64,000 nt of DNA from the NCBI RefSeq assembly GCF_017916275.1, contig NZ_JAFMST010000008.1:110025-174024 (forward strand), in the 5' to 3' direction. The position numbers and the translations under genes were made by a program. Under the pieces are notes generated by a model. The model was not told the DNA's origin, did not search any database, and worked only from the letters and a program-made list of their open reading frames with translations. Source of the stretch: Rubellimicrobium arenae (lineage in GTDB: Bacteria > Pseudomonadota > Alphaproteobacteria > Rhodobacterales > Rhodobacteraceae). Shown here one piece after another: positions 1 through 64,000 of this stretch (positions are counted from its first letter, which is position 1; the number at the start of each line of letters is the position of its first letter).

Positions 1-616
<616 letters not shown>

Positions 617-640
617 GTTCCCGTCATCCTGTTAGGGCGA

Positions 641-655
641 AGCCCGAAACGGGCT
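641..655 (-). promoter_or_regulatory. Hairpin in the tuf leader
   Basis: A perfect 6-bp stem (AGCCCG/CGGGCT) with a 3-nt loop lies 25 bases upstream of the tuf start; a second GC-only self-complementary patch sits at 656-670. They could be part of the tuf mRNA leader. No function is known; the observation is only the inverted repeat. Confidence 0.3.
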
Positions 656-801
656 CCGCGCGTCCGCGCGCCATTTATGGAATTGGCCGGTTGAAGGCAA
701 GAGGGGCGCAATCATGGCCCCCGGTGGCCATTGTCGCCACGCCAGCCCGGCCATTGCAGGGCGGGCCGGCCGTCCGCCCCGCCGAAAGGTGCCGCCCCGG
801 C

Positions 802-3144
802 TCAGGCCGGGGTCACGGGCGCGGCGAACCTGTTGTCCCGCGGGAAGCCGCGCGGAGCCATGCGGCCGGCCTGGCCACGTTTGCCGAGCCATTCGCCCAG
901 GTCCGGCTCGCGACGCGTCTTGCCGCCGTCCAGCAGCCAGGTCAGCCCATCGGCCAAGTTCAGCGTCGTGACATCCGACAGGCCGCCGTCCTTGAAGGCC
1001 TGCAGCCGCACGCCCTTGCCGCGCCCCATCTCGGGCAGCTCGGAGACCGGGAAGACCAGCATCTTGCGGTTCTGGCCGATCGCGGCCACGTGGTCCCCTT
1101 CCACCGGCACGAGGTGCGCCGCCCTCGCCCCTTCGGGCAGGTTCAGAACCACGCGCCCGGCGCGGGTCTGGGCCAGCGCCTCATCCTCGGACAGGATGAA
1201 GCCATCGCCCTGGTCCGAGGCGACGATCAGCTTGCCCCCCGGCCGGTGCAGCCGGACCGCCACCACGGGCGCGTCGAGGTCGATCATCAGGCGCAGCGGC
1301 TCGCCCATGCCACGGCCGCCCGGCAGGTTCACCGCCGGCACCGTGAAGATCCGCCCGTTCGCGCCCAGCACGAGAAGCTTGTCGGTGGTCTCGGCCCGCA
1401 GAAGGAAGCGCGCCTTGTCGCCGTCCTTGTAGCGGATGCCCTCGCCCTCGACGTGGCCCTTCATGGCGCGGACCCAGCCCATCTCGGACAGGACGACCGT
1501 GACCGGCTCCCGCTCGATCATGGATTCGGGCGCGATGTCCGCCGTCTCGGCGGCGATGTCGAGCGTGGTCCTGCGCGCCCCGTTCGGAGCCTTGGCGCCG
1601 AACTGCTTGCGGGATTCCTTGAGGGCGCTGGCGATGGCTTTCCACTGGAGAGCCTCGTCGTCCAGAAGGGCCAGCAGGTCGCCCCGCTCGGCCAGGAGGG
1701 CGTCGCGCTCGGCGATGAGCTGCATCTCCTCCAGCCGCCGCAGGGACCGCAGCCGCATGTTGAGGATGGCCTCGGCCTGCACCTCGGTCATGCCGACGCC
1801 GGGCGGGATCACCGCCTGCCCCTTGGCGGGCAGCGGCGAGACGTAATCGGCTTCGGACCGGGCGCGGGCGCGGGGCTTGTCCCAGTCCTCGGCCTGCAGC
1901 GCGGCCTTGGGATCGTCGTCGTAGCGGATGATGTCGATCACCCGGTCGAGGTTCAGGAAGGCGATGAGCAGGCCGCCCAGCACCTCGAGCCGCCGGTCGA
2001 TCTTGTCCAGCCGGTGGCGCGAACGGCGCAGCAGCACGTCCCGCCGGTGGTCGAGGAAGGCCCGCAGCACCTCGCGGAGCGAGCAGACCTTGGGCGTGAG
2101 CCCGTCGATCAGCACGTTCATGTTCAGGGGCACCCGGACCTCCAGGTCCGACTGCCGGAACAGCATGCCCATCAGCATCTCGGGATCGACCGACCGCGAC
2201 TTGGGCTCGAGCACGATGCGCACGTCGTCGGCGCTCTCGTCCCGGACGTCGGCCAGCGCGGGGATTTTCTTGGTCTGGACGATCTCGGCCAGCTTCTCGA
2301 TCAGCTTGGACTTCTGGACCTGGTAGGGGATCTCGGTGACGACGATCTGCCGCACGCCGCGGCCGAGCTCCTCAACGGTCCATCGCGCCCGCAGCCGGAA
2401 GCTGCCGCGTCCCGTCCGGTAGGCCTGCGCGATCCCCTCGGGCGGCTCCACGAGGATGCCGCCGGTCGGGAAGTCCGGGCCCGGGATCAGCTCCAGCAGC
2501 TTCTCGTCCGGCAGGTCGGGCTTCTTGATCAGCTCCAGGCAGGCGCCGATGAGTTCATCGAGGTTGTGCGGCGGGATCGAGGTCGCCATCCCCACGGCGA
2601 TCCCCGAGGCCCCATTCGCCAGAAGGTGCGGCACGGGCGCGGGCAGCACGACAGGTTCGAGCAGCGTGCCGTCGTAGTTCGGCCGCATGTCGACCGCATC
2701 CTCGTCGAGGCCCTCCATCAGGGCCTCGCCCAGGGCGGACAGCCGCGCCTCGGTGTAGCGGGCGGCGGCGGGGTTGTCCCCGTCGATGTTGCCGAAGTTC
2801 CCCTGCCCTTCGACCAGCGGGTAGCGGACGTTGAAGTCCTGCGCGAGACGGGCCATCGCGTCGTAGATCGCGGCGTCCCCGTGCGGGTGGTAGTTCCCCA
2901 TCACGTCGCCCGAGATCTTGGCGCTCTTGCGGAAGCCGCCCGTGGGCACCAGCCGCAGCTCCCGCATGGCGTAAAGGATGCGGCGATGCACCGGCTTGAG
3001 GCCGTCCCGCGCATCCGGGAGCGCCCGGTGCATGATGGTGGAGAGCGCATAGGTCAGGTAGCGCTCGCCGATGGCGCGGCGCAGCGGCTCCGTCACGAGG
3101 AGAGAAGGGTCGTCGCCTTCGGGGATCAACGCGTCATCGGTCAT
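802..3144 (-). CDS. parC: DNA topoisomerase IV subunit A
   Basis: DNA breakage-reunion subunit of topoisomerase IV, which decatenates daughter chromosomes with ParE. The start chosen gives [13 protein letters not shown] and 780 residues; an in-frame ATG 11 codons upstream is less likely. The winged-helix core [19 protein letters not shown] is near residue 30, and the active-site tyrosine is Tyr130 in AARYTEARL. The C-terminal propeller lacks the GyrA box, and the total length is shorter than GyrA, favouring ParC. It is transcribed towards tuf. A very long open frame on the opposite strand is only a high-GC shadow. Confidence 0.97.
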
Positions 3145-3285
3145 GGACGCGATGTAAAGGGCGGCGGCCGGTCGCACAAGTCGCGGAACAAAGCGCTAAC
3201 GCGAACGTTTTCGCCTGCGTTGCGCGGCGGCCTGGTGTAACATGGCCCGGGTCCCCGCACCGGATGGATGCTCGTGGAGGCGGTC

Positions 3286-3885
3286 GTGAGAATCTTCATC
3301 CTGCTGTCCTTTGCGCTTATGGCGCTGGCCTACTGGGCCTTGTCGGGCGGGTCCGACTTCCGGCCCGAAACGCGGGCCGAGGCCACGACGGCGCCAGCCC
3401 CGGAGACCGCCGCCGAAGCGGAGCCCTCCCCGGCCGGGCCGGCCCTGGACACCCCGGAGGAGGCGTCCGGCACCCGGATGGCCGACGCGGGCGGGCCTGC
3501 GGACATCCAGCTCGACGAGGTGACCGGCGTGACCGCCCTGGCCGCCGAGACGCCATCCGAGGCGGAGGTCGAACCCGGTCCCGACCCCGATGCCGCGCTG
3601 GGTCCCGTCGAGGCCCTGGCGGCGATTGCGCCGGAGCTGACCACCCCGCGCGAGGAGGTCGTGGACGTCGCGTCGGCCGACGCGGCAGGCGCCTTGCGCC
3701 GGGTCACCGGCGACCGCGTCAACGTGCGGCTCGGCCCGGGGGTCGAGTTCGACGTCGTGGGCCAGGTCGATGCCGGCGACATGGCCGAGGTGGTGGACCG
3801 CGACGGCGGCTGGGTCCGCGTCCGCATGCCGTCAGGGGAGCTGGGCTGGATGTCCGCACGATTTCTTGCAGACGCCGAGGGCTGA
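3286..3885 (+). CDS. SH3-domain envelope protein
   Basis: About 199 residues. A single N-terminal hydrophobic segment (ILLSFALMALAYWAL) is followed by a long acidic Ala/Pro/Glu-rich linker and then a bacterial SH3 domain at about residues 140-199 (VTGDRVNVRLGPGVEFDVVG, ending GWMSARFLADAEG). Such proteins are typically anchored in the inner membrane with the SH3 domain in the periplasm, possibly touching peptidoglycan. The GTG start at 3286 is preferred because GGAGG lies 5 bases upstream; an ATG at 3268 is possible. The role is unknown. It runs divergently from parC with 141 bp between them. Confidence 0.8.
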   Translation: MRIFILLSFALMALAYWALSGGSDFRPETRAEATTAPAPETAAEAEPSPAGPALDTPEEASGTRMADAGGPADIQLDEVTGVTALAAETPSEAEVEPGPDPDAALGPVEALAAIAPELTTPREEVVDVASADAAGALRRVTGDRVNVRLGPGVEFDVVGQVDAGDMAEVVDRDGGWVRVRMPSGELGWMSARFLADAEG

Positions 3886-3951
3886 CCCCTCCTTCCGGCC
3901 TGCCGGGGGCCGGGCTAAGCAGGCCGGACCTGTCCAGACCGGGAGCTTCCG

Positions 3952-4806
3952 ATGTCCGCCGCCCACGCCCCCGCTGCCGCCCCGCGCCGCAGCATCCTCA
4001 TCACCGGCTGCTCCTCCGGGATCGGGGCCAATGCCGCCCTTGGCCTCCGGGCGCACGGCTGGCGCGTCTTCGCCGCCTGTCGCAAGGAGGAGGACTGCCA
4101 GCGGCTCCGCGCCGAAGGGTTCGAAAGCCCGCGCCTCGACTACACCGATCCGGCGTCGATGGACTCCGCGCTGGCCGAGGTCCTCGCGGCCACGGGGGGC
4201 ACTCTCGATGCGCTGTTCAACAACGGCGCCATCGCGCTGCCGGGGGCCGTGGAGGACCTGCCCACCGACGGCCTTCGCGCAATCTTCGAGACCAACCTTT
4301 TCGGCTGGCACGAGCTGACCCGCCGCGTGATCCCCATCATGCGGGCGCAGGGCCACGGTCATATCGTCAACTGCTCCTCGGTGCTGGGCCTCGTGGGGGT
4401 GAAGTGGCGCGGCGCCTATTCCGCGACCAAGTTCGCCCTTGAAGGCCTGTCCGAGGTGCTGCGGCTCGAGATGGCCCCGGCCGGCATCCATGTGTCCCTG
4501 ATCGAGCCCGGTCCCGTGGCCTCGCGGCTCCGCCAGAACGCGATCCCCCATTTCGAGCGGTGGATCGACTGGGCGTCCTCGCCCCGGAAGGACGAATACC
4601 AGACGGTGCTGCATCGCCTCTACGGCCCGGCCGGGCAGGACCGCTGGGAGCTCCCGCCCACTGCTGTGACCGAGCGGCTGGTCCAGATCCTGGATTCCCC
4701 CCGTCCGGCGGCGCGCTACTACGTCACGGCGCCGACCCATGCGGTGGGCCTGATGCGGCGGCTCCTGCCCTCGCGCGCCATGGACTGGGTGCTCCGCCGG
4801 GCCTGA
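3952..4806 (+). CDS. SDR-family NAD(P)-dependent oxidoreductase
   Basis: Short-chain dehydrogenase of 284 residues. The nucleotide-binding motif TGCSSGIG is at about residues 18-25, the structural motif is NNGA instead of the usual NNAG, the catalytic Ser lies in NCSSVLG, and the catalytic pair is in YSATK. The substrate is not predictable. The N-terminal Ala/Pro-rich dozen residues may be non-structural. It ends three bases before the convergent methyltransferase gene. A plain classical SDR; the family assignment is firm and the reaction is not. Confidence 0.9.
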   Translation: MSAAHAPAAAPRRSILITGCSSGIGANAALGLRAHGWRVFAACRKEEDCQRLRAEGFESPRLDYTDPASMDSALAEVLAATGGTLDALFNNGAIALPGAVEDLPTDGLRAIFETNLFGWHELTRRVIPIMRAQGHGHIVNCSSVLGLVGVKWRGAYSATKFALEGLSEVLRLEMAPAGIHVSLIEPGPVASRLRQNAIPHFERWIDWASSPRKDEYQTVLHRLYGPAGQDRWELPPTAVTERLVQILDSPRPAARYYVTAPTHAVGLMRRLLPSRAMDWVLRRA

Positions 4807-4809
4807 GGG

Positions 4810-5565
4810 TCAGGCCAGCTCGACGATGCCCAGGCGGGCGCCCACGGTCGCGCTCGCCCTCAGGTCGGGACGGCGGGCGATGGCGGCCCAGCAGGCCTCC
4901 ATGTCCGGCGAGAAGTTGATGTCGTCGAACAGGACGAGCGCACCGGGGGCGGCATGCTGCCGGATGACCCCGAACTGGGCGTCGACGAAGGTGCTGGCGT
5001 GGATCCCGTCCACGAAGGCGATGTCCACCCCCTGCCCCGGAGCGAGCCTCCGGCCGATCTCCTCCTCGAAAAGGCCGATCGTCGAGTCGAAGGCCGGATG
5101 CACGCAGGCGAGGTTCGCACGCGCAAGGGCCGCCCAGTCCCGGTTGGGATCGAAGGTCAGCAGCCTGCCCGACCCGGCGGCCTTGATCCCGGCCAGCCAG
5201 TACATGCCCGACACGCCGAAGGCCGTTCCGAACTCGGCGACGATGCCGGGGCGGCGGGTGGCGGCCAGCCAGAAGAAGAAGCACCCCAGCGTCACGCTCG
5301 ACCGCACCTCGTCCGGGCTCCGCACCCAGCGCAGCTGATTCGCGTAACCGCGCCAGAGCGGCTGGGGGCCCAGGGCCTGGGTGGCGGCGGCCCGCCCCTC
5401 GATCAGCCGCAGCTCCGGGGGCCGGGGCGGATGGAACCGCCCTTCGGGCAGGTGCGTGGCCAGCCAGCCGCCCGCGCGATGGACATAGCGGACACGCAGC
5501 CCGAGGCCGGCCTCGACCCAAGGCGGCAACCGCCGCCGGAGCATCGCCTTGATCCCTCCGGCCAT
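4810..5565 (-). CDS. Class I SAM-dependent methyltransferase (Methyltransf_24-like)
   Basis: 251 residues. The central part matches the class I methyltransferase pattern: VAEFGTAFGVSG as motif I for SAM binding, LLTFDPNRDW as the acidic end of the second strand, VDIAFVDGIH as the later motif with Asp, and ALVLFDDI. The first 90 residues are basic and variable. This subgroup includes enzymes acting on sugars or small molecules, but no substrate is suggested by the neighbours. It converges with the upstream SDR gene with only a 3-bp gap. Confidence 0.75.
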   Translation of the reverse strand: MAGGIKAMLRRRLPPWVEAGLGLRVRYVHRAGGWLATHLPEGRFHPPRPPELRLIEGRAAATQALGPQPLWRGYANQLRWVRSPDEVRSSVTLGCFFFWLAATRRPGIVAEFGTAFGVSGMYWLAGIKAAGSGRLLTFDPNRDWAALARANLACVHPAFDSTIGLFEEEIGRRLAPGQGVDIAFVDGIHASTFVDAQFGVIRQHAAPGALVLFDDINFSPDMEACWAAIARRPDLRASATVGARLGIVELA

Positions 5566-5713
5566 GAGGACCCCGACCCCGGCCCCGGACCGTCCGGGAC
5601 GCCTGCCAGACTGAAGGATGTCCCGGATCTGCGCCAGGGGGACCCCGGTGCGGATGGGCTTTCCTTCCGCAACGGCTCAGCTAAACCCTTCCTGACACTG
5701 ACCGGAGCGGTTC

Positions 5714-5923
5714 ATGGATTTCAGCGATCCCCTGTTCTACCTTGTCGTCGCCGCGGTGCTGATCGTCCTGGGCATCCTGCTCTTCGGCGTGGGCACCTTC
5801 GGACGCGGCGGCGACTTCAACCGGCGCAACGCCAACCGGATCATGCGCTGGCGCATCTACGCCCAAGGGATCGCGATCGCCCTGATCGTCCTTTATGTCT
5901 TCCTCAGAAGCCGGGGAACCTGA
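5714..5923 (+). CDS. HIG1-type twin-transmembrane small protein
   Basis: 69 residues with two membrane segments (FYLVVAAVLIVLGILLFGVG and AIALIVLYVF) joined by a basic loop with NRRNANRIMRWRIYAQG, which matches the HIG1 pattern (RxxRWRxxAQ). HIG1 proteins in mitochondria and alphaproteobacteria associate with cytochrome oxidase. The gene ends 2 bp before the cobalamin adenosyltransferase start, a pairing that recurs in Rhodobacteraceae as far as I recall. Its role beside a B12 enzyme is unexplained. Confidence 0.8.
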   Translation: MDFSDPLFYLVVAAVLIVLGILLFGVGTFGRGGDFNRRNANRIMRWRIYAQGIAIALIVLYVFLRSRGT

Positions 5924-5925
5924 GC

Positions 5926-6489
5926 ATGGTCGTTCTGAGCCGCATCTACACGAAATCCGGGGACGCCGGGGACACTGCCCTGGGCGACGGCACCCGCGTC
6001 CGCAAGCACGCGCTTCGGGTCGAGGCCTATGGCACCGTGGACGAGGTCAATGCCACGGTCGGAATGGCCCGCCTTCATGCGCAGGGCGACATCGGCGCCG
6101 AACTTGCCGCCATCCAGAACGACCTCTTCGACCTGGGGGCCGACCTGTGCCGCCCCGAAGGCGGGGAGCAGGCCCATGTGCCGCTTCGCATGACCGAGGC
6201 GCAGGTGGAGCGGCTCGAGGCCGGGATCGACGCGATGACCGCGCAGCTCGAGCCGTTGCGGAGCTTCGTGCTGCCGGGGGGGTCGGCGCTGGCCGCCCAT
6301 CTTCACCTGTGCCGCACCGTGGCCCGGCGGGCCGAACGCCTGACCGTCGCCCTTTCCGAGCAGCATGCGGTGAACGGCGCGGCGCTGCGTTACCTCAACC
6401 GCCTGTCGGACTGGTTCTTCGTGGCGGCCCGGATGGCGAACGACGGCGGCAAGGCGGACGTGCTCTGGGTGCCCGGCGCGAACCGCTGA
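5926..6489 (+). CDS. Cob(I)yrinic acid a,c-diamide adenosyltransferase, PduO type
   Basis: Transfers the 5'-deoxyadenosyl group of ATP to cob(I)alamin. 187 residues. The ATP-binding N-terminus carries TKSGDAGDTALGDGTRVRK and the signature YGTVDEVNATVG; the C-terminal helix motif ARRAERLTVAL and the end region YLNRLSDWFFVAARMAN are standard for the PduO/MMAB family. Start ATG lies 2 bp after the stop of the HIG1-type gene, so the two are co-transcribed. It is about 24 kb from the main cob genes of this window but belongs to the same pathway. Confidence 0.94.
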   Translation: MVVLSRIYTKSGDAGDTALGDGTRVRKHALRVEAYGTVDEVNATVGMARLHAQGDIGAELAAIQNDLFDLGADLCRPEGGEQAHVPLRMTEAQVERLEAGIDAMTAQLEPLRSFVLPGGSALAAHLHLCRTVARRAERLTVALSEQHAVNGAALRYLNRLSDWFFVAARMANDGGKADVLWVPGANR

Positions 6490-6511
6490 GGTCGGTGACG
6501 GCGTCGTCCGG

Positions 6512-7693
6512 CTAGGCCGCCGCCCGGCGCGTGCGGCCCAGCCGGGGATGGACACGTCCCGCGACCGCCCAGGCAGCCGCCATTCCCGCCCCGCACACGG
6601 CGAAGGTCGACGCCAGGGGCGCCACGAGCAGCACGAGACCGCCCACGGCGGGGCTGACGATGCCCGACACGTCCCGGAAGCTCGAGTAGATCGCCGACAT
6701 CTCCGTCCGTTCCGAGGGCTTCACCGCCATGAGGAACGGCAGGGACCCGCAGACGTCCAGCATCACGAGCCCCCCGGCGGCCAGGACCAGGCATCCCACC
6801 GTCGCCCAGGGCCAGGGGGAGAGCAGCGCCGACAGCAGGAAGAGCGCCGCGCAATACCCGAAGGTGCCGCGCACCGCCGTCCGGACGGACATCCGGCGGA
6901 CCAGCCGGAGCATCAGCGGCGTGGCGAACAGAAGCGCGCTCGCCAGTGACACCGCCGCCCCGCCGATCGTCTCGTCCAGGCCGTTCTGGGCGCAGAAGAT
7001 CGGCAGGTAGACGATGTAGACCCACCAGCCCGCGCTTCGGATCGTCGCAAAGGTCCAGCCCGCGACCAGGCGGGGCCGCCGCAGGAACCGCCCCACGAAG
7101 GCCAGGGGATTTCCGTCCACGGCTCCGACGGCCTTGCCGTCGCCGAGCCTCAGCCGCAGGAAGGCTGCCGTGGTCAGGGCCGCGAAGGTGCCCGCGACCA
7201 GGAAGGGCGCAGGCCGCCACCAGTCCAGCAGCAGCACCCCCGCATAGGGTCCGACCGTCCAGGCGAGCGCGCCGTACAGGAGCCTCATGGACTCGTTCCG
7301 GGGCAGGTCCTCGCGCGGGATGTGGTCGAGCACATAGGCCGAGAGGCAGACCCAGAAGGTCACGGTGGCCACCGCGTTCACCAGCAGGGCCGGCGGCGTG
7401 AGCCAGGGGAGTCCGGTCAGCAGAAGCGTCATGCCCGTCAGGTAAAGCATCCCAGACAGGACCATCATCCGCCGCCGGCCCAGCCGGCGCGCGGCCCAGG
7501 GGACCAGCAGCCCCGCCAGCAGCGAGCAGACCCCCACCCCCAGATAGAAGCCCGACACCACCGTGCCTTCGCCCCAGGCCCGGTACATGACCAGGGGCAT
7601 CGCCGACAGGAGCACCCCGCGCACGGCCGATTCGAGACCGAACAGGAGGGCGAAATCCTCGACGCGGGGACGACGGGACGGCAGAGGGGGCAT
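6512..7693 (-). CDS. MFS transporter
   Basis: 393-residue integral membrane protein with about 12 hydrophobic segments and the loop motif WAARRLGRRRMMVLSG between the second and third segments (major facilitator signature). The substrate is unknown. An ATG at 7720 in the same frame would add 9 residues; the start at 7693 (MPPLPSRRPRVEDFALL) is closer to the first conserved segment. It lies downstream of recO on the same strand with an 86-bp gap and converges with the adenosyltransferase gene. Confidence 0.85.
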   Translation of the reverse strand: MPPLPSRRPRVEDFALLFGLESAVRGVLLSAMPLVMYRAWGEGTVVSGFYLGVGVCSLLAGLLVPWAARRLGRRRMMVLSGMLYLTGMTLLLTGLPWLTPPALLVNAVATVTFWVCLSAYVLDHIPREDLPRNESMRLLYGALAWTVGPYAGVLLLDWWRPAPFLVAGTFAALTTAAFLRLRLGDGKAVGAVDGNPLAFVGRFLRRPRLVAGWTFATIRSAGWWVYIVYLPIFCAQNGLDETIGGAAVSLASALLFATPLMLRLVRRMSVRTAVRGTFGYCAALFLLSALLSPWPWATVGCLVLAAGGLVMLDVCGSLPFLMAVKPSERTEMSAIYSSFRDVSGIVSPAVGGLVLLVAPLASTFAVCGAGMAAAWAVAGRVHPRLGRTRRAAA

Positions 7694-7779
7694 GAGGGCA
7701 CTCGTGGGCTGCCTGCGCATTCACCGCATCCGCCGCGTCGAGGTCTGTGCCGCCCGCGACGCGGGACGGCCGCTTCGCG

Positions 7780-8502
7780 TCAGTCCTGTCGCGCCAGCGT
7801 CGAAAGCAGCCGGTCGCGGGCCGCCGGAAGCTCCCGGCCCTCGGGCAGGAGCCGCTCCTTGAGGAAATGTTCCGTGACCTGCAGCGCCTCGCCGATGGCC
7901 GCCGCGTCGGCCTCTCCTTCGCCCCGCAGCACCGGGGGCAACGGCAGGAGGCGCGGGGCATAGGTCCCGGCCCCGTCCCGGCTCACGGCCCGACCCGTCC
8001 GGGGCGAGACATAGGCCAGACCCTCCTTCGCGCCCGTCACCGCGCAGGCGGACAGGTCGAGTCCGAACCCCAGCTCCTCCAGCAGCGCCATCTCCCATTG
8101 GAGATAGGCCAAGGGCCACACGTCGCCCTGCCCCAGCAGGTCGAGCAGCGCGTTGGTCTGGTCATAGAACCGGGGATGCGGGGCGCGTTCGGGCAGCACC
8201 GCCGACAGCAGCGCGGTCACCGCCCCGATCCCGGCCAGCGACAGCCGGTCGCCCAGCGCCACCGCCGCGCGGTTCCGGATCGGCTCCACGGTGTAGTGGC
8301 CCAGATGTTCATCGATGCGCGCGCGCCAGCCAAGCTGGGCAAGAACCCCGGGCTGCAGGAACGGCCGCATCCGGCGCGACACGCCGCCCAGCACGACGCC
8401 CGCATGGCGTCCATGCTCCGCACAGAAGGCCTCGACGATGGCCGAGGTCTCCCCATGCGGGCGGACGGCCAGAAGGATGCCCTCGTCGCGCCATTCGATC
8501 AT
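7780..8502 (-). CDS. recO: DNA repair protein RecO
   Basis: Recombination mediator that, with RecR, loads RecA on SSB-coated DNA. 240 residues beginning [26 protein letters not shown], the usual OB-fold N-terminus, with [14 protein letters not shown] typical of the family. Upstream in-frame codons (Gly/Ala/Pro-rich) do not resemble RecO and are left out. It is the last gene of the era/rnc block, 105 bp after the DUF1491 gene. Confidence 0.95.
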
Positions 8503-8607
8503 GTGCCAGAGTTGGGGCACCGCGAGGGAGAGGGCAAGGGATGGCGGGCCTGCCGCCCGGGCCTTCGACGACCGGAGCGCCGACCCCACCGGAATGTCGG
8601 TGGCCAG

Positions 8608-8943
8608 CTACTCGAGCCCGTCCTCGCCAAGCAGATGCCGGCCGCTCCGGTCCTCGACCTCGATGACCCAAAGGTCCGGGTCATAGCGCCGCTGGCGGGT
8701 CACCGCCGAGTCGACCTCGGCCTCGTCGCCTTCGGCCAGGGTCATCCAGGTGCGCGCGCCCGTCATGGGATCGAAGCTCCGCTGGAAGGCCTTGGCCTTG
8801 CCGTCCAGCGTGGCGCATTTCACCAGAACCGCGCCTGCGGTCTCGTCCCCTCGCCCGACCAAGAAGGCCGGGATCGCCTCGGCCCGGAGCCGCGCGAGAT
8901 AGGCCGCCACCCAGACGCCGGCGCGAAGCCGTGGCTCAGTCAC
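8608..8943 (-). CDS. DUF1491 family protein
   Basis: 111-residue soluble protein beginning MTEPRLRAGVWVAAYLARL, with GDETAGAVLVK and the conserved C-terminal RQRRYDPDLWVIEVED. This matches the alphaproteobacterial DUF1491 family, which is usually found between era and recO, as here. Function is unknown. It starts 14 bp after the era stop and is probably co-transcribed with the rnc-era block. Confidence 0.88.
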   Translation of the reverse strand: MTEPRLRAGVWVAAYLARLRAEAIPAFLVGRGDETAGAVLVKCATLDGKAKAFQRSFDPMTGARTWMTLAEGDEAEVDSAVTRQRRYDPDLWVIEVEDRSGRHLLGEDGLE

Positions 8944-8957
8944 GTCGCGGGCCCTGC

Positions 8958-9890
8958 TCAGGCGCCGTCACGGAAGTCGAGCCCCATCTCGCCATAGCGC
9001 TCGGGGTCCTCGAGCCAGTTCTCCTTGACCTTCACGGTCAGGAACAGGTGGACCTTGCGGCCCATGAACTCCTCCAGGTCCTGCCGCGCCGCCTGGCCCA
9101 CGGCCTTGATGGTCTCCCCACCCTTGCCCAGCACGATCCCCCGATGCCCTTCACGGGCGACGTAGATGATCTGGTCCACGCGGGCGCTGCCGTCCGGACG
9201 CTCTTCCCAGGCTTCCGTCTCCACGGTCAGCTCGTAGGGCAGTTCCTGATGCAGCCGCAGGGTCAGCTTCTCGCGGGTCATCTCGGCCGCGATCATCCGC
9301 ATCGGCAGGTCGGCGATCTGGTCCTCGGGGTAAAGCCACGGCCCCTCGGGCACCATGGAGGCGAGCCAGGCCTTGAGGTCCTCGGTCCCGTAGCCCCGCT
9401 CGGCCGAGATCATGAAGGTCCTCTCGAACGGGAACGCCTCATTCATCTCCTGGGACAGGGCGAGCAGGTTCTCGGCCTTGACCCGGTCGATCTTGTTGAT
9501 GGCCAGGGCGACCGGGCGCTTGCCGATCCGTTCGCGCAGGTTCTCGAGGATGGCGTCCACGCCGGGGGTCTTGCCCCGGTGCGCCTCGATCAGCAGGACG
9601 ACCACGTCGGCGTCCGCCGCCCCGCCCCAGGCCGCCGCGACCATCGCGCGGTCGAGTCGGCGGCGCGGCCGGAACAGGCCGGGTGTGTCGACGAAGACGA
9701 TCTGGGCGTCGTCGGCCATGGCCACGCCCCTGATCCGGGCACGGGTGGTCTGCACCTTGTGCGTCACGATCGACACCTTGGCGCCGACCATGCGGTTCAG
9801 CAGGGTCGACTTGCCTGCATTGGGCTCTCCGATCAGCGCGACGAAGCCGGCGCGCGTCGGTCCCTTCGGGGTATGGGTCTCGTCCGTCAT
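8958..9890 (-). CDS. era: GTPase Era
   Basis: Essential GTPase that binds the 3' end of 16S rRNA during 30S maturation. 310 residues. G1 is GEPNAGKS at about residues 20-27, G3 is DTPGLF, G4 is NKID, and the C-terminal KH domain shows [15 protein letters not shown]. The start is set by [21 protein letters not shown] and by a 4-base ATGA overlap with the end of rnc, indicating translational coupling. Confidence 0.97.
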
Positions 9891-10561
9891 CCGTCCAGCT
9901 TTCCTAGCAATGCCGCCGCCGCCGCATGTTCGGCCGCGCGTTTGGTCGCACCTTCGGCCCGTTCCGTTTCTCCGGTCGGCAGCCGCGCCTCGATCACGAA
10001 ACGGGGGGCGTGGTCCGGCCCCTCGCGCAGGATGAGGATGTAGTCCGGCGGCGTCAGTCCGCGAGCCTGCGCCCATTCCTGCAACGCGCTCTTGGCGTCG
10101 CGCGCATCCTTGGGCGCCGAGGCGATGCGTTCGCCCCAGAGCCGCAGGATCATGCCGCGCGCCGCCTCGAGGCCCGCATCCAGATAGACCGCGGCGATCA
10201 CCGCCTCCATGGCGTCGGCCAGCAGGGCCTCTTTCTTGCGCCCGCCGCCGATCATCTCGGAGCGGCCCAGCTTGAGCCCGGACCCGAGGTCGACCTCCCG
10301 CGCCACCTCGGCACAGGTTTCCCGCCGCACGAGCGCGTTGAACCTGGGGGCGATCCGCCCCTCGTCGGCGGCGGGGTCGGCGTCGAGCAACGCTTCGGCC
10401 ATGACGAGGCCCAGCACGCGGTCGCCCAGGAACTCGAGCCGCTGGTTGTCCGCCGCGCCGCCCCGGGAACCATGCGTGAGCGCGCGCAGGAGCAGCGCCG
10501 GATCCCGAAATTCGTGGCCAAGGCGTTCGGTCAGCAGCTTCATCGATCCTGACAGCTTCAC
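9887..10561 (-). CDS. rnc: Ribonuclease III
   Basis: Cleaves double-stranded RNA in rRNA processing. 224 residues from a GTG start (reading [18 protein letters not shown]), chosen because the GTG overlaps the upstream stop as GTGA and because MKLS- begins relatives in this group; an ATG 6 codons later is the alternative. The signature [15 protein letters not shown] holds the catalytic acidic residues, with the second acidic site in [15 protein letters not shown], and the C-terminal half is a double-stranded RNA-binding domain ending [13 protein letters not shown]. Confidence 0.96.
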
Positions 10562-11616
10562 CGCACGATCCTTCCGATCCGTTCCAGGCGCCAGCCCCGG
10601 GGGTCCCAGGGGAACCGCGCTTCCGAGGAGGCGATCACGACGTCCACCCGACCGATCACCCGGTCCAGAGCCACGAGCCCCAGCCCGCGCACGCCCACCG
10701 CCAGACGGCTGTCCTGCGCCGCGTCGCGGTCGTCCCCCAGAAGATACAGCATCCCCGGCGGCACGGCGACCTCCTCGGCCCGGTCCAGGGGGCGAGGCCC
10801 CACGTCCAGGATCGGATAGGCGCGCCCCTGCGGCAGAGTCTCGCGGTGCTGGTGGGTCCTGCACTCGGCCCCGAGCCCCACGGTGCCGTTGCCGCAGACG
10901 GGCATGACGCCGAGCGGCCCCTGGCGTCCGAAGGTTTCGGTAAAGAACCCGTCCTCGGACCGCGAGGCCGGCGCCCCGTCGATCACCGGCACGCCGCCCT
11001 CGACCGCCACCCTCTCCCCTCCGAGCGAGATGATCCGGCCCAGGCGCGGCGTCTTGCTTCCGGCCACGAGGACGGCGACCACGTCGCCCCGTTCCAGGGC
11101 CACCGGCGCACGCCGCACGAGGACGAGGTCACCGGGGAGCAGCGTGGGCCGCATCCCCTGCGCGAGCACGGGCGCGGTCGTCCACAGGAGGCTGCCCGCC
11201 ACGACAAGCGCCGCGCCGCCGGAGACCCCCAGCCCGAGCACCCGCCATCGGCTGTGGGAGGGCCGTCGCCGCTGCGACGACGGGGCCAGGACCAGGACCG
11301 CCAGAAGCGCCCATCGCGCCCAGGGCAGCGCCAGGACCCAGGCCCACCACCCGGACCATCCCATGTCGTTCAGCCGGCGCATCGCATGGCCGGTGCCCGG
11401 CACCAGCCCGATCGCAAGGGCAAGGGCGGCGAGAGCCTCGCGCCCGCGGCCCCAGCTGTCGAACAGCAAGGGGCCGAACGACCATGTCGCCCAAAGCACG
11501 CCGACCGCCCCAAGGACGATGCCGAACGCCCCGGGCCGCGTCCGGCCCGAGGGATCGAAGCCGTTCAGGAAGAGGCGCGCGGGCGAGAGCGGCTCCGGCG
11601 CGGAAGATCGGGCCAT
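10558..11616 (-). CDS. Signal peptidase I homologue fused to DUF805-like membrane domain; catalytic residues lost
   Basis: 352 residues. Residues 1-130 form a membrane domain with [15 protein letters not shown], the hallmark of DUF805 proteins. Residues 140-352 align with signal peptidase [13 protein letters not shown] corresponds to box [14 protein letters not shown] to box D and [12 protein letters not shown] to box E. The catalytic Ser of box B is Gly154 and the general-base Lys of box D is Gly193, so peptidase activity is not expected; Lys188 is nearby but out of register. It lies directly downstream of the intact lepB and overlaps rnc by GTGA. It may be a regulator or partner of LepB, which is inference. 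Confidence 0.85.
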
Positions 11617-11627
11617 GTAGCGGGCCC

Positions 11628-12524
11628 TTAGTCGATCGCCTTGAAGAAGCGGTCGGGACGCCAGGTCCAGAAGGCCAGCATGGAGCGCCCGGCCGAGGAG
11701 AACATCACCCGGTCCGCCCGGCCCACGAGGTTCTCGAGCGGGACGAAGCCCACGCCGCGGGCCGACTGCGGGAACCGCGAATCCGTGGAGTTGTCGCGGT
11801 TGTCGCCCATGAAGAAGAAGTAGCCTTCGGGCACCGTGAAGACGCCGGTGTTGTCCTGCGGCAGGTCCCCGATGTCGAGGATGCTGTGGGTCACGCCGGC
11901 CGAGACGGTGCCGTCGGGCTGGGGCGTGCCGGGCAGGGTTTCCATGTAGCGGTACGACATGCAGTCGTCGCCCAGCGCCTTGGCTCCCCCGACGCAGGAG
12001 GGGGCGAGGCCCTGCGGCCCCTGCGGCTCGTAGACTTCGTGGAACTCGCCTTCGGAGAAGACGGTCACAGGCTCATCGTTGATGTAAAGAAGGCCGTCCT
12101 TCATCTGGATGCGGTCGCCGGGCAGGCCGATCAGCCGCTTGATGAAGTCGGTGCCGGTGACGGGGTGACGGAACACCACGACGTCGCCCCGCTGGGGCAT
12201 ATGCCCGAGCAGGCGGGTGTTGTCGCCGTCCATCCAGCCGCAGATGTCCTCGGCGCCGATGTCGAGCCCGATGACCCCGAGCGGGATCGAGGGACAGGAG
12301 GCGTAGGAGTAGCCATAGGCCATCTTGTTGACGAACAGGAAGTCGCCGATCAGCAGCGTGTCCTTCATGGAGCCCGAAGGGATCCAGAACGGCTGGAAGA
12401 ACAGCGTCCGGAAGACGCCCGCGATCAGCAGGGCCCAGAAGATCGTCTTGACCGTCTCCCAGATGCTGGCGACGACGCCCCGATCCTCATCCGCCGCCAC
12501 GCGGCGGTCACGTCCAAATGCCAT
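11628..12524 (-). CDS. lepB: Signal peptidase I
   Basis: Inner-membrane serine protease that removes signal peptides of exported proteins. 298 residues. One N-terminal membrane helix (residues about 22-45) leads into FFQPFWIPSGSMKDTL with catalytic Ser52; the general base is Lys129 in DFIKRLIGLPGDRI; box E is GDNRDNSTDSR. All catalytic elements are intact, unlike the neighbouring paralogue. It lies between acpS and the degenerate paralogue on the same strand, 11 bp from the latter. Confidence 0.97.
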   Translation of the reverse strand: MAFGRDRRVAADEDRGVVASIWETVKTIFWALLIAGVFRTLFFQPFWIPSGSMKDTLLIGDFLFVNKMAYGYSYASCPSIPLGVIGLDIGAEDICGWMDGDNTRLLGHMPQRGDVVVFRHPVTGTDFIKRLIGLPGDRIQMKDGLLYINDEPVTVFSEGEFHEVYEPQGPQGLAPSCVGGAKALGDDCMSYRYMETLPGTPQPDGTVSAGVTHSILDIGDLPQDNTGVFTVPEGYFFFMGDNRDNSTDSRFPQSARGVGFVPLENLVGRADRVMFSSAGRSMLAFWTWRPDRFFKAID

Positions 12525-12615
12525 GCTGGTCCCCGCCTTCCGCGACGCGCGTTTCCTGACGCTACGGCGGTCTCAAGTCAACCCGCGGCCGCGAGCCCGC
12601 CCCATCCCGACCCCA

Positions 12616-13023
12616 TCACGAGAGCGCCAGCGGGAGAGCCTCGATCACGACGAAGGCCTGCGCCCAGGGGTGGTCGTCGGTCAGCGTCACGTGAATGACC
12701 GCGCGGTGGCCCGGAGGCGTCATCTCGGCCAGCCGCTCGGCCGCCCAGCCGGTCAGCGCCATGACGGGCTGCCCGGTGGGCAGGTTGGTCACCGCCATGT
12801 CGCGCCAGGCTATGCCCATGCGGAGGCCCGTGCCCAGAGCCTTGGAGCAGGCCTCCTTGGCGGCCCAGCGCTTGGCCAGGGTCGCGGCCTCATGGGCCCT
12901 CGACCGGGCCTTGCGGAGTTCGACCTCGGTGTAGACCCGGTCCCGGAAACGGTCGCCGAACCGGGCAAGCGTGCCCTCGATCCTCTCGATGTTGCAAAGG
13001 TCCGTTCCGATGCCAAGGATCAT
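12616..13023 (-). CDS. acpS: Holo-[acyl-carrier-protein] synthase
   Basis: Transfers 4'-phosphopantetheine from CoA to acyl carrier protein. 135 residues. It shows [16 protein letters not shown] with the Mg-binding Asp8, and the motif [15 protein letters not shown] with the second acidic ligand. Length and start are normal for the family. It belongs to the acpS-lepB-rnc-era block; here a deaminase and a hypothetical gene separate it from pdxJ. Confidence 0.96.
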
Positions 13024-13130
13024 CGGGCGTCACGCGGCGGGCGGATGGATGGGATGCGGAAGGTCATGGATGCCCCGGACCTAGCGCATCAGGCCAGGGC
13101 TGGCGAGAGGGTCCGCACCCGGCCCGCCCC

Positions 13131-13625
13131 TCAGTCCAGGTCAGCGACAAGGGAGTCGTCCGTCACCCCGAAGGTCAGCGTGAGCGTCCGCTCCTCGAGC
13201 TGCGTCGATTCGGGAATGAAGCCCAGCGCCGGGATGGCGGCGGTCAGCGTCGCGGCCTCCGCATCCTCGTCCGTCTCGATCGCCCCGATGTCGAGACCGG
13301 CAAATCCCAGCCCGCCTTCCGTCACCAGCCGGCATCGCGGCACCGGGGGCGGAGGAGGCGGTCCCTCGGACGTGGCCGCGGCACCGTCGTCCTCGCCGCC
13401 CGGCTCGGGCGGCGGCAGGGTGAGCACGAGAAGGGTCACGCCCTCGTCCTGCGTCCCGTGCAGGAGCGCGAGCCGGATCGCGCCGGCTCCGATGGACAGG
13501 CTGGTCTCCTCCCAGGGCTCCACGAGGGACGTGACAGGCGGGATCTCGTCGCAGTCCTGCACCTGCTGGGCCAGGGCGGGACCGGCGAGGGTCGCGGCGA
13601 GAAGACTACTCCTGACCATCGGCAT
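13131..13625 (-). CDS. Hypothetical exported protein
   Basis: 164 residues with a signal peptide (SSLLAATLAGPALAQ) and a proline run in the middle (residues 88-95). Two cysteines are present, Cys25 and Cys98 (RCRLV), and could form a disulphide. I do not recognise a family. The ATG at 13625 is favoured because an 11-base perfect Shine-Dalgarno sequence (AGGAGGTGATC, 13633-13643) lies 7 bases upstream, inside the end of the deaminase gene, which the start overlaps by 20 bases. Strong translation initiation is therefore likely for this gene despite its obscure function. Confidence 0.7.
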   Translation of the reverse strand: MPMVRSSLLAATLAGPALAQQVQDCDEIPPVTSLVEPWEETSLSIGAGAIRLALLHGTQDEGVTLLVLTLPPPEPGGEDDGAAATSEGPPPPPPVPRCRLVTEGGLGFAGLDIGAIETDEDAEAATLTAAIPALGFIPESTQLEERTLTLTFGVTDDSLVADLD

Positions 13626-14100
13626 AAAGATCGATCACCTCCTCTTCGAGGATGCCGCCCAGATGCACGAAGCCCCGGTCGGCGGCCGCGTGGAAGTCGG
13701 CCAGCGTCAGGCCGCCGAACTGGAAGTACTTGGGATGGACGGCCTCCTGCCTCGCTGCGAACACCAGACGGGAGATGCCCGCCCAGCGCATCGCGGCCAG
13801 GCACATCTCACAGGGCTGGAGCGTGGTGACGAGCGTGGCGCCGCTCAGGTCCACCCGGTCCAGGGCCTGCGCCGCGGCCGCCATGGCCACGATCTCGGCA
13901 TGGCGGCTGGGGTCCCCGGATTCCTCGACCTGGTTCGGCCGCATGGCGATGACGCGGCCGCCGGACAGCACCGCGGCGACGATTCCCATGCCACCCGTTT
14001 CGGCCACGGCGCGCGCCTGGGCTATGGCGTCGCGCAGGGCCGCGGTCTCGGCCTCGGTCGGGCGCGGGTCGGAGGGCGGCGGGCCAAGAGGGTCGGGCAT
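13606..14100 (-). CDS. Nucleoside/guanine deaminase-like zinc enzyme
   Basis: 164 residues of the cytidine/deoxycytidylate deaminase superfamily. The zinc site is complete: RHAEIVAMAAAAQ provides His and the catalytic Glu, and LQPCEMCLAAM provides the two Cys. The end, KYFQFGGLTLADFHAAADRG, points towards the guanine deaminase or general nucleoside deaminase branch rather than TadA, which normally has a different tail. The start at 14100 (MPDPLG) is preferred to an ATG ten codons upstream. It sits between pdxJ and acpS. Confidence 0.8.
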   Translation of the reverse strand: MPDPLGPPPSDPRPTEAETAALRDAIAQARAVAETGGMGIVAAVLSGGRVIAMRPNQVEESGDPSRHAEIVAMAAAAQALDRVDLSGATLVTTLQPCEMCLAAMRWAGISRLVFAARQEAVHPKYFQFGGLTLADFHAAADRGFVHLGGILEEEVIDLYADGQE

Positions 14101-14161
14101 CGTGACTCCGGAGCAGCGGCACAAGCCCAACGACCGGCCGGCGCTGCCGTTCCCGGATCCG

Positions 14162-14911
14162 TCAGGCGATTCCCCGAGCCACGTCCATCCGCCGCCGCAT
14201 TTCGGCGATGGCGGGCGCGAGGCCCAGCATGATGGCTTCGCCGATGAGGAAATGCCCGATGTTGAGCTCGCGCATCGCAGGGATGGCAGCGATGGGTTCG
14301 ACCGTCTCGTAGGTCAGGCCGTGGCCCGCGTGGACCTCCAGCCCCAAGGATCGCGCAAGGTCGGCGGCCTCGCGGATGCGGGCCAGCTCGGCATCTCTCT
14401 CGTCCGGGTGTCCGTCGTGATGCGCGTCGCAATAGGCGCCGGTGTGGATCTCGACCACCGCGGCCCCCACCCGCGCCGATGCTTCGATCTGGCGCGGGTC
14501 CGCCCCGATGAAGAGCGAGACCCGCGCGCCCATGTCGCGCAACGGTGCGATGAAGGCGGCGATCCGATCCTCGTCCCGGGCGACGTCCAGCCCGCCTTCG
14601 GTCGTCCGTTCCTCGCGCCGCTCGGGCACCACGCAGATGGCGTGGGGGCGGTGGCGGAGCGCGATGGCCCGCATCTCCTCGGTGGCGGCCATCTCGAAGT
14701 TCAGGGGCTTCGTCAGCGCCTCCATGAGCCGCTCGATGTCCCGGTCCGAGATGTGGCGCCGGTCCTCGCGCAGGTGGGCGGTGATGCCGTCCGCGCCGGC
14801 CGCTTCGGCGATGAGAGCGGCGCGCACCGGATCGGGAAAGGCCGTGCCCCGCGCATTCCTGACCGTTGCCACATGGTCGATGTTGACCCCGAGCCTCAGC
14901 CGATCGGTCAT
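14162..14911 (-). CDS. pdxJ: Pyridoxine 5'-phosphate synthase
   Basis: Last step of de novo vitamin B6 synthesis, condensing 1-deoxyxylulose phosphate with 3-amino-2-oxopropyl phosphate. 249 residues beginning [22 protein letters not shown], the family N-terminus, with [13 protein letters not shown] and [11 protein letters not shown], both carrying conserved active-site residues. The end [17 protein letters not shown] is also typical. It lies 33 bp after the DUF2062 gene. Confidence 0.97.
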
Positions 14912-14944
14912 CCTCTGCCCTTTCCTGGTCCTTGCCGCCCCAGC

Positions 14945-15589
14945 CTAGCGTCCCGCCGGACCTGCGCCAGGGGGCTTGCGCAGCTGCGCGAGCTTCTCCT
15001 CGAGAGCCTTGCGCCGGGCGGCCTGGTAGGCGGCGACCAGCCGCACGGTGATCCAGTAGAACAGCAGGGAGGCCAGCACGCCCGGGATGAGTCCGCCCAC
15101 GAAGTACGGCACGAAGACCCGCCGGAAGAAGACGGCCAGACCCGACCATTCCATCTCGGACGAGGTGAACAGGGCCAGGGCGTTGTGCCACAGGTCCGAG
15201 CCCGCCTGGCCGAACTGGTGCCCCAGTTCGTGCACGAGCCCCGCGTCCGGCGTCATGCCGAGCATCCAGTAGCCCAGCCCCACCGCCATCGCGCTGATCG
15301 GGACCAGGGTCAGGAAGTTGTTGACGAAGGTTCCGATGACGGACGCCAGCAGATTGCCCCGGAGCAGCTTGGCGATCAGCAGCCCGCCGATGAAATGGAA
15401 CCCGTAAAGCGGCGTGAAGCTGATGAAAACGCCCGCCGCCATGCCGCGCCCGATCTTCTCGGGGCTGTCCGGCAGGCGGCGCAGGCGGTGCTTGATGTAT
15501 TCCAGCGACCGGCGCCAGCCGCCGCGCGGATAGACGGCTTCGGCCGCCAACCGCCAAGGACTGCGCCTGTCCCGCCTCCGGAAAACCAT
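14945..15589 (-). CDS. DUF2062 membrane protein
   Basis: 214 residues. The central stretch IGRGMAAGVFISFTPLYGFHF and NLLASVIGTFVNNFLT are the signature of DUF2062, predicted integral membrane proteins with about four helices. Starts MVFRRRDRRSPWRLAAEAVYP; its ATG shares one base with the relA stop (TGATG), so it is translationally coupled to the stringent-response gene. Function is unknown. The position between relA/spoT and pdxJ is conserved in Rhodobacterales. Confidence 0.88.
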   Translation of the reverse strand: MVFRRRDRRSPWRLAAEAVYPRGGWRRSLEYIKHRLRRLPDSPEKIGRGMAAGVFISFTPLYGFHFIGGLLIAKLLRGNLLASVIGTFVNNFLTLVPISAMAVGLGYWMLGMTPDAGLVHELGHQFGQAGSDLWHNALALFTSSEMEWSGLAVFFRRVFVPYFVGGLIPGVLASLLFYWITVRLVAAYQAARRKALEEKLAQLRKPPGAGPAGR

Positions 15590-17769
15590 CAGGCCCTGGG
15601 CGGGGTCAGCGTCGCCCGATTGGGGTCGCGGTGGCGCGCGACCGCCGAGACGTTGGTCTCGGCCTCGAGGGCGGTCATGACCCGGTGCAGATGCTCGGCG
15701 TTGCGGAGATCCACGTCCACCAGCAGGCGGTAGTAGTCCGGCTTGCGGTCGGTGAACTGGAGGTCCGAGATGTTGGCCGACTGCTCCCCGATCAGGGTGC
15801 AGACCCGACCCAGCACGCCCGGGCCGTTGGAGATGGTGAGCTCCAGCGTGACGGTGTTGACCGGCCGGTGGTTGCCCTCCTGCCAGCGGAGGTCGAGCCA
15901 GCGGTCGGGCTGTTCCTCGTAGTCGGCCAGGGCGGGGCAGTCGATCGCATGGACCACGACCCCCTGCCCCCGATGGGTGATGCCCACGATCCGTTCGCCC
16001 GGGACCGGCTGGCAGCAGAGCGCGCGGCGATAGGCCTGGCCGGGCCCCAGCCCGACCACGGCCCGCTTCTCGTCGACCTCCTCGCCGGGGCGGCGGGCGA
16101 GATCGGGGTAGAGCACGCGCACGACCTCGCGGGCGGTCAGCTCGGCCGAGCCGAGGCGGGCCAGCAGGTCCTCCTCGTCCTCGAAGCCGAGCGCCTTGGC
16201 GGCGGTCTTGAGAGCCTTGTCGGTGGCCTTCTTGCCCACGTTCTCGAAGGCGACGCGGGCCAGCTCGGCCCCGAGCTTGATGAACCGTTCGCGGTCCTCC
16301 TCGCGGAGCGCCCGGCGGATGGCCGCCTTGGCCCGGCCCGTGACGGCGATGCCGATCCAGGTGGCCTGCGGGGTCTGCCCCTCGGCGGTGATGATCTCGA
16401 CCGACTGGCCGTTGCGGAGCCGCGTGTAAAGCGGCACCCGCACGCCATCCACTTTGGCGCCCACGCAGGCATGGCCGATGCGCGTGTGGATGGCATAGGC
16501 GAAGTCGATCGGCGTCGCCCCCTTGGGCAAGGGAATGACGTGCCCCTTGGGGGTGAAGCAGAACACCTGGTCCTGGTACATCTCGAGCTTCACGGCCTCG
16601 AGGAACTCGTCGTGGTCCTCGCCGCCCTCGAACCGCTCGGTCATCTGGGCGATCCAGCGCACGGGGTCCACGGCAAAGCGGTTCTCGCTCCGGACGCCGT
16701 CCTTGTAGGACCAATGCGCAGCCACGCCGGATTCGGCCACCTCGTGCATCTCGAGGGTGCGGATCTGCACCTCGACCTGCTTGCCGTCCCGGCCCGAAAC
16801 CGTGGTGTGGATCGACCGGTAGCCGTTCGACTTGGGTTGGCTGATGTAATCCTTGAAGCGCCCCGGCACGGCGCGCCACTTCTGGTGGACGGCGCCCAGG
16901 ATGCGGTAGCAGTCGGCCGCCGTGCGGCAGATGATGCGGAAGCCGTAGATGTCCGACAGCCGCGAGAAGGCGTGCTCCTTGGTCTGGAGCTTGCGCCAGA
17001 TCGAATAGGGCTTCTTGGCGCGCCCCGTGACCTCGGCCTCGATCCCTTCCTTGCGGAGCAGGTCGCGGATGTCCTCCACGATCTTCTGGATGACGTTGTC
17101 GGCCTCGTCCTGAAGAGTCAGGAAACGGCGGATGACCGATTGCCGCGCCTCGGGCATGAGGACCTTGAAGGACAGGTCCTCCAGCTCCTCGCGCATCCAC
17201 TGCATCCCCATGCGGCCAGCCAGGGGGGCGTAGATATCCATCGTCTCCCGGGCCTTCTGGGCCTGCTTCTCGGGGGACATGGACTTGATGGTCCGCATGT
17301 TGTGCAAGCGGTCGGCCAGCTTGACCAGCGTTACCCGCAGATCGCGCGAGGTCGCCATGAACAGCTTGCGGAAGTTCTCGGCCTGACGGGTTTCGTCGGA
17401 CCGGATCTGCATCTTGGTGAGGTTGGTGACGCCCTCGACCAGTTCGGCGATCTCGGGGCCGAACTCCTTTTCCACCAGCGCGCGGGAGGCCTTGGTGTCC
17501 TCCACGGTGTCATGGAGGAGCGCCGTCACGATCGTGGCGTCGTCCATCTGCTGGTCCGCCAGGATGCGGGCCACCGCGACCGGATGGGTGAAATAGGGCT
17601 CTCCGCTCTTGCGGAGCTGGCCCTCGTGCATCTTCTCGCCGAAAGCCCAGGCGCGACGGATCAGCGCCTCGTTGCTGCGGGGGTTGTAGGCCTTGACGAG
17701 AGTGACGAGCTCGTCGGGCGTGGCGGTGGTCGCCGCGCCCGGAGCCATTACGATGGCGTGGTCCTGCAT
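15589..17769 (-). CDS. Bifunctional (p)ppGpp synthetase/hydrolase
   Basis: Makes and degrades the alarmone (p)ppGpp. 726 residues. The N-terminal HD hydrolase has YFTHPVAVARIL and LLHDTVEDT, so hydrolase activity should be present; the synthetase domain shows YGFRIICRT and KSNGYRSIHTTV; a TGS domain follows (VFCFTPKGHVIPLPKGATPIDFAY), and the C-terminus is an ACT domain (ELTISNGPGVLGRVCTLIGE). This is the single Rel-type enzyme common in alphaproteobacteria. It is 34 bp downstream of rpoZ, as in many bacteria (rpoZ-spoT). Confidence 0.97.
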   Translation of the reverse strand: MQDHAIVMAPGAATTATPDELVTLVKAYNPRSNEALIRRAWAFGEKMHEGQLRKSGEPYFTHPVAVARILADQQMDDATIVTALLHDTVEDTKASRALVEKEFGPEIAELVEGVTNLTKMQIRSDETRQAENFRKLFMATSRDLRVTLVKLADRLHNMRTIKSMSPEKQAQKARETMDIYAPLAGRMGMQWMREELEDLSFKVLMPEARQSVIRRFLTLQDEADNVIQKIVEDIRDLLRKEGIEAEVTGRAKKPYSIWRKLQTKEHAFSRLSDIYGFRIICRTAADCYRILGAVHQKWRAVPGRFKDYISQPKSNGYRSIHTTVSGRDGKQVEVQIRTLEMHEVAESGVAAHWSYKDGVRSENRFAVDPVRWIAQMTERFEGGEDHDEFLEAVKLEMYQDQVFCFTPKGHVIPLPKGATPIDFAYAIHTRIGHACVGAKVDGVRVPLYTRLRNGQSVEIITAEGQTPQATWIGIAVTGRAKAAIRRALREEDRERFIKLGAELARVAFENVGKKATDKALKTAAKALGFEDEEDLLARLGSAELTAREVVRVLYPDLARRPGEEVDEKRAVVGLGPGQAYRRALCCQPVPGERIVGITHRGQGVVVHAIDCPALADYEEQPDRWLDLRWQEGNHRPVNTVTLELTISNGPGVLGRVCTLIGEQSANISDLQFTDRKPDYYRLLVDVDLRNAEHLHRVMTALEAETNVSAVARHRDPNRATLTPPRA

Positions 17770-17803
17770 GTCGTCCCCCCGCCGCGGGCCGGGGCCCGCG
17801 GGC

Positions 17804-18157
17804 TCAGCGTTGGCCCTGCGCCTCCATGAGCGCGCGAAGCATCCGCTCCTCGCTCATGTCGTCCTGCACGGGACGGTCCATCTCGGCTCCCATGAGGAGC
17901 GCCATGGCGTCTTCCTCGGGCTCGTCCACCTCGATCTGGGTCTGGTGAGCGGCGATCATCCGTTCGCGCAGGTCTTCGGCCTGCTGGGTTTCCTCGGCGA
18001 TCTCGCGCAGCGCCACGACGGGGTTCTTGTCATCGTCGCGGGCGAGGGTCAGGGGGGCGCCGGAGGCGAGCTCGCGCGCACGATGGGCGGCGAGCATGAC
18101 GAGCTCGAAGCGGTTGGGAACCTTGTCGACGCAGTCTTCGACGGTGACGCGGGCCAT
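17804..18157 (-). CDS. rpoZ: RNA polymerase omega subunit
   Basis: 117 residues starting [33 protein letters not shown], the conserved omega fold, followed by an acidic C-terminal tail. Omega helps beta' assembly and is one of the ppGpp binding partners of RNA polymerase, which fits its place just before relA/spoT. An upstream in-frame ATG (18202) would add 15 non-conserved residues and is not used. Confidence 0.96.
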
Positions 18158-18280
18158 GGACACACTCCCGGAAAGGCGGTGGGGCCGGGCGCACGGATTC
18201 ATCCGGCGGTCCGGCCTCGGAAGCCCTCTAGCTAAACAGTTGCCGCCCGATTGACAAGCGCCAATCAGGTCCTAGCGCGG

Positions 18281-18889
18281 TCACAGGGGCACGACCCCGT
18301 CCAGCGCGCCGGGGGGAAGGTCCCCCAGCATCTCCCGGACCGTCCGCCCGATCAAGGGGTGCCGCCAGTCGGGCGCCGCCTCCGCCAGCGGAGCGAGCAC
18401 GAAGCCCCGGTCCTGCATGCGGGGATGGGGCAGGATCAGGCGGTCGGGCGCTTCCCGGCCCTGCCGGTCGGGATCGAGTCCGCGCCAGAGCGCCTGCGTC
18501 GCCCCGTCGGGCCGGACCGCATCGCCCCAGGCGACCAGATCAAGGTCCAGGGTCCGCGCGCCCCAGCGGAGATCCCGGGTGCGACCGAAAGTCGCCTCGA
18601 TCCCGTGAAGACGCGCCAGCACCTCCTCGGGGGAGAGGGCCGTCTCGACCATCGCGGCGGCATTCACGTAATCGGGACCGCCCGGGGGCCAAGACGGGCT
18701 CTTCCAGAGCCGGCTCGGCCTAGCGGCGCGGCCCAGGTCCGCCAGCAAGGCCATGGCGGCCGCGACCGTTTCGGCCGGCCCTCCGCGCGGCGAGGCCAGG
18801 TTGGACCCGAGCGCGACCAAGGTAGGTACAAAGGTCGCAGTTCCCGCACTTGCGCCTTGCGCGCGCGTACTTATGTTCGTGGCATTCAT
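18281..18889 (-). CDS. folK: 2-amino-4-hydroxy-6-hydroxymethyldihydropteridine pyrophosphokinase
   Basis: Folate pathway enzyme transferring pyrophosphate from ATP to hydroxymethyl-dihydropterin. 202 residues, with VALGSNLASPRGG, VNAAAMVET, the key motif GARTLDLDLVAWG and LPHPRMQDRGFVLAPLAE. The start MNATNIS at 18889 is the last ATG before conserved sequence; a further ATG at 18926 is possible but would approach the divergent NYN gene. It is 123 bp upstream of rpoZ and probably part of the same transcript. Confidence 0.95.
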   Translation of the reverse strand: MNATNISTRAQGASAGTATFVPTLVALGSNLASPRGGPAETVAAAMALLADLGRAARPSRLWKSPSWPPGGPDYVNAAAMVETALSPEEVLARLHGIEATFGRTRDLRWGARTLDLDLVAWGDAVRPDGATQALWRGLDPDRQGREAPDRLILPHPRMQDRGFVLAPLAEAAPDWRHPLIGRTVREMLGDLPPGALDGVVPL

Positions 18890-18940
18890 GCTGACCGGTT
18901 CGGTTCGGTTGGCTTTTTGAGACATAATGAAAGGCATTTC

Positions 18941-19546
18941 ATGTTTTATCGCGACGACCGGCTGGCTCTCTTCATCGACGGCTCGAACCTTTACGCGGCG
19001 GCCAAGGCGCTGGGGTTCGACATCGACTACAAGCTCCTTCGGGCCGAATTCATGCGCCGGGGCAAGCTGGTCCGCGCCTTCTACTACACCGCCCTTCTCG
19101 AGAACGATGAATATTCGCCGATCCGTCCCCTCGTGGACTGGCTGAACTACAACGGCTTCACCATGCGCACCAAGCCCGCAAAGGAGTATACCGACTCCCT
19201 CGGCCGCCGGAAGGTGAAGGGCAACATGGACGTGGAGCTTTGCGTCGACGCCCTGGAGCTTGCCCCGCACATCGACCATGCCGTGATCTTTTCCGGCGAC
19301 GGCGACTTCAAGCCGCTGGTCGAGGCCCTGCAGCGCAAGGGCGTGCGCGTGTCGGTCTGCTCCACGATCCGCAGCCAACCCCCCATGATCTCGGACGACC
19401 TGCGCCGGCAGGCCGACAACTTCATCGACCTCGAGGACCTGCGCGAGGTCGTGGGACGCCCCCCGCGCGAGCCGCGCCCCGAGGGCACCCGCCCCTGGCC
19501 TCGCGAAACCTCCGAGCCCAGCACCCCGGTCGCGGCCGAGGAATGA
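18941..19546 (+). CDS. NYN-domain (LabA/DUF88) protein
   Basis: 201 residues. The PIN-like NYN nuclease fold is visible in [15 protein letters not shown] with the first catalytic Asp, [12 protein letters not shown] with further acidic residues, and [15 protein letters not shown], plus [13 protein letters not shown] at the end; a Pro/Arg-rich tail follows. Members are presumed RNases, but substrates are unknown. Its stop overlaps the ispH start as ATGA, so the two genes are translationally coupled. Divergent from folK. Confidence 0.9.
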
Positions 19547-20496
19547 CCCCCCGCCCCGCCCTCGTGCTGCATCTCGCGGCTCCGCGCGGCTTCTGCGCCG
19601 GGGTGGACCGCGCGATCCGCATCGTCGAGCTCGCCCTCGAGAAGTGGGGCGCCCCGGTCTTCGTCCGGCACGAGATCGTCCATAACCGGACGGTCGTGGA
19701 CGCGCTCCGCGCCAAGGGGGCCGTCTTCGTCGAGGAGGTCGCCGACGCGCCCGCGGATCGCCCGATCGTCTTCTCGGCCCATGGCGTCGCCAAGTCGGTC
19801 CCGGCCGAGGCCGCGGAACGCGACATGATCCAGGTGGACGCCACCTGCCCCCTGGTGACCAAGGTCCATATCGAGGCCGCCCGGCACCACGAGAACGGGC
19901 TCCAGCTCATCATGATCGGCCACGCCGGCCACCCCGAGACGGTCGGGACCATGGGCCAGCTCCCGCCCGGCGAGGTGCTGCTGGTCGAGGATGTGGCCGA
20001 CGTTGCCACCCTTGGGGTGCGCGATCCCGACCGCCTGGCCTTCGTGACGCAGACGACGCTGTCGGTGGACGACACGGCGGACATCGTGGCCGCGCTTCAG
20101 GCCCGCTTTCCGGCCATCCGGGGCCCGGCGCGGGAGGACATCTGCTACGCCACCACCAACCGCCAGATGGCGGTCAAGGCCATGGCTCCGTCCTGCGAGG
20201 CGATCCTGGTCGTGGGCGCGCCCAACTCCTCGAACTCCCGCCGGCTCGTGGAGGTCGCGAAGAAGGCGGGCTGCCCCTATGCGCAGCTGATCCAGACCGC
20301 GGCCGAGATCGACTGGCGGGCCATCGAGGGCGTGAGCAGCATCGGCCTGACCGCCGGCGCCTCTGCGCCCGAAGAGCTGGTCAACGAGGTCATCGAGGCC
20401 CTTCGCGGCCGCTATGACGTCACGGTCCGCCCGGTCGTGACCGCCGAGGAGGACGTGGAGTTCAAGGTGCCGCGCATCCTGCGGGAACCCGCGTGA
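19543..20496 (+). CDS. ispH: 4-hydroxy-3-methylbut-2-enyl diphosphate reductase
   Basis: Iron-sulfur enzyme for the last step of the MEP isoprenoid pathway. 317 residues. The three cluster cysteines are in [25 protein letters not shown] and [12 protein letters not shown]; the [10 protein letters not shown] and [11 protein letters not shown] motifs complete the active site. The ATG is fixed by the ATGA overlap with the NYN gene. Downstream coupling is by a GTGA overlap with the DUF3429 gene. Confidence 0.97.
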
Positions 20497-20927
20497 GGCG
20501 AATCCCCCCCGCGCCCCTGATGCTGGGCCTCGCGGGGGTCCTGCCCTTCGCATGGGGCGCGCTCGGTGTCCTGGTTCCGGCCCTGGGCGACTGGAGCCTC
20601 GACCTGCTCGGCCCGCGCTTCACGGGGCGCACGCTGCTCCTGCTCTATGGCACGATCATCCTGAGCTTCATGTCCGGGGTCGTGTGGGGGTTCGCGCCCC
20701 GCGCCGAGGGACGGCACGCGGCCATCTTGTACGCGCTGTCCACGGTCCCGGCGCTATGGGCCTTTGCCCTGGGCTTTTCGGCGCTGGCGCTGGCCGTGGG
20801 ATTCGCCGGGCTGCTCGGCCTGGACCTGCACGCCCAGAGAACGGGGCTTGCGCCGTCCTGGTGGATGCGTCTGCGGCTCCTGCTCACCAGCCTCGTGGTG
20901 ATCTGTCTCCTGACGGCACTGCCCTGA
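20493..20927 (+). CDS. DUF3429 membrane protein
   Basis: 144 residues with four to five hydrophobic helices (first [20 protein letters not shown]; later [19 protein letters not shown], the DUF3429 signature region). The GTG start overlaps the ispH stop as GTGA. Function unknown. It is followed by a stable hairpin at 20933-20948 that may end the transcript. Confidence 0.82.
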
Positions 20928-20932
20928 CCCCC

Positions 20933-20948
20933 AACCCCTCCGGGGGTT
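20933..20948 (+). terminator. Hairpin after DUF3429 gene
   Basis: Perfect 6-bp stem AACCCC/GGGGTT with a 4-nt TCCG loop, starting 5 bases after the DUF3429 stop. There is no T run, so termination would be weak or factor-assisted. Its last two bases are the first two of the FnrL-type box that follows. Confidence 0.5.
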
Positions 20949-20960
20949 GACGCAGGTCAA
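20947..20960 (+). promoter_or_regulatory. FnrL-type box TTGACGCAGGTCAA
   Basis: Perfect inverted repeat TTGAC-N4-GTCAA, one base per half-site from the FNR/FnrL consensus TTGAT-N4-ATCAA. It lies 53 bases before the ATG of the small HicA-like gene and downstream of the DUF3429 hairpin, so it most likely controls the small gene in response to oxygen. Confidence 0.65.
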
Positions 20961-21013
20961 GGACGCCGACCGATTCCCATGCGGGAGTGGGCCATCACTA
21001 CGGGAGACCCACC

Positions 21014-21277
21014 ATGAACCACAGCCATCGCAAGGTCCTGCACAGCCTCTTTGCCCATCCTATCCCCAGCAACCTCCATCTGAACGACGTGGAGAACGTG
21101 CTGCGGGACCTCGGGGCCGAAGTGGGCCACACGGGCCATGGCCGCTTCAGCGCGACGCTGGCAGGCCAGCATGTGACCTTGCACGGCGGCAATCACGGAT
21201 TGTCCAAGGATGAGGTCGCCCAGGTCCGCAAGGCGCTCGAGGCCGCCGGGGTCGCACCCGCCGACTACCCGGTCTGA
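21014..21277 (+). CDS. Small HicA-like protein
   Basis: 87 residues (MNHSHRKVLHSLFAHPIPSN to VAPADYPV). The pattern of a helix, then VENVLRDLGAEVGHTGHGRFSATLAGQ, then a His-Gly turn (LHGGNHG), resembles the small HicA/dsRBD-like RNA-binding fold, but no HicB antitoxin gene is next to it. GGGAG at 21002-21006 is a good ribosome binding site. It stands alone between a hairpin and rnhA and has an FnrL-type box upstream, so it is likely an oxygen-responsive gene of unknown function. Confidence 0.72.
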   Translation: MNHSHRKVLHSLFAHPIPSNLHLNDVENVLRDLGAEVGHTGHGRFSATLAGQHVTLHGGNHGLSKDEVAQVRKALEAAGVAPADYPV

Positions 21278-21343
21278 CCCGGGCGGTTGCACCGCAGGTC
21301 CGGGCGGGCTAGGCCACGGCTTCCAGATACAGGAGCCCGCGCC

Positions 21344-21823
21344 ATGCCCGCCCTTTTTGCCTACACCGACGGCGCCTGTTCCGGAAATCCCGGACCGGGC
21401 GGCTGGGGCGCCCTCCTCATCGCGTGGGAGGGCGACCAGGTTCTCCGCGAGCGGGAGCTGTCGGGCGGCGAAGCCATGACCACCAACAACAGGATGGAGC
21501 TCCTGGCCGCGATCAACGCGCTCGAGGCGCTGGAACGTCCGTCCGTTCTCACGGTCGTGACCGACAGCGCCTATGTGAAGGGCGGGATCACCGAATGGCT
21601 CCGTGGGTGGAAGGCGCGCGGCTGGCGCACCTCCTCCAACGAGCCCGTCAAGAACGAGGATCTCTGGCGTCGGCTCGAGGAGGCCGCCGCCCGCCACAAG
21701 GTGACCTGGCGCTGGATCAAGGGCCACGCTGGCCACGCCGAGAACGAGCGTGCCGACGCCCTCGCCCGCGCTGGCATGGCGCCTTTCAAGACCAAGGTCC
21801 GGCAGGGCGCCAGCCGGCCCTGA
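21344..21823 (+). CDS. rnhA: Ribonuclease HI
   Basis: Degrades the RNA strand of RNA-DNA hybrids. 159 residues. The four catalytic acidic residues are visible in [36 protein letters not shown] and NERADALA, and the His loop is in KGHAGHAEN. The start [10 protein letters not shown] is chosen over an upstream ATG because the conserved fold begins here. Downstream, azlD converges. Confidence 0.97.
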
Positions 21824-21859
21824 GCCGCGCCGGGCGTGAACGCCGGGCCGCCGTCCACC

Positions 21860-22159
21860 TCAGCCCAGCAGGTGCCGCAACCCTGCCGCGGCCACGATGC
21901 CGATCAGCACCGTCGGCAGGAGCGACAGGCGCGTGGCCGCGACCAGCGTGATCGCCAGCGCGGCCAGGTCCGCCGGACGGTCCGACACGAAATGCGGGGC
22001 GATGACCGAGATCAGGACGCAACCCGGCGTCGCCTCGAGCACGGCGGCGGCACGCGGGCCCAGGGTGGCGTTGCGCAGCCACAGGTAACCGCCGATCCGC
22101 GTCAGATAGGTCGCCAGGGCCATCAGCACGATGGTCAGGAGGGTGGTGGGGTCGATCAT
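21860..22159 (-). CDS. azlD: AzlD-type branched-chain amino acid exporter subunit
   Basis: 99-residue membrane protein with four hydrophobic segments; ATYLTRIGGYLWL and the LPTVLIGIVAAAGL end match AzlD. With AzlC it forms a small two-component exporter for branched-chain amino acids or analogues. ATG overlaps the azlC stop (ATGA), so expression is coupled. Confidence 0.88.
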   Translation of the reverse strand: MIDPTTLLTIVLMALATYLTRIGGYLWLRNATLGPRAAAVLEATPGCVLISVIAPHFVSDRPADLAALAITLVAATRLSLLPTVLIGIVAAAGLRHLLG

Positions 22160-22884
22160 CGGGATGCGTCCTCGGCCCAGAACCAGGCGGCCACCAGCCC
22201 GGACAGCGCACCGGCCGCGACATACCAGGCCCCCGGCACGAACAGATAGGTCGCCCCCGCGACGAGGAGGCTCACGAGCCACGGACGAGCGGCCCGGGCG
22301 CCCTTCCACATGCCCCGGAGCAGCACCAGGAACACCGCCGGAAAGGCCATGTCGAAGCCATAGACCGTCACGTCGCCCATCACGGGCCCGAGCCCGGCCC
22401 CCAGGGCGGTGAAGGCGACCCAGGTGGCATAAAGCCCCAGGGACGCGCCCATGTAATAGGGCAGGCTGAAGGACGCCCGCCTTTGCGCGTCCGCAAGGCC
22501 CAGGGCCCAGCTTTCGTCGCACATGAGGAACAGCGCGGGCAGGGTGCGGCGCCTGGGCAGATCCCGCAGATAGGGCGCCAGGACGGCCCCCATGAGCAGG
22601 TGGCGGCAGTTCACCAGGAGCGCGACCGCCACGATCAGCAGCACGTGGGGCGGCGAACTCCAGAGGCCCACGGCCGCGAACTCCGACCCTCCGCCGAAGT
22701 TCAGGCCGGTCATCAGGGGCACCTCGGCGAGGTGGAAGCCCTTCTGCGCCGCCTGCGCGCCCAGGAGAAGGGCGAAAGGCACGAAGCCCAGCATCACGGG
22801 AAGCGCATCGGCCAGGCCGCGGACCACCTCGCGCCGGCGCCGGACGAGGGCATCGGCCGGCGTGCAAGGATCCAGGGTGGTCAT
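22156..22884 (-). CDS. azlC: AzlC-type branched-chain amino acid exporter subunit
   Basis: 242 residues with about seven membrane segments. MLGFVPFALLLGAQAAQKGF and FGGGSEFAAVGLW, followed by LLVNCRHLLMGAVLAPYL, are AzlC signatures. It begins 290 bp from the divergent phytase operon. The specific amino acid exported cannot be deduced. Confidence 0.9.
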   Translation of the reverse strand: MTTLDPCTPADALVRRRREVVRGLADALPVMLGFVPFALLLGAQAAQKGFHLAEVPLMTGLNFGGGSEFAAVGLWSSPPHVLLIVAVALLVNCRHLLMGAVLAPYLRDLPRRRTLPALFLMCDESWALGLADAQRRASFSLPYYMGASLGLYATWVAFTALGAGLGPVMGDVTVYGFDMAFPAVFLVLLRGMWKGARAARPWLVSLLVAGATYLFVPGAWYVAAGALSGLVAAWFWAEDASR

Positions 22885-23111
22885 GCGGCTCTCCTTCCGG
22901 CCCGTCGGGGGAGGCGGCGCGCCCAGTTGCGATCAGGGTCCACCCCATCGGGCAGAGCGCCTCGCCTCAGGATCCGGCCGGTCCCATTCCGCCCAGCCCG
23001 AGCGATTACCGCATCCTGCGGGCCGCGCAACCGGCCAAGTGGCGACGCCCGTCGTCAGGTGCCGTGCCGGCCGTCACTTCACCGATTCCCGGAGCCCTCA
23101 TCCGGCCCGTG

Positions 23112-23129
23112 CCGTCACGGCCCCGTCAC
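23112..23129 (+). promoter_or_regulatory. Candidate Pho box upstream of the phytase operon
   Basis: Two identical heptamers CCGTCAC separated by GGCC give the 7-4-7 layout and 11-base period of the PhoB box (consensus CTGTCAT-N4-CTGTCAT). A -10-like CAGAAT begins 11 bases after the box (23140-23145), which is the normal spacing for PhoB promoters. A third CCGTCAC stands at 23071-23077. The first gene starts at 23175. Confidence 0.65.
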
Positions 23130-23174
23130 ATGTGGCTTGCAGAATGAGTCCACCACCACCCCGGAAGAACCGTG

Positions 23175-23786
23175 ATGCGTCACCTCCTCGTCCTATGCCT
23201 CCTCCCGCTGCCTGCCTTTGCGCAGGATGGCAGCGCTGCCCTGTCCGGGCCGCCCGCCGCATGGCTCGGCCCCGAGCCGCACCTCGTGCTGATGGGCCAG
23301 TTGGCCGGCCACCCGGTGAACATACAGATCCTGGACCTGTCCGCCGCCCCGGACGTCGTCGCCTTTGAGGGCAAGCGCGAATATCTTCCCGGCGCGGCCG
23401 GCTGGCGGTTCGGCGATTTCGAGGTTTCGATCCAGGCCGTCATCGACGGGGTGGAAAAGAGCTTCGAGATCGAGGTGGAGAACGACGACTTCGCCCGGCA
23501 GCGTCCCCTGCCCGCGAGCTTCGCGCTCGGCCCCGAGAACTTCCCCCAGGGCGCCAAGGCCTTCCTGGAAGCCGCGGCCGAGTGGGAGACCGAGGCTGGT
23601 TCAGTCAACGAGGAGATCGGGGGCTGGAGCGGGACGCTGACGCTGTCCGAGGACAAGGGCACGCCGGACGCCGAAGGCCTGATGCCCGATGGCACGATCG
23701 GGGGCCACATGGTCGCCGAGAACGGGGCCGACCGCCTTGTCATGTCCTTCACGGTGCCGGTGGTCGAATATGAAAAGGACGACTGA
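23175..23786 (+). CDS. Exported protein of unknown function, first gene of phytase operon
   Basis: 203 residues with a clear signal peptide (HLLVLCLLPLPAFAQ). The mature part is acidic, mostly beta-strand in character and lacks cysteines after the leader; no family is recognised. The stop overlaps the phytase start by 17 bases, so the two are translated from one message, and the Pho-box promoter precedes this gene. It may assist phytase or act on phosphate esters itself, but nothing in the residues shows which. GTG at 23172 is an alternative start. Confidence 0.75.
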   Translation: MRHLLVLCLLPLPAFAQDGSAALSGPPAAWLGPEPHLVLMGQLAGHPVNIQILDLSAAPDVVAFEGKREYLPGAAGWRFGDFEVSIQAVIDGVEKSFEIEVENDDFARQRPLPASFALGPENFPQGAKAFLEAAAEWETEAGSVNEEIGGWSGTLTLSEDKGTPDAEGLMPDGTIGGHMVAENGADRLVMSFTVPVVEYEKDD

Positions 23787-24795
23787 CGCGCTCCTGCCGC
23801 TGTTCCTCCTGGCGGCGCCCGTCATGGCGGAGCCGCTGGCCATCGCCGTCCCGGCCACGGCCGAAACGGAAGGAACTCGGGGCGACGCCGACGATCCCGC
23901 CATCTGGGTCGATCCCGGCGATCCGGCCGACAGCCTGATCCTTGGGACGGACAAGACGGCGGGGCTCTATGTCTACGGTCTGGACGGCGCGGTCCGGGAT
24001 TTCCTGCCCGGCGGGCATCTCAACAACGTCGATGTCCGCCCCTTTCGGATCGGAGATCGGGAGGTCGGCCTGGCGGGCGCCACGCGGCGCGACGACGACA
24101 CCCTGGTCTTCTACGTCATCGACGAGGGCGGGGTGCGCCCCGCCACGCCCTGGCAACATGCGGCCATCCCGCCGGGGATCGGGGCCGACGACATCTACGG
24201 CTTTGCCATGGGACAGGACTCGGGCGGCACCTACGCCATCGTCAACTTCAAATCCGGCCATGTCGTGCAATGGCGCATTCATGAAAGCCAGGGCACGCTC
24301 CGGCTCGAGCCCGCACGCACGCTGCGGGTGGGCAGCCAGCCCGAGGGGATGGTGGTCGACGACCGGGCCGGGCACCTCTACGTGGGCGAGGAGGACAAAG
24401 GCATCTGGCGCTTTCCACTCTCGCCCGCAGGCGGGACGGACGGCACCCGGATCGCCGCGATCCCATCGGACTGCCTGCCACGCGATGACGTGGAGGGCCT
24501 CGCGATCCTGGATGGGCCTGTCCGATACCTCGTGGCCTCGGCGCAGGGCGTGCATCGCGCGGCCCTGTTCCGGCTCGAGGGCGAGGCCGCGCCCGCCTGC
24601 GAGGCGATGGTCGAGATCGCTCCCGGCGCCGTGGATGGCGTGACCGAGACGGACGGCCTCGACGTGACCGCCAAACCCGTGGGACCCGACTTTCCGGGCG
24701 GCCTCCTCGTGATGATGGACGACCAGAACGCGGGCTTCACGACCAACTTCAAGCTGATCGCCTGGGATGCGATCCTGGCGCAGTTGCCGAACTAG
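23770..24795 (+). CDS. Secreted beta-propeller phytase
   Basis: 341 residues: a signal peptide ([13 protein letters not shown]) and then a six-bladed propeller pattern. [35 protein letters not shown] is the usual first blade; the later [28 protein letters not shown] and DVEGLAI are equally typical of calcium-dependent alkaline phytases (BPP). These enzymes release phosphate from phytate outside the cytoplasm. The gene converges with fmt and shares a CTAG stop with it. Confidence 0.9.
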
Positions 24796-25691
24796 GCCAG
24801 GCGGTCGCCGGGATTCCAGCCACGCAGCGCGTCGGCGGCGGCCAGAGCCCGCGCCCCGGCGCGCTGCACCTCCAGCACCTCTACGGCCCCCTCTCCGCAG
24901 GCCACGACCAGATCCCGGAGCACCTGCCCGGGTTCCCCCTGCCCGCCCGCCACGCGCGAACGGAGCAGCTTGATCCGCTCGCCCCCGGCCTCGGTCCAGG
25001 CGCCGGGAAAGGGGGCCAGGCCGCGGATCAGGCGGTCCACCTCGGCTGCGGGACGCGTCCAGTCGATCCGCGCCTCGCCCTTGTCGATCTTCCGGGCGTA
25101 GGTCACGCCTTCGTCCGGCTGAGACTGCGGCACCAGGTCCGCGATCCGCGCCAGAGCCTCGACCGCCAGCCGCGCGCCAAGCCCGCTCAGCCGGTCGTGC
25201 AGGTCCCCGGTCGTGTCCGTCGGGCCGATCGGAAGGGCCTCGCGCAGCAGCACCGGCCCGGTGTCGAGCCCCGCTTCCATCCGCATGATGCAGACGCCCG
25301 TCTCGGCGTCTCCGGCCATGATCGCGCGGTGGATCGGCGCCGCGCCCCGCCAGCGGGGCAGGAGCGAGGCATGGATGTTCAGGCAGCCCTGCCGGGGCGC
25401 GTCCAGCACCGCCTGCGGCAGGATCAGGCCATAGGCCACGACCACCGCGACGTCGACGTCGAGAGCCGCGAACTCCGCCTGCGCCTCGGGAGTCCGGAGC
25501 GAGGTCGGATAGCGCACGGGCAGGCCCCGCCGCTCGGCCTCGGCCTGCACGGGCGAGGGACGCGCCTTCTGCCCCCGGCCAGCGGGGCGGGGTGGCTGGC
25601 AGTAGACGCAGGCGATCTCGTGCCCGGCCAGGGTCAGCGCCCGCAGCGGCGCGACCGAGAAGTCGGGCGTGCCCATGAAGGCGATCCTCAT
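24792..25691 (-). CDS. fmt: Methionyl-tRNA formyltransferase
   Basis: Formylates initiator Met-tRNA. 299 residues beginning [25 protein letters not shown], with the catalytic [22 protein letters not shown] and ITCMxAGLDTGP-like [15 protein letters not shown]. The C-terminal OB-type domain starts around residue 205. It is the last gene after three deformylase-family genes, all linked by 4-base overlaps; the start here is fixed by ATGA. Confidence 0.97.
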
Positions 25692-26176
25692 CCCTTGCGG
25701 GCCTTGCGGATCAGCATGTCGCGCTTCACGCGGGACAGCCGGTCGAAGTACATCCGGCCGGCCAGATGGTCGATCTGATGCTGCACGCTGGTGGCCCAAA
25801 GGCCGACGAAGTCGCGGTCCTCGACCTCGCCCCGGTCGTTCAGGAACCGCACGGTGACGGCGCGGGGCCGCGAGACGACCGCCGATACCCCCGGCAGGTT
25901 CGGAGAGGCTTCCTCATGGTCGCGCAGTTGCACGCTGGCATGGAGCACCTCGGGATTGGCCATCCGGACGGCCTGGCCCCGCGCCTCCGAGGCGTCCACG
26001 ACGGCCAGGGCCAGGGACACCCCGATCTGGGGCGCGGCCAGGCCGACCCCGGGCATGGCCTCCATGACCTCGATCATCTCGTTCCAAAGGACGCGAATCT
26101 CGTCGGTGACGACGGGCACCGGCTCGGCGGGCCGCCGCAGGATCGGGTGCGGCCAAGGGAGGACGGGACGTGTCAT
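25688..26176 (-). CDS. Degenerate peptide deformylase-like protein
   Basis: 162 residues with the deformylase fold: [10 protein letters not shown] at 43-52 is intact, but in the second motif EGCLS the metal-binding Cys is replaced (EASPN, Ser91) and the third motif HEIDH reads HQIDH, replacing the catalytic Glu with Gln134. Two of three active-site elements are therefore lost and activity is doubtful. The remaining sequence is well kept, which argues against a pseudogene. It lies between fmt and two intact deformylase genes with ATGA overlaps on both sides. Confidence 0.88.
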
Positions 26177-26634
26177 GCGGAGGGCTCCTCCCGGTCGGTG
26201 CAAAGGACGCCGTCCAGGTGATCGATCTCGTGCTGGATGCAGGTCGCCGCGACGCCGGAGAAGCGCCCGTCCCGCGCCTCCCCATCGAGGTTCTGCCAGC
26301 GCAGGGCGACCTCGGACGGCCGGGACACGCGCGAGGTGCGGCCTGGGATCGAGAGGCATCCCTCCTCGCGCGTCACGCGGTCCTCGGAGACCTCGAGGAT
26401 CTCGGGATTGACGAAGACCTGCGGCTCGGGCGCGCCATCCTTCCAGGCCACGTCCATGACGAAGAGCCGGATCGGCAGCCCGATCTGCGGCGCGGCCAGC
26501 CCCCGGCCCGGCGCGTCGTACATCGTGGCCAGCATGTCGTCGGCCAGGTCGCGCAGGGACGCGTCGAAGGCCTCGACGGGCGCGCAGGACTGGCGAAGGA
26601 CGGGGTCCGGGATCTGGACGATGGACCGGATCAA
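26173..26634 (-). CDS. def: Peptide deformylase (second copy)
   Basis: 153 residues, somewhat short but with all active-site motifs: [10 protein letters not shown] (43-52), EGCLSIPG with metal ligand Cys93, and HEIDH at 135-139. It removes the formyl group from nascent proteins. It lacks the usual long basic C-terminal helix, ending just after the HEIDH region. Overlaps both neighbours by 4 bases. Confidence 0.92.
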   Translation of the reverse strand: MIRSIVQIPDPVLRQSCAPVEAFDASLRDLADDMLATMYDAPGRGLAAPQIGLPIRLFVMDVAWKDGAPEPQVFVNPEILEVSEDRVTREEGCLSIPGRTSRVSRPSEVALRWQNLDGEARDGRFSGVAATCIQHEIDHLDGVLCTDREEPSA

Positions 26635-27188
26635 AGCCGCGCGGCCTCGTGGCCCTTCTGGGGATGCCCGTCACGGGCGAGGTCGCGCTTCAGCTTCTCC
26701 ATCTTGCGGGTGATGACCCCGCGCTTGATGGGACCGAGATAGTCGATGAACAGCTTGCCGTTCAGGTGGTCGATCTCGTGCTGCACGCAGACCGCCCAAA
26801 GGCCCGCGAACCGCTCCTGCTGGTCGTGGCCGTCGAGGTCGGTCCATTTCACCTCGACCTCGCGCGGACGCACGACATCGGCGAAATGCTCGGGGATCGA
26901 AAGGCAGCCTTCCTCGTAGGGGGCGGTCTCCTCGGATCTCCAGAGGATCTCGGGGTTGACGAGAACCAGGGGACGCGGCGGCTCCTGGTCGTCCTTGACG
27001 CAATCCATGACGATCAGGCGGCTCAGCACGCCCACCTGCGGGGCGGCCAGGCCGATGCCCGGGGCGTCGTACATCGTGTCCAGCATGTCCTTGGCCAGGC
27101 GCCGGACGGCCTCGTCGATGACGGCCACGGGCTTGGCCACCGTCTTGAGACGCGGATCGGGATGCAGAAGGATGGGACGGATGCTCAT
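26631..27188 (-). CDS. def: Peptide deformylase (first copy, full length)
   Basis: 185 residues, standard bacterial type: starts MSIRPILLHPDPRLKTVAKPV, has GIGLAAPQVG, EGCLSIPEHFADVVRP with Cys95, and HEIDH at 137-141 followed by HLNGKLFIDYL and a basic C-terminal helix, IKRGVITRKMEKLKRDLARD. Metal-dependent deformylation of nascent chains. First gene of the def-def-def-like-fmt operon; the promoter must lie in the 99-bp gap to the divergent lyase gene. Confidence 0.96.
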   Translation of the reverse strand: MSIRPILLHPDPRLKTVAKPVAVIDEAVRRLAKDMLDTMYDAPGIGLAAPQVGVLSRLIVMDCVKDDQEPPRPLVLVNPEILWRSEETAPYEEGCLSIPEHFADVVRPREVEVKWTDLDGHDQQERFAGLWAVCVQHEIDHLNGKLFIDYLGPIKRGVITRKMEKLKRDLARDGHPQKGHEAARL

Positions 27189-27287
27189 GGAGCGGATTTA
27201 GGCGAGACGGCGCAATCGCGCAACCGCCTGCCCTTGCGGCGCGCCGTTCCGGCTGGCACCCCTTGGCGCGCAGACGGGAGACCCTCC

Positions 27288-28457
27288 ATGACCTTCGACG
27301 ACCCCATCGACCGGCGCGGCACCCATTGCGTGAAGTGGGACATGATGGAACCGCTCTACGGCGTCTCGCCCCAGGATGGCCTGGCCATGTGGGTCGCGGA
27401 CATGGACTTCCGCCCGCCCGCCTGCATCCAGCGCGAGCTGGCGGCCATGCTGGACCACGGAATCTACGGTTATTTCGGCGACGACCGGCCCTACATCGCC
27501 GCCATCCGGTGGTGGATGCAGACGCGGCACGGCTGGGATCCGGCGCCCGAGGCCATCCACACGACCCACGGCCTCGTGAACGGAGTGGGGCTGGCCGTCG
27601 AGGCCTGGACCGCGCCGGGCGATGCCGTGGTGCTGTTCACGCCGGTCTACCATGCCTTCGCGCGGGTCATCCGGTCGGCCGGGCGGGAGGTGACCGAATG
27701 TCCGCTCGTCGTCCGGGACGGGCGCTATGCCATGGACTTCGACGGCTACGATGCCCTGCTCACCGGGCGCGAGCGGATGGTCATCCTCTGCTCGCCTCAC
27801 AACCCCGGCGGCCGCGTCTGGACGCCTGACGAACTGGAGCAGGTGGCCGACTTCGCCCGTCGTCACGACCTCGTCCTCGTGTCCGACGAGATCCACTGCG
27901 ACCTCGTGATGCCGGGCCAGCGGCACACGCCCATGGCCCTGATCCCGGGGATCGAGGACCGTCTGGTGATGATGACGGCCACCACCAAGACCTTCAACAT
28001 CGCCGGGGCGCATATCGGCAACGTCATCGTGCCCGACGCCAGCCTGCGTGCGCCCTTTGCCCAGAAGGTCGCGGCGCTCGGCATCTCGCCCAACTCCTTC
28101 GGGATGCGGATGGCGACGGCCGCCTATTCCCCCGAAGGAGCGGACTGGGTGGACGCGCTCTGCGCCTATCTGGACGGCAACCGCAGGCTCTTCGACGACG
28201 GGGTGAACGCCATCCCGGGCGTCCGATCCATGCCGCTCGAGGCCACCTACCTCGCCTGGGTGGACTTCCGCGGCCTCGGGATGCCGCCCGAGGAGATCAC
28301 CCGACGCATCGCGCAGGAGGCGCGCATCGCCGTCAACGCCGGGCCGAGCTTCGGAACCGGAGGCGAAGGGTTCGCGCGGGTCAACATCGCCGCCCCCCGC
28401 GCCGTGGTGGCCGAGGCGGTGGCCCGGCTCCAGCGCGCCTTCGCGGACGTGCAGTAA
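27288..28457 (+). CDS. PatB/MalY-type PLP-dependent C-S lyase
   Basis: 389 residues, aminotransferase class I/II fold. It starts MTFDDPIDRRGTHCVKWDMME, typical of the PatB family, with LAMWVADMDFRPP, LCSPHNPGGRVW, VSDEIHCDLV (PLP-binding Asp) and TATTKTFNIAG with the Schiff-base Lys. Members cleave cystathionine or cysteine conjugates to pyruvate, ammonia and a thiol. It is followed after 4 bases by an L,D-transpeptidase gene. Confidence 0.9.
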   Translation: MTFDDPIDRRGTHCVKWDMMEPLYGVSPQDGLAMWVADMDFRPPACIQRELAAMLDHGIYGYFGDDRPYIAAIRWWMQTRHGWDPAPEAIHTTHGLVNGVGLAVEAWTAPGDAVVLFTPVYHAFARVIRSAGREVTECPLVVRDGRYAMDFDGYDALLTGRERMVILCSPHNPGGRVWTPDELEQVADFARRHDLVLVSDEIHCDLVMPGQRHTPMALIPGIEDRLVMMTATTKTFNIAGAHIGNVIVPDASLRAPFAQKVAALGISPNSFGMRMATAAYSPEGADWVDALCAYLDGNRRLFDDGVNAIPGVRSMPLEATYLAWVDFRGLGMPPEEITRRIAQEARIAVNAGPSFGTGGEGFARVNIAAPRAVVAEAVARLQRAFADVQ

Positions 28458-28461
28458 AGGG

Positions 28462-28965
28462 ATGCACGGGCTCCTCGCCACCGTCCTGGCCATCGGGCTG
28501 GCGCTCTGGCACCTCGTTGCGCCCCAGCCCCCGGCCCCGCTCAGGGGCGAGGTGGACCGCATCCTGGTGGACAAGTCCGCCCGGACGCTTTCGCTGATCC
28601 AGGACGGGCGGACCGTCCGCCTCTACCCGATCGGGCTGGGCTTCGCGCCCGACGGCGACAAGCAGCGGCAGGGGGACGGGCGGACGCCCGAGGGCATCTT
28701 CCGCATCGACCGACGGAACGACCGGAGCCGCTTTCACCTGTCGCTCGGCCTCGACTACCCGCAGGCCGACGATATCGAACGGGCGGCCCGGGGCGGCTAC
28801 TCCCCGGGTGGCGACATCTTCATCCACGGCCAGCCCCCCGGTATCCAAGGGCGCCGGCGCCTGGCCGGCGACTGGACCGATGGATGCATCGCCGTCACCA
28901 ACGCCAACATCGAGGAAATCTGGCGCGTGACCCCGGCGGGCACCGAGGTCGAGATCGTTCCCTAG
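28462..28965 (+). CDS. L,D-transpeptidase (YkuD family)
   Basis: 167 residues: an N-terminal hydrophobic segment (LLATVLAIGLALWHLV) for export or anchoring and a YkuD domain with VDRILVDKSARTLSLI, DGRTPEGIFRID and IFIHGQPP, ending in the catalytic TDGCIAVTNANIEEIW. The Cys-containing motif reads TDGC instead of the usual SxGC. Such enzymes make 3-3 cross-links in peptidoglycan or attach proteins to it. The gene shares a CTAG stop with the convergent hypothetical gene. Confidence 0.88.
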   Translation: MHGLLATVLAIGLALWHLVAPQPPAPLRGEVDRILVDKSARTLSLIQDGRTVRLYPIGLGFAPDGDKQRQGDGRTPEGIFRIDRRNDRSRFHLSLGLDYPQADDIERAARGGYSPGGDIFIHGQPPGIQGRRRLAGDWTDGCIAVTNANIEEIWRVTPAGTEVEIVP

Positions 28966-29318
28966 AACGCGTTGGGGATCAGTGCGGCAGGGGCCGTCTC
29001 GGTGCGCTCGAAGTCGGCGGGGGGCGCATCGATGACCGGCATCTGGATCTTGAACTCGTAGACCCGCTCGCCGCTCCCCTCCTCGGGGAGGGCGACGATC
29101 AGGCAGGACGACAGGTGCCGGGGTCCGTCGTACAGGTCCACGTAGCCCCGCAAGGGCGGGGCGTCCGAGGCGGCAAGGGCGAAGCCCCCCTCCCACATCC
29201 GAAGGACGCGGTGCACCTTGCCCTGGTCGTGGATGCACAAACGGTTGGAACGCTTCATGGCGGCCGCGCGGGCGGCTTCCAGGCCAAGGCGAACAGCTTC
29301 CGGCAGGTCTTCGGTCAT
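28962..29318 (-). CDS. Hypothetical protein
   Basis: 118 residues, no membrane segment. The N-terminal helix [21 protein letters not shown] is followed by a compact beta region (VHRVLRMWEGGFALAAS, GYVDLYDGPRHLSSCLIVA, VYEFKIQMPVIDAPPADFER). I do not know the family; the layout suggests a PilZ-like small beta-barrel but without the RxxxR and DxSxxG signature. An ATG at 29342 would add 8 residues. Downstream of nothing on its strand; it is flanked by the cob operon end. Confidence 0.7.
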   Translation of the reverse strand: MTEDLPEAVRLGLEAARAAAMKRSNRLCIHDQGKVHRVLRMWEGGFALAASDAPPLRGYVDLYDGPRHLSSCLIVALPEEGSGERVYEFKIQMPVIDAPPADFERTETAPAALIPNAF

Positions 29319-29391
29319 GGAGTCGGGGCCTCCTCCCCTCAAGCGAAGAATGAAGGAAGCCCGGCTGAAATCAAGTGATTGGATGGACTAG

Positions 29392-29413
29392 CCCGGCCAG
29401 ACAGCGGGCCGGG
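29392..29413 (-). terminator. Hairpin downstream of cobM
   Basis: Perfect 7-bp stem CCCGGCC/GGCCGGG with an 8-base loop, 28 bases past the cobM stop in the direction of the cob transcript. No T run follows, so a weak or Rho-assisted terminator is the most that can be said. Confidence 0.4.
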
Positions 29414-29441
29414 TCGCGCGGGCCACGGTCCCGCCGGGCCG

Positions 29442-30224
29442 CTAGTCCGAGACGCTGGCCGACCGGGCCCGCGGGCGCAGGACATGCGGGCGCGCAGGGT
29501 CGTAAAGCGCGCTGTCCGGAAAGTCCGCCGATTCGCCCAGCGCGGGCCCCACGAGGATTAGCGCCGTGCGGGTCACCTTGGCCTCGCGCACCTTGGCGTG
29601 GATGTCGGCAAGCGTCCCGCGCAGGATCATCTGGTCCGGCCAGCCCACGCGCACGCAGATCGCCACCGGGCAGTCCTCCCCGTAGAAGGGGCCGAGGCGG
29701 CGCACGATGTCCCGCAGCGCCCGGACCCCCAGATGGATCGCCAGGGTCGCGCCCGAGGCCGCGAAGGCTTCCAGCGTCTCGCCCGGCGGCATCGCGGTGC
29801 TTTGCATCGACATGCGGGTCAGGACGATGCTTTGTGCGATGCTGGGCACGGTCAGTTCCTGCCCCAGCGCGGCGGCGGCGGCGGCATAGGCCGGCACCCC
29901 CGGCGTGATGTCGTAGGGAATTCCGTCCGTCCTCAGCCGCCGGATCTGCTCGGCGATGGCGCCATAAAGGGACGGGTCCCCGGAATGCACCCGCGCCACA
30001 TCCTGGCCCCTGGCATGGGCCTCCAGAATCAGGGCGTGCGTCTCGTCCAGCGTCAGCGGCGCGGTGTCGAGCACGAGCGCCCCCTCCGGCGCCCCCGCGA
30101 CCACCGCCTCGGGCACGAGGCTCCCGGCATAAAGGCAGACCGGGCAGGAGGCGATCAGCCGCTGCGCCTTGAGCGTCAGCAGCTCGGGGTCGCCCGGGCC
30201 CGCGCCGATGAAATGGACCGTCAT
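29442..30224 (-). CDS. cobM: Precorrin-4 C11-methyltransferase
   Basis: SAM-dependent methylation of precorrin-4 at C-11 in cobalamin ring synthesis. 260 residues with [21 protein letters not shown] at the N-terminus, [27 protein letters not shown] and [15 protein letters not shown], all characteristic of the CobM/CbiF branch. The ATG overlaps the upstream cbiG/cobJ stop (ATGA). Last gene of the minus-strand cob operon. Confidence 0.95.
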
Positions 30225-32011
30225 GCCGTCACCACCTTCCTGGCATAGCCGCGCGGCGTGTAGAGACGCGGCCCCTCGCCCCGCTGCACGATCCGGCTCT
30301 GGGACGAGCCGATGAGGACCACCGTCAGCATGTCCACCTCGTCCACCTGAAGGTCCGCGAGGCGGCGGTAGGTGATCCGCTCCTCCGGCCGTCCCAAGTT
30401 CGAGGCGAGCAGCACCGGCGTATCCGCCGGCCGGTGCTTCAGCAGGATCTCCCGCGCTTCGGCCAGCAGCGTCCGGCGCGTCCGCGAGACGGGGTTGTAG
30501 AGCGCCATCACGAAGTCCCCCTCGGCCGCTGCGCGCAGCCGCCGGAGGATGTCCTCGCGCGGGGTGAGGAGGTCTGACAGCGACACCGCGCAGAAGTCGT
30601 GGCCCAGGGGCGCCCCGGCCCGCGCCGCCGCCGCCTGCAGCGCCGAGATGCCGGGCGTGACCACCACCTCGGCCCGCCGCGCCGCATCGCTCACGCCATT
30701 CTCGCGCCGGTCGAGGAGTTCGAACACCAGCGCCGCCATCGCATAGATGCCGGCATCGCCCGAGCAGACAAGCGCCACGTTCCGCCCCTCGCCCGCGCGC
30801 TCGAGCGCGTAGCGGCATCGATCCTCCTCGCCGCCAAGGGGGAAGTCGGCGCGCGGCTTGCCCGCCGCCAGTGGCCCGAGAAGGTCGATGTAAAGCCCGT
30901 AGCCCACCAGCTCCTCGGCCTCGGCGACGAGCCGCGAGGCTTCGGGCGTCCGCCAGGCCGCCTGCCCCGGCCCGAGGCCCACGACCGACAGCCGCCCGCG
31001 TGGCCGCCCGGCCAGGGACGTGACCGGCGCCGGGGCCAGCGCGACGGCACAGGTGGCGTTGCGCGTCTTGCGCTTTGCCACGGTCAGGTGCCCGGCAGGT
31101 CCGGCCAGGGCCAGGGCCGCCCCTTCCGACACGCCATGGCAGCCTACCTCGGCAAAGACGGTGTCGGACGGCGTAGCGAGGCGGGGCGCCTCCGCCTCCA
31201 AGGCGGCGGACGTGAACAGCCGCAACGGCGCGTCCAGTTGCCGGACGAGGTCGAGGATTGCCAGTTCGTCGGCCTTGAGGTCCAGCGTCCCGATGGCGGC
31301 CACGGCCGACGGCGCGATCCCGGCCTCGTCCAGGGTCGCGCGCACGAGGTCGATCAACTCGCCGGGCGGGCAGCCGCGGGACGCGCCCACGCCCAGCACC
31401 GCCCGCTGCGGCGCAAAGTGCAGGTCCGCCCCCGGCGCCGGCGCAAGGGAGCAGTCGATCCTCACGCCATCCCCCCTCGGCAGGGGATCGAGCCAGGCGG
31501 CCTCCTCGGAGGCGTCGCCCCCGATCCGCGCGCCGGCCCCGGACAGGAGCGCCGCCATCGCCGCTCCGGCCTTCTCGGGCTCCGCGAGGCGCCATCCGTC
31601 CGGCGGGTCGTCGAGCGCGAGCCCCAGCGCCGCATCGCCCGCCGTGGTCACGGCGGCGGCGATGCCCAGGCCTTCGGCGATCTGCCGGGCCAGACGGTTG
31701 GCGCCCCGATGCCCGCCAAGCAGAGGCACCACGGCGCTCCCGTCCTCGGCCACGGCCACCAGGGGCGGCTCCGCCCGTTTGTCGGACAGGAGCGGCGCCA
31801 CGGCGCGGATCAGGATCCCGGCCGCGCAGACGCCCACCACCGGCACCCCGGCGGCAAAGAGCGTGCGCACATGCTCCAGTGTGTCGTCGAAGCTCACCTC
31901 GGCCTCGGGCACGCGCCCGGCACGTCCATGGAGGGGAACGCCCAGCAGTCCGGCCACGCGGGCCGCCACCGGAGACGGGGTCAGGGCGAGGACCGCCGGA
32001 GTCAGAGCCAT
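30221..32011 (-). CDS. cobJ: CbiG-CobJ fusion: cobalamin ring-opening protein fused to precorrin-3B C17-methyltransferase
   Basis: 596 residues. Residues 1 to about 330 are CbiG-like ([51 protein letters not shown]), a protein known from the anaerobic pathway. From about 338 the CobJ methyltransferase begins ([61 protein letters not shown]). The start lies inside the end of cobI (10-base overlap). The joining of an anaerobic-type step with the C17-methyltransferase for ring contraction is natural, since both act on the precorrin-3 stage. Confidence 0.92.
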
Positions 32012-32748
32012 GGATCGGAGTCCTTCGACACAAGGAGGAGCGAGAAGTAAGGGGCGTCGGCCGGGGCCTCGGCCAGGGGGACGACCACCTCGCCGTCCAG
32101 GGTGGCACGGGCGACGAAGACCGCGCGCCCGGTGAGCCCGAGGGCCTCGACCAATGCGCGGACCCGGGGGAAGTGGCGGCCGAGCTTGAGCACGGCCACG
32201 GTCTCGTGCGCCCCGAATCCCGCCGCGAGGGCGTCGTCCGGGAGCGTCGCGGGCAAGACCGCGATCCGGCCGTTCCGCGCGCCCAAGGGGAGGCGGGCCA
32301 GCGCGGCGGCGGCGGCCATCGAGGTGACGCCCGGGACCACCTCGGTCGCGAAGCGCGGGGCGAGGCGGGCCTGCAGGTACATGAAGGAGCCGTAGAACAT
32401 CGGGTCGCCTTCGCACAGGCAGACCACGTCGCGCCCGGCTTCCAGATGGGTGGCGATGCGCGCGGCGCCAGCGTCATAGGCTCGTTGCGCCGGCTCGCGG
32501 GCGGGGGTCATGGGAATGTCGATGGCGATCTCCTCGGCCCCGCCATGGATATGGGCCGCGGCGATGGACCGCGCGAAGGAGGGCGCGCCAGCCAGGGTCG
32601 GATAGGCCAGCACCTCGGCGTCCTCGATGAGCCGGGCCGCGCGAAGCGTCAGGAGGTCCGGGGCCCCCGGCCCCACGCCGACGCCCACGAGCCGCCCGCC
32701 GCCCTGCCCCGCGGTCCTGCGGTCGTCCTCGGTTCCAGGCTGCGTCAT
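32002..32748 (-). CDS. cobI: Precorrin-2 C20-methyltransferase
   Basis: Methylates precorrin-2 at C-20. 248 residues, SAM-methyltransferase fold with [22 protein letters not shown], the family signature [17 protein letters not shown] and [13 protein letters not shown]. The start MTQPGTEDD is fixed by an ATGA overlap with cobL. N-terminal 25 residues are a polar extension. Confidence 0.95.
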
Positions 32749-33938
32749 GACTTGAGAAGGCTCCATTGCATCACTTCCATCGCCGGGCGCCAGCCGGTCA
32801 GCCGCCCGACCGGCTCGGCCCGCTGCACCGAGATGCGGGCGAGGTCCCCGCCATGCTGGCGGTGAAGGGCCAGCATCACGGCCTCGGCCTCCAGCGTCAC
32901 CGCGTTCGCGACCAGCCGGCCCCAGGGCCGGAGCGCCGCCCAGGCCGTCTCGAAGGCGGCTGCGCTGAGGCCGCCGCCCAGGAACACCGCATCCGGGGCC
33001 GGCAGGCCCGACAGCGCCGCAGGAGCCTCGCCTGCGACGATCTCCAGGTCGGGAACCCCCAGCGCCAGCGCATTGGCGGCTGCCATGGCCCGACGTTCCG
33101 CCCGAGGCTCGATGCCGATGGCGCGTGCCCCCCGGGCCGCGCGCATCCATTCGATGGCAATCGATCCCGCGCCCAGGCCCACATCCCAGAGCAATGCGTC
33201 CGGCACCGGCGCCAGCCGGGCCAGCGTCACGGCCCGCACCTCGCGCTTGGTCATGGTCCCATCGGTGGCGAAGGCGTCGTCGGGCAGTCCCATGCGGGGC
33301 AGCACCCGCGCGCCCGGCCCGGCCACGCAGTCCACGGCCAGCGTGGTCAGGGGCGGCACATCCTCGACCCAGGCCGCGGCCGTGGCCTCGAGCCGCGTCT
33401 CGTCCGGCCCGCCCATGTGCGACAGCGCCGAGATCCGGCTCGCCCCATAGCCCCGGGCCACGAGAAGCGCCGCGATGTCGCGCCCCGACCCCGGGCCGTG
33501 CCCCAGCACCAGGAGCCGGGCGCCGGGCACGAGATGGGGCAGGATGCGCTCGACCGGGCGGCCATGGATGGTCAGGCACTCGACCGCGTCCATGGGCCAG
33601 CCCATCCGCGCCGCCGCAAGCTGGAAGGCCGAAGGATGCGGATGGACCCGCGCCTCGCCGGGGAAGGCCGCGACGATCTTTTCCCCGCCCGAGAACCAGA
33701 GCGGGTCGCCGGTCACGAGCACGACCACGCGCCGCCCCCGAAGATTGCGGAGCCTGTCCAGCAGGGCGTCCCAGGGCGACGGCCAGGGGATGCGCTCCCC
33801 TCCGGCCTCCGGGGTGAGCCGGTGGTGGCGGGCGCCGCCGATCAGCACCTCGGCCTCGATCACGAGGGCGCGCGCGGCGGGGGACAGGCCCGCCGTCCCC
33901 TCCTCGCCCAAGCCCACGACATGGAGCCAAGGCGTCAC
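32745..33938 (-). CDS. cobL: Precorrin-6Y C5,15-methyltransferase (decarboxylating)
   Basis: 397 residues combining CbiE (residues 1 to about 200; HVVGLGEEGTAGL, VLVTGDPLWFSGGEKI) and CbiT (about 210-397; LWDVGLGAGSIAIEWMRA SAM site, VFLGGGLS, NAVTLEAEAVMLALHRQHGG). It adds methyl groups at C-5 and C-15 and decarboxylates the acetate side chain. GTG start, selected because it overlaps the cobH stop as GTGA. Confidence 0.95.
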   Translation of the reverse strand: MTPWLHVVGLGEEGTAGLSPAARALVIEAEVLIGGARHHRLTPEAGGERIPWPSPWDALLDRLRNLRGRRVVVLVTGDPLWFSGGEKIVAAFPGEARVHPHPSAFQLAAARMGWPMDAVECLTIHGRPVERILPHLVPGARLLVLGHGPGSGRDIAALLVARGYGASRISALSHMGGPDETRLEATAAAWVEDVPPLTTLAVDCVAGPGARVLPRMGLPDDAFATDGTMTKREVRAVTLARLAPVPDALLWDVGLGAGSIAIEWMRAARGARAIGIEPRAERRAMAAANALALGVPDLEIVAGEAPAALSGLPAPDAVFLGGGLSAAAFETAWAALRPWGRLVANAVTLEAEAVMLALHRQHGGDLARISVQRAEPVGRLTGWRPAMEVMQWSLLKS

Positions 33939-34561
33939 CGAGGCTCGCCCCCGAGGGCGTTCACGGCCGCCGCCGCCATGGCCGATCCGCCGCGCCGCCC
34001 CTTGAGCGCCACGAAAGGCACGCCGCGCGGGTCGGCCGCGATTTCGGCCTTGCTTTCGGCGGCGCCGACAAAGCCCACCGGGAACGCCAGGATGAGCGCC
34101 GGCTTGGGCCAGCCCGCGTCCAGGCGGTCGAGCAGATGGAACAGCGCCGTCGGGGCGTTGCCGATGGCGATGACCGCGCCCTCGATGCGCCCTTCCCACA
34201 GCTCCACCGCCGCCGCGGACCGCGTCGTGCCAAGACGCCGCGCGAGTTCCGGGACGCCCGCCGCGTTGAGCGTGACCAGCACCTCGTTGCTGGCGGGCAA
34301 CCGGGCGCGCGTGATCCCCGCGGCCACCATCTCGCAGTCGCAGATGACCGGGGCGCCTGCGGCCAGGGCCTCGCGCCCGGCCGTGCCCGCGTCCGGCGAG
34401 AAGGCGAGCCGGTCCGCGATCTCCACCATGCCGCAGGCGTGGATCACGCGGGTGACAAGCGGCCTCAGGCTTTCGGGAAACCGATCCAGCCGCGCCTCCC
34501 GCTCCACCGTGGCGAAGCTTTCGGCATAGATCGCCGCGGGGTCCTTGAGATAGGGGCGCAT
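33935..34561 (-). CDS. cobH: Precorrin-8X methylmutase
   Basis: Moves the C-11 methyl to C-12, giving hydrogenobyrinate. 208 residues. RVIHACGMVEIAD contains the catalytic His; PVICDCEMVAAGI, GNAPTALFHLL and PVGFVGAAESK are family motifs. The start at 34561 (MRPYLKDP) is taken in preference to a TTG two codons earlier. It is 66 bp downstream of cbiX. Confidence 0.96.
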   Translation of the reverse strand: MRPYLKDPAAIYAESFATVEREARLDRFPESLRPLVTRVIHACGMVEIADRLAFSPDAGTAGREALAAGAPVICDCEMVAAGITRARLPASNEVLVTLNAAGVPELARRLGTTRSAAAVELWEGRIEGAVIAIGNAPTALFHLLDRLDAGWPKPALILAFPVGFVGAAESKAEIAADPRGVPFVALKGRRGGSAMAAAAVNALGGEPR

Positions 34562-34627
34562 GAGCAAGCCTTGTCGGGAGCGATGGCGCCCCCGAGCAGG
34601 TGTTCCGGGGTGCGCGGGTCGGGCGGT

Positions 34628-35857
34628 CTAGCGCTTCTTCAGCGTGGCCAGCGCGCTGAGCGGCCCCAGCGGGTGATCCTCGTGCGGGTAGCGCGCGTGG
34701 TGGTGATCGTGGTCATGCCCATGCGAGTGGCCGTGCGCATGGGAATGCCCGTGCCCATGGGAATGCCCCTGCGCGGGCCCATGGTCGTGCGAATGCCCCT
34801 GGGCCGGGCCATGCCAGTGCATCTGGCCGTCGCCGTGGTCATGGAAATGACCGCCCCCGGCATGCGACACATGGCCGAACGGCTCGACCGCGGCGACCTT
34901 GAGCCGGCACAGGCCGGTGCAGAAGTCGTCGCAGAGCGTGCAGTCCGCCACGTTGGAGCCGGGCGCCGAGGCACCCTGCCCTTCGACGTGGTGGTGGTGG
35001 CTTTCCTGCGGGCTGCCGACCTCGGCCTCGAAGCCCAGGACCTGCGTGCGGTATTTGCACATCTGGCAGTTGGGCGGCGGCACGCCGTCGATCTGCTCGG
35101 TCGCGCGTTCCGCGAAGGTCCGCAGCACGTCCGGGTGCAGCCCCAGGTAATCGGCCTTGATCCATTCGATGCCGGGATGCGCGGCAGCGACGCGATCGGT
35201 GAAGCCGTAGATGCGGTCCACCAGCACGCCCGAGAACAGGAAATAGGGGAACACCACGACCCGCCGGTAGCCCAGGCGCGCGACATGCGTCAGGCAGGGC
35301 TCCACGAGCGGGAAGGTGACGCCGGAATAGCCGACCTCGCACCAGCCGAGGCCCAGTCCCTCCCAGAGCATCCGGGCGACCTTGGACACGTTGGCGTTGG
35401 CGTCCGGGTCCGACGCCCCACGCCCGATCACCACGAGGCAGGTCTCGTGCAGCGGCACGGGACCGCGCTCCGCATCGGCGCGGGCCAGCGCCTCGCGCAC
35501 GCGGGCGGCGGCGGCGGCGATCATCTTGGGGTCCACGCCCAGCTCGCGCCCATAGGCCACGGGCAGGCCCGACTTGGCCGACCAGGTCGAGAGCACGGTC
35601 GGGATGTCGTTCTTGGCGTGCATCGCCGCAAACAGCATCCCCGGAACGGCCAGGATGCGCGTGGCGCCCTTGGCCCTCAGCGCCTCGAGCCCGTCACGCA
35701 GGACGGGATTGGCGAATTCCAGGTAGCCATGCTCGACCAGCCAGTCCGGCGGCAGATGGGCGGGCAGCGCGGCAGCAAGCTCCGCGAACTCGGCCACGGC
35801 GCCCGCATCGCGCGAGCCGTGGCCGCAGAGAAGGACGCCGATGCGATCGGGGCTCAC
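34628..35857 (-). CDS. cbiX: Sirohydrochlorin cobaltochelatase CbiX with Cys-rich and His-rich tail
   Basis: 409 residues. Two chelatase repeats: IGVLLCGHGSRDAG at the start, then VVIGRGASDPDANANVSKVARML and VVVFPYFLFSGVLVDRI. The C-terminal third has CQMCKYR and CTLCDDFCTGLC, cysteine patterns suited to a Fe-S cluster, and ends in a tail with repeated Gly-His, Ser-His and Asp-His dipeptides (residues about 345-385), which likely stores or hands over cobalt. The GTG start overlaps the upstream small gene as GTGA. It inserts Co(II) early in the pathway, so this cluster mixes early cobalt insertion with cob-type enzymes. Confidence 0.9.
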   Translation of the reverse strand: MSPDRIGVLLCGHGSRDAGAVAEFAELAAALPAHLPPDWLVEHGYLEFANPVLRDGLEALRAKGATRILAVPGMLFAAMHAKNDIPTVLSTWSAKSGLPVAYGRELGVDPKMIAAAAARVREALARADAERGPVPLHETCLVVIGRGASDPDANANVSKVARMLWEGLGLGWCEVGYSGVTFPLVEPCLTHVARLGYRRVVVFPYFLFSGVLVDRIYGFTDRVAAAHPGIEWIKADYLGLHPDVLRTFAERATEQIDGVPPPNCQMCKYRTQVLGFEAEVGSPQESHHHHVEGQGASAPGSNVADCTLCDDFCTGLCRLKVAAVEPFGHVSHAGGGHFHDHGDGQMHWHGPAQGHSHDHGPAQGHSHGHGHSHAHGHSHGHDHDHHHARYPHEDHPLGPLSALATLKKR

Positions 35858-36075
35858 GCGCCGGCCTCGTCGTCCTCCGCGCGCTTCAGCTTGGTGGCCT
35901 TGGGGCTGGGCGCGCGCAGTTCGGTCCAGATCAGCCAGGCCGACCCCGCGATGGCCGCGAGCAACGCCCAAGCGGCGATGTAGTGGCTGTGCCCGTCGAC
36001 GTCCGACAGGTGGCCCGGATGCGCCAGCGCGGCGGAAGGCAGCAGAAGGGCGAGAAGAAGGAGGGTCTTGCGCAT
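35854..36075 (-). CDS. Small exported/membrane protein upstream of cbiX (DUF6732-like)
   Basis: 73 residues: signal sequence (TLLLLALLLPSAALA), a short His-rich periplasmic stretch (HPGHLSDVDGHSHYI), one more hydrophobic helix (IAAWALLAAIAGSAWLIW) and a basic tail. It is GTGA-coupled to cbiX, which makes a role in metal sensing or uptake for cobalt chelation plausible, but that is inference. I recall this kind of protein being named DUF6732 in Rhodobacteraceae; not certain. Confidence 0.7.
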   Translation of the reverse strand: MRKTLLLLALLLPSAALAHPGHLSDVDGHSHYIAAWALLAAIAGSAWLIWTELRAPSPKATKLKRAEDDEAGA

Positions 36076-36377
36076 AAACAGGCTCCCGGGCCGGGTTGGG
36101 AGCGGGATGCCGGCCCCGGGGGCTGCCCCCCGTTCGACGATGCGCGCCGGGATCCCCGGTCTGGGTCGATCCCCCTCGCGCCACCTGTCCGGCCCCGCGG
36201 GGCTTCGTCCAGGCTCCCTCCTATCCTGCGCTGGCGCAGACGCAAAGGGGGAAGCGGCATCCTGCGCCCAACTGCGACATCCGCGACCGTGCTGTGCGCG
36301 GCTGCTGACCTTGCTGCGCCTTTTCCCGGCCCATGGACCGGCTAGGTCGGATCAGGAACCAGGCAGGGGAACGCGCG
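36076..36377. other. 302-bp gene-free region between the cob operon and GST gene
   Basis: Divergent promoter region. It holds several GC-rich inverted repeats (a GGGGG/CCCCC pair around 36117-36130, GCCCCGCGGGGC near 36193-36204, TGCG/CGCA near 36227-36238). I looked for a cobalamin riboswitch pointing at cbiX and found no B12 box or CCGCAACTG core. Both genes must start their transcripts here. Confidence 0.5.
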
Positions 36378-37373
36378 ATGGGCCAGCTCGAGAACGGCAG
36401 ATGGGTCGAGGCCCCGGTGGCCCGGGTCAAGGACGGCGCCTTCGACCGGCCCGACTCCGTCCTGCGCAACTGGGTGACGGCGGACGGAGCCCCGGGCCCG
36501 ACCGGCGACGGCGGCTTCGCGGCCGAGTCCGGGCGCTACCACCTGTATGTCAGCTACGCCTGCCCCTGGGCGCATCGCACCCTGATCGTGCGGGCGCTGA
36601 AGGGGCTCGAGGAGCACATCGGCGTTTCGGTGGTCCACCCGGACATGCTCCGGGACGGCTGGACCTTTTCCACCGACTTTCCGGGCGCGACAGGGGACCG
36701 GCTTCACGGCCTGCCGTTCCTGCGCGACATCTACACCAGGAGCGATCCCACCGTGACCACCAAGGTCACCGTCCCCATACTCTGGGACGCAGGGCAGGGG
36801 CGGATCGTGTCGAACGAGTCCTCCGAGATCATCCGGATGCTGACCTCGGCCTGGGACGGGATCACGGGCAACACGCTGGACCTTTGGCCCGCCGACCTGC
36901 GCGACGCCATAGAGCCGGTGAACGCCCGGATCTACGACACCCTGAACAACGGCGTCTACAAGGCGGGCTTCTCGGAGTCGCAGGCCGCCTACGAGGCCGC
37001 CGTCCTGCCCCTCTTCGAGACGCTCGACTGGCTCGAGGAGCGGCTGTCGGGGCAACGCTACCTCATGGGCGGCCGGCTGACCGAGGCCGACATCCGCCTG
37101 TTCACCACGCTGATCCGCTTCGACACGGTCTACCACGGGCACTTCAAGTGCAACCGGCGCAAGCTGATCGAGTATCCCAACCTTTGGGCCTACACGCGCG
37201 ACCTTCACCAGACCCCCGGCGTGGCGCCGACCGTGCACCTCGACCACATCGCGCGGCATTACCATTACAGCCATGACCGCATAAATCCGTTCCGGATCGT
37301 GCCGATCGGGCCGATCCTCGACCTCGACGCCCCCCATGGGCGCGAGGCGCTGGGCGGTCCCACCCCGGCCTGA
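36378..37373 (+). CDS. Glutathionyl-hydroquinone reductase (Xi-class GST)
   Basis: 331 residues, glutathione transferase fold of the YqjG/PcpF group. The nucleophilic Cys62 is in SYACPWAHR; other marks are STDFPGATGDRLHG with the Trp just before it, VTVPILWDAGQGRIVSNES, and RFDTVYHGHFKCN. Reduces glutathionyl-hydroquinones, returning glutathione. The start at 36378 (MGQLENG) is chosen over an ATG 15 codons earlier. It lies between the two cobalamin groups and has no evident link with them. Confidence 0.9.
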   Translation: MGQLENGRWVEAPVARVKDGAFDRPDSVLRNWVTADGAPGPTGDGGFAAESGRYHLYVSYACPWAHRTLIVRALKGLEEHIGVSVVHPDMLRDGWTFSTDFPGATGDRLHGLPFLRDIYTRSDPTVTTKVTVPILWDAGQGRIVSNESSEIIRMLTSAWDGITGNTLDLWPADLRDAIEPVNARIYDTLNNGVYKAGFSESQAAYEAAVLPLFETLDWLEERLSGQRYLMGGRLTEADIRLFTTLIRFDTVYHGHFKCNRRKLIEYPNLWAYTRDLHQTPGVAPTVHLDHIARHYHYSHDRINPFRIVPIGPILDLDAPHGREALGGPTPA

Positions 37374-37498
37374 GGATCGGCCTCCGGCCCCCCCTGGGCC
37401 GCAGGCCCCGGCCCGCGCGGGCGCCTTGCGGATAGGGAGGCCCTTGCCGGGCCGCGCGGAATCCGGTTCAACGCGCCCTTGTACCATTCAGGGGCATC

Positions 37499-37873
37499 AT
37501 GGCGAGCTGGATCACCATCTGCGACACCTGCAAGCGCGAGGGCTGGCCCGGCCCGGCGGAGGGCGCGGCCCCGCCCGGAGCCAGCCTGGCCGAACTGGTC
37601 GAGACGGCGGCCGAAGGGACGGCGCTTCGCACCCGGCGCACGGCCTGCCTGATGGGATGCGACCACGGCTGCAACGTCGCCGTGCAGGCGAAGGGCAAGC
37701 TCAGCTACACCCTGGGCCGCTTCGAGCCCACGGCCGAGGCGGCGGAGGCCATCGTCGCCTGGGCCCGGCTCCACGCCGAGAGCGCCTCGGGGCAGGTGCC
37801 CTACAAGCTCTGGCCCCAAGGGGTGAAGGGGCACTTCGTGACCCGCCACCCGCCGCTTCCGGAGGAGGCATGA
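37499..37873 (+). CDS. DUF1636 family metal-binding-type protein
   Basis: 124 residues with the cysteine pattern ITICDTCKREG near the start and CLMGCDHGCNVAVQ in the middle, as in thioredoxin-like ferredoxin-type DUF1636 proteins often found beside cobalamin genes. Five conserved cysteines suggest a Fe-S cluster or metal site. The stop overlaps the cobC start (ATGA), so it is the first gene of a DUF1636-cobC-cobD operon. Role in B12 synthesis or cobalt handling is inferred from context only. Confidence 0.85.
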   Translation: MASWITICDTCKREGWPGPAEGAAPPGASLAELVETAAEGTALRTRRTACLMGCDHGCNVAVQAKGKLSYTLGRFEPTAEAAEAIVAWARLHAESASGQVPYKLWPQGVKGHFVTRHPPLPEEA

Positions 37874-38811
37874 CCGGCCGGGACCACGGCGGCGGCGTCG
37901 ATGCCGCGCGGGCGATCCACGGCGGCCGGCGGGAGGACTGGCTGGACCTGTCCACCGGCATCAACCCGGTGCCTTACCCGCTTCCGCCGATCCCGCCCCA
38001 TGCCTGGACCGCCCTGCCCGACCGTGCGGCGCAAGCCGGGCTCCTGGCGGCGGCCCGCAGTTTCTGGGACATCCCGGACGACGCCGAAGTAATCGCCGCC
38101 CCTGGCCTCTCGGCGATCATCGCGCGCATCGCGCCGGCGCTCGGGGCCAGGTCGGTCCATGTCCCGGGGCCGACCTACAACGAATACGCCGCGAGCTTCG
38201 CCCAGGCGGGGGTGCCCCTCACGGATGCGGGGTCCGCCCCAGGGGTCTTCGTCCATCCCAACAACCCGGACGGGAGGCTCTGGACCGCCGAGGCCATGGG
38301 GACCCGTCCCTTCGCCGTCATCGACGAAAGCTTTTGCGACACCTTGCCGGACCACAGCCATGTCGCCCGCGCCGCCCGCCCTGACACCCTCGTCCTCAAG
38401 AGCTTCGGCAAGTTCTGGGGCTTGGCCGGGGTGCGCCTGGGCTTTGCGATCCTGCGGCCCGGGCCGGTCGCGGCGGCGCTGCGCGACGCCCTCGGTCCTT
38501 GGGCCGTCTCGGGCCCAGCGCTCGCCATCGGCACGGCGGCGCTGTCCGATCGGGACTGGGCCGTGACGACCCGCGAACGTCTGACCACGGACGCACGACG
38601 GCTGGACGAGCTGATGCAGGGACGCGGAGCACGAGTCGTGGGCGGGACGACGCTCTTCCGTCTCTACGAGGTCGATGACGCGCAGGCCTGGCACGACCGC
38701 CTGGCCCGGGGACGGGTCCTCAGCCGCATCTTCCCCTACTCCGCCACCTGGCTCCGGCTGGGCCTTCCGGCTCCGGACCGCTGGAGCCAGCTCGAGGCGG
38801 CCCTGGCGTGA
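37870..38811 (+). CDS. cobC: CobC, threonine-phosphate decarboxylase-type aminotransferase
   Basis: 313 residues, PLP fold class [18 protein letters not shown] is the family start, [11 protein letters not shown] and IDESFCD are PLP-site motifs, and the Schiff-base Lys is in [14 protein letters not shown]. It supplies the aminopropanol-phosphate side chain for the nucleotide loop, working with CobD. ATGA overlap with the upstream gene and GTGA overlap with cobD downstream. Confidence 0.93.
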
Positions 38812-39701
38812 CGCTCGTCCTGGCCCTCCTGCTCGACGCCCTCCTGGGCGAGCCGCGCGCGCTCTGGAGCCGCTGGCCGCATCCGGCCGTCCTCATGGGG
38901 CGGGCGGTCGCCTGGGCCGAGCGGACCTTCAACCAAGGCAACCATCGCCGGCTCAGGGGCCTGCTGTCGCTGCTGCTGCTTGTCGCGGGGGCGCTGGCGC
39001 TGGGGCTGGCGCTCCGTGCCCTGGCCGGCGGCCTGGCCGAGGTGATCGTCGCCGCCATCCTCCTGGCCCAGCGGTCGCTGGCCGACCATGTCCAGGCGGT
39101 GGCGCGCGGGCTGCGGCTGTCCCTGGCCGAGGGGCGCCGCGCCGTGGCCATGATCGTGGGGCGCGACACGGCGACGCTGGATCAGCCGGCCGTCGCCCGC
39201 GCCGCGATCGAGTCCGCCGCCGAGAACTTCTCGGACGGCGTGGTGGCACCGGCCTTCTGGTTCGCGGTGGGGGGCCTGCCAGGGATCCTCGTCTACAAGC
39301 TCGTCAACACCGCCGACAGCATGATCGGCCACCGAACCCCCCGCTACGAGCAGTTCGGCTGGGCCGCCGCACGCCTGGACGACCTGCTGAACCTGATCCC
39401 GGCCCGCCTGTCGGCGCTGCTGATCTGGATCACGCGGCCCCGCGGCACATGGCGAAGCCTGATCCGCGACGCGCGGCTGCACCGCTCTCCCAACGCCGGC
39501 TGGCCCGAGGCCGCCATGGCGCAGGTCCTCGACGTGGCGCTGTCCGGCCCCCGCTCCTACCACGGGGAGGCCAGGGACTTTCCCTGGGTTCATCCGCGCG
39601 GCCGCAAGGTCATCGGCCCCGAGGAGATCGGGGCTGCGGTGCGGGTTCTCTGGCAGGCCTGGGCCGTCCTTCTGGCGCTGGCCGTCCTCCTCGCGCTCTA
39701 G
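38808..39701 (+). CDS. cobD: Adenosylcobinamide-phosphate synthase
   Basis: Integral membrane protein of 297 residues that joins the aminopropanol moiety to adenosylcobyric acid. It begins [30 protein letters not shown], the CobD/CbiB signature, and has [18 protein letters not shown] and [23 protein letters not shown] start fixed by the GTGA overlap with cobC. It shares a CTAG stop with the convergent LLM oxidoreductase gene. Confidence 0.94.
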
Positions 39702-40693
39702 GCCGCGGCCTGCATCTCCTGCGCGGCCTCGGCCATGATGCGGAGCGAGGTCAGCCGCGCCTCCAAGTCGTAGATCATGCCGGCCAGGATGATCTCGTCG
39801 GGCTTGTAGCGGGCCGCCACCTCGGACAGCCTCCGCCGCACCGTCGAGGGGCTCCCCACCGCCGACATGGACAGCGCCTGCTCCACGCCGGCCATCGCGC
39901 CAGCCGGCACCTCGTCGAGCGGACCCGGAGGGGGCAGCTTGCCCGCCTTGCCGGTCCGCATCCGCACGAAGGACAGGACTTGGGACGACCGGAGCCGCTC
40001 GGCCTCGGCATCGGTGGCGGCGGCGCAGGCGCCCATGGCGACCATGGCATAGGGCGCATCGAGCCATTGCGACGGGCGGAAGGTCGTCCGGTACGCTTCC
40101 AGCGCTTCCTCGAGGTAGGTGGGCGCGAAGTGGCTGGCAAAGGCATAGGGCAGCCCCAGATAGGCCGCGAGCTGCGCGCCGTAAAGCGAGGAGCCCAGGA
40201 TCCAGATCGGCACCTCGGTCCCTGCGCCGGGCACCGCCTGCACGCGCGCGCCCTCGCCCTCCCGGGACAGGTAGCCCAGCAACTCCACCACATCGCGCGG
40301 GAAGCTGTCCTCGTCCTCGCCCGAGAGGTGGCGCCGCAGGGCACGGGCGGTCAGCATGTCGGTCCCGGGCGCACGGCCGAGCCCCAGGTCGATCCGTCCC
40401 GGGAACAGGCTGGCCAGCGTGCCGAACTGCTCGGCCACGACGAGGGGGGAGTGATTGGGCAGCATGATCCCGCCGGCCCCGACGCGGATCGTCCGGGTGT
40501 TCGCCGCGACATGCTGGATCGCCAGCGGCGTCGCCGCCGAGGCCACGCCGGGCATGTTGTGATGCTCGGCCAGCCAGAAGCGGTGGAACCCCAGACGCTC
40601 GGCCTCCTGCGCGAGGGCCACGGATTCCTGGAAGGCGCGCGCGGCATCGCCGCCTTCCACGATGGGGCAAAGGTCGAGAACGGAAAGTTGCAT
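39698..40693 (-). CDS. LLM-class flavin-dependent oxidoreductase
   Basis: 331 residues, luciferase-like TIM barrel. The start [54 protein letters not shown] and the end [16 protein letters not shown] fit the alkanal monooxygenase-like group annotated near bacterial luciferase. Substrate unknown. An intergenic gap of 76 bp separates it from the upstream hydrolase-like gene on the same strand. Confidence 0.9.
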
Positions 40694-40769
40694 GACGGGC
40701 CTTCCTCGCGCAGGGGACCCTAAAGGTGGCGCTCCTGTCGCGCATCCGCAACCCCGGGGCGCCGTGCCG

Positions 40770-41318
40770 TCACATCGGAGGGAGCCACCCCCCGGCGGCG
40801 TGCCCCGCCCCGACCACGCCCAGGGCGACCAGGGCGGACAGGAGCGACTTCTCCCGCACGATCCCATACCCCACGGCCGCCACCACGCCGACGGCCCCGA
40901 CCACGAGCCGCCAGTTGTCCCCCGGCGGCAGGACCGCGACGGCGAGCCAGGCCGCGCCCAGCGCATTCAGCATGATCCACAACGGGCTCCAGCGGCCCAG
41001 GCTGACCTGGAACGGTTCCGGCAGCCAGATCTGCCCGAAGCCCCGCGCCGGCGACAGGAGGTCGGCCGCGAGGTGCACGGCCACGCCGAGGAACGCCCCC
41101 GCCGCCCCCGCCGGGCCAAGCCCCGGCAGCAGCCAGAGCACCAGGAACGGCAGCAGGACCGAATGGGTCAGGATCGAGCGGTGGTGCAGGAGCCGGAGCG
41201 CCAGCAGGTCGATGTCCGGCGCGGCCACGAAGACGGCGGCCGACCCGGCCAGGATGATCCCCTGGCCGGGCGCCGAAAGTCCGAGGCGGCCCAGAAGGTC
41301 GAACGCCTCGGGGTTCAC
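40770..41318 (-). CDS. YdjM-like (DUF457) membrane metal-dependent hydrolase family protein
   Basis: 182 residues, several membrane helices. The family motif appears as [20 protein letters not shown] followed by HLAADLLSP, giving the conserved Asp/His set of inner-membrane hydrolase-like proteins such as YdjM. GTG start fixed by the GTGA overlap with the preA stop, so it is translationally coupled to the pyrimidine reductase genes. Its biochemical role is not established. Confidence 0.78.
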
Positions 41319-42616
41319 TCGGCCGCGCGGGCCATCGGGTTGTTCGGGTGCGTGGTCCAGTTGGCGTAGTCGCCGACCACGACCCCCGTCCGCGGGTCCA
41401 TGGTCCCCTTCGGCAGCTCGACCATGCTGATGCAGTTCTGCACGGGGCAGACGTCCACGCACAGGTTGCAGGCCACGCATTCCTCGTCCTTCACGGTGAA
41501 GACCCGGCCCGGGTTCATCGCGATGGCCTGGTGGCTCGTGTCCTCGCAGGCGGCGTAGCAGCGGCCGCACTTGATGCAGAGGTCCTGGTCGATCCGCGCC
41601 TTGGTGACGTAGTTGAGATTCAGGTACTGCCAGTCGGTGACGTTGGGCACCGCGCGCCCGACCAGTTGGTCCACGCTCGTGAAGCCTTTCTGGTCCATGT
41701 AGGCGGACAGGCCGGTGATCATCTCCTGCACGATCCTGAAGCCGTAGGTCATGGCCGCCGTGCAGACCTGCACGGAGCCCGCGCCCAGCGCCATGAACTC
41801 GGCCGCGTCGCGCCAGGTGGTGACCCCGCCGATGCCGCTGATGGGCAGCCCCCGCGTCTCGGGCGACCGCGCGATCTCGGCCACCATGTTGAGAGCGATG
41901 GGCTTCACCGCCGGGCCGCAGTAGCCGCCATGCGTGCCCTTGCCGTCGATCTTGGGCTCGGGCGCAAAGTCGTCGAGGTCGACGCTGGTGATCGAGTTGA
42001 TGGTGTTGATGAGGCTGACCGCATCCGCCCCGCCCCGCTTCGCCGCCTCGGCGGGCTTGCGGATGTCGCTGATGTTCGGCGTCAGCTTCACGATGCAGGG
42101 CATGCGCGAGTGCGTCTTGACCCAGCGCGTGACCATCTCGATGTATTCGGGCACCTGCCCCACCGCCGAGCCCATGCCGCGTTCGGCCATGCCATGCGGG
42201 CAGCCGAAGTTGAGCTCCACCCCGTCGGCGCCGGTGTCCTCGATGCGGGCAAGGATCGCTTTCCACGAGTCCTCGTCGCAGGGCACCATGAGCGAGATGA
42301 TCAGCGCCCGGTCCGGGTAGTCGCGCTTGACCGACTTGATCTCGCGCAGGTTCACCTCGAGCGGGCGGTCGGTGATGAGCTCGATGTTGTTGATGCCCAT
42401 CACGCGGCGGTCGGCGCCGTAGATCACGCCGTAGCGCGGGCCGTTCACGTTGACGACCGGCGGCCCCTCCGAGCCCAGCGTCTTCCAGACGACGCCGCCC
42501 CAGCCCGCCTCGAAGGCGCGGCGCACGTTGTATTCCTTGTCGGTGGGCGGCGCGGAGGCCAGCCAGAACGGGTTCGGCGAACGGATGCCGATGAAGTTGG
42601 TCGCGAGATTGGCCAT
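41315..42616 (-). CDS. preA: NAD-dependent dihydropyrimidine dehydrogenase subunit PreA
   Basis: Catalytic subunit of the enzyme that reduces uracil and thymine, first step of the reductive pyrimidine pathway. 433 residues: FMN TIM barrel (NFIGIRSPNPFWLASAPPTDKEY; HGGYCGPAVKPIALNMV) and two C-terminal 4Fe-4S sets, CIKCGRCYAACEDTS and CVACNLCVDVCPVQNC. Starts three bases after the preT stop. Downstream coupling to the YdjM-like gene by GTGA. Confidence 0.96.
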   Translation of the reverse strand: MANLATNFIGIRSPNPFWLASAPPTDKEYNVRRAFEAGWGGVVWKTLGSEGPPVVNVNGPRYGVIYGADRRVMGINNIELITDRPLEVNLREIKSVKRDYPDRALIISLMVPCDEDSWKAILARIEDTGADGVELNFGCPHGMAERGMGSAVGQVPEYIEMVTRWVKTHSRMPCIVKLTPNISDIRKPAEAAKRGGADAVSLINTINSITSVDLDDFAPEPKIDGKGTHGGYCGPAVKPIALNMVAEIARSPETRGLPISGIGGVTTWRDAAEFMALGAGSVQVCTAAMTYGFRIVQEMITGLSAYMDQKGFTSVDQLVGRAVPNVTDWQYLNLNYVTKARIDQDLCIKCGRCYAACEDTSHQAIAMNPGRVFTVKDEECVACNLCVDVCPVQNCISMVELPKGTMDPRTGVVVGDYANWTTHPNNPMARAAE

Positions 42617-42619
42617 CGT

Positions 42620-43945
42620 TCAGTTCCTTCCCATCAGCGCCGCATGGATCGCCTCGGCCGCGTCGCGACCCTGCGCCGCGGCCGTCACCGTCAGGTCCTC
42701 GCCCCCTGGGGCGCAGTCGCCGCCCACCCAGACGCCCGCGGGCAGGCTGGTCGGGTCGATCTTGCCGCCCATCGCCGACGCGCCGTCCGGCAGGGCGCCG
42801 AGGGTCTGGCCAATGGCCTTGAACACCTGGTCCGCCTCCAGCCGGAAGCCGTTCCCGGTGACCCGCAGCCCCTCGGGCGTGGTCTCGGTATAGGCGAACT
42901 GCACCTCGTGGACGGCGCCGTTGCCCTTGATCTCGACGGGTGCGGCCTCGTGGACGATGCGGACGCCCACATGCTTGGCGTGGTCCTGCTCGTAGCCCGA
43001 GGCGCTCATCTGCGACTGGTCGCGGCGGTAGACGATGGTGACGTTCTCGGCGCCCAAAGCCTTGGACTGCACGGCGGCATCGATGGCGGTCATGCCGCCG
43101 CCGATCACCACGACGCTCCGCCCGATCGGAATCGCGCCCTTGTCCCCGGCCTGGCGCAGTCCAGCGATGAACTCCACCGCGTCGCGGACCTCGGCCTTGT
43201 CCTCGCCGGGCGCGCGCAGGGCGTTCACCCCCTGGAGCCCGACCCCCAGGAAGACCGCGTCGAAGTCCTGCCGGAGCTGATCCAGCGTCATGTCGCGGCC
43301 CAGCTCCACGCCCATCCGCAGCTCGATCCCGCCGATCCAAAGGAGCCAGTCCACCTCGGCCTGCGCGAAGTCGTGGGGCACCTTGTAGGCCGCGATGCCA
43401 TATTCATTGAGGCCGCCGGGCTTGGGCCGCTTGTCGAAGACCACGACGTCATGCCCGTGCATAGCCAGCCGGTGCGCGCAGGACAGGCCCGCCGGGCCCG
43501 CCCCCACGACGGCGATCCGACGCCCGGTCGAGGGCGCACGCGTGTAGGGATGCGCGTTGGTGGCCATCCCGGCGTCCGTGGCAAAGCGCTGGAGCCGCCC
43601 GATCTCGACCGGCTTGCCTTCGGCGACCTCCCGGACGCAGGAGCCCTCGCACAGCTGCTCGGTCGGGCAGACGCGCGCGCAGGCCCCCCCGAAGATGTTG
43701 GAGTCCCAGATCGTCCTGGCCGCGACCTCCGGGTTGCCGGCCAGGATTTGGCGGATGAACAGCGGGATGTCGATCGCCGTCGGGCAGGCCGTCACGCAGG
43801 GCGCGTCATAGCAGAAGTAGCAGCGGTCGGCGGCCACCCGTGCCTCGTGGGGGTCGAACGGCAGTTGCGCGTCCGAGAAGTTGGCGGCGATCTGCCCGCC
43901 ATCGAGACGGTGCGGAACGACGCCGGGCGTCTGCGGGCTGGTCAT
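42620..43945 (-). CDS. preT: NAD-dependent dihydropyrimidine dehydrogenase subunit PreT
   Basis: 441 residues, partner of PreA that takes electrons from NADH. The N-terminal Cys-rich part (CYFCYDAPCVTACPTAID, CARVCPTEQLCEGSC) forms Fe-S clusters; FAD site GAGPAGLSCAHRL, pyridine-nucleotide site VVIGGGMTAIDAAV, and the end VWVGGDCAPGGEDLTVTAAAQGR are GltD-like. First gene of the operon; its 71-bp upstream gap holds a candidate operator. Confidence 0.95.
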   Translation of the reverse strand: MTSPQTPGVVPHRLDGGQIAANFSDAQLPFDPHEARVAADRCYFCYDAPCVTACPTAIDIPLFIRQILAGNPEVAARTIWDSNIFGGACARVCPTEQLCEGSCVREVAEGKPVEIGRLQRFATDAGMATNAHPYTRAPSTGRRIAVVGAGPAGLSCAHRLAMHGHDVVVFDKRPKPGGLNEYGIAAYKVPHDFAQAEVDWLLWIGGIELRMGVELGRDMTLDQLRQDFDAVFLGVGLQGVNALRAPGEDKAEVRDAVEFIAGLRQAGDKGAIPIGRSVVVIGGGMTAIDAAVQSKALGAENVTIVYRRDQSQMSASGYEQDHAKHVGVRIVHEAAPVEIKGNGAVHEVQFAYTETTPEGLRVTGNGFRLEADQVFKAIGQTLGALPDGASAMGGKIDPTSLPAGVWVGGDCAPGGEDLTVTAAAQGRDAAEAIHAALMGRN

Positions 43946-43997
43946 CTGGGGCTCCCCGTTGAGCTATGTTTTCAGGGAGCCTGCCACAGGGCCAAAA

Positions 43998-44015
43998 TTT
44001 TACCAAACGGAAAAA
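43998..44015 (-). promoter_or_regulatory. Candidate operator upstream of preT
   Basis: A dyad TTTT-A-CC-AAAC-GG-A-AAAA (each arm TTTTnCC / GGnAAAA, 4-base centre) in the only AT-rich patch of the surroundings, 53 bases upstream of the preT start. Its layout is like the palindromes bound by regulators of pyrimidine catabolism in alphaproteobacteria, but which regulator binds is not shown. A second inverted repeat GGCTCCC/GGGAGCC lies at 43950-43956/43975-43981. Confidence 0.45.
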
Positions 44016-44016
44016 A

Positions 44017-45387
44017 TCAGCCGGGTTCCCCCTTCGCGAAGTGGTGAGCGATACTGCCCGCGTAATAGGCGAAGAGATCCGCCTCCTCGGGGCGCCGGGC
44101 CACGCCGGCCAGGCCCCGCAGAATCACGTCCCGCTCGGCCAGAAGCTCCAGCGCATCCTCGACGATCCGGTCGGGCGCCCGGCCCGGAAGTTCGATGCCG
44201 CGCCGGGCCAGCCAGGCGAGATCGTCGCGGATGCCCGCCTCCAGGGCCTCGGGGGTCCGGAAGGCGCCGTCCAGCAGATGGCGCGCCACCAGGGGAACGG
44301 GAAGGACCGGGATCGCCCCGGTGACCCGCTCCATCAGTTCGGCCGCCAGGCTCTCGGTCGGGTGGTCCGCGCAGGTTTCCAGGAAGGCCCCGAGCGACAA
44401 AGGCGGCCCCAGCAGCACCTTGGCCGTGCCGAAGCCATGGAACCGCAGGGTCACGCGGCGCCAGAGATGCACGGCCAGGCCGCCCAGCACCTGGCGGAGG
44501 GGCGGACGGAACCGGCGCACCCCGGTCACGTGGGCGCGGATCAGGAACCTGTCCTCCAGCACGCGATCGTAGTTGATGCCCACCGGCACGAAGATCACGT
44601 CGCGCGTCCGGTCCGGCGCGCCTTCCACGATGTAGCTGAGAAGGCCCAGGCGCGGCTCTCCGGGCCGGCCGTCGATGCTGAGCCGCCCTTCCGGGAAGAT
44701 CGCCTGGGTCACCCCTCCCGCCGTCGCCATCTGCACATAGCGCGCGAGCACCCGCCGATAGAGCGCGCCCCGGTCCCGCCGCCGGATGAAGTAGGCCCCC
44801 ATCATCCGGATCATCGAGGACAGCGGCCAGACCCTCGCCCACTCGCCCACGGCGTAGGACAGCGCGCCCGCCCCGGACACGAGCCAGGTCACGAGCACGT
44901 AGTCCATGTTGGACCGGTGATTCATGACGAAGACCACCGCCGCGTCCGGCGGCAGGCGGTCCAGGGCCGCCAGGTCGATCTCGGACAGGCGGATGCGGTA
45001 AAGCGACCGGCTCAGCCACCGGGCCAGCCGCGCGCCCCACCCGAAATAGATGGTCGCGGAGAACGCCGGCACGATTTCCCGGGCGAACTCGCGGGCCCGT
45101 TCGAAGGCCACGCTTTCGGGGATGCCCCGGGAATGGGCCTCGTCGGCGACCGCGCGGGTCACGGCGGGATCATAGATCAGCCGCTGGATCATGTCGTAGC
45201 GCCGCGCGAGCTTGAAGGGCTCGATCGGGCGCTTGAGGCGGGTGTTGAGCCGCGCCACCACCCGTTCCATGCGGCGGCGGAAGAACCAGCGCACCGAAGG
45301 AAACAGGAAATGCGAAGCGAAGGTCACCCCCGCGAAGAGCAGGATCAGGATCAGGAGCCAGAGTGGAATGGCGACGGTCCGGGTCAT
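44017..45387 (-). CDS. PlsB-like glycerol-3-phosphate 1-O-acyltransferase family protein
   Basis: 456 residues with an N-terminal membrane helix (IPLWLLILILLFAGVTFASHFLF) and the acyltransferase motifs in order: NHRSNMD (HX4D), GAYFIRRRDRGALYRRV, FPEGRLS and IFVPVGINYDRV. This is the PlsB-type branch that acylates glycerol-3-phosphate. Start at 45387 (MTRTVAI) is preferred; ATGs at 45399 and 45477 are possible. Stops one base short of the candidate preT operator. Confidence 0.85.
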   Translation of the reverse strand: MTRTVAIPLWLLILILLFAGVTFASHFLFPSVRWFFRRRMERVVARLNTRLKRPIEPFKLARRYDMIQRLIYDPAVTRAVADEAHSRGIPESVAFERAREFAREIVPAFSATIYFGWGARLARWLSRSLYRIRLSEIDLAALDRLPPDAAVVFVMNHRSNMDYVLVTWLVSGAGALSYAVGEWARVWPLSSMIRMMGAYFIRRRDRGALYRRVLARYVQMATAGGVTQAIFPEGRLSIDGRPGEPRLGLLSYIVEGAPDRTRDVIFVPVGINYDRVLEDRFLIRAHVTGVRRFRPPLRQVLGGLAVHLWRRVTLRFHGFGTAKVLLGPPLSLGAFLETCADHPTESLAAELMERVTGAIPVLPVPLVARHLLDGAFRTPEALEAGIRDDLAWLARRGIELPGRAPDRIVEDALELLAERDVILRGLAGVARRPEEADLFAYYAGSIAHHFAKGEPG

Positions 45388-45504
45388 GGCCGGACCCATG
45401 ACAGGGAAGGCGCGGCGGGACAATCCCACCCGGAGGCGCCGCCGGGCCGCCGTTTCCGGATCGGCATATTTCGGCAAAATGCCGTGAGACCGGTGATTGC
45501 GCGA

Positions 45505-45532
45505 TTGAATTGGCTTGGATAAGCACTAACAA
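45505..45532 (+). promoter_or_regulatory. Candidate promoter of the H-NS/HvrA gene
   Basis: TTGAAT (45505-45510) and TAACAA (45527-45532) are 16 bases apart, in an AT-richer stretch about 70 bases upstream of the start codon. Resemblance to the sigma-70 consensus only; no experimental support. Confidence 0.35.
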
Positions 45533-45599
45533 TCCTCCCTGCAAAGGGCGATGATTGTGTGTGTGCTGGCGGTTTCCGGAAACAACAAGGAAATCAGGA

Positions 45600-45938
45600 A
45601 TGACGGATTACGAGAAGATGTCCCGCAAGGAGCTGATGCAGCTCCGCGCCAATATCGACAAGGCGATCGCCACTGTGGGCGATCGTGACAAGCGCAACGC
45701 CCTGAAGGCGGCCGAAGACGCGGCACGCGATCATGGGTTCACGCTGAACGACCTGATGCCGCTGATCGGTCAGGTGCGCGGCCGCCGCAAGGCGACCTCG
45801 TCCGGCGAAGGCGGCGAGCCGCGTTATCGCAACCCGGAAAACCCGGAGCAGACCTGGTCCGGTCGTGGCCGGCGCCCGCGCTGGGTCCACGAGGCCGAGG
45901 CGGCCGGACGTCCGCTTGAGGATCTGCTGGCAAGCTGA
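45600..45938 (+). CDS. H-NS family nucleoid protein, HvrA type
   Basis: 112 residues. The N-terminal coiled-coil region (KMSRKELMQLRANIDKAIATV) mediates oligomerisation, and the C-terminal DNA-binding loop reads TWSGRGRRPRW at about 85-95, the signature of alphaproteobacterial H-NS (HvrA, first known as a regulator of photosynthesis genes in Rhodobacter). A downstream hairpin at 45962-45987 lies at the end of the convergent gene. Low-light regulation cannot be inferred from here. Confidence 0.92.
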   Translation: MTDYEKMSRKELMQLRANIDKAIATVGDRDKRNALKAAEDAARDHGFTLNDLMPLIGQVRGRRKATSSGEGGEPRYRNPENPEQTWSGRGRRPRWVHEAEAAGRPLEDLLAS

Positions 45939-45961
45939 CCTTAAGGAAGGACAAAAGCTGA

Positions 45962-45987
45962 GGAGCGCCTACCGACTGAGGCGCTCC
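45962..45987 (-). terminator. 9-bp hairpin between hvrA-like and JAMM-like genes
   Basis: Perfect 9-bp stem GGAGCGCCT/AGGCGCTCC with an 8-base loop. It overlaps the last codons of the minus-strand gene; on that strand the sequence downstream contains CTTTTG. It may also stop the convergent H-NS transcript. Confidence 0.55.
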
Positions 45988-46490
45988 ACCAGTTCGTCAT
46001 ACGTATAGGCCTTGGCGACATCGCCGGCCTGCGACTTGTAGAAGTTCGGCGCGATCGGCAGGCAGCCGACTCCGCAGACCTGCTTGGTCACCATTCTCTC
46101 CCAATCGACGAACCACAGCCGCCCCCCTGGGGTCGCGATCCAGCCATCGATCTGCAGGCTCTGGTCGCTGAGCATGTCCACGTCCGAGGGAAGCTCATTG
46201 TAATAAGCAAAATCAAAGGCTCCATGGGTGTGATAGCTCGCGATCACGTCCATGCCCTGCGGCCAATCAAGCGGGCAGGAATCCATATTCCCGGGAGCGG
46301 GCTCCGTCGCGTCAAGTTGACCATCCGATCCAAATCCAACAAAGCCGCAGTATTCACGATGCTTGGCAAACGAGAGGGGCTGTAATCTTTCGAACAGGTT
46401 AATCATGAACTGCACCTCATCACGTGATTGCGCCAGGGCCGCCCCCGGCAGGAGGATGGCGGCGGCGACGCAGGCAACGAAACGGTGCAT
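45969..46490 (-). CDS. Exported JAMM-like (DUF4329-type) protein
   Basis: 173 residues with a signal peptide (MHRFVACVAAAILLPGAALAQ). The mature part shows SYHTHG at 85-90 and then PSDVD at 101-105: together HxH-x12-SxxD, like the zinc site of JAB/JAMM isopeptidases, with Glu46 as the possible acidic partner in REYCGF. I assign it tentatively to DUF4329. The gene is visibly AT-richer than its neighbours, including codons such as TTA and AAA, so it may have been acquired. Cysteines 48, 72, 139 and 143 are present. Confidence 0.7.
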   Translation of the reverse strand: MHRFVACVAAAILLPGAALAQSRDEVQFMINLFERLQPLSFAKHREYCGFVGFGSDGQLDATEPAPGNMDSCPLDWPQGMDVIASYHTHGAFDFAYYNELPSDVDMLSDQSLQIDGWIATPGGRLWFVDWERMVTKQVCGVGCLPIAPNFYKSQAGDVAKAYTYDELVERLSR

Positions 46491-46689
46491 TCCAGCACTC
46501 CCTGACCATTCCCGCGAAACGTAGCACGATCGCAACGAGCCGGAAATGTCGCCCGCCTGCCTTGCCGCGCGGCAGGGGGACCGCTAGCGTCCGGGCCACG
46601 GGCCGCCTTGGAAGGCCCGCCCTGCGGCGACAGTCCCCTTGAACCCGATGACGACCCTGGAACTTGGGCAAAGGCCCGGGAGACCCGAC

Positions 46690-47424
46690 ATGGCGAACGA
46701 CACCATTCTGATGACCGGCGCCGGAACAGGGATCGGCCTTGCCATGGCGCGCCTCTTCCTTGCCGAAGGCCATCGGGTGATCGGCATCGGCCGCAGGCCG
46801 GACGTGCTGGAGGCGGCCCGGGCCGCGGCGCCCGGGCTGGTGACGCGTCCCTGCGACATCACCCGACCCGGGGATCGCGTCGCGCTCGTCCACTGGCTCG
46901 GGACCGAGCACGCCGACCTTTCCATGCTGGTCAACAACGCGGGCATCCAGCGGGCGGCCGACTTCGCGAATGCGCCCCCCTCCGACGACGCCGTCACGGC
47001 CGAGATCGCCGTGAACCTTGCGGCGCCGATCCAGCTCACCGCGGCGCTCCTGCCCCTGCTCCGCCGCCAGCCCCGCGCGCGCGTGGTGAACGTGACATCC
47101 GGCCTCGCCTTCTGCCCGCTGGCCTCGGTCCCGGTCTACTGCGCGACCAAGGCCGCCCTGCATTCCTTCACGCTTTCGCTCCGGCACCAGCTCCGCGCCA
47201 CTCCGGTCCGCGTGATCGAGATCGCCCCGCCGATCGTGGACACCGAACTGGACCAGGGCCGCCGCGGACCGGCCGACCGCCCAGGCATGACGGCCGAGGC
47301 CTTCGCCGAAGCCGCCCTCGCCGGATTGCGCGACGGGCAGGAGGAGATCGTGGTGGGATTCGCGCAGGGCCTGCGCACGCAGGGGGAGGCGATGTTCGGC
47401 CGCCTCAATCCTTCGGGCGTTTGA
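46690..47424 (+). CDS. SDR-family oxidoreductase (DltE-like)
   Basis: 244 residues. Motifs: TGAGTGIG near residue 10, [17 protein letters not shown] with the catalytic Ser, and [11 protein letters not shown] with Tyr and Lys. The tail [15 protein letters not shown] fits the DltE-like subgroup. Substrate unknown. The start at 46690 (MANDTIL) is used; ATG at 46639 is less conserved. It precedes deoD by 49 bp on the same strand. Confidence 0.88.
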
Positions 47425-47473
47425 CTTGCCTCCGGCGGCCGGGCGACAACCGGCGCAGCGACAGGGGGACAGC

Positions 47474-48178
47474 ATGACCATCCATATCGGGGCCGAGCCG
47501 GGCGCGATCGCGGACACCGTCCTCCTGCCCGGCGATCCCCTGAGGGCGCAATGGGCGGCCGAGACCTTCCTGCAGGATGCGGTCTGCGTGAATCGCGTGC
47601 GGGGGATGCTGGGCTTCACCGGCACATGGCGGGGGCACCGGGTGACGATCCACGGGTCCGGCATGGGGATGCCCTCCCTGTCGATCTATGCGAACGAGCT
47701 GATCCGCGACTATGGCGCGCGGACGCTGATCCGCGTGGGCTCGGCGGGCGGCTTCCAGCCCCACACCCGGTTGCGCGACGTGGTGCTGGCGCAGGCGGCC
47801 TGCTCCGTCTCCACGCCGTCCTCGACCCTCCTGCGGGAGCTGAACGTCGCCCCCATCGCGGACTGGGGGCTGCTGGCCGCCGCGCACCGTGCGGCCGTGG
47901 CGCGGGGGACCCGCGTCCATGTGGGCAGCATCCACTCCTCGGACACCTTCTACACCGAACGGCCCGATCACACCGAGCAGTTGATCCGTCACGGCGTCCT
48001 GGCCGTGGAGATGGAAGCGGCGGAGTTGTACCTCGTGGCCGCCCGGCACGGCGCACGGGCTCTCGCGGTTCTCACCATCAGCGACCATGTCGTGACCCAC
48101 GAGGCCCTGGGCGCCCCCGAGCGCGAGCGGAGCTTTGGCGACATGATCGAGATCGCCCTTCAGGCCGCCTTCGCCTGA
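47474..48178 (+). CDS. deoD: Purine-nucleoside phosphorylase, DeoD type
   Basis: Phosphorolysis of purine nucleosides to base and (deoxy)ribose 1-phosphate. 234 residues: [30 protein letters not shown], the phosphate loop [28 protein letters not shown], and [14 protein letters not shown] with the conserved Met-Glu, then TISDHVVT. Length matches hexameric trimer-of-dimers enzymes. Start fixed by the conserved N-terminus. Confidence 0.95.
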
Positions 48179-48272
48179 CGCCCGCCTGGAGGGCAGCTGA
48201 CGGGATTCCCGCATGGCCGCATCGCGTCCTGATGCGATCCGATCAGGAAGGATCGGCAGATTGCGGGGACCT

Positions 48273-48286
48273 TTGATCTGGGTCAA
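48273..48286 (+). promoter_or_regulatory. FnrL-type box TTGATCTGGGTCAA
   Basis: Nine of the ten conserved bases of TTGAT-N4-ATCAA. It is 57 bases before the DUF6455 start. A -10-like TAGGTT at 48308-48313 would place the transcription start near 48320, putting the box centre at about -41, the class II position of FNR-activated promoters. Confidence 0.65.
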
Positions 48287-48343
48287 ATCAACGCGCCCCG
48301 ATCCGCCTAGGTTCATCCCAGCTTCCAGCAAGGAGTCCCAGGG

Positions 48344-48700
48344 ATGACCCACCTCACCGAACGCCTCGACGCCTGGCGCGAGCGCCGCCAGCGCGAACGC
48401 GAGATCGCCAACATCACGCCCGAGGAGATCGCCGACTATGGCCTGAGCCGGGCCGAGTTCCGCGACCTCGCCCTCATGCCGTCCGAGCAGATCGCCCGGA
48501 TGGGGACGATGGCCCGGGTCAACGGCCTCGCGCCCGAGCGGCTGGACGACGACCGCGCGCTCCAGATCGCGGCGGCCCTGACCTGCGCCCATTGCCACGA
48601 GCAGCGGCGCTGCCGCGATGCGATCCGCGACGGCGCCACGCGCGAGGACACGGACTTCTGCCCCAACGCCGAAACCTACCGGATGCTCGCCGCCGAATAG
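48344..48700 (+). CDS. DUF6455 family Cys-motif protein
   Basis: 118 residues. N-terminal region with ITPEEIADYGLSRAEF, as in DUF1127-related small proteins, then MARVNGLAPERL and a four-cysteine set CAHCHEQRRC and DFCPN, ending ETYRMLAAE. I recall this arrangement as DUF6455. The cysteines could bind metal or respond to redox, which fits the upstream FnrL box. Function unknown. Confidence 0.78.
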   Translation: MTHLTERLDAWRERRQREREIANITPEEIADYGLSRAEFRDLALMPSEQIARMGTMARVNGLAPERLDDDRALQIAAALTCAHCHEQRRCRDAIRDGATREDTDFCPNAETYRMLAAE

Positions 48701-48719
48701 GCGGGTTCTGCACCGCCGA

Positions 48720-49559
48720 TCACGCCGTTCCGCGCCGTGGAAGCCGATCCAGCACATCGGGATCGGCCATCCACCCTTCGGACAGATCCAGCCGGGCCAA
48801 ACGGAGCGGATCGGCCTCCATGAGCCGGACGGCCCAGGCCGCCTGCACGGCGCACAGGAGGGCGTCCAGAGCGTCGCCGGACGGATCCTCGGCCAGCGCC
48901 TCCGGAGCCTCGATGCGGAGCCCGAACCGCCGTTGCCCCGCCTCTCCCACGAGGTTGCCCAGCAGCCTCTGGCGCGCCTGCGCCTGGGCCGGGGTCTGCT
49001 TGGCCTTCTGGTCGTTCTTGTAAGGCGCGCGGCCGATCAGGGCGCGGGCCGCGACGCCGGGATAGGCCTCCAGGGCGACCCTGTCCGGATCGCCGTCGCA
49101 AAGCCCGGGCAGATGGACCCCCGCCCGCCTGAGGTGCCGCACCCCCTCGTAGTGCATGAGCGCCACCGGCACCCCATAAAGCTTCTGCGGGCTCACTGCC
49201 CCGGTGCCGCGTTCGTAGCCGCGCGCGTGCTCGCGGTCGCCGGGGGCCCGGTCCGCCTTGTAGGCCTCGAGGGCGTGGCGGAACTCGGCCCGGGTCAGGC
49301 TCTCCAGGCGGTCCGCATGGGCGGCCCAGGTCAGGGCCCACCCCATGTTGGTGAGGAACGTGCGGGACTGGGTGAAGGGAAAGTCGAAGCCCGCCACCCA
49401 GGGTCCGGGCCTTCGGAGCCAGCCCTGGAATTCGTCCAGGGACCCGATCCCCTCCAGCCTCAGGAAGATCAGGCGGTCGCCGTCCAGCCGGCAGTCCGCC
49501 ACGCAGATCGGCTTGCGCCGGCCGGGCGCGCTCGTGAAGTCGACGCCCTGGACGAGCAC
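48720..49559 (-). CDS. DUF429 family protein
   Basis: 279 residues from a GTG start (reading MLVQGVDFTSAPGRRKPI). GVDFTSAPGRRKP, AGFDFPF, YERGTGAVSPQKLYGVPVALMH and LEAYPGVAARALIGR are typical of DUF429 (predicted RNase H-like nuclease fold). Active-site acidic residues would be Asp7 and the Asp of GFDFPF. Starts 7 bp after the sdhB stop, so it may be co-transcribed with sdh. Function unknown. Confidence 0.82.
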   Translation of the reverse strand: MLVQGVDFTSAPGRRKPICVADCRLDGDRLIFLRLEGIGSLDEFQGWLRRPGPWVAGFDFPFTQSRTFLTNMGWALTWAAHADRLESLTRAEFRHALEAYKADRAPGDREHARGYERGTGAVSPQKLYGVPVALMHYEGVRHLRRAGVHLPGLCDGDPDRVALEAYPGVAARALIGRAPYKNDQKAKQTPAQAQARQRLLGNLVGEAGQRRFGLRIEAPEALAEDPSGDALDALLCAVQAAWAVRLMEADPLRLARLDLSEGWMADPDVLDRLPRRGTA

Positions 49560-49566
49560 GGGCCCG

Positions 49567-50346
49567 TCAGACCACCCGCTCCAGCATGAGCCGACGGATG
49601 TCCATGATCGCCTTGGCCGGGTTCAGCCCCTTCGGGCAGACCTTGGCGCAGTTCATGATCGTGTGGCAGCGGTAGAGCTTGAACGGATCTTCGAGGTCGT
49701 CCAGCCGCTCGCCCGTGGCTTCGTCGCGCGAATCCACGATCCACCGATAGGCGTGCAGGAGCGCCGCCGGGCCAAGGTACCGGTCGCCGTTCCACCAGTA
49801 GGAGGGACAGGCCGTCGAGCAGCAGGCGCACAGGATGCACTCGTAGAGGCCGTCAAGCAGCTTGCGGTCCTGCGGCGACTGCCGCCATTCCTTCTCGGGC
49901 GGGTTGGTGTAGGTTTCGAGCCAGGGGCGCACGCTCGCGTGCTGGCCGAAGAAGTGCGACAGGTCCGGCACCAGGTCCTTGATCACCGGCATGTGCGGCA
50001 GCGGGTAGATGCGGACGTCGCCCTTCACCTCGTCGATGCCGGTGATACAGGCCAGCCCGTTCACGCCGTCGATGTTCATCGAGCACGAACCGCAGATCCC
50101 CTCGCGGCAGGAGCGCCGGAAGGCTAGGGTCGGATCGACGAGGTCCTTGATGTAGATGAGCGCGTCCAGGATCATCGGCCCGCAGTTGTCCAGGTCGACG
50201 AAGTAGGTGTCGACCCGCGGGTTCGCCCCGTCCTCGGGGTCCCAGCGGTAGATGCGGAACGTCTTGAGGTTCGTCGCGCCCTCGGGCTTGGGCCAGGTCT
50301 TGCCCACGCTCATGCGGCTGTTCTTGGGAAGGCGAAGCTGGACCAT
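49567..50346 (-). CDS. sdhB: Succinate dehydrogenase iron-sulfur subunit
   Basis: 259 residues. The 2Fe-2S site is in [15 protein letters not shown], the 4Fe-4S site in [16 protein letters not shown] and the 3Fe-4S site in [21 protein letters not shown]. It passes electrons from SdhA to quinone at SdhCD in the inner membrane. It is separated from sdhA by two small exported proteins. Confidence 0.97.
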
Positions 50347-50398
50347 CTCTCGTTCCTCGGGCTGTCGGGCCAGGCGGCGATCCGCCCGGGCCGGAATC

Positions 50399-50692
50399 TT
50401 ATTGCTTCAGGGTGGCCTCGACGCAGCCGATCGTCTCCTGCCGCGCGAGGACGTTGGTGACGATCGAGCCGATCTCCTGGGAGGGTCCGGGAGCGCTGGC
50501 CATGGCGGACCGCTCCTCGGGCGTGGCATGCGCGACGACGCAGGCGGCCAGGACCTGACCATGGTAGCCCGGCGCCAGTTCCTGGAGCATCGGCGTGATC
50601 AGGGCGTTGGCGCGGGTTGCCTCCTCGTCCGTGGACTGGGCCAGGGCCGGGGCGGCCAGCAGGCCGAGCGTCAGGATCAGGACAGGCTTCAT
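50399..50692 (-). CDS. Small exported protein in the sdh operon
   Basis: 97 residues. Signal peptide [19 protein letters not shown], then a helical, acidic mature part with two cysteines (CVV in AACVVAHAT and CVEATLKQ at the end), possibly a disulphide. No family recognised. Lies between the lipoprotein gene and sdhB with 12 and 52 bp gaps, so co-transcribed. Could be a periplasmic factor for complex II, but this is position-based only. Confidence 0.72.
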
Positions 50693-50704
50693 GCGGGGCT
50701 CCCT

Positions 50705-51001
50705 TCAGGATCGCAGTCGGGGCGGACGGATCGGCGCGGCGCCCGTCCTTTGATAGACGCAGTCGGTGTAGACCTGGATCGGATCGCGCCCGGCCAGGTA
50801 GTCGCCCGTGACACCAATCGCGACCCCACCGAACGGCCCGTCGTCGGAGTTCGCGCCGAGCACGACCGATCCGGTGGGCCCCTGCGCCCCCCGTGCGCGC
50901 TGCTCGCAGACCTGAGCGGCGCGTTCGGGATCGACCGGGGTGGGTTCGCACGCCGCCAGGACCAGGGTCCCGGCGACCAGTGTCAGGGCGGCTCGCAGCA
51001 T
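50705..51001 (-). CDS. Small lipoprotein in the sdh operon
   Basis: 98 residues. The N-terminus [18 protein letters not shown] ends in the lipobox LAAC, so the mature protein starts with Cys18 and is lipid-anchored. The mature part has two further cysteines (VCEQRA and TDCVYQR). The start shares one base with the sdhA stop (TGATG), so translation is coupled to sdhA. Family unknown. Confidence 0.75.
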   Translation of the reverse strand: MLRAALTLVAGTLVLAACEPTPVDPERAAQVCEQRARGAQGPTGSVVLGANSDDGPFGGVAIGVTGDYLAGRDPIQVYTDCVYQRTGAAPIRPPRLRS

Positions 51002-52806
51002 CAGTAGACCCTCGCCTTGGGGGCAATCTTCTTCGGGTCGATGCCGCCCTGCTCGGGCTGGGTGAGAGGCTCGGTGTGCACCGGGCGGTAGGCCAGCGTG
51101 ACCCTCGTCCCATCCACATAGGACAGGGTGTGCTTGCGCCAGTTCACATCGTCGCGTTCGGGGAAGTCCTCGTGGGCGTGGGCCCCCCGGCTTTCCTTCC
51201 GCGCCTCGGCCGAGACGATGGTAGCCAGCGCGTTCGGCATGAGGTTGGTGAGCTCGAGCGTTTCCACCAGGTCCGTGTTCCAGATCAGGCCACGGTCCGA
51301 CACGCGCAGGTCGTCCATCCTGGACGCCACGGCGGTCATGCGCTCCACGCCCTGGGCCAGGGACTTGGAGTCGCGGAACACGGCCGCGTCCTCCTGCATC
51401 GTGCGCTGCATCTGCTGGCGCAGGTCGGCGGTGCCGACGCTGCCCTTGGCGCGGCGCAGCGCGTCGAAGCGGCCCAGCGCGAAGTCGATCGCCTCCTTGG
51501 GGATGTCCGCGTTCGCGGTGCCGGGCTTCACGACCTCGGCCGCGCGGATCGCCGCGGCCCGCCCGAAGACCACCAGGTCGATGAGAGAGTTGGACCCCAG
51601 GCGGTTGGCCCCGTGCACGCTGGCGCTGCCGGCCTCGCCCACGGCCATGAGGCCGGGCGACACGCGGTCGGGGTCGTCCGCCGTCGGGTTCAGCACCTCG
51701 CCCCAGTAGTTCGTGGGAATGCCGCCCATGTTGTAGTGGACCGTGGGCAGGACCGGGACCGGCTCCTTGGTCAGGTCCACGCCGGCGAAGATGCGGGCCG
51801 ATTCGGTGATCCCCGGCAGCCGCTCATGCAGGGTCTCGGGCGGCAGGTGGCTCAGGTTCAGGTGGATGTGGTCCTTGCGCTTGCCGACCCCCCGCCCTTC
51901 GCGGATTTCCAGCGTCATGCAGCGCGAGACCACGTCGCGCGACGCGAGATCCTTGTAGGTCGGCGCGTAGCGCTCCATGAACCGCTCGCCCTCGCTGTTC
52001 GTGAGGTAGCCCCCCTCGCCCCGCGCGCCTTCGGTGATGAGGCAGCCCGCGCCGTAGATCCCCGTCGGGTGGAACTGCACGAACTCCATGTCCTGGAGCG
52101 GCAGGCCCTGCCGCGCGACCATGCCGTTGCCGTCGCCCGTGCAGGTGTGGGCCGAGGTCGCCGAGAAGTAGGCCCGCCCGTAGCCGCCCGTGGCCAGCAC
52201 CACCATCTTGGCGGTGAAGACATGCAGCGTCCCGTTGGCGAGATCCCAGGCCACAACGCCCCGGCAGTCGCCCTCGGGCCCCATCAGCAGGTCGGTTGCG
52301 AAGTACTCGACGTAGAACTCGGCCTTCTGCTTCACGCTCTGGCCATAGAGCGTGTGCAGGATGGCGTGGCCCGTCCGGTCGGCGGCGGCGCAGGTGCGCT
52401 GGACCGGCGGGCCTTCCCCGAACTCGGTCGTGTGGCCGCCGAAGGGCCGCTGGTAGATCTTGCCTTCCTCGGTCCGGCTGAAGGGCACGCCATAATGGTC
52501 CAGCTCGTAGACCGCCTTGGGCGCCTCGCGGGCGAGGTACTCCATGGCGTCCATGTCGCCCAGCCAGTCCGACCCTTTCACGGTGTCGTACATGTGCCAT
52601 TGCCAGTGGTCCGGCCCCATGTTGCCCAGCGAGGCGGCGATGCCCCCCTGCGCCGCGACGGTGTGGGAGCGGGTCGGGAACACCTTGGTGATGCAGGCGG
52701 TCTTGAGCCCGCGCTCCACCATGCCGAGCGTCGCGCGAAGGCCCGCGCCCCCGGCGCCGACCACGACCACGTCGTAGGCATGCGTCTCGTAAGGATAGGC
52801 GGTCAT
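51001..52806 (-). CDS. sdhA: Succinate dehydrogenase flavoprotein subunit
   Basis: 601 residues. FAD domain [16 protein letters not shown], the FAD-linked His in [13 protein letters not shown], active-site HPTGI, and the end [14 protein letters not shown]. It oxidises succinate to fumarate. Located between sdhD and the small lipoprotein gene in the order sdhC-sdhD-sdhA-(two small genes)-sdhB. Confidence 0.97.
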
Positions 52807-52817
52807 GGGAACCCCGA

Positions 52818-53192
52818 TCAGAGGGCGATCCGCGCCACGGCGAACAGGCCGGCGGCAAGGATCGCGTAGGTGACACAGATGGCGGCGATGATCATCACGC
52901 GGCGCGGAGTGCCGTGGGCATAATCCTCGAGCACGACCTGCACGCCATGGCGGAAGTGCACGAGCCCGACGAGCAGCGTCAGCCCGAACAGGATGGCGAC
53001 GAAGGGATTCCGCAGCGCCGCCACGGCCTGCTCGTAGGGACGGCCCAGGATCACGCCGAAGGTGAAGATGAACAAGGGGATCAGCACGACCAGCGCCACC
53101 GAGGTGACGATGTTGGTCCAGTGATGGTGCGTGCCGTCCCCGGAGGCCCCCAGGTTCTCGGCGCGCTTGCGGGCGGTGGTGTAGGAGGCCAT
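52818..53192 (-). CDS. sdhD: Succinate dehydrogenase membrane anchor subunit SdhD
   Basis: 124 residues with three membrane helices ([55 protein letters not shown]). [13 protein letters not shown] contains the heme/quinone-site His and Asp-Tyr pair typical of SdhD. Co-transcribed with sdhC, 4 bp away. Confidence 0.93.
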
Positions 53193-53196
53193 GGCG

Positions 53197-53595
53197 TCAC
53201 ACGCTCCAGAGGATGACCACGGTGAGGGCCGTCAGGACGAAGGACAGGCCCACGATGATCTTGCCGAAGGTTTCCGCCTGATGGATCTCCATGAAGCGGC
53301 CGGTGGACCAGACGAGGTGCCGGATGCCCGCCAGCGTATGGTACCAGAGCGCCCAAAGGCTCCCCAGTAGGACGAGGTCGCCGAACCAGCTCCGCAGCAC
53401 GGCGTCGGCCGTGGCGAAGGCCCCGGGGCCGGTCGCGGCGGCCAGCAGCCACCACACGATCAGCACGGTCCCGACGATGAGGGCGTTGCCGGTGATCCGC
53501 GTCAGGATCGACGTCATGGAGGTCCACTGGGGCCGGTAGTACGGCCCGATCATGAACGGCGAAAGCGGACGGTTGCCGCGCGGGATTTCAGGCAT
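53197..53595 (-). CDS. sdhC: Succinate dehydrogenase cytochrome b556 subunit SdhC
   Basis: 132 residues; three membrane helices. RPLSPFMIGPYYRPQWTSMTSI is the usual N-terminal signature with the conserved Ser and Arg, and WYHTLAGIRHLVWSTGRFM contains the heme ligand His. First gene of the sdh operon; the promoter lies in the long leader region upstream. Confidence 0.94.
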   Translation of the reverse strand: MPEIPRGNRPLSPFMIGPYYRPQWTSMTSILTRITGNALIVGTVLIVWWLLAAATGPGAFATADAVLRSWFGDLVLLGSLWALWYHTLAGIRHLVWSTGRFMEIHQAETFGKIIVGLSFVLTALTVVILWSV

Positions 53596-54126
53596 GTCTG
53601 TCCCTGAGCTTTGGCCTCGGAGCTATGCTCCCTTGACCGATTTTCCAGGCGCTGTCACGCGCCTGTGCAGCGGAAAATGCCGCAAGAGCGAATGGTTTCG
53701 CTAACATTCGACTGCTTGTGATCGCAGCCCGCAAGGGCGTGATCACAACGCTGGAACAACGAAGGGCGGATGATTCTCGCCCCTCCGGTTCCTCGGACCA
53801 GCCTCTGCATGGCTGGCCGCGTTGCCACCCTGCTCCATGCCGACCGTCTTTGCCCGGCACCCCAGAGGCTGGCGCAGCCCCTCTAGGCGCTCCGGACCCT
53901 GGCCCTTGCGCCGTCCAGGGAGGGTTCGCGTCCTCAGCCCCGCAGGAGACCCCCTCGGCGTGGCTCGACGGCGCACAGTGCCATGCCCGGCGCCTGCCCG
54001 AGCGGGTCGGCCAGGGACCTGACCGGCGCGCTCGCGTCGGTCAGGGTCCTGCTGAAACGAGGATCACCGGTCAGCGCGGTCCCGTTGGGCTGGCCGCCCG
54101 GACCCCGCGCCATCCACGAGGTCAGC
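53596..54126. other. 531-bp gene-free region upstream of sdhC
   Basis: No convincing gene: open frames here are Pro/Arg/Ala-rich high-GC shadows on both strands. It holds the sdh promoter and leader. Two inverted repeats are visible: 53640-53678 near sdhC, and an imperfect 13-bp one (11 matches) at about 54014-54050 downstream of the sugar dehydrogenase gene. A tRNA-like patch at 53858-53945 does not fold into a cloverleaf. Confidence 0.5.
53640..53678 (-). promoter_or_regulatory. Inverted repeat in the sdhC leader
   Basis: Inner perfect 7-bp stem CAGGCGC/GCGCCTG with a 6-base loop, flanked by ATTTTCC/GGAAAAT, forming a 39-base imperfect hairpin 44 bases before the sdhC start. It could act on sdh mRNA stability or be an operator. 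No known motif is matched. Confidence 0.4.
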
Positions 54127-55041
54127 CTAGAAGGCGAAGGGCGCCACGGAGACGCGGCGTCCAAGGGTCATCGCATCGGCCACATGGGTCAGCGGCGAAA
54201 GATCCACGTCCGACTCCCCCCGCTCGACCAGTTCGGCCATGCGGGCGTAAAGAGCAGGGTATTCCTCGATCTCAGCCGCGGGCTGCGCCTGCCCGTCGAT
54301 CCAAAGCTCGTTGCCGCCGAACTTCAGCACGGCCGAACCTTCGGTGGTGTGGATCTCCATGTCCCAGGTCTGCGGCCCGGTCTGGAGCCAGTCGAGCTCC
54401 ATCGACACCCCACGCGAGAATTCCACCCGTGCGGCGATGGGGGTCTGGCGGCCCTCCGGGAAGGCCAGCTCGGCCCGGATCACATGGACGGGCTTGGGCA
54501 GGACCTCGGTCAGGATCGACAGCGCGTTGATGCCCGGGTCGAAGACGCCCAGGCCGCCGGGCTCGAAGACCCATTCCTGGCCGGGATGCCAGTGGCGGAC
54601 ATCCTCCTTCCAGGTGATCTTGCCTCCCGTGACCTCCTTGCCGGCGAGGAAGGCCTTGGCCCCCGCGACCCCCTTGCCCATCCGGCTGTGCCAGGTGGCG
54701 AACAGGGTGACGCCCGCCTCGGCGGCGAGCCGCTGCAACTCGTGCACCTCGGACAGCGTCTGCCCCGGCGGCTTTTCCAGCATGACGTGGCGGCCCGCCT
54801 TCAGCGCCTTGCGGGCGTACTGGAACCGCGGCTGCGGCGGCAGGCACAGCGAGACGACCTCGATGTCCGGCCGCTCGGACAGCAGCACGTCGAAGTCGCG
54901 GAAGGTCGGGATGCCCTCCACGCTCCCCTGTCGGCTGACGGTCGCCGCCAGCTCCCAGTCCGGCGAGGCGTCGATCGCCGGGACGTGCTGGTCCCGTGCG
55001 ATCTTGCCCACGCCGACGATGCAGACCTTGCGGTTCGCCAT
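54127..55041 (-). CDS. Gfo/Idh/MocA sugar dehydrogenase, galactose 1-dehydrogenase type
   Basis: 304 residues. Rossmann start KVCIVGVGKIARDQHVPAID, then LPPQPRFQYARKALKAGRHVMLEKPPGQ (catalytic Lys region EKPP) and WHSRMGKGV. This matches D-galactose (or L-arabinose) 1-dehydrogenases that make aldonolactones. Start ATG shares one base with the dehydratase stop (TGATG). Last gene of the ggu operon, supplying the first catabolic step for the imported sugar. Confidence 0.85.
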   Translation of the reverse strand: MANRKVCIVGVGKIARDQHVPAIDASPDWELAATVSRQGSVEGIPTFRDFDVLLSERPDIEVVSLCLPPQPRFQYARKALKAGRHVMLEKPPGQTLSEVHELQRLAAEAGVTLFATWHSRMGKGVAGAKAFLAGKEVTGGKITWKEDVRHWHPGQEWVFEPGGLGVFDPGINALSILTEVLPKPVHVIRAELAFPEGRQTPIAARVEFSRGVSMELDWLQTGPQTWDMEIHTTEGSAVLKFGGNELWIDGQAQPAAEIEEYPALYARMAELVERGESDVDLSPLTHVADAMTLGRRVSVAPFAF

Positions 55042-56783
55042 CAGTGGGAGTCCTTGCCCACGGGCGCGCCGCGGCAGCCCTTGAGGAAGTCGAGGTCCGC
55101 CCCGGTGTCCGCGCCGCCCACATGCAGGTGGTGGAGCATCGCGTAGCCGCCCTCGGGCGCGGTGGCCTGCGGCACCCACTCGGCCAGCCGGCGCGCGATC
55201 TCCTCGGCCGGAAGGTCAAGATGCAGGCGCCGGTTCGGCACATCGAGCTCGATCATGTCGCCGTCCCGCACGATGGCGAGCGGTCCGCCCGCCGCCGCCT
55301 CGGGCGAGGTGTGCAGCACGACCGTCCCGTAGGCCGTCCCCGACATCCGCGCGTCCGAGATGCGCACCATGTCGGTGATGCCCTTGCGCAGCACCTTGGG
55401 CGGCAGGCCCATGTTCCCGACCTCGGCCATGCCCGGATAGCCCTTGGGCCCGCAGTTCTTCAGGACCATCACGCAGGTCTCGTCGATGTCGAGCGCCTCG
55501 TCGTTGATCTTGCGCTTGTAGTCGTCGATGTCCTCGAACACGACGGCGCGGCCCCGGTGCGTCATCAGCGCCGGCGTCGCGGCCGAGGGCTTCAGCACGG
55601 CGCCGTTGGGCGCGAGGTTGCCCTTGACCACGACGATCCCGCCCGACTGGGTCAGGGCCTTGTCATTCGACAGGATCACGTCGTCGTTGTGGTTCTCGAC
55701 GTCCTTGACCTGCGCCCAGGCGGTCTCGCCCGAGACGGTCAGCGCGTCGTTGTGCAGGAGGCCCATCTCGCCCAGCCGCTTGATGACGACAGGCAGGCCG
55801 CCCGCGTAGAAGAACTCCTCCATCAGGTACTTGCCCGACGGCATCAGGTTCACGATCGTCGGCACGTCCCGCCCGCAGCGGTCCCAGTCGTCGAGCGTGA
55901 GGTCGATCCCGACCCGCCCCGCGATCGCCAGGAGGTGGATCACCGCGTTGGTGGACCCGCCGATGGCCGCGTTGGTGCGGATCGCGTTCTCGAAGGCCTG
56001 CTTCGTCAGGATGTCCGAGGGCTTCAGGTCGTCCTTGACCATCTGCACGATCCGCCGGCCCGACAGCTGCGCCATGGTGCGCCGCCGCGAATCCACCGCC
56101 GGGATGGCGGCGTTCCCCGACAGCGCCATCCCCAGCGCCTCGGCCATGGAGGCCATCGTCGAGGCCGTCCCCATCGTGTTGCAGGACCCCGCGGACCGGC
56201 TCATGGACGCCTCGGCCTCCAGGAAGTCCTCGGCGGTCATCTGCCCGGCCTTCACCATCTCCGAGAACTTCCAGAGATGGGTGCCCGAGCCGACCCGCTC
56301 GCCCCGGAAATGGCCGTTCAGCATCGGCCCGCCGGTCACGACGATCGAGGGGATGTCGCAGGAGGCCGCGCCCATCAGCAGCGACGGCGTGGTCTTGTCG
56401 CAGCCCACCAGCAGCACGCAGCCGTCGATCGGCTGGCCACGGATCGTCTCCTCGACTGCCATGGCAGCGAGGTTGCGAAACATCATCGCCGTCGGGCGGA
56501 AGGTCGACTCGGACACCGAGAACACCGGCACTTCCACCGGGAAGCCGCCCGCCTCGTAGATGCCGTTCTTCACCTTCTGCGCCAGGATATCGAGGTGCGC
56601 GTTGCAGGGGTTCAGCTCGGACCAGGTGTTCAGGATGCCGATCACCGGCCGCCCGTCGAACATGTCGTGCGGGTAGCCTTGGTTCTTCATCCAGCCGCGG
56701 TGGTAGATGTTGTCGCGGCTCGTGCCGCCCCACCATTCCTGCGAGCGCAGTTTCCGGGGCCAGGGGGCTGGGGTGAACGCCAT
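55041..56783 (-). CDS. IlvD/Edd-family sugar acid dehydratase, L-arabinonate type
   Basis: 580 residues. LRSQEWWGGTSRDNIYHRGW is characteristic of the sugar-acid (L-arabinonate) dehydratases. The cluster Cys are in ELNPCNAHLD, GCDKTTPS and SAGSCNTMGTASTM. It converts aldonate to 2-keto-3-deoxy acid in the non-phosphorylative pathway. Position downstream of gguC and upstream of the sugar dehydrogenase supports arabinose or galactose catabolism. Confidence 0.9.
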   Translation of the reverse strand: MAFTPAPWPRKLRSQEWWGGTSRDNIYHRGWMKNQGYPHDMFDGRPVIGILNTWSELNPCNAHLDILAQKVKNGIYEAGGFPVEVPVFSVSESTFRPTAMMFRNLAAMAVEETIRGQPIDGCVLLVGCDKTTPSLLMGAASCDIPSIVVTGGPMLNGHFRGERVGSGTHLWKFSEMVKAGQMTAEDFLEAEASMSRSAGSCNTMGTASTMASMAEALGMALSGNAAIPAVDSRRRTMAQLSGRRIVQMVKDDLKPSDILTKQAFENAIRTNAAIGGSTNAVIHLLAIAGRVGIDLTLDDWDRCGRDVPTIVNLMPSGKYLMEEFFYAGGLPVVIKRLGEMGLLHNDALTVSGETAWAQVKDVENHNDDVILSNDKALTQSGGIVVVKGNLAPNGAVLKPSAATPALMTHRGRAVVFEDIDDYKRKINDEALDIDETCVMVLKNCGPKGYPGMAEVGNMGLPPKVLRKGITDMVRISDARMSGTAYGTVVLHTSPEAAAGGPLAIVRDGDMIELDVPNRRLHLDLPAEEIARRLAEWVPQATAPEGGYAMLHHLHVGGADTGADLDFLKGCRGAPVGKDSH

Positions 56784-56792
56784 GATGGACCT

Positions 56793-57776
56793 CTAGAGCT
56801 GACGGACGGTGGCGACGCCCCGGTCGGCGTCGATGGCAAGCGGATTGCGCAGCGCCAGGCCGAAGGCCGGGGCCTCGATCTCGAAAACGTCGCCGGGCTC
56901 GGGTTTGATCCCATCCGCGAAGGACAGGGTCGCCGTCCCGAACATGTGCACGTGCACGTCGCCCGGCTGGCAGAACAGCGGGTACTTGAAGTGATGGTGC
57001 TCCAGGTTGGCGAAGCTGTGGCTCATGTTCGCCTCGCCCGACAGGAAGGGCTTCTGCCAGATCACCTGCCCGCCGCGGCTGATGCGGCTCGCGCCCTGGA
57101 TGTCCTGGGGCAGTTCGCCCACGAGGATCTCGGGCCCGAAGCTCGCCGGACGCAGCTTGGAATGGGCGAGGTAGAGGTAGTTGATCCGCTCGGTCACGTG
57201 GTCTGAGAACTCGTTGGCGAGAGCCCAGCCCACGCGGGCGGGGGCGCCATCCTCGCCGATCACGTAGATCCCCGCGATCTCCGGCTCCTCGCCGCCGTCC
57301 AGCGCGAAGGCCGGGCTGACCAGCGGTTGCCCGGGCGCGACGACATGGATGCCGTTGCCCTTGTAGAACCACTCCGGCTGGACGCCCGGAAGGCTGGCCG
57401 GCTTTCCGTCCTCCAGACCCATGCGGAACATCTTCATGGAATCGGTGGCGTCGTCCGCGCTGGCTTTGGCGTGCATCGCACTCCGGGTGGACGCGCTTCC
57501 CAGGTGGGTCAGGCCCGTCCCCGTCAGGTGCAGGTGCGCCGGGTCGGGGTGGTGGATGGGCGCCAGCAGACGCCCTTCCTCGGCCATGACGACCAGGTCC
57601 ACGGCCTCGCCCAGGCCGTGCGCCGCGACCGTCTCCGCAAGCGTGCGCCCCGAGGCGATCGCCTCGAGCGCGAGGTCGCGCACGGAGCTCGCCCCCTTCA
57701 CCAGCGCCGCCTCCGAGCCATCGCGCGCGACGACTCCGACCCCTCCCTCGGGCCGCTTGATCTGGGACAGGAGCAT
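56793..57776 (-). CDS. gguC: GguC/AraD1 family protein
   Basis: 327 residues, fumarylacetoacetate hydrolase-like family. THLGSASTRSAMHAKA, YIGNEFSDH-like WALANEFSDHVTE and PGDVHVHMFGTATLSF mark the GguC group. In Agrobacterium gguC lies after gguAB in the chvE operon; in arabinose pathways the relative AraD1 handles 2-keto-3-deoxy acids, so a catabolic role after the dehydratase is likely. Starts 7 bp after gguB. Confidence 0.86.
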   Translation of the reverse strand: MLLSQIKRPEGGVGVVARDGSEAALVKGASSVRDLALEAIASGRTLAETVAAHGLGEAVDLVVMAEEGRLLAPIHHPDPAHLHLTGTGLTHLGSASTRSAMHAKASADDATDSMKMFRMGLEDGKPASLPGVQPEWFYKGNGIHVVAPGQPLVSPAFALDGGEEPEIAGIYVIGEDGAPARVGWALANEFSDHVTERINYLYLAHSKLRPASFGPEILVGELPQDIQGASRISRGGQVIWQKPFLSGEANMSHSFANLEHHHFKYPLFCQPGDVHVHMFGTATLSFADGIKPEPGDVFEIEAPAFGLALRNPLAIDADRGVATVRQL

Positions 57777-57783
57777 TATGTCC

Positions 57784-59037
57784 TCACTTGGATTTGTTGT
57801 AGACGTCGAAGATCACCGCGGCGAGGAGCACGAGCCCCTTGATCACCTGCTGGTAGTCGATGCCGATCCCCAGGATCGACATGCCGTTGTTCATCACGCC
57901 CATGATGAAGGCGCCGATGATCGCCCCCACGATGCGGCCCGAGCCGCCCGCCGAGGAGGCGCCGCCGATGAACACGGCCGCGATCACGTCGAGCTCGAAG
58001 CCCGTGCCCGCCTTGGGCGTGGCCGAGTTCAGGCGCGCCGTCACGATCATGCCGGCCAGCGCCGCCAGGACGCCCATGTTCACGAAGGTGAAGAAGGTCA
58101 GCCGGTCGGCGTTGATCCCCGACAGCCGCGCCGCCTTGAGGTTGCCCCCGATCGCGTAGATCCGGCGGCCCAGCGTCGTCGATTCGGCCAGGAAGGCGTA
58201 AAGGATCGTCAGCACGGCCATCGAGACGGCCACGTTCGGGATGCCGCGGAAGCCGGCGAGCTTCCAGCCCACGAAGACCAGGGCCGCGGCCATGATGCCG
58301 TTGCGGATCCAGAAGATGGCCCCGGGCTCGGCCTCCATGCCATGGGCGATGTTGCGCGCCCGCGACCGGACTCCCATGAAGAGGATGGCGACGGCCGCGA
58401 CCACCGCCACCACGAGGGCGAGGTAGTTCGGCCGGTCCGGCCCGAAGATGTCCGGCACGAAGCCGGTCGAGAGCGACTGGAACGAGTTCGGGAACGGCCC
58501 GATGTTCTGGCCGCCCAGCAGCCAGAGCGTGAGCCCCCGGAACACCAGCATCCCCGCCAGCGTCACGATGAAGGACGGGATGCGCCAGTAGGCGATCCAG
58601 TAGCCCTGCGCCGCGCCGATGATGCCCCCGACCACGAGGCCGGCAGGGATCACGGCATAGATGGGCCAGTCCATGTTGACGGTCAGCACCGCGGCCACGG
58701 CGCCCACGAAGGCCGCCACCGATCCCACCGACAGGTCGATGTGCCCCGCCACGATGACGAGCAGCATCCCCAGAGCCATGATGATGACGTAGCTGTTCTG
58801 GAGGAACAGGTTGGTGATGTTCTGCGGGTTGAGGAAGTCCACCCCGATCATCGCCCGCACGAGGATGACGAAGAATGCGACGATGGCGATCAGCGCCAGC
58901 AGCATCCCGTATTCCCGGAGGTTGTCCTTGAGGTAGGCCGCGCCCGAGCGTCCGTTGACGCTCAGGCCCTCGCCTTCGCGCAGGCCGCCGACCCCGCGCT
59001 CGCCCGGGCCGAGCCGGGTGTTGTTCACGTCAGCCAT
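57784..59037 (-). CDS. gguB: Multiple-monosaccharide ABC transporter permease GguB
   Basis: 417 residues, about ten membrane helices. [19 protein letters not shown] and [21 protein letters not shown] are typical of sugar permeases of the ribose/xylose class, as in GguB/Mms[30 protein letters not shown] is also family-typical. Its start overlaps the gguA stop by 8 bases. Confidence 0.93.
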
Positions 59038-60592
59038 GCGCGGCCTCCATCTCGATGTGTTCCTGCGCCTCGTGCTCGCGCACGATGAGCGACATGATCT
59101 TTTCCTGGCTCGCCTCGGCGGCCGTCAGCTCGCCCACGAAGGCGCCCTCGGCCATGACGTAGATGCGGTCGCACATGCCCAGGAGCTCGGGCATCTCCGA
59201 GGAGATCATCACGACCCCCCTGCCCTCGTCAGCCAGCTTGTTCATGATGCCGTAGATCTCGAACTTGGCGCCCACGTCGATGCCGCGCGTGGGCTCGTCG
59301 AGGATCAGCACCTGCGGCTCGGTGAACAGCAGCTTCGACAGCAGCACCTTCTGCTGGTTGCCCCCCGACAGGTTCACCACCCGCTGGAAGACGTTGGGCG
59401 TGCGGATGTTCATCGCGGCCTTGTAGCGCGTGGCCACCCGCTGCTCCGCCGCCTCGTCCAGCACCCCGCTCTTCGAGACGCCCCTGAGGTTGGCGAGGCT
59501 GATGTTCGTCACGATGGGCTCGTCGAGGATCAGGCCCAGCGCCTTGCGGTCCTCGGTCACGTAGGCGAGCCCGGCCCCGATCGCGCGCGGCACGGTCGAG
59601 ACGTCCACCTCGCGCCCGCCGATCCGGACGCTGCCGCGGATGTCCTTGCCCCAGCTGCGCCCGAAGAGCGACATGGCGAACTCGGTCCGGCCCGAGCCCA
59701 TGAGCCCCGCGATGCCCACGATCTCGCCCTTGCGGACGCTGAAGCTCACGTTGCGGACAAAGTCGCGGTCCATGTGCTCGGGATGCTTGGCGGACCAGCC
59801 CTTCACCTCCATGAGCACCTCGCGCGGGTTCCTCACCCGCTCGGGGTAGCGGTGCGCCATGTCGCGGCCCACCATGTCCCGCACGATCCGGTCCTCGGTC
59901 ACCTCGCCCGCATGGGCGTCGAGCGTGGACACCGTGGCGCCGTCGCGGATCACCGTCACCCGGTCCGCCACGCGCCGCACCTCGTTGAGCTTGTGCGAGA
60001 TGATGATCGACGTCACGCCCTGCGCCTTGAGCTCGAGCAGGAGGTCGAGCAGCTTCTGGCTGTCGTTCTCCTGGAGCGCGGCGGTGGGCTCGTCCAGGAT
60101 CAGCAGGCGCACGTTCTTCGACAGCGCCTTGGCGATCTCGACGAGCTGCTGCTTGCCCACGCCCAGGTCGCCGACCGGCTTGGTCGGGGCCTCGCGGAGG
60201 CCGACCTTGGCCAGCAGCCCCTCGGTCAGGCGATAGGTTTCGCGCCAGTCGATGACGCCGCCCCGGGCCTGCTCGTTGCCCAGGAAGATGTTCTCGGCAA
60301 TGCTGAGGAGCGGCACCAGCGCCAGCTCCTGGTGGATGATGACGATGCCGGCGGCCTCGGAGTCGTGGATGCCGCGGAACCGCGCCTCCTGCCCGGCAAA
60401 GCGGATCACGCCCTCGTAGGTGCCGTGCGGATAGACGCCGGACAGGACCTTCATCAGCGTCGATTTGCCCGCGCCGTTCTCGCCGCAGATGGCGTGGATC
60501 TCGCCCTCGCGGACCTGCACCGTCACGTCGTCGAGCGCGCGCACGCCCGGGAATGTCTTGGAGATGCTCTGCATCTCAAGGAGGACGCTCAT
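59030..60592 (-). CDS. gguA: Multiple-monosaccharide ABC transporter ATPase GguA
   Basis: 520 residues, two fused nucleotide-binding domains as in sugar ABC ATPases. Domain 1: GENGAGKST Walker [16 protein letters not shown] signature, [11 protein letters not shown] Walker B. Domain 2: [11 protein letters not shown] in place of a normal Walker A, then [15 protein letters not shown] and [14 protein letters not shown]. The first domain is thus the main ATP-hydrolysing half. Preceded by a strong hairpin at 60620-60649 after chvE. Confidence 0.94.
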
Positions 60593-60619
60593 CGCCGCAC
60601 CCTTCTCACGGATGAAAAT

Positions 60620-60649
60620 GGGGGCGCCCGCAGACTCGCGGGCGCCCCC
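60620..60649 (-). terminator. 12-bp perfect hairpin between chvE and gguA
   Basis: Arms GGGGGCGCCCGC and GCGGGCGCCCCC pair perfectly over 12 bp with a 6-base loop (AGACTC); on the minus strand it is followed by ATTTTC. It lies 12 bp after the chvE stop. Such stems after a binding-protein gene commonly stabilise its mRNA and stop part of the transcription into the downstream ABC genes. Confidence 0.8.
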
Positions 60650-60661
60650 GGACAGGTCAGA

Positions 60662-61726
60662 TCACTGGATCTGGTCGGCGGTGTAGTAGCCGGACCCCAC
60701 GAGGATGTCCTCGTAGTTGGTGGCGTCCACCGAGACGGGCTCGAGCAGGTAGGACGGAACGACCTTGACGCCGTTGTTGTAGGTCTCGGTGTCGTTCACC
60801 TCGGGCTCCTGGCCCTGCAGGACCGCGTCCACCATCTTGACGGTGACGCCGGCCAGCTCGCGGGTGTCCTTGAAGATGGTCGAGTACTGCTCGCCCGCGA
60901 TCATGGACTTCACGGACGGAACCTCGGCGTCCTGGCCGGTCACGATCGGCATCGCCATGTCGCCCGAGCCGTAGCCCACGCCCTTGAGCGAGGACAGGAT
61001 GCCGATGCTGAGGCCGTCATAGGGCGACAGCACGCCGTGGATGGTCTTGTCGCCGTAGTTGGCCGACAGGAGGTTGTCCATGCGGGACTGGGCGGTCGCG
61101 GGGTCCCAGCGCAGGGTGCCGACCACGTCCATGCCCATCTGGCCCGACGGGATCACGACGTCGCCCGCGTCGATCAGCGGCTGGAGGACCGACATCGCGC
61201 CATCGTAGAAGAAGTAGGCGTTGTTGTCGTCCGGCGAGCCGCCGAACAGCTCGACGTTCCAGGGCTTCTGGTCGGCAAAGCGCTCGTTCAGGCCCTTCAC
61301 CAGCGACTCGGCCTGCTGCACGCCGACCTGGAAGTTGTCGAAGGTGGCGTAGTAGTTCACGTTCTCGCTGTCGCGGATCAGGCGGTCGTAGGCGATGACC
61401 GGGATGCCCGCGGCGGCGGCGTTCTCGAGGGCGGACGACAGGGTGGTCCCGTCGATGGCCGCGATCACGAGGGCGTCCACGCCCTGCGAGATCATGTTCT
61501 CGATCTGCGACAGCTGGGTCGGGATGTCATCCTCGGCGTATTGCAGGACGGTGCCGTAGCCGGCCGCCTGGAACTGCTGCTCCATCGAGTGGCCGTCCGA
61601 GATCCAGCGGGCCGAGGACTGCGTCGGCATCGCGATGCCGATCGTGCCCTTGTCCTGGGCGAAGGCGGGGGCGCCGAGACCCACGGCAAGGGTGCATGCG
61701 GCCAGGGCCGCGGAGACGATCTTCAT
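60662..61726 (-). CDS. chvE: Periplasmic multiple-sugar-binding protein ChvE
   Basis: 354 residues with signal peptide ([22 protein letters not shown]) and a periplasmic-binding fold: [66 protein letters not shown] and [15 protein letters not shown]. In Agrobacterium ChvE binds arabinose, galactose and related aldoses. GGGAGGAA at 61731-61738 is a strong ribosome binding site. First gene of chvE-gguABC-dehydratase-dehydrogenase. Confidence 0.95.
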
Positions 61727-61882
61727 TACTTTCCTCCCAATGCGCCGCGCCCTCTTGCGCGGCCGCAACGAAACGCCGGCAGGCCCTCGTCCAGGGCTCC
61801 GTGGCTGACGCGCAAGATGGCGAGGCTTGCTGTCACCGTCAAAGCGCAATATCGCCGGATCGTCATATCAGGGCTGGTATAT
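61727..61882. promoter_or_regulatory. Divergent chvE / LysR intergenic region
   Basis: 156 bp serving both the chvE operon (minus) and the regulator (plus). A symmetrical element ATAT-N12-ATAT at 61849-61868 is 15 bases upstream of the LysR start and could be a GbpR-type binding site. Promoters are not clearly visible in the GC-rich background. Confidence 0.5.
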
Positions 61883-62812
61883 ATGGACGCGACAGTTAAC
61901 GCTAACGGTCGCCTGCTGCGGCGGGGGCTCAAGCTCGGCCACCTCCGCCTGATGGCCGCCCTGGGCGAGACCGCCGCCATCGGCGTCGCCGCCGCGCGGC
62001 TTGGGATCACCCAGCCCGCCGCCTCGCGCCTGATGGCCGAGATCGAGGAGATCGCCGGACGGCCGGTGCATCTGCGGGCCGGGCGGGGGATCCAGCTCAC
62101 CCCCGAGGGCGAGGCGCTGTCCCGCCGCGCCGTCCGCGCCCTGGCCGAGCTTGGCGCGGCCGAGCGGGAGATGGCCGACCTGGGCCACGGGCTGTCCGGC
62201 CATGTCCGCCTGGGTTCGGTCACCGGCCCGGCGCTCGACCGCGTGCTGCCGGCCCTGCGCGCCGCGCGCGTGGCCCTGCCCAACGTCACCACCGAGGTCG
62301 TCGTCGCCCCCTCCGAGCCGCTGGGCGACCTGCTGCTGTCCGGCCAGATCGACTTCGCCCTGGCCCGCCTGCCCGATGGCCGCGACCCGGCTCTCTTCGA
62401 CCTCGACCCCATGGGTGACGAGCCGGTGTCCATCGTCGTGCGGCCCGGGCATGCCCTCCTGCGCGCGGAGCAGCTCCAGCCCGAGGACCTGATGGCCTAT
62501 GACTGGGTCCTGCCCGAGCCCGGAACCCTTCTGCGCCGCACGGTGCTGGAGCGGCTGGCGGCGCTGGGCCTGCCGCCCCCGCCGGGCCGGCTGTCGACCT
62601 CGTCCTTCCTGCTGACCCTGGCCATGCTGCGCGAATCCAACGCAATCGCCCCTCTCGCCGAGGCCGTGGCGCGGCGGTTCGAGGGGCTGCTGACGCTGCC
62701 GCTCGACCTGGGGATCGTGGTGCCCACCTACAGCCTGATCCGGCTGCGCGGGGCGCGGCTCACCCCGGCGGCCGAACGGCTGCGGGACCTCGTGCGGTCG
62801 CAGACGGACTAG
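61883..62812 (+). CDS. gbpR: LysR-family regulator, GbpR-like
   Basis: 309 residues. Helix-turn-helix LGHLRLMAALGETAAIGVAAARLGITQPAASRLMAEIE, and the substrate-binding domain (VRLGSVTGPALDRVLPAL, DFALARLPDG). It is divergent from chvE, exactly as gbpR in Agrobacterium, and very likely senses the imported sugar (or a derivative) and controls the operon. Stop CTAG shared with the convergent permease gene. Confidence 0.88.
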   Translation: MDATVNANGRLLRRGLKLGHLRLMAALGETAAIGVAAARLGITQPAASRLMAEIEEIAGRPVHLRAGRGIQLTPEGEALSRRAVRALAELGAAEREMADLGHGLSGHVRLGSVTGPALDRVLPALRAARVALPNVTTEVVVAPSEPLGDLLLSGQIDFALARLPDGRDPALFDLDPMGDEPVSIVVRPGHALLRAEQLQPEDLMAYDWVLPEPGTLLRRTVLERLAALGLPPPPGRLSTSSFLLTLAMLRESNAIAPLAEAVARRFEGLLTLPLDLGIVVPTYSLIRLRGARLTPAAERLRDLVRSQTD

Positions 62813-63987
62813 GCGCGGCCCTTCCAGGGCACCAGCGTCCGCTCGCCCCAGCGCATCAGGAGGTCGATGGCGAGGCCGATCACGCCGATCAGCACGATCC
62901 CCATGATGACGATGTCGGTCTGCTGGAACTTGGACGCCGCCATGATCATCATGCCGGCCCCCTGGTTCGCGGCGACCAGCTCGGCCGCGACGACGGTGCC
63001 CCAGCAGACCCCCATGGCCACCCGCGCGCCCGTGAAGACGTCCGGCAGCGAATTGGGCACGATCACGTGCCACAGCACCTGCGCCCGCGACGCCCCCAGG
63101 CTGTAGGCCGCGTGGACCTTGCTCAGCCGCACCCCCGACACCCCCGACCGCGCCGCGATGGCCATGATCCAGAGCGAGGCCAGGAACAGCAGCACGATCT
63201 TCCCGGTTTCCCCGATCCCCGCCCAGATGATGACGAGCGGGATGAGCGCGAGCGGCGGGACCGGGCGCATGAACTCCACGATCGGGTCGAACCAGCCCCG
63301 GAACCACCCCGACAGGCCCATGGCATAGCCCAGCGGGATGCCCACGATCGCGCCCAGCAGGAACCCGGTCACGACCCGGAACAGCGAATAGCCCAGGTGC
63401 TCCCAGAGCGAGGCGTCGCGGTAGCCGCCCTGCGCGATCTCGACCAGGCGCCGCGCCACGGATTCCGGCGGCGGCAGCCAGAGCGGCTCCATCCGCCAGC
63501 CGGGGTCGGGCGCGACGTTAAGCGTGCCGCGCGCCGTGACGTTCACCCGGCCCCAGCCCAGGTCCAGCCCCGGGCCGCCCGGCTCCATCGCCGTGCCGTC
63601 CACCGCGACGATCCGGGCGCCGTCCGCCGCCGTCACCTCGTCGTTGTCCTGCACCTTGACCAGCGTCGCGCGGCCCGCCCGGATCAGCACGGCGTCGTCC
63701 TTGGCAAAGCCCTCGCCCGGCGTTCCGGAGGCGATGTCGGGGGTCTCGCCCTCGGGTCGGACGGCCACGGTCACCGTGGCCTCGTCGCGCGCGCCGTCCG
63801 GCGCCTCGGCGGTGTAGGCCAGGCGCCCGTCCCCCACGAAGGGACCCGGCGCCCTGAGCCAGGACGGCACGAGGACCGATCCGGTGAAGGCCGCCCAGAG
63901 CAGGAAGATCGCGGCGATGGACAGGACCGACGCCAGGGGCGAGGCGCGCACCGCGCCCGCGTCCCCGAAGGTGACCGTCCGCCGCAT
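62809..63987 (-). CDS. TauC-type ABC transporter permease with a large N-terminal periplasmic insertion
   Basis: 392 residues. The C-terminal ~220 residues are a normal permease of the nitrate/sulfonate/taurine class (SLFRVVTGFLLGAIVGIPLGYAMG; EAA loop AYSLGASRAQVLWHVIVPNSLP). Between the first membrane helix (residues 18-40) and the permease core are about 120 residues that look like a beta-sandwich (LAYTAEAPDGARDEATVTVAV, ILIRAGRATLVKVQ-type strands). The binding protein and ATPase are not in the window; the ATPase gene probably lies past the right edge, upstream on this strand. Confidence 0.85.
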   Translation of the reverse strand: MRRTVTFGDAGAVRASPLASVLSIAAIFLLWAAFTGSVLVPSWLRAPGPFVGDGRLAYTAEAPDGARDEATVTVAVRPEGETPDIASGTPGEGFAKDDAVLIRAGRATLVKVQDNDEVTAADGARIVAVDGTAMEPGGPGLDLGWGRVNVTARGTLNVAPDPGWRMEPLWLPPPESVARRLVEIAQGGYRDASLWEHLGYSLFRVVTGFLLGAIVGIPLGYAMGLSGWFRGWFDPIVEFMRPVPPLALIPLVIIWAGIGETGKIVLLFLASLWIMAIAARSGVSGVRLSKVHAAYSLGASRAQVLWHVIVPNSLPDVFTGARVAMGVCWGTVVAAELVAANQGAGMMIMAASKFQQTDIVIMGIVLIGVIGLAIDLLMRWGERTLVPWKGRA

Positions 63988-64000
63988 CGCGTCCTGCGGC

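Follow-up and report, generated by a model that had tools for sequence, protein, structure and literature searches.

A small gene in the 64-kb window, that is, the whole stretch of DNA that was analysed, lies behind a palindrome of the FNR/FnrL type and encodes a protein with four conserved cysteines. This raises the question of what the protein is, which regulator would read the box, and whether box and gene belong together in other bacteria as well. The best overall explanation, to which we would give a probability of roughly 0.7, is that the box is an FnrL site in a near class II promoter, which would be activated at low oxygen and drive expression of a DUF6455-group protein.

The gene, its box and the predicted product

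The first-pass annotation had placed an FnrL-type box in front of a four-cysteine DUF6455 gene and had pointed to a -10-like hexamer, TAGGTT, between them. Both were found, and the features of the locus are as follows.

47471–48178, forward strand: upstream purine nucleoside phosphorylase gene (PNP_UDP_1), the neighbour in 8 of 8 orthologous loci
48273–48286, forward strand: FNR/FnrL-type box TTGATCTGGGTCAA, of the pattern TTGA-N6-TCAA, kept at 8 of 8 orthologous loci
48308–48313, forward strand: -10-like hexamer TAGGTT, 21 nt 3' of the box; TAnnnT clusters 21–23 nt after the box in relatives
48330–48335, forward strand: ribosome-binding site AAGGAG, 8 nt 5' of the ATG, recognised by eye
48344–48700, forward strand: DUF6455-like long-form protein of 118 aa, from Pfam comparison and alignment
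48359–48457, forward strand: residues 6–38, an Arg-rich helical N-terminus (predicted helix 2–22), DUF1127-like below threshold
48584–48667, forward strand: Cys signature C81-x2-C84-x5-C90-x15-C106-x-N108, from alignment with canonical members

The family label given by the annotation proved weaker than its description of the cysteines. Against the DUF6455 profile (PF20056) the window protein scored 22.9 bits, below the gathering cut-off of 23.7 (E = 9e-5), and it is therefore termed DUF6455-like here; the four-cysteine part of the claim (residues 81, 84, 90 and 106) held. A Pfam scan of the orthologues other than L006 placed L002, L003 and L007 above the cut-off, at 26.8, 28.0 and 29.6 bits, and L004 and L005 under it, with no match for L008. 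NCBIfam gave no match to the window protein.

Identity to canonical DUF6455 members is 16–27%, over an alignment that spans the C-terminal two thirds, in which C81, C84, C90, C106 and N108 are invariant. The family-wide signature, C-x2-C-x5-C-x(14-24)-C-x-N, includes the window protein, and the arrangement C-x2-C-x5-C followed by C-x-N was present in 130 of the 132 proteins counted, the misses being L008 and L206. The window protein and its gene thus share with the family the Cys/Asn signature, a helical core and an FNR box, but differ from canonical members in about 35 extra N-terminal residues, in low identity, and in being a lone gene rather than part of a tandem array. The product would be a divergent, long-form member of the DUF6455 group.

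The predicted model of the window protein is all-helical (pLDDT 92.2, pTM 0.73), and that of a canonical protein from Ruegeria pomeroyi is also helical (pLDDT 86.2, pTM 0.75). Foldseek returned no PDB match to either model at E <= 0.001, PDB sequences searched by profile yielded no relative either (best E 0.081), and for the canonical model VIA-align 2 had no hit with Z >= 2; null results of this kind carry no weight against any particular fold. For the window model, the best hit of VIA-align 2 had a Z of only 3.6 (53 residues, rmsd 3.1) and was to chain 8buu_Q of a 70S ribosome, presumably bL20. The Arg-rich, helical N-terminus resembles DUF1127 proteins such as CcaF1 and YjiS, and a passage of PMC10253847 describes CcaF1 as binding RNA. 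Membership of DUF1127 (PF06568) was considered and dropped: the window protein scored 17.9 bits against a cut-off of 23.3, and every relative scanned was also below it, the best at 16.2.

The invariant spacing of the cysteines is Fe-S-like, and we regard a metal or redox role for them as putative. Two iron-sulphur systems offer comparisons. In E. coli FNR the cluster is held by C20, C23, C29 and C122, according to a passage of PMC5398030, and the window protein has the same motif spacing and order of cysteines; unlike members of the Crp/FNR family, it shows neither a cNMP-binding domain nor a Crp helix-turn-helix among Pfam matches with E up to 1. WhiB-like (Wbl) [4Fe-4S] proteins are likewise small and helical, with four cysteines including C-x2-C-x5-C. 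In WhiB1 the trio is C37, C40 and C46, and the fourth cysteine, C9, precedes it (passage of PMC5741622), whereas in the window protein the fourth follows the trio; GVWGG is absent and there is no Wbl match. The comparison with Wbl proteins is a works-like analogy only.

With these analogies in mind, the four cysteines may ligate a metal centre, with [4Fe-4S] somewhat likelier than Zn. We would put the case for an Fe-S cluster a little short of even. Zinc in the same four positions is a possibility that we rate as rather unlikely, and we take the same view of the wider proposal of a small protein that binds nucleic acid or protein and in which the cysteines form a structural zinc site and no redox centre. 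Four cysteines in a small helical protein would suit zinc equally, the Arg-rich N-terminus of the window protein is in keeping with this proposal, and weak Pfam matches among 52 members include B-box in 3 of the 52, zf-CXXC in one and a ligase C4 zinc finger in one (best E 0.058). The C-x2-C-x5-C spacing shared with the iron-sulphur proteins FNR and WhiB1 weighs on the other side, as does the tie of the gene to low oxygen, a condition in which an oxygen-labile cluster would survive, although neither point is decisive.

On the preferred reading of an FnrL-controlled DUF6455-group protein, this small helical protein could act in the cytosol as an adaptor or accessory factor during low-oxygen adaptation. 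A bolder version, which we consider improbable, would make DUF6455 an alphaproteobacterial equivalent of the Wbl family: a four-Cys [4Fe-4S] module that stands alone, is induced by FnrL and, being labile to O2/NO, works as a second tier of switching on a partner. This partner might be RNA polymerase, a respiratory assembly factor or RNA. Paralogues in tandem behind a single box would in that case form hetero-oligomers, and the Arg-rich arm of the long form could bind RNA. If the Cys set does bind an Fe-S cluster, a widespread second oxygen- or NO-responsive protein would lie below FnrL in marine roseobacters.

The regulator that would read the box

FNR proteins keep their Fe-S cluster intact when oxygen is low, and in this form they bind DNA and activate promoters. 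The corresponding route here would run from low oxygen to an intact FnrL cluster, to FnrL at the box, and to a switched-on promoter of the 118-aa gene. The gap between box and ATG is 57 nt (48287–48343), and with the start of transcription placed from TAGGTT, 21 nt after the box, the centre of the box is predicted to lie at about -40.5. The purine nucleoside phosphorylase gene upstream runs in the same direction and ends at 48178, and the DUF429 gene downstream of the 118-aa gene faces the other way, so the box most plausibly serves the 118-aa gene, which would be monocistronic and transcribed from a near class II promoter. It is very probable that the gene is under the control of an FNR-type protein.

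The genome encodes two FnrL-type proteins with C-x2-C-x7-C, one (L216) on contig C5 beside the ccoN locus and the other (L212) on contig 22. The two are 49% identical. Across the genome, the pattern TTGAT-N5-TCAA has nine distinct sites, compared with one for a reversed control pattern. By names read from sequences, five are at ccoN/USP, ccoG, pseudoazurin, hemG-like and hydrogenase-maturation-protease-like genes; the further four are possibly inside argC, at an unknown gene pair, at an SDR/aldo-keto-reductase pair and at the 118-aa gene. The other predicted boxes of the genome thus include known low-oxygen genes. The regulatory reading of the first-pass annotation is supported by these genes, by the presence of FnrL-type proteins, and by the conservation of the box at near-fixed spacing close to the predicted class II position.

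Because FNR, FixK and DNR recognise similar sites, as stated in a passage of PMC2908626, FnrL can be named only as the likely reader, and we infer both that FnrL rather than Dnr/NnrR binds the box and that binding activates. The same similarity of sites lends some weight to a different proposal, that an NO-responsive regulator of the Dnr/NnrR type is the main reader of the box and that the protein has its place in denitrification or in defence against NO. The genome does carry nirK (C35:167621) and, at C35:166072, a Crp/Fnr protein that lacks the Cys motif, and the DUF6455 gene of Mesorhizobium is near NnrS or nirK. We nevertheless judge this proposal to be quite unlikely. Among 150 Rhodobacteraceae genomes, DUF6455 does not track nirK, the copper nitrite reductase gene and the one nitrite reductase gene compared, being present in 9 of 20 nirK genomes (p = 0.33), which favours an oxygen signal over a denitrification signal. 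An FnrL orthologue (E <= 1e-50) is found in 132 of these 150 genomes, including 86 of the 86 with DUF6455, and DUF6455 occurs in 0 of the 18 without FnrL (Fisher p = 4.5e-8 for co-occurrence, uncorrected for shared ancestry). The perfect boxes of the genome at the ccoN/USP, ccoG, hemG-like and pseudoazurin genes also speak against a box devoted to NO.

Control by FnrL would place the gene in familiar company. The TTGA-N6-TCAA palindrome, the predicted near class II spacing and the FnrL in the genome are those of the FnrL/FnrN regulon of Rhodobacterales, and the other boxes at ccoN/USP and ccoG resemble the regulons described in parts of PMC4634722, PMC4263372 and PMC2908626. The regulon tables and passages concerned do not name DUF6455. 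They do list unnamed hypothetical proteins, and set 2905 in a passage of PMC2908626, a "hypothetical protein" with no R. sphaeroides locus, could be the DUF6455 family. In the open-licence PMC literature, one paper that uses the name DUF6455 was found (PMC11819568), where it is one entry in a table of Azospirillum genes that respond to ethylene; the passage with this table makes no link between DUF6455 and FnrL.

One genome of our set, G081, has no DUF6455 match and is apparently that of R. sphaeroides 2.4.1: its FnrL gene (C4:2441345-2442049) lies next to the ccoN/USP peak that FnrL ChIP in R. sphaeroides gave at 2440200-2440799 (table in a passage of PMC4263372). The ChIP table would then be uninformative on the family, and the apparent absence of DUF6455 from a main FnrL model would help to explain why the family was not noticed there.

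Conservation of the box at related genes

A search for orthologues of the 118-aa gene in 61 genomes found them in eight: the window's own, six of the seven other same-genus genomes, and one of another genus. The first-pass annotation had made its reading depend on conservation of the box upstream of orthologues. The box was kept in all eight, at a near-constant distance and with the same phosphorylase gene upstream; six copies are perfect and two have one mismatch (a TCAT end for TCAA), and with the most likely start codons taken, the box starts 68–79 nt 5' of the start codon in 8 of 8. At the seven same-genus loci, conservation is 0.96 for the columns of the half-sites, compared with 0.49 in the 40 nt upstream and 0.57 downstream.

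The protein itself is less constant. Values of dN/dS among six orthologues range from 0.26 to 0.97 (15 comparisons), which are high and indicate a loosely constrained protein whose sequence apparently changes quickly around a fixed Cys signature. In the same-genus orthologue L008 the third Cys and the Pfam match are gone but the box and the neighbour gene are still present, which suggests that the site can decay.

Within the window, TTGA-N6-TCAA occurs twice, against 0.12 expected, and one of 100 shuffles reached two; a looser TTGAT-N4-ATCAA with up to two mismatches occurs 11 times against 4.9 expected (three of 100 shuffles reached 11) and is nearer to noise. Short palindromes do arise by chance, and one of the nine genome sites (L013) may be intragenic, but a chance palindrome is contradicted by conservation in 8 of 8 orthologues, and a box belonging to another gene sits poorly with the co-directional phosphorylase gene that ends at 48178 and with the window's frames and Pfam matches, where no likely divergent gene was seen, so that we consider either idea very improbable.

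The second box of the window, at 20947–20960, is 53 nt from its ATG (20961–21013), and the two box-to-ATG distances of 53 and 57 nt given by the annotation are both correct. The small gene behind it (21014–21277) has a product with no Pfam match. The second box is perfect in all five same-genus loci, the window's own among them, 67–69 nt 5' of the ATG, and a distant homologue (L236) lacks a box.

Beyond the orthologues, a Pfam profile search, which overlooks divergent versions and among them the gene of the window, found DUF6455 in 86 of 150 Rhodobacteraceae genomes. Upstream of the 30 best-scoring loci, a perfect TTGA-N6-TCAA was present in 28 and the TCAT version in two. A further 60 leading or separate genes, picked by hand and in some genomes two at a time, gave 41 perfect boxes, 15 with one mismatch and four without a box; a control interval farther upstream gave 0/60 perfect and 6/60 one-mismatch sites. 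In another collection of 80 named loci, 77 boxes are perfect and three have one mismatch, compared with 0/79 perfect and 7/79 one-mismatch sites in the control interval, and outside the 250 nt 5' of DUF6455 genes only six sites occur in 486 kb of this set. The three sets overlap in genomes, and the counts cover 75 of the 86 DUF6455-positive genomes, the remainder being G008, G017, G025 (seen through the orthologue search), G061, G087, G094, G117, G134, G154, G174 and G181.

A putative FNR box is close to universal, then, at the DUF6455 loci examined in Rhodobacteraceae. Box, spacing, conservation and family-wide association, like the invariant Cys/Asn signature, are observed in the sequences themselves. 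A TAnnnT peak 22 nt after the box (35 of 80 loci in the named set and 11 of the 30) has the spacing of a predicted class II promoter centred at -41.5. The presence of the box in front of most relatives examined would place a poorly known family in the response to oxygen shortage, and a family of no assigned function gains a testable physiological setting.

Downstream of the leading gene, at least one further DUF6455-like frame was found in 43 of the 80 named loci (65 frames in total by distinct stop codon), which makes a tandem array behind one box common. In many roseobacters such an array holds two or three different paralogues preceded by a single FNR box. The DUF6455 pair of G065, near chromosome position 2,781,771-2,782,372, also carries a perfect box; this genome appears to be D. 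shibae, as its FnrL at 664359 fits Dshi_0660.

Among 289 genomes of the class, DUF6455 was found in 15, of which 12 are outside Rhodobacteraceae, at 14 places, one of which (L206) is probably a false match. In the 400 nt 5' of the match, eight of the 14 have a perfect box and two others a box with one mismatch, compared with no perfect box in the control interval of any of the 14. Plasmids also carry the gene. In two Mesorhizobium ciceri plasmids a perfect box precedes a DUF6455 gene by 65 nt, and this gene is surrounded by those for fixJ, USP, Crp/Fnr and pseudoazurin. In two Thioclava plasmids the box lies 5' of the first gene of a DUF6455 pair, and the region upstream of a Pseudosulfitobacter plasmid copy (L052) has no box.

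Some further arrangements were observed. In the two M. ciceri plasmids (L048 and L049), perfect or one-mismatch boxes precede USP, DUF6455 and DUF1858 genes beside fixJ and Crp/Fnr. Three proteins from other orders (L197, L199 and L205) have an apparent membrane helix N-terminal to the Cys domain, with a perfect box in two of the three. Finally, two convergent DUF6455-like genes (L204 and L209, G221:C1 near 5040222-5040868) each have their own perfect FNR box.
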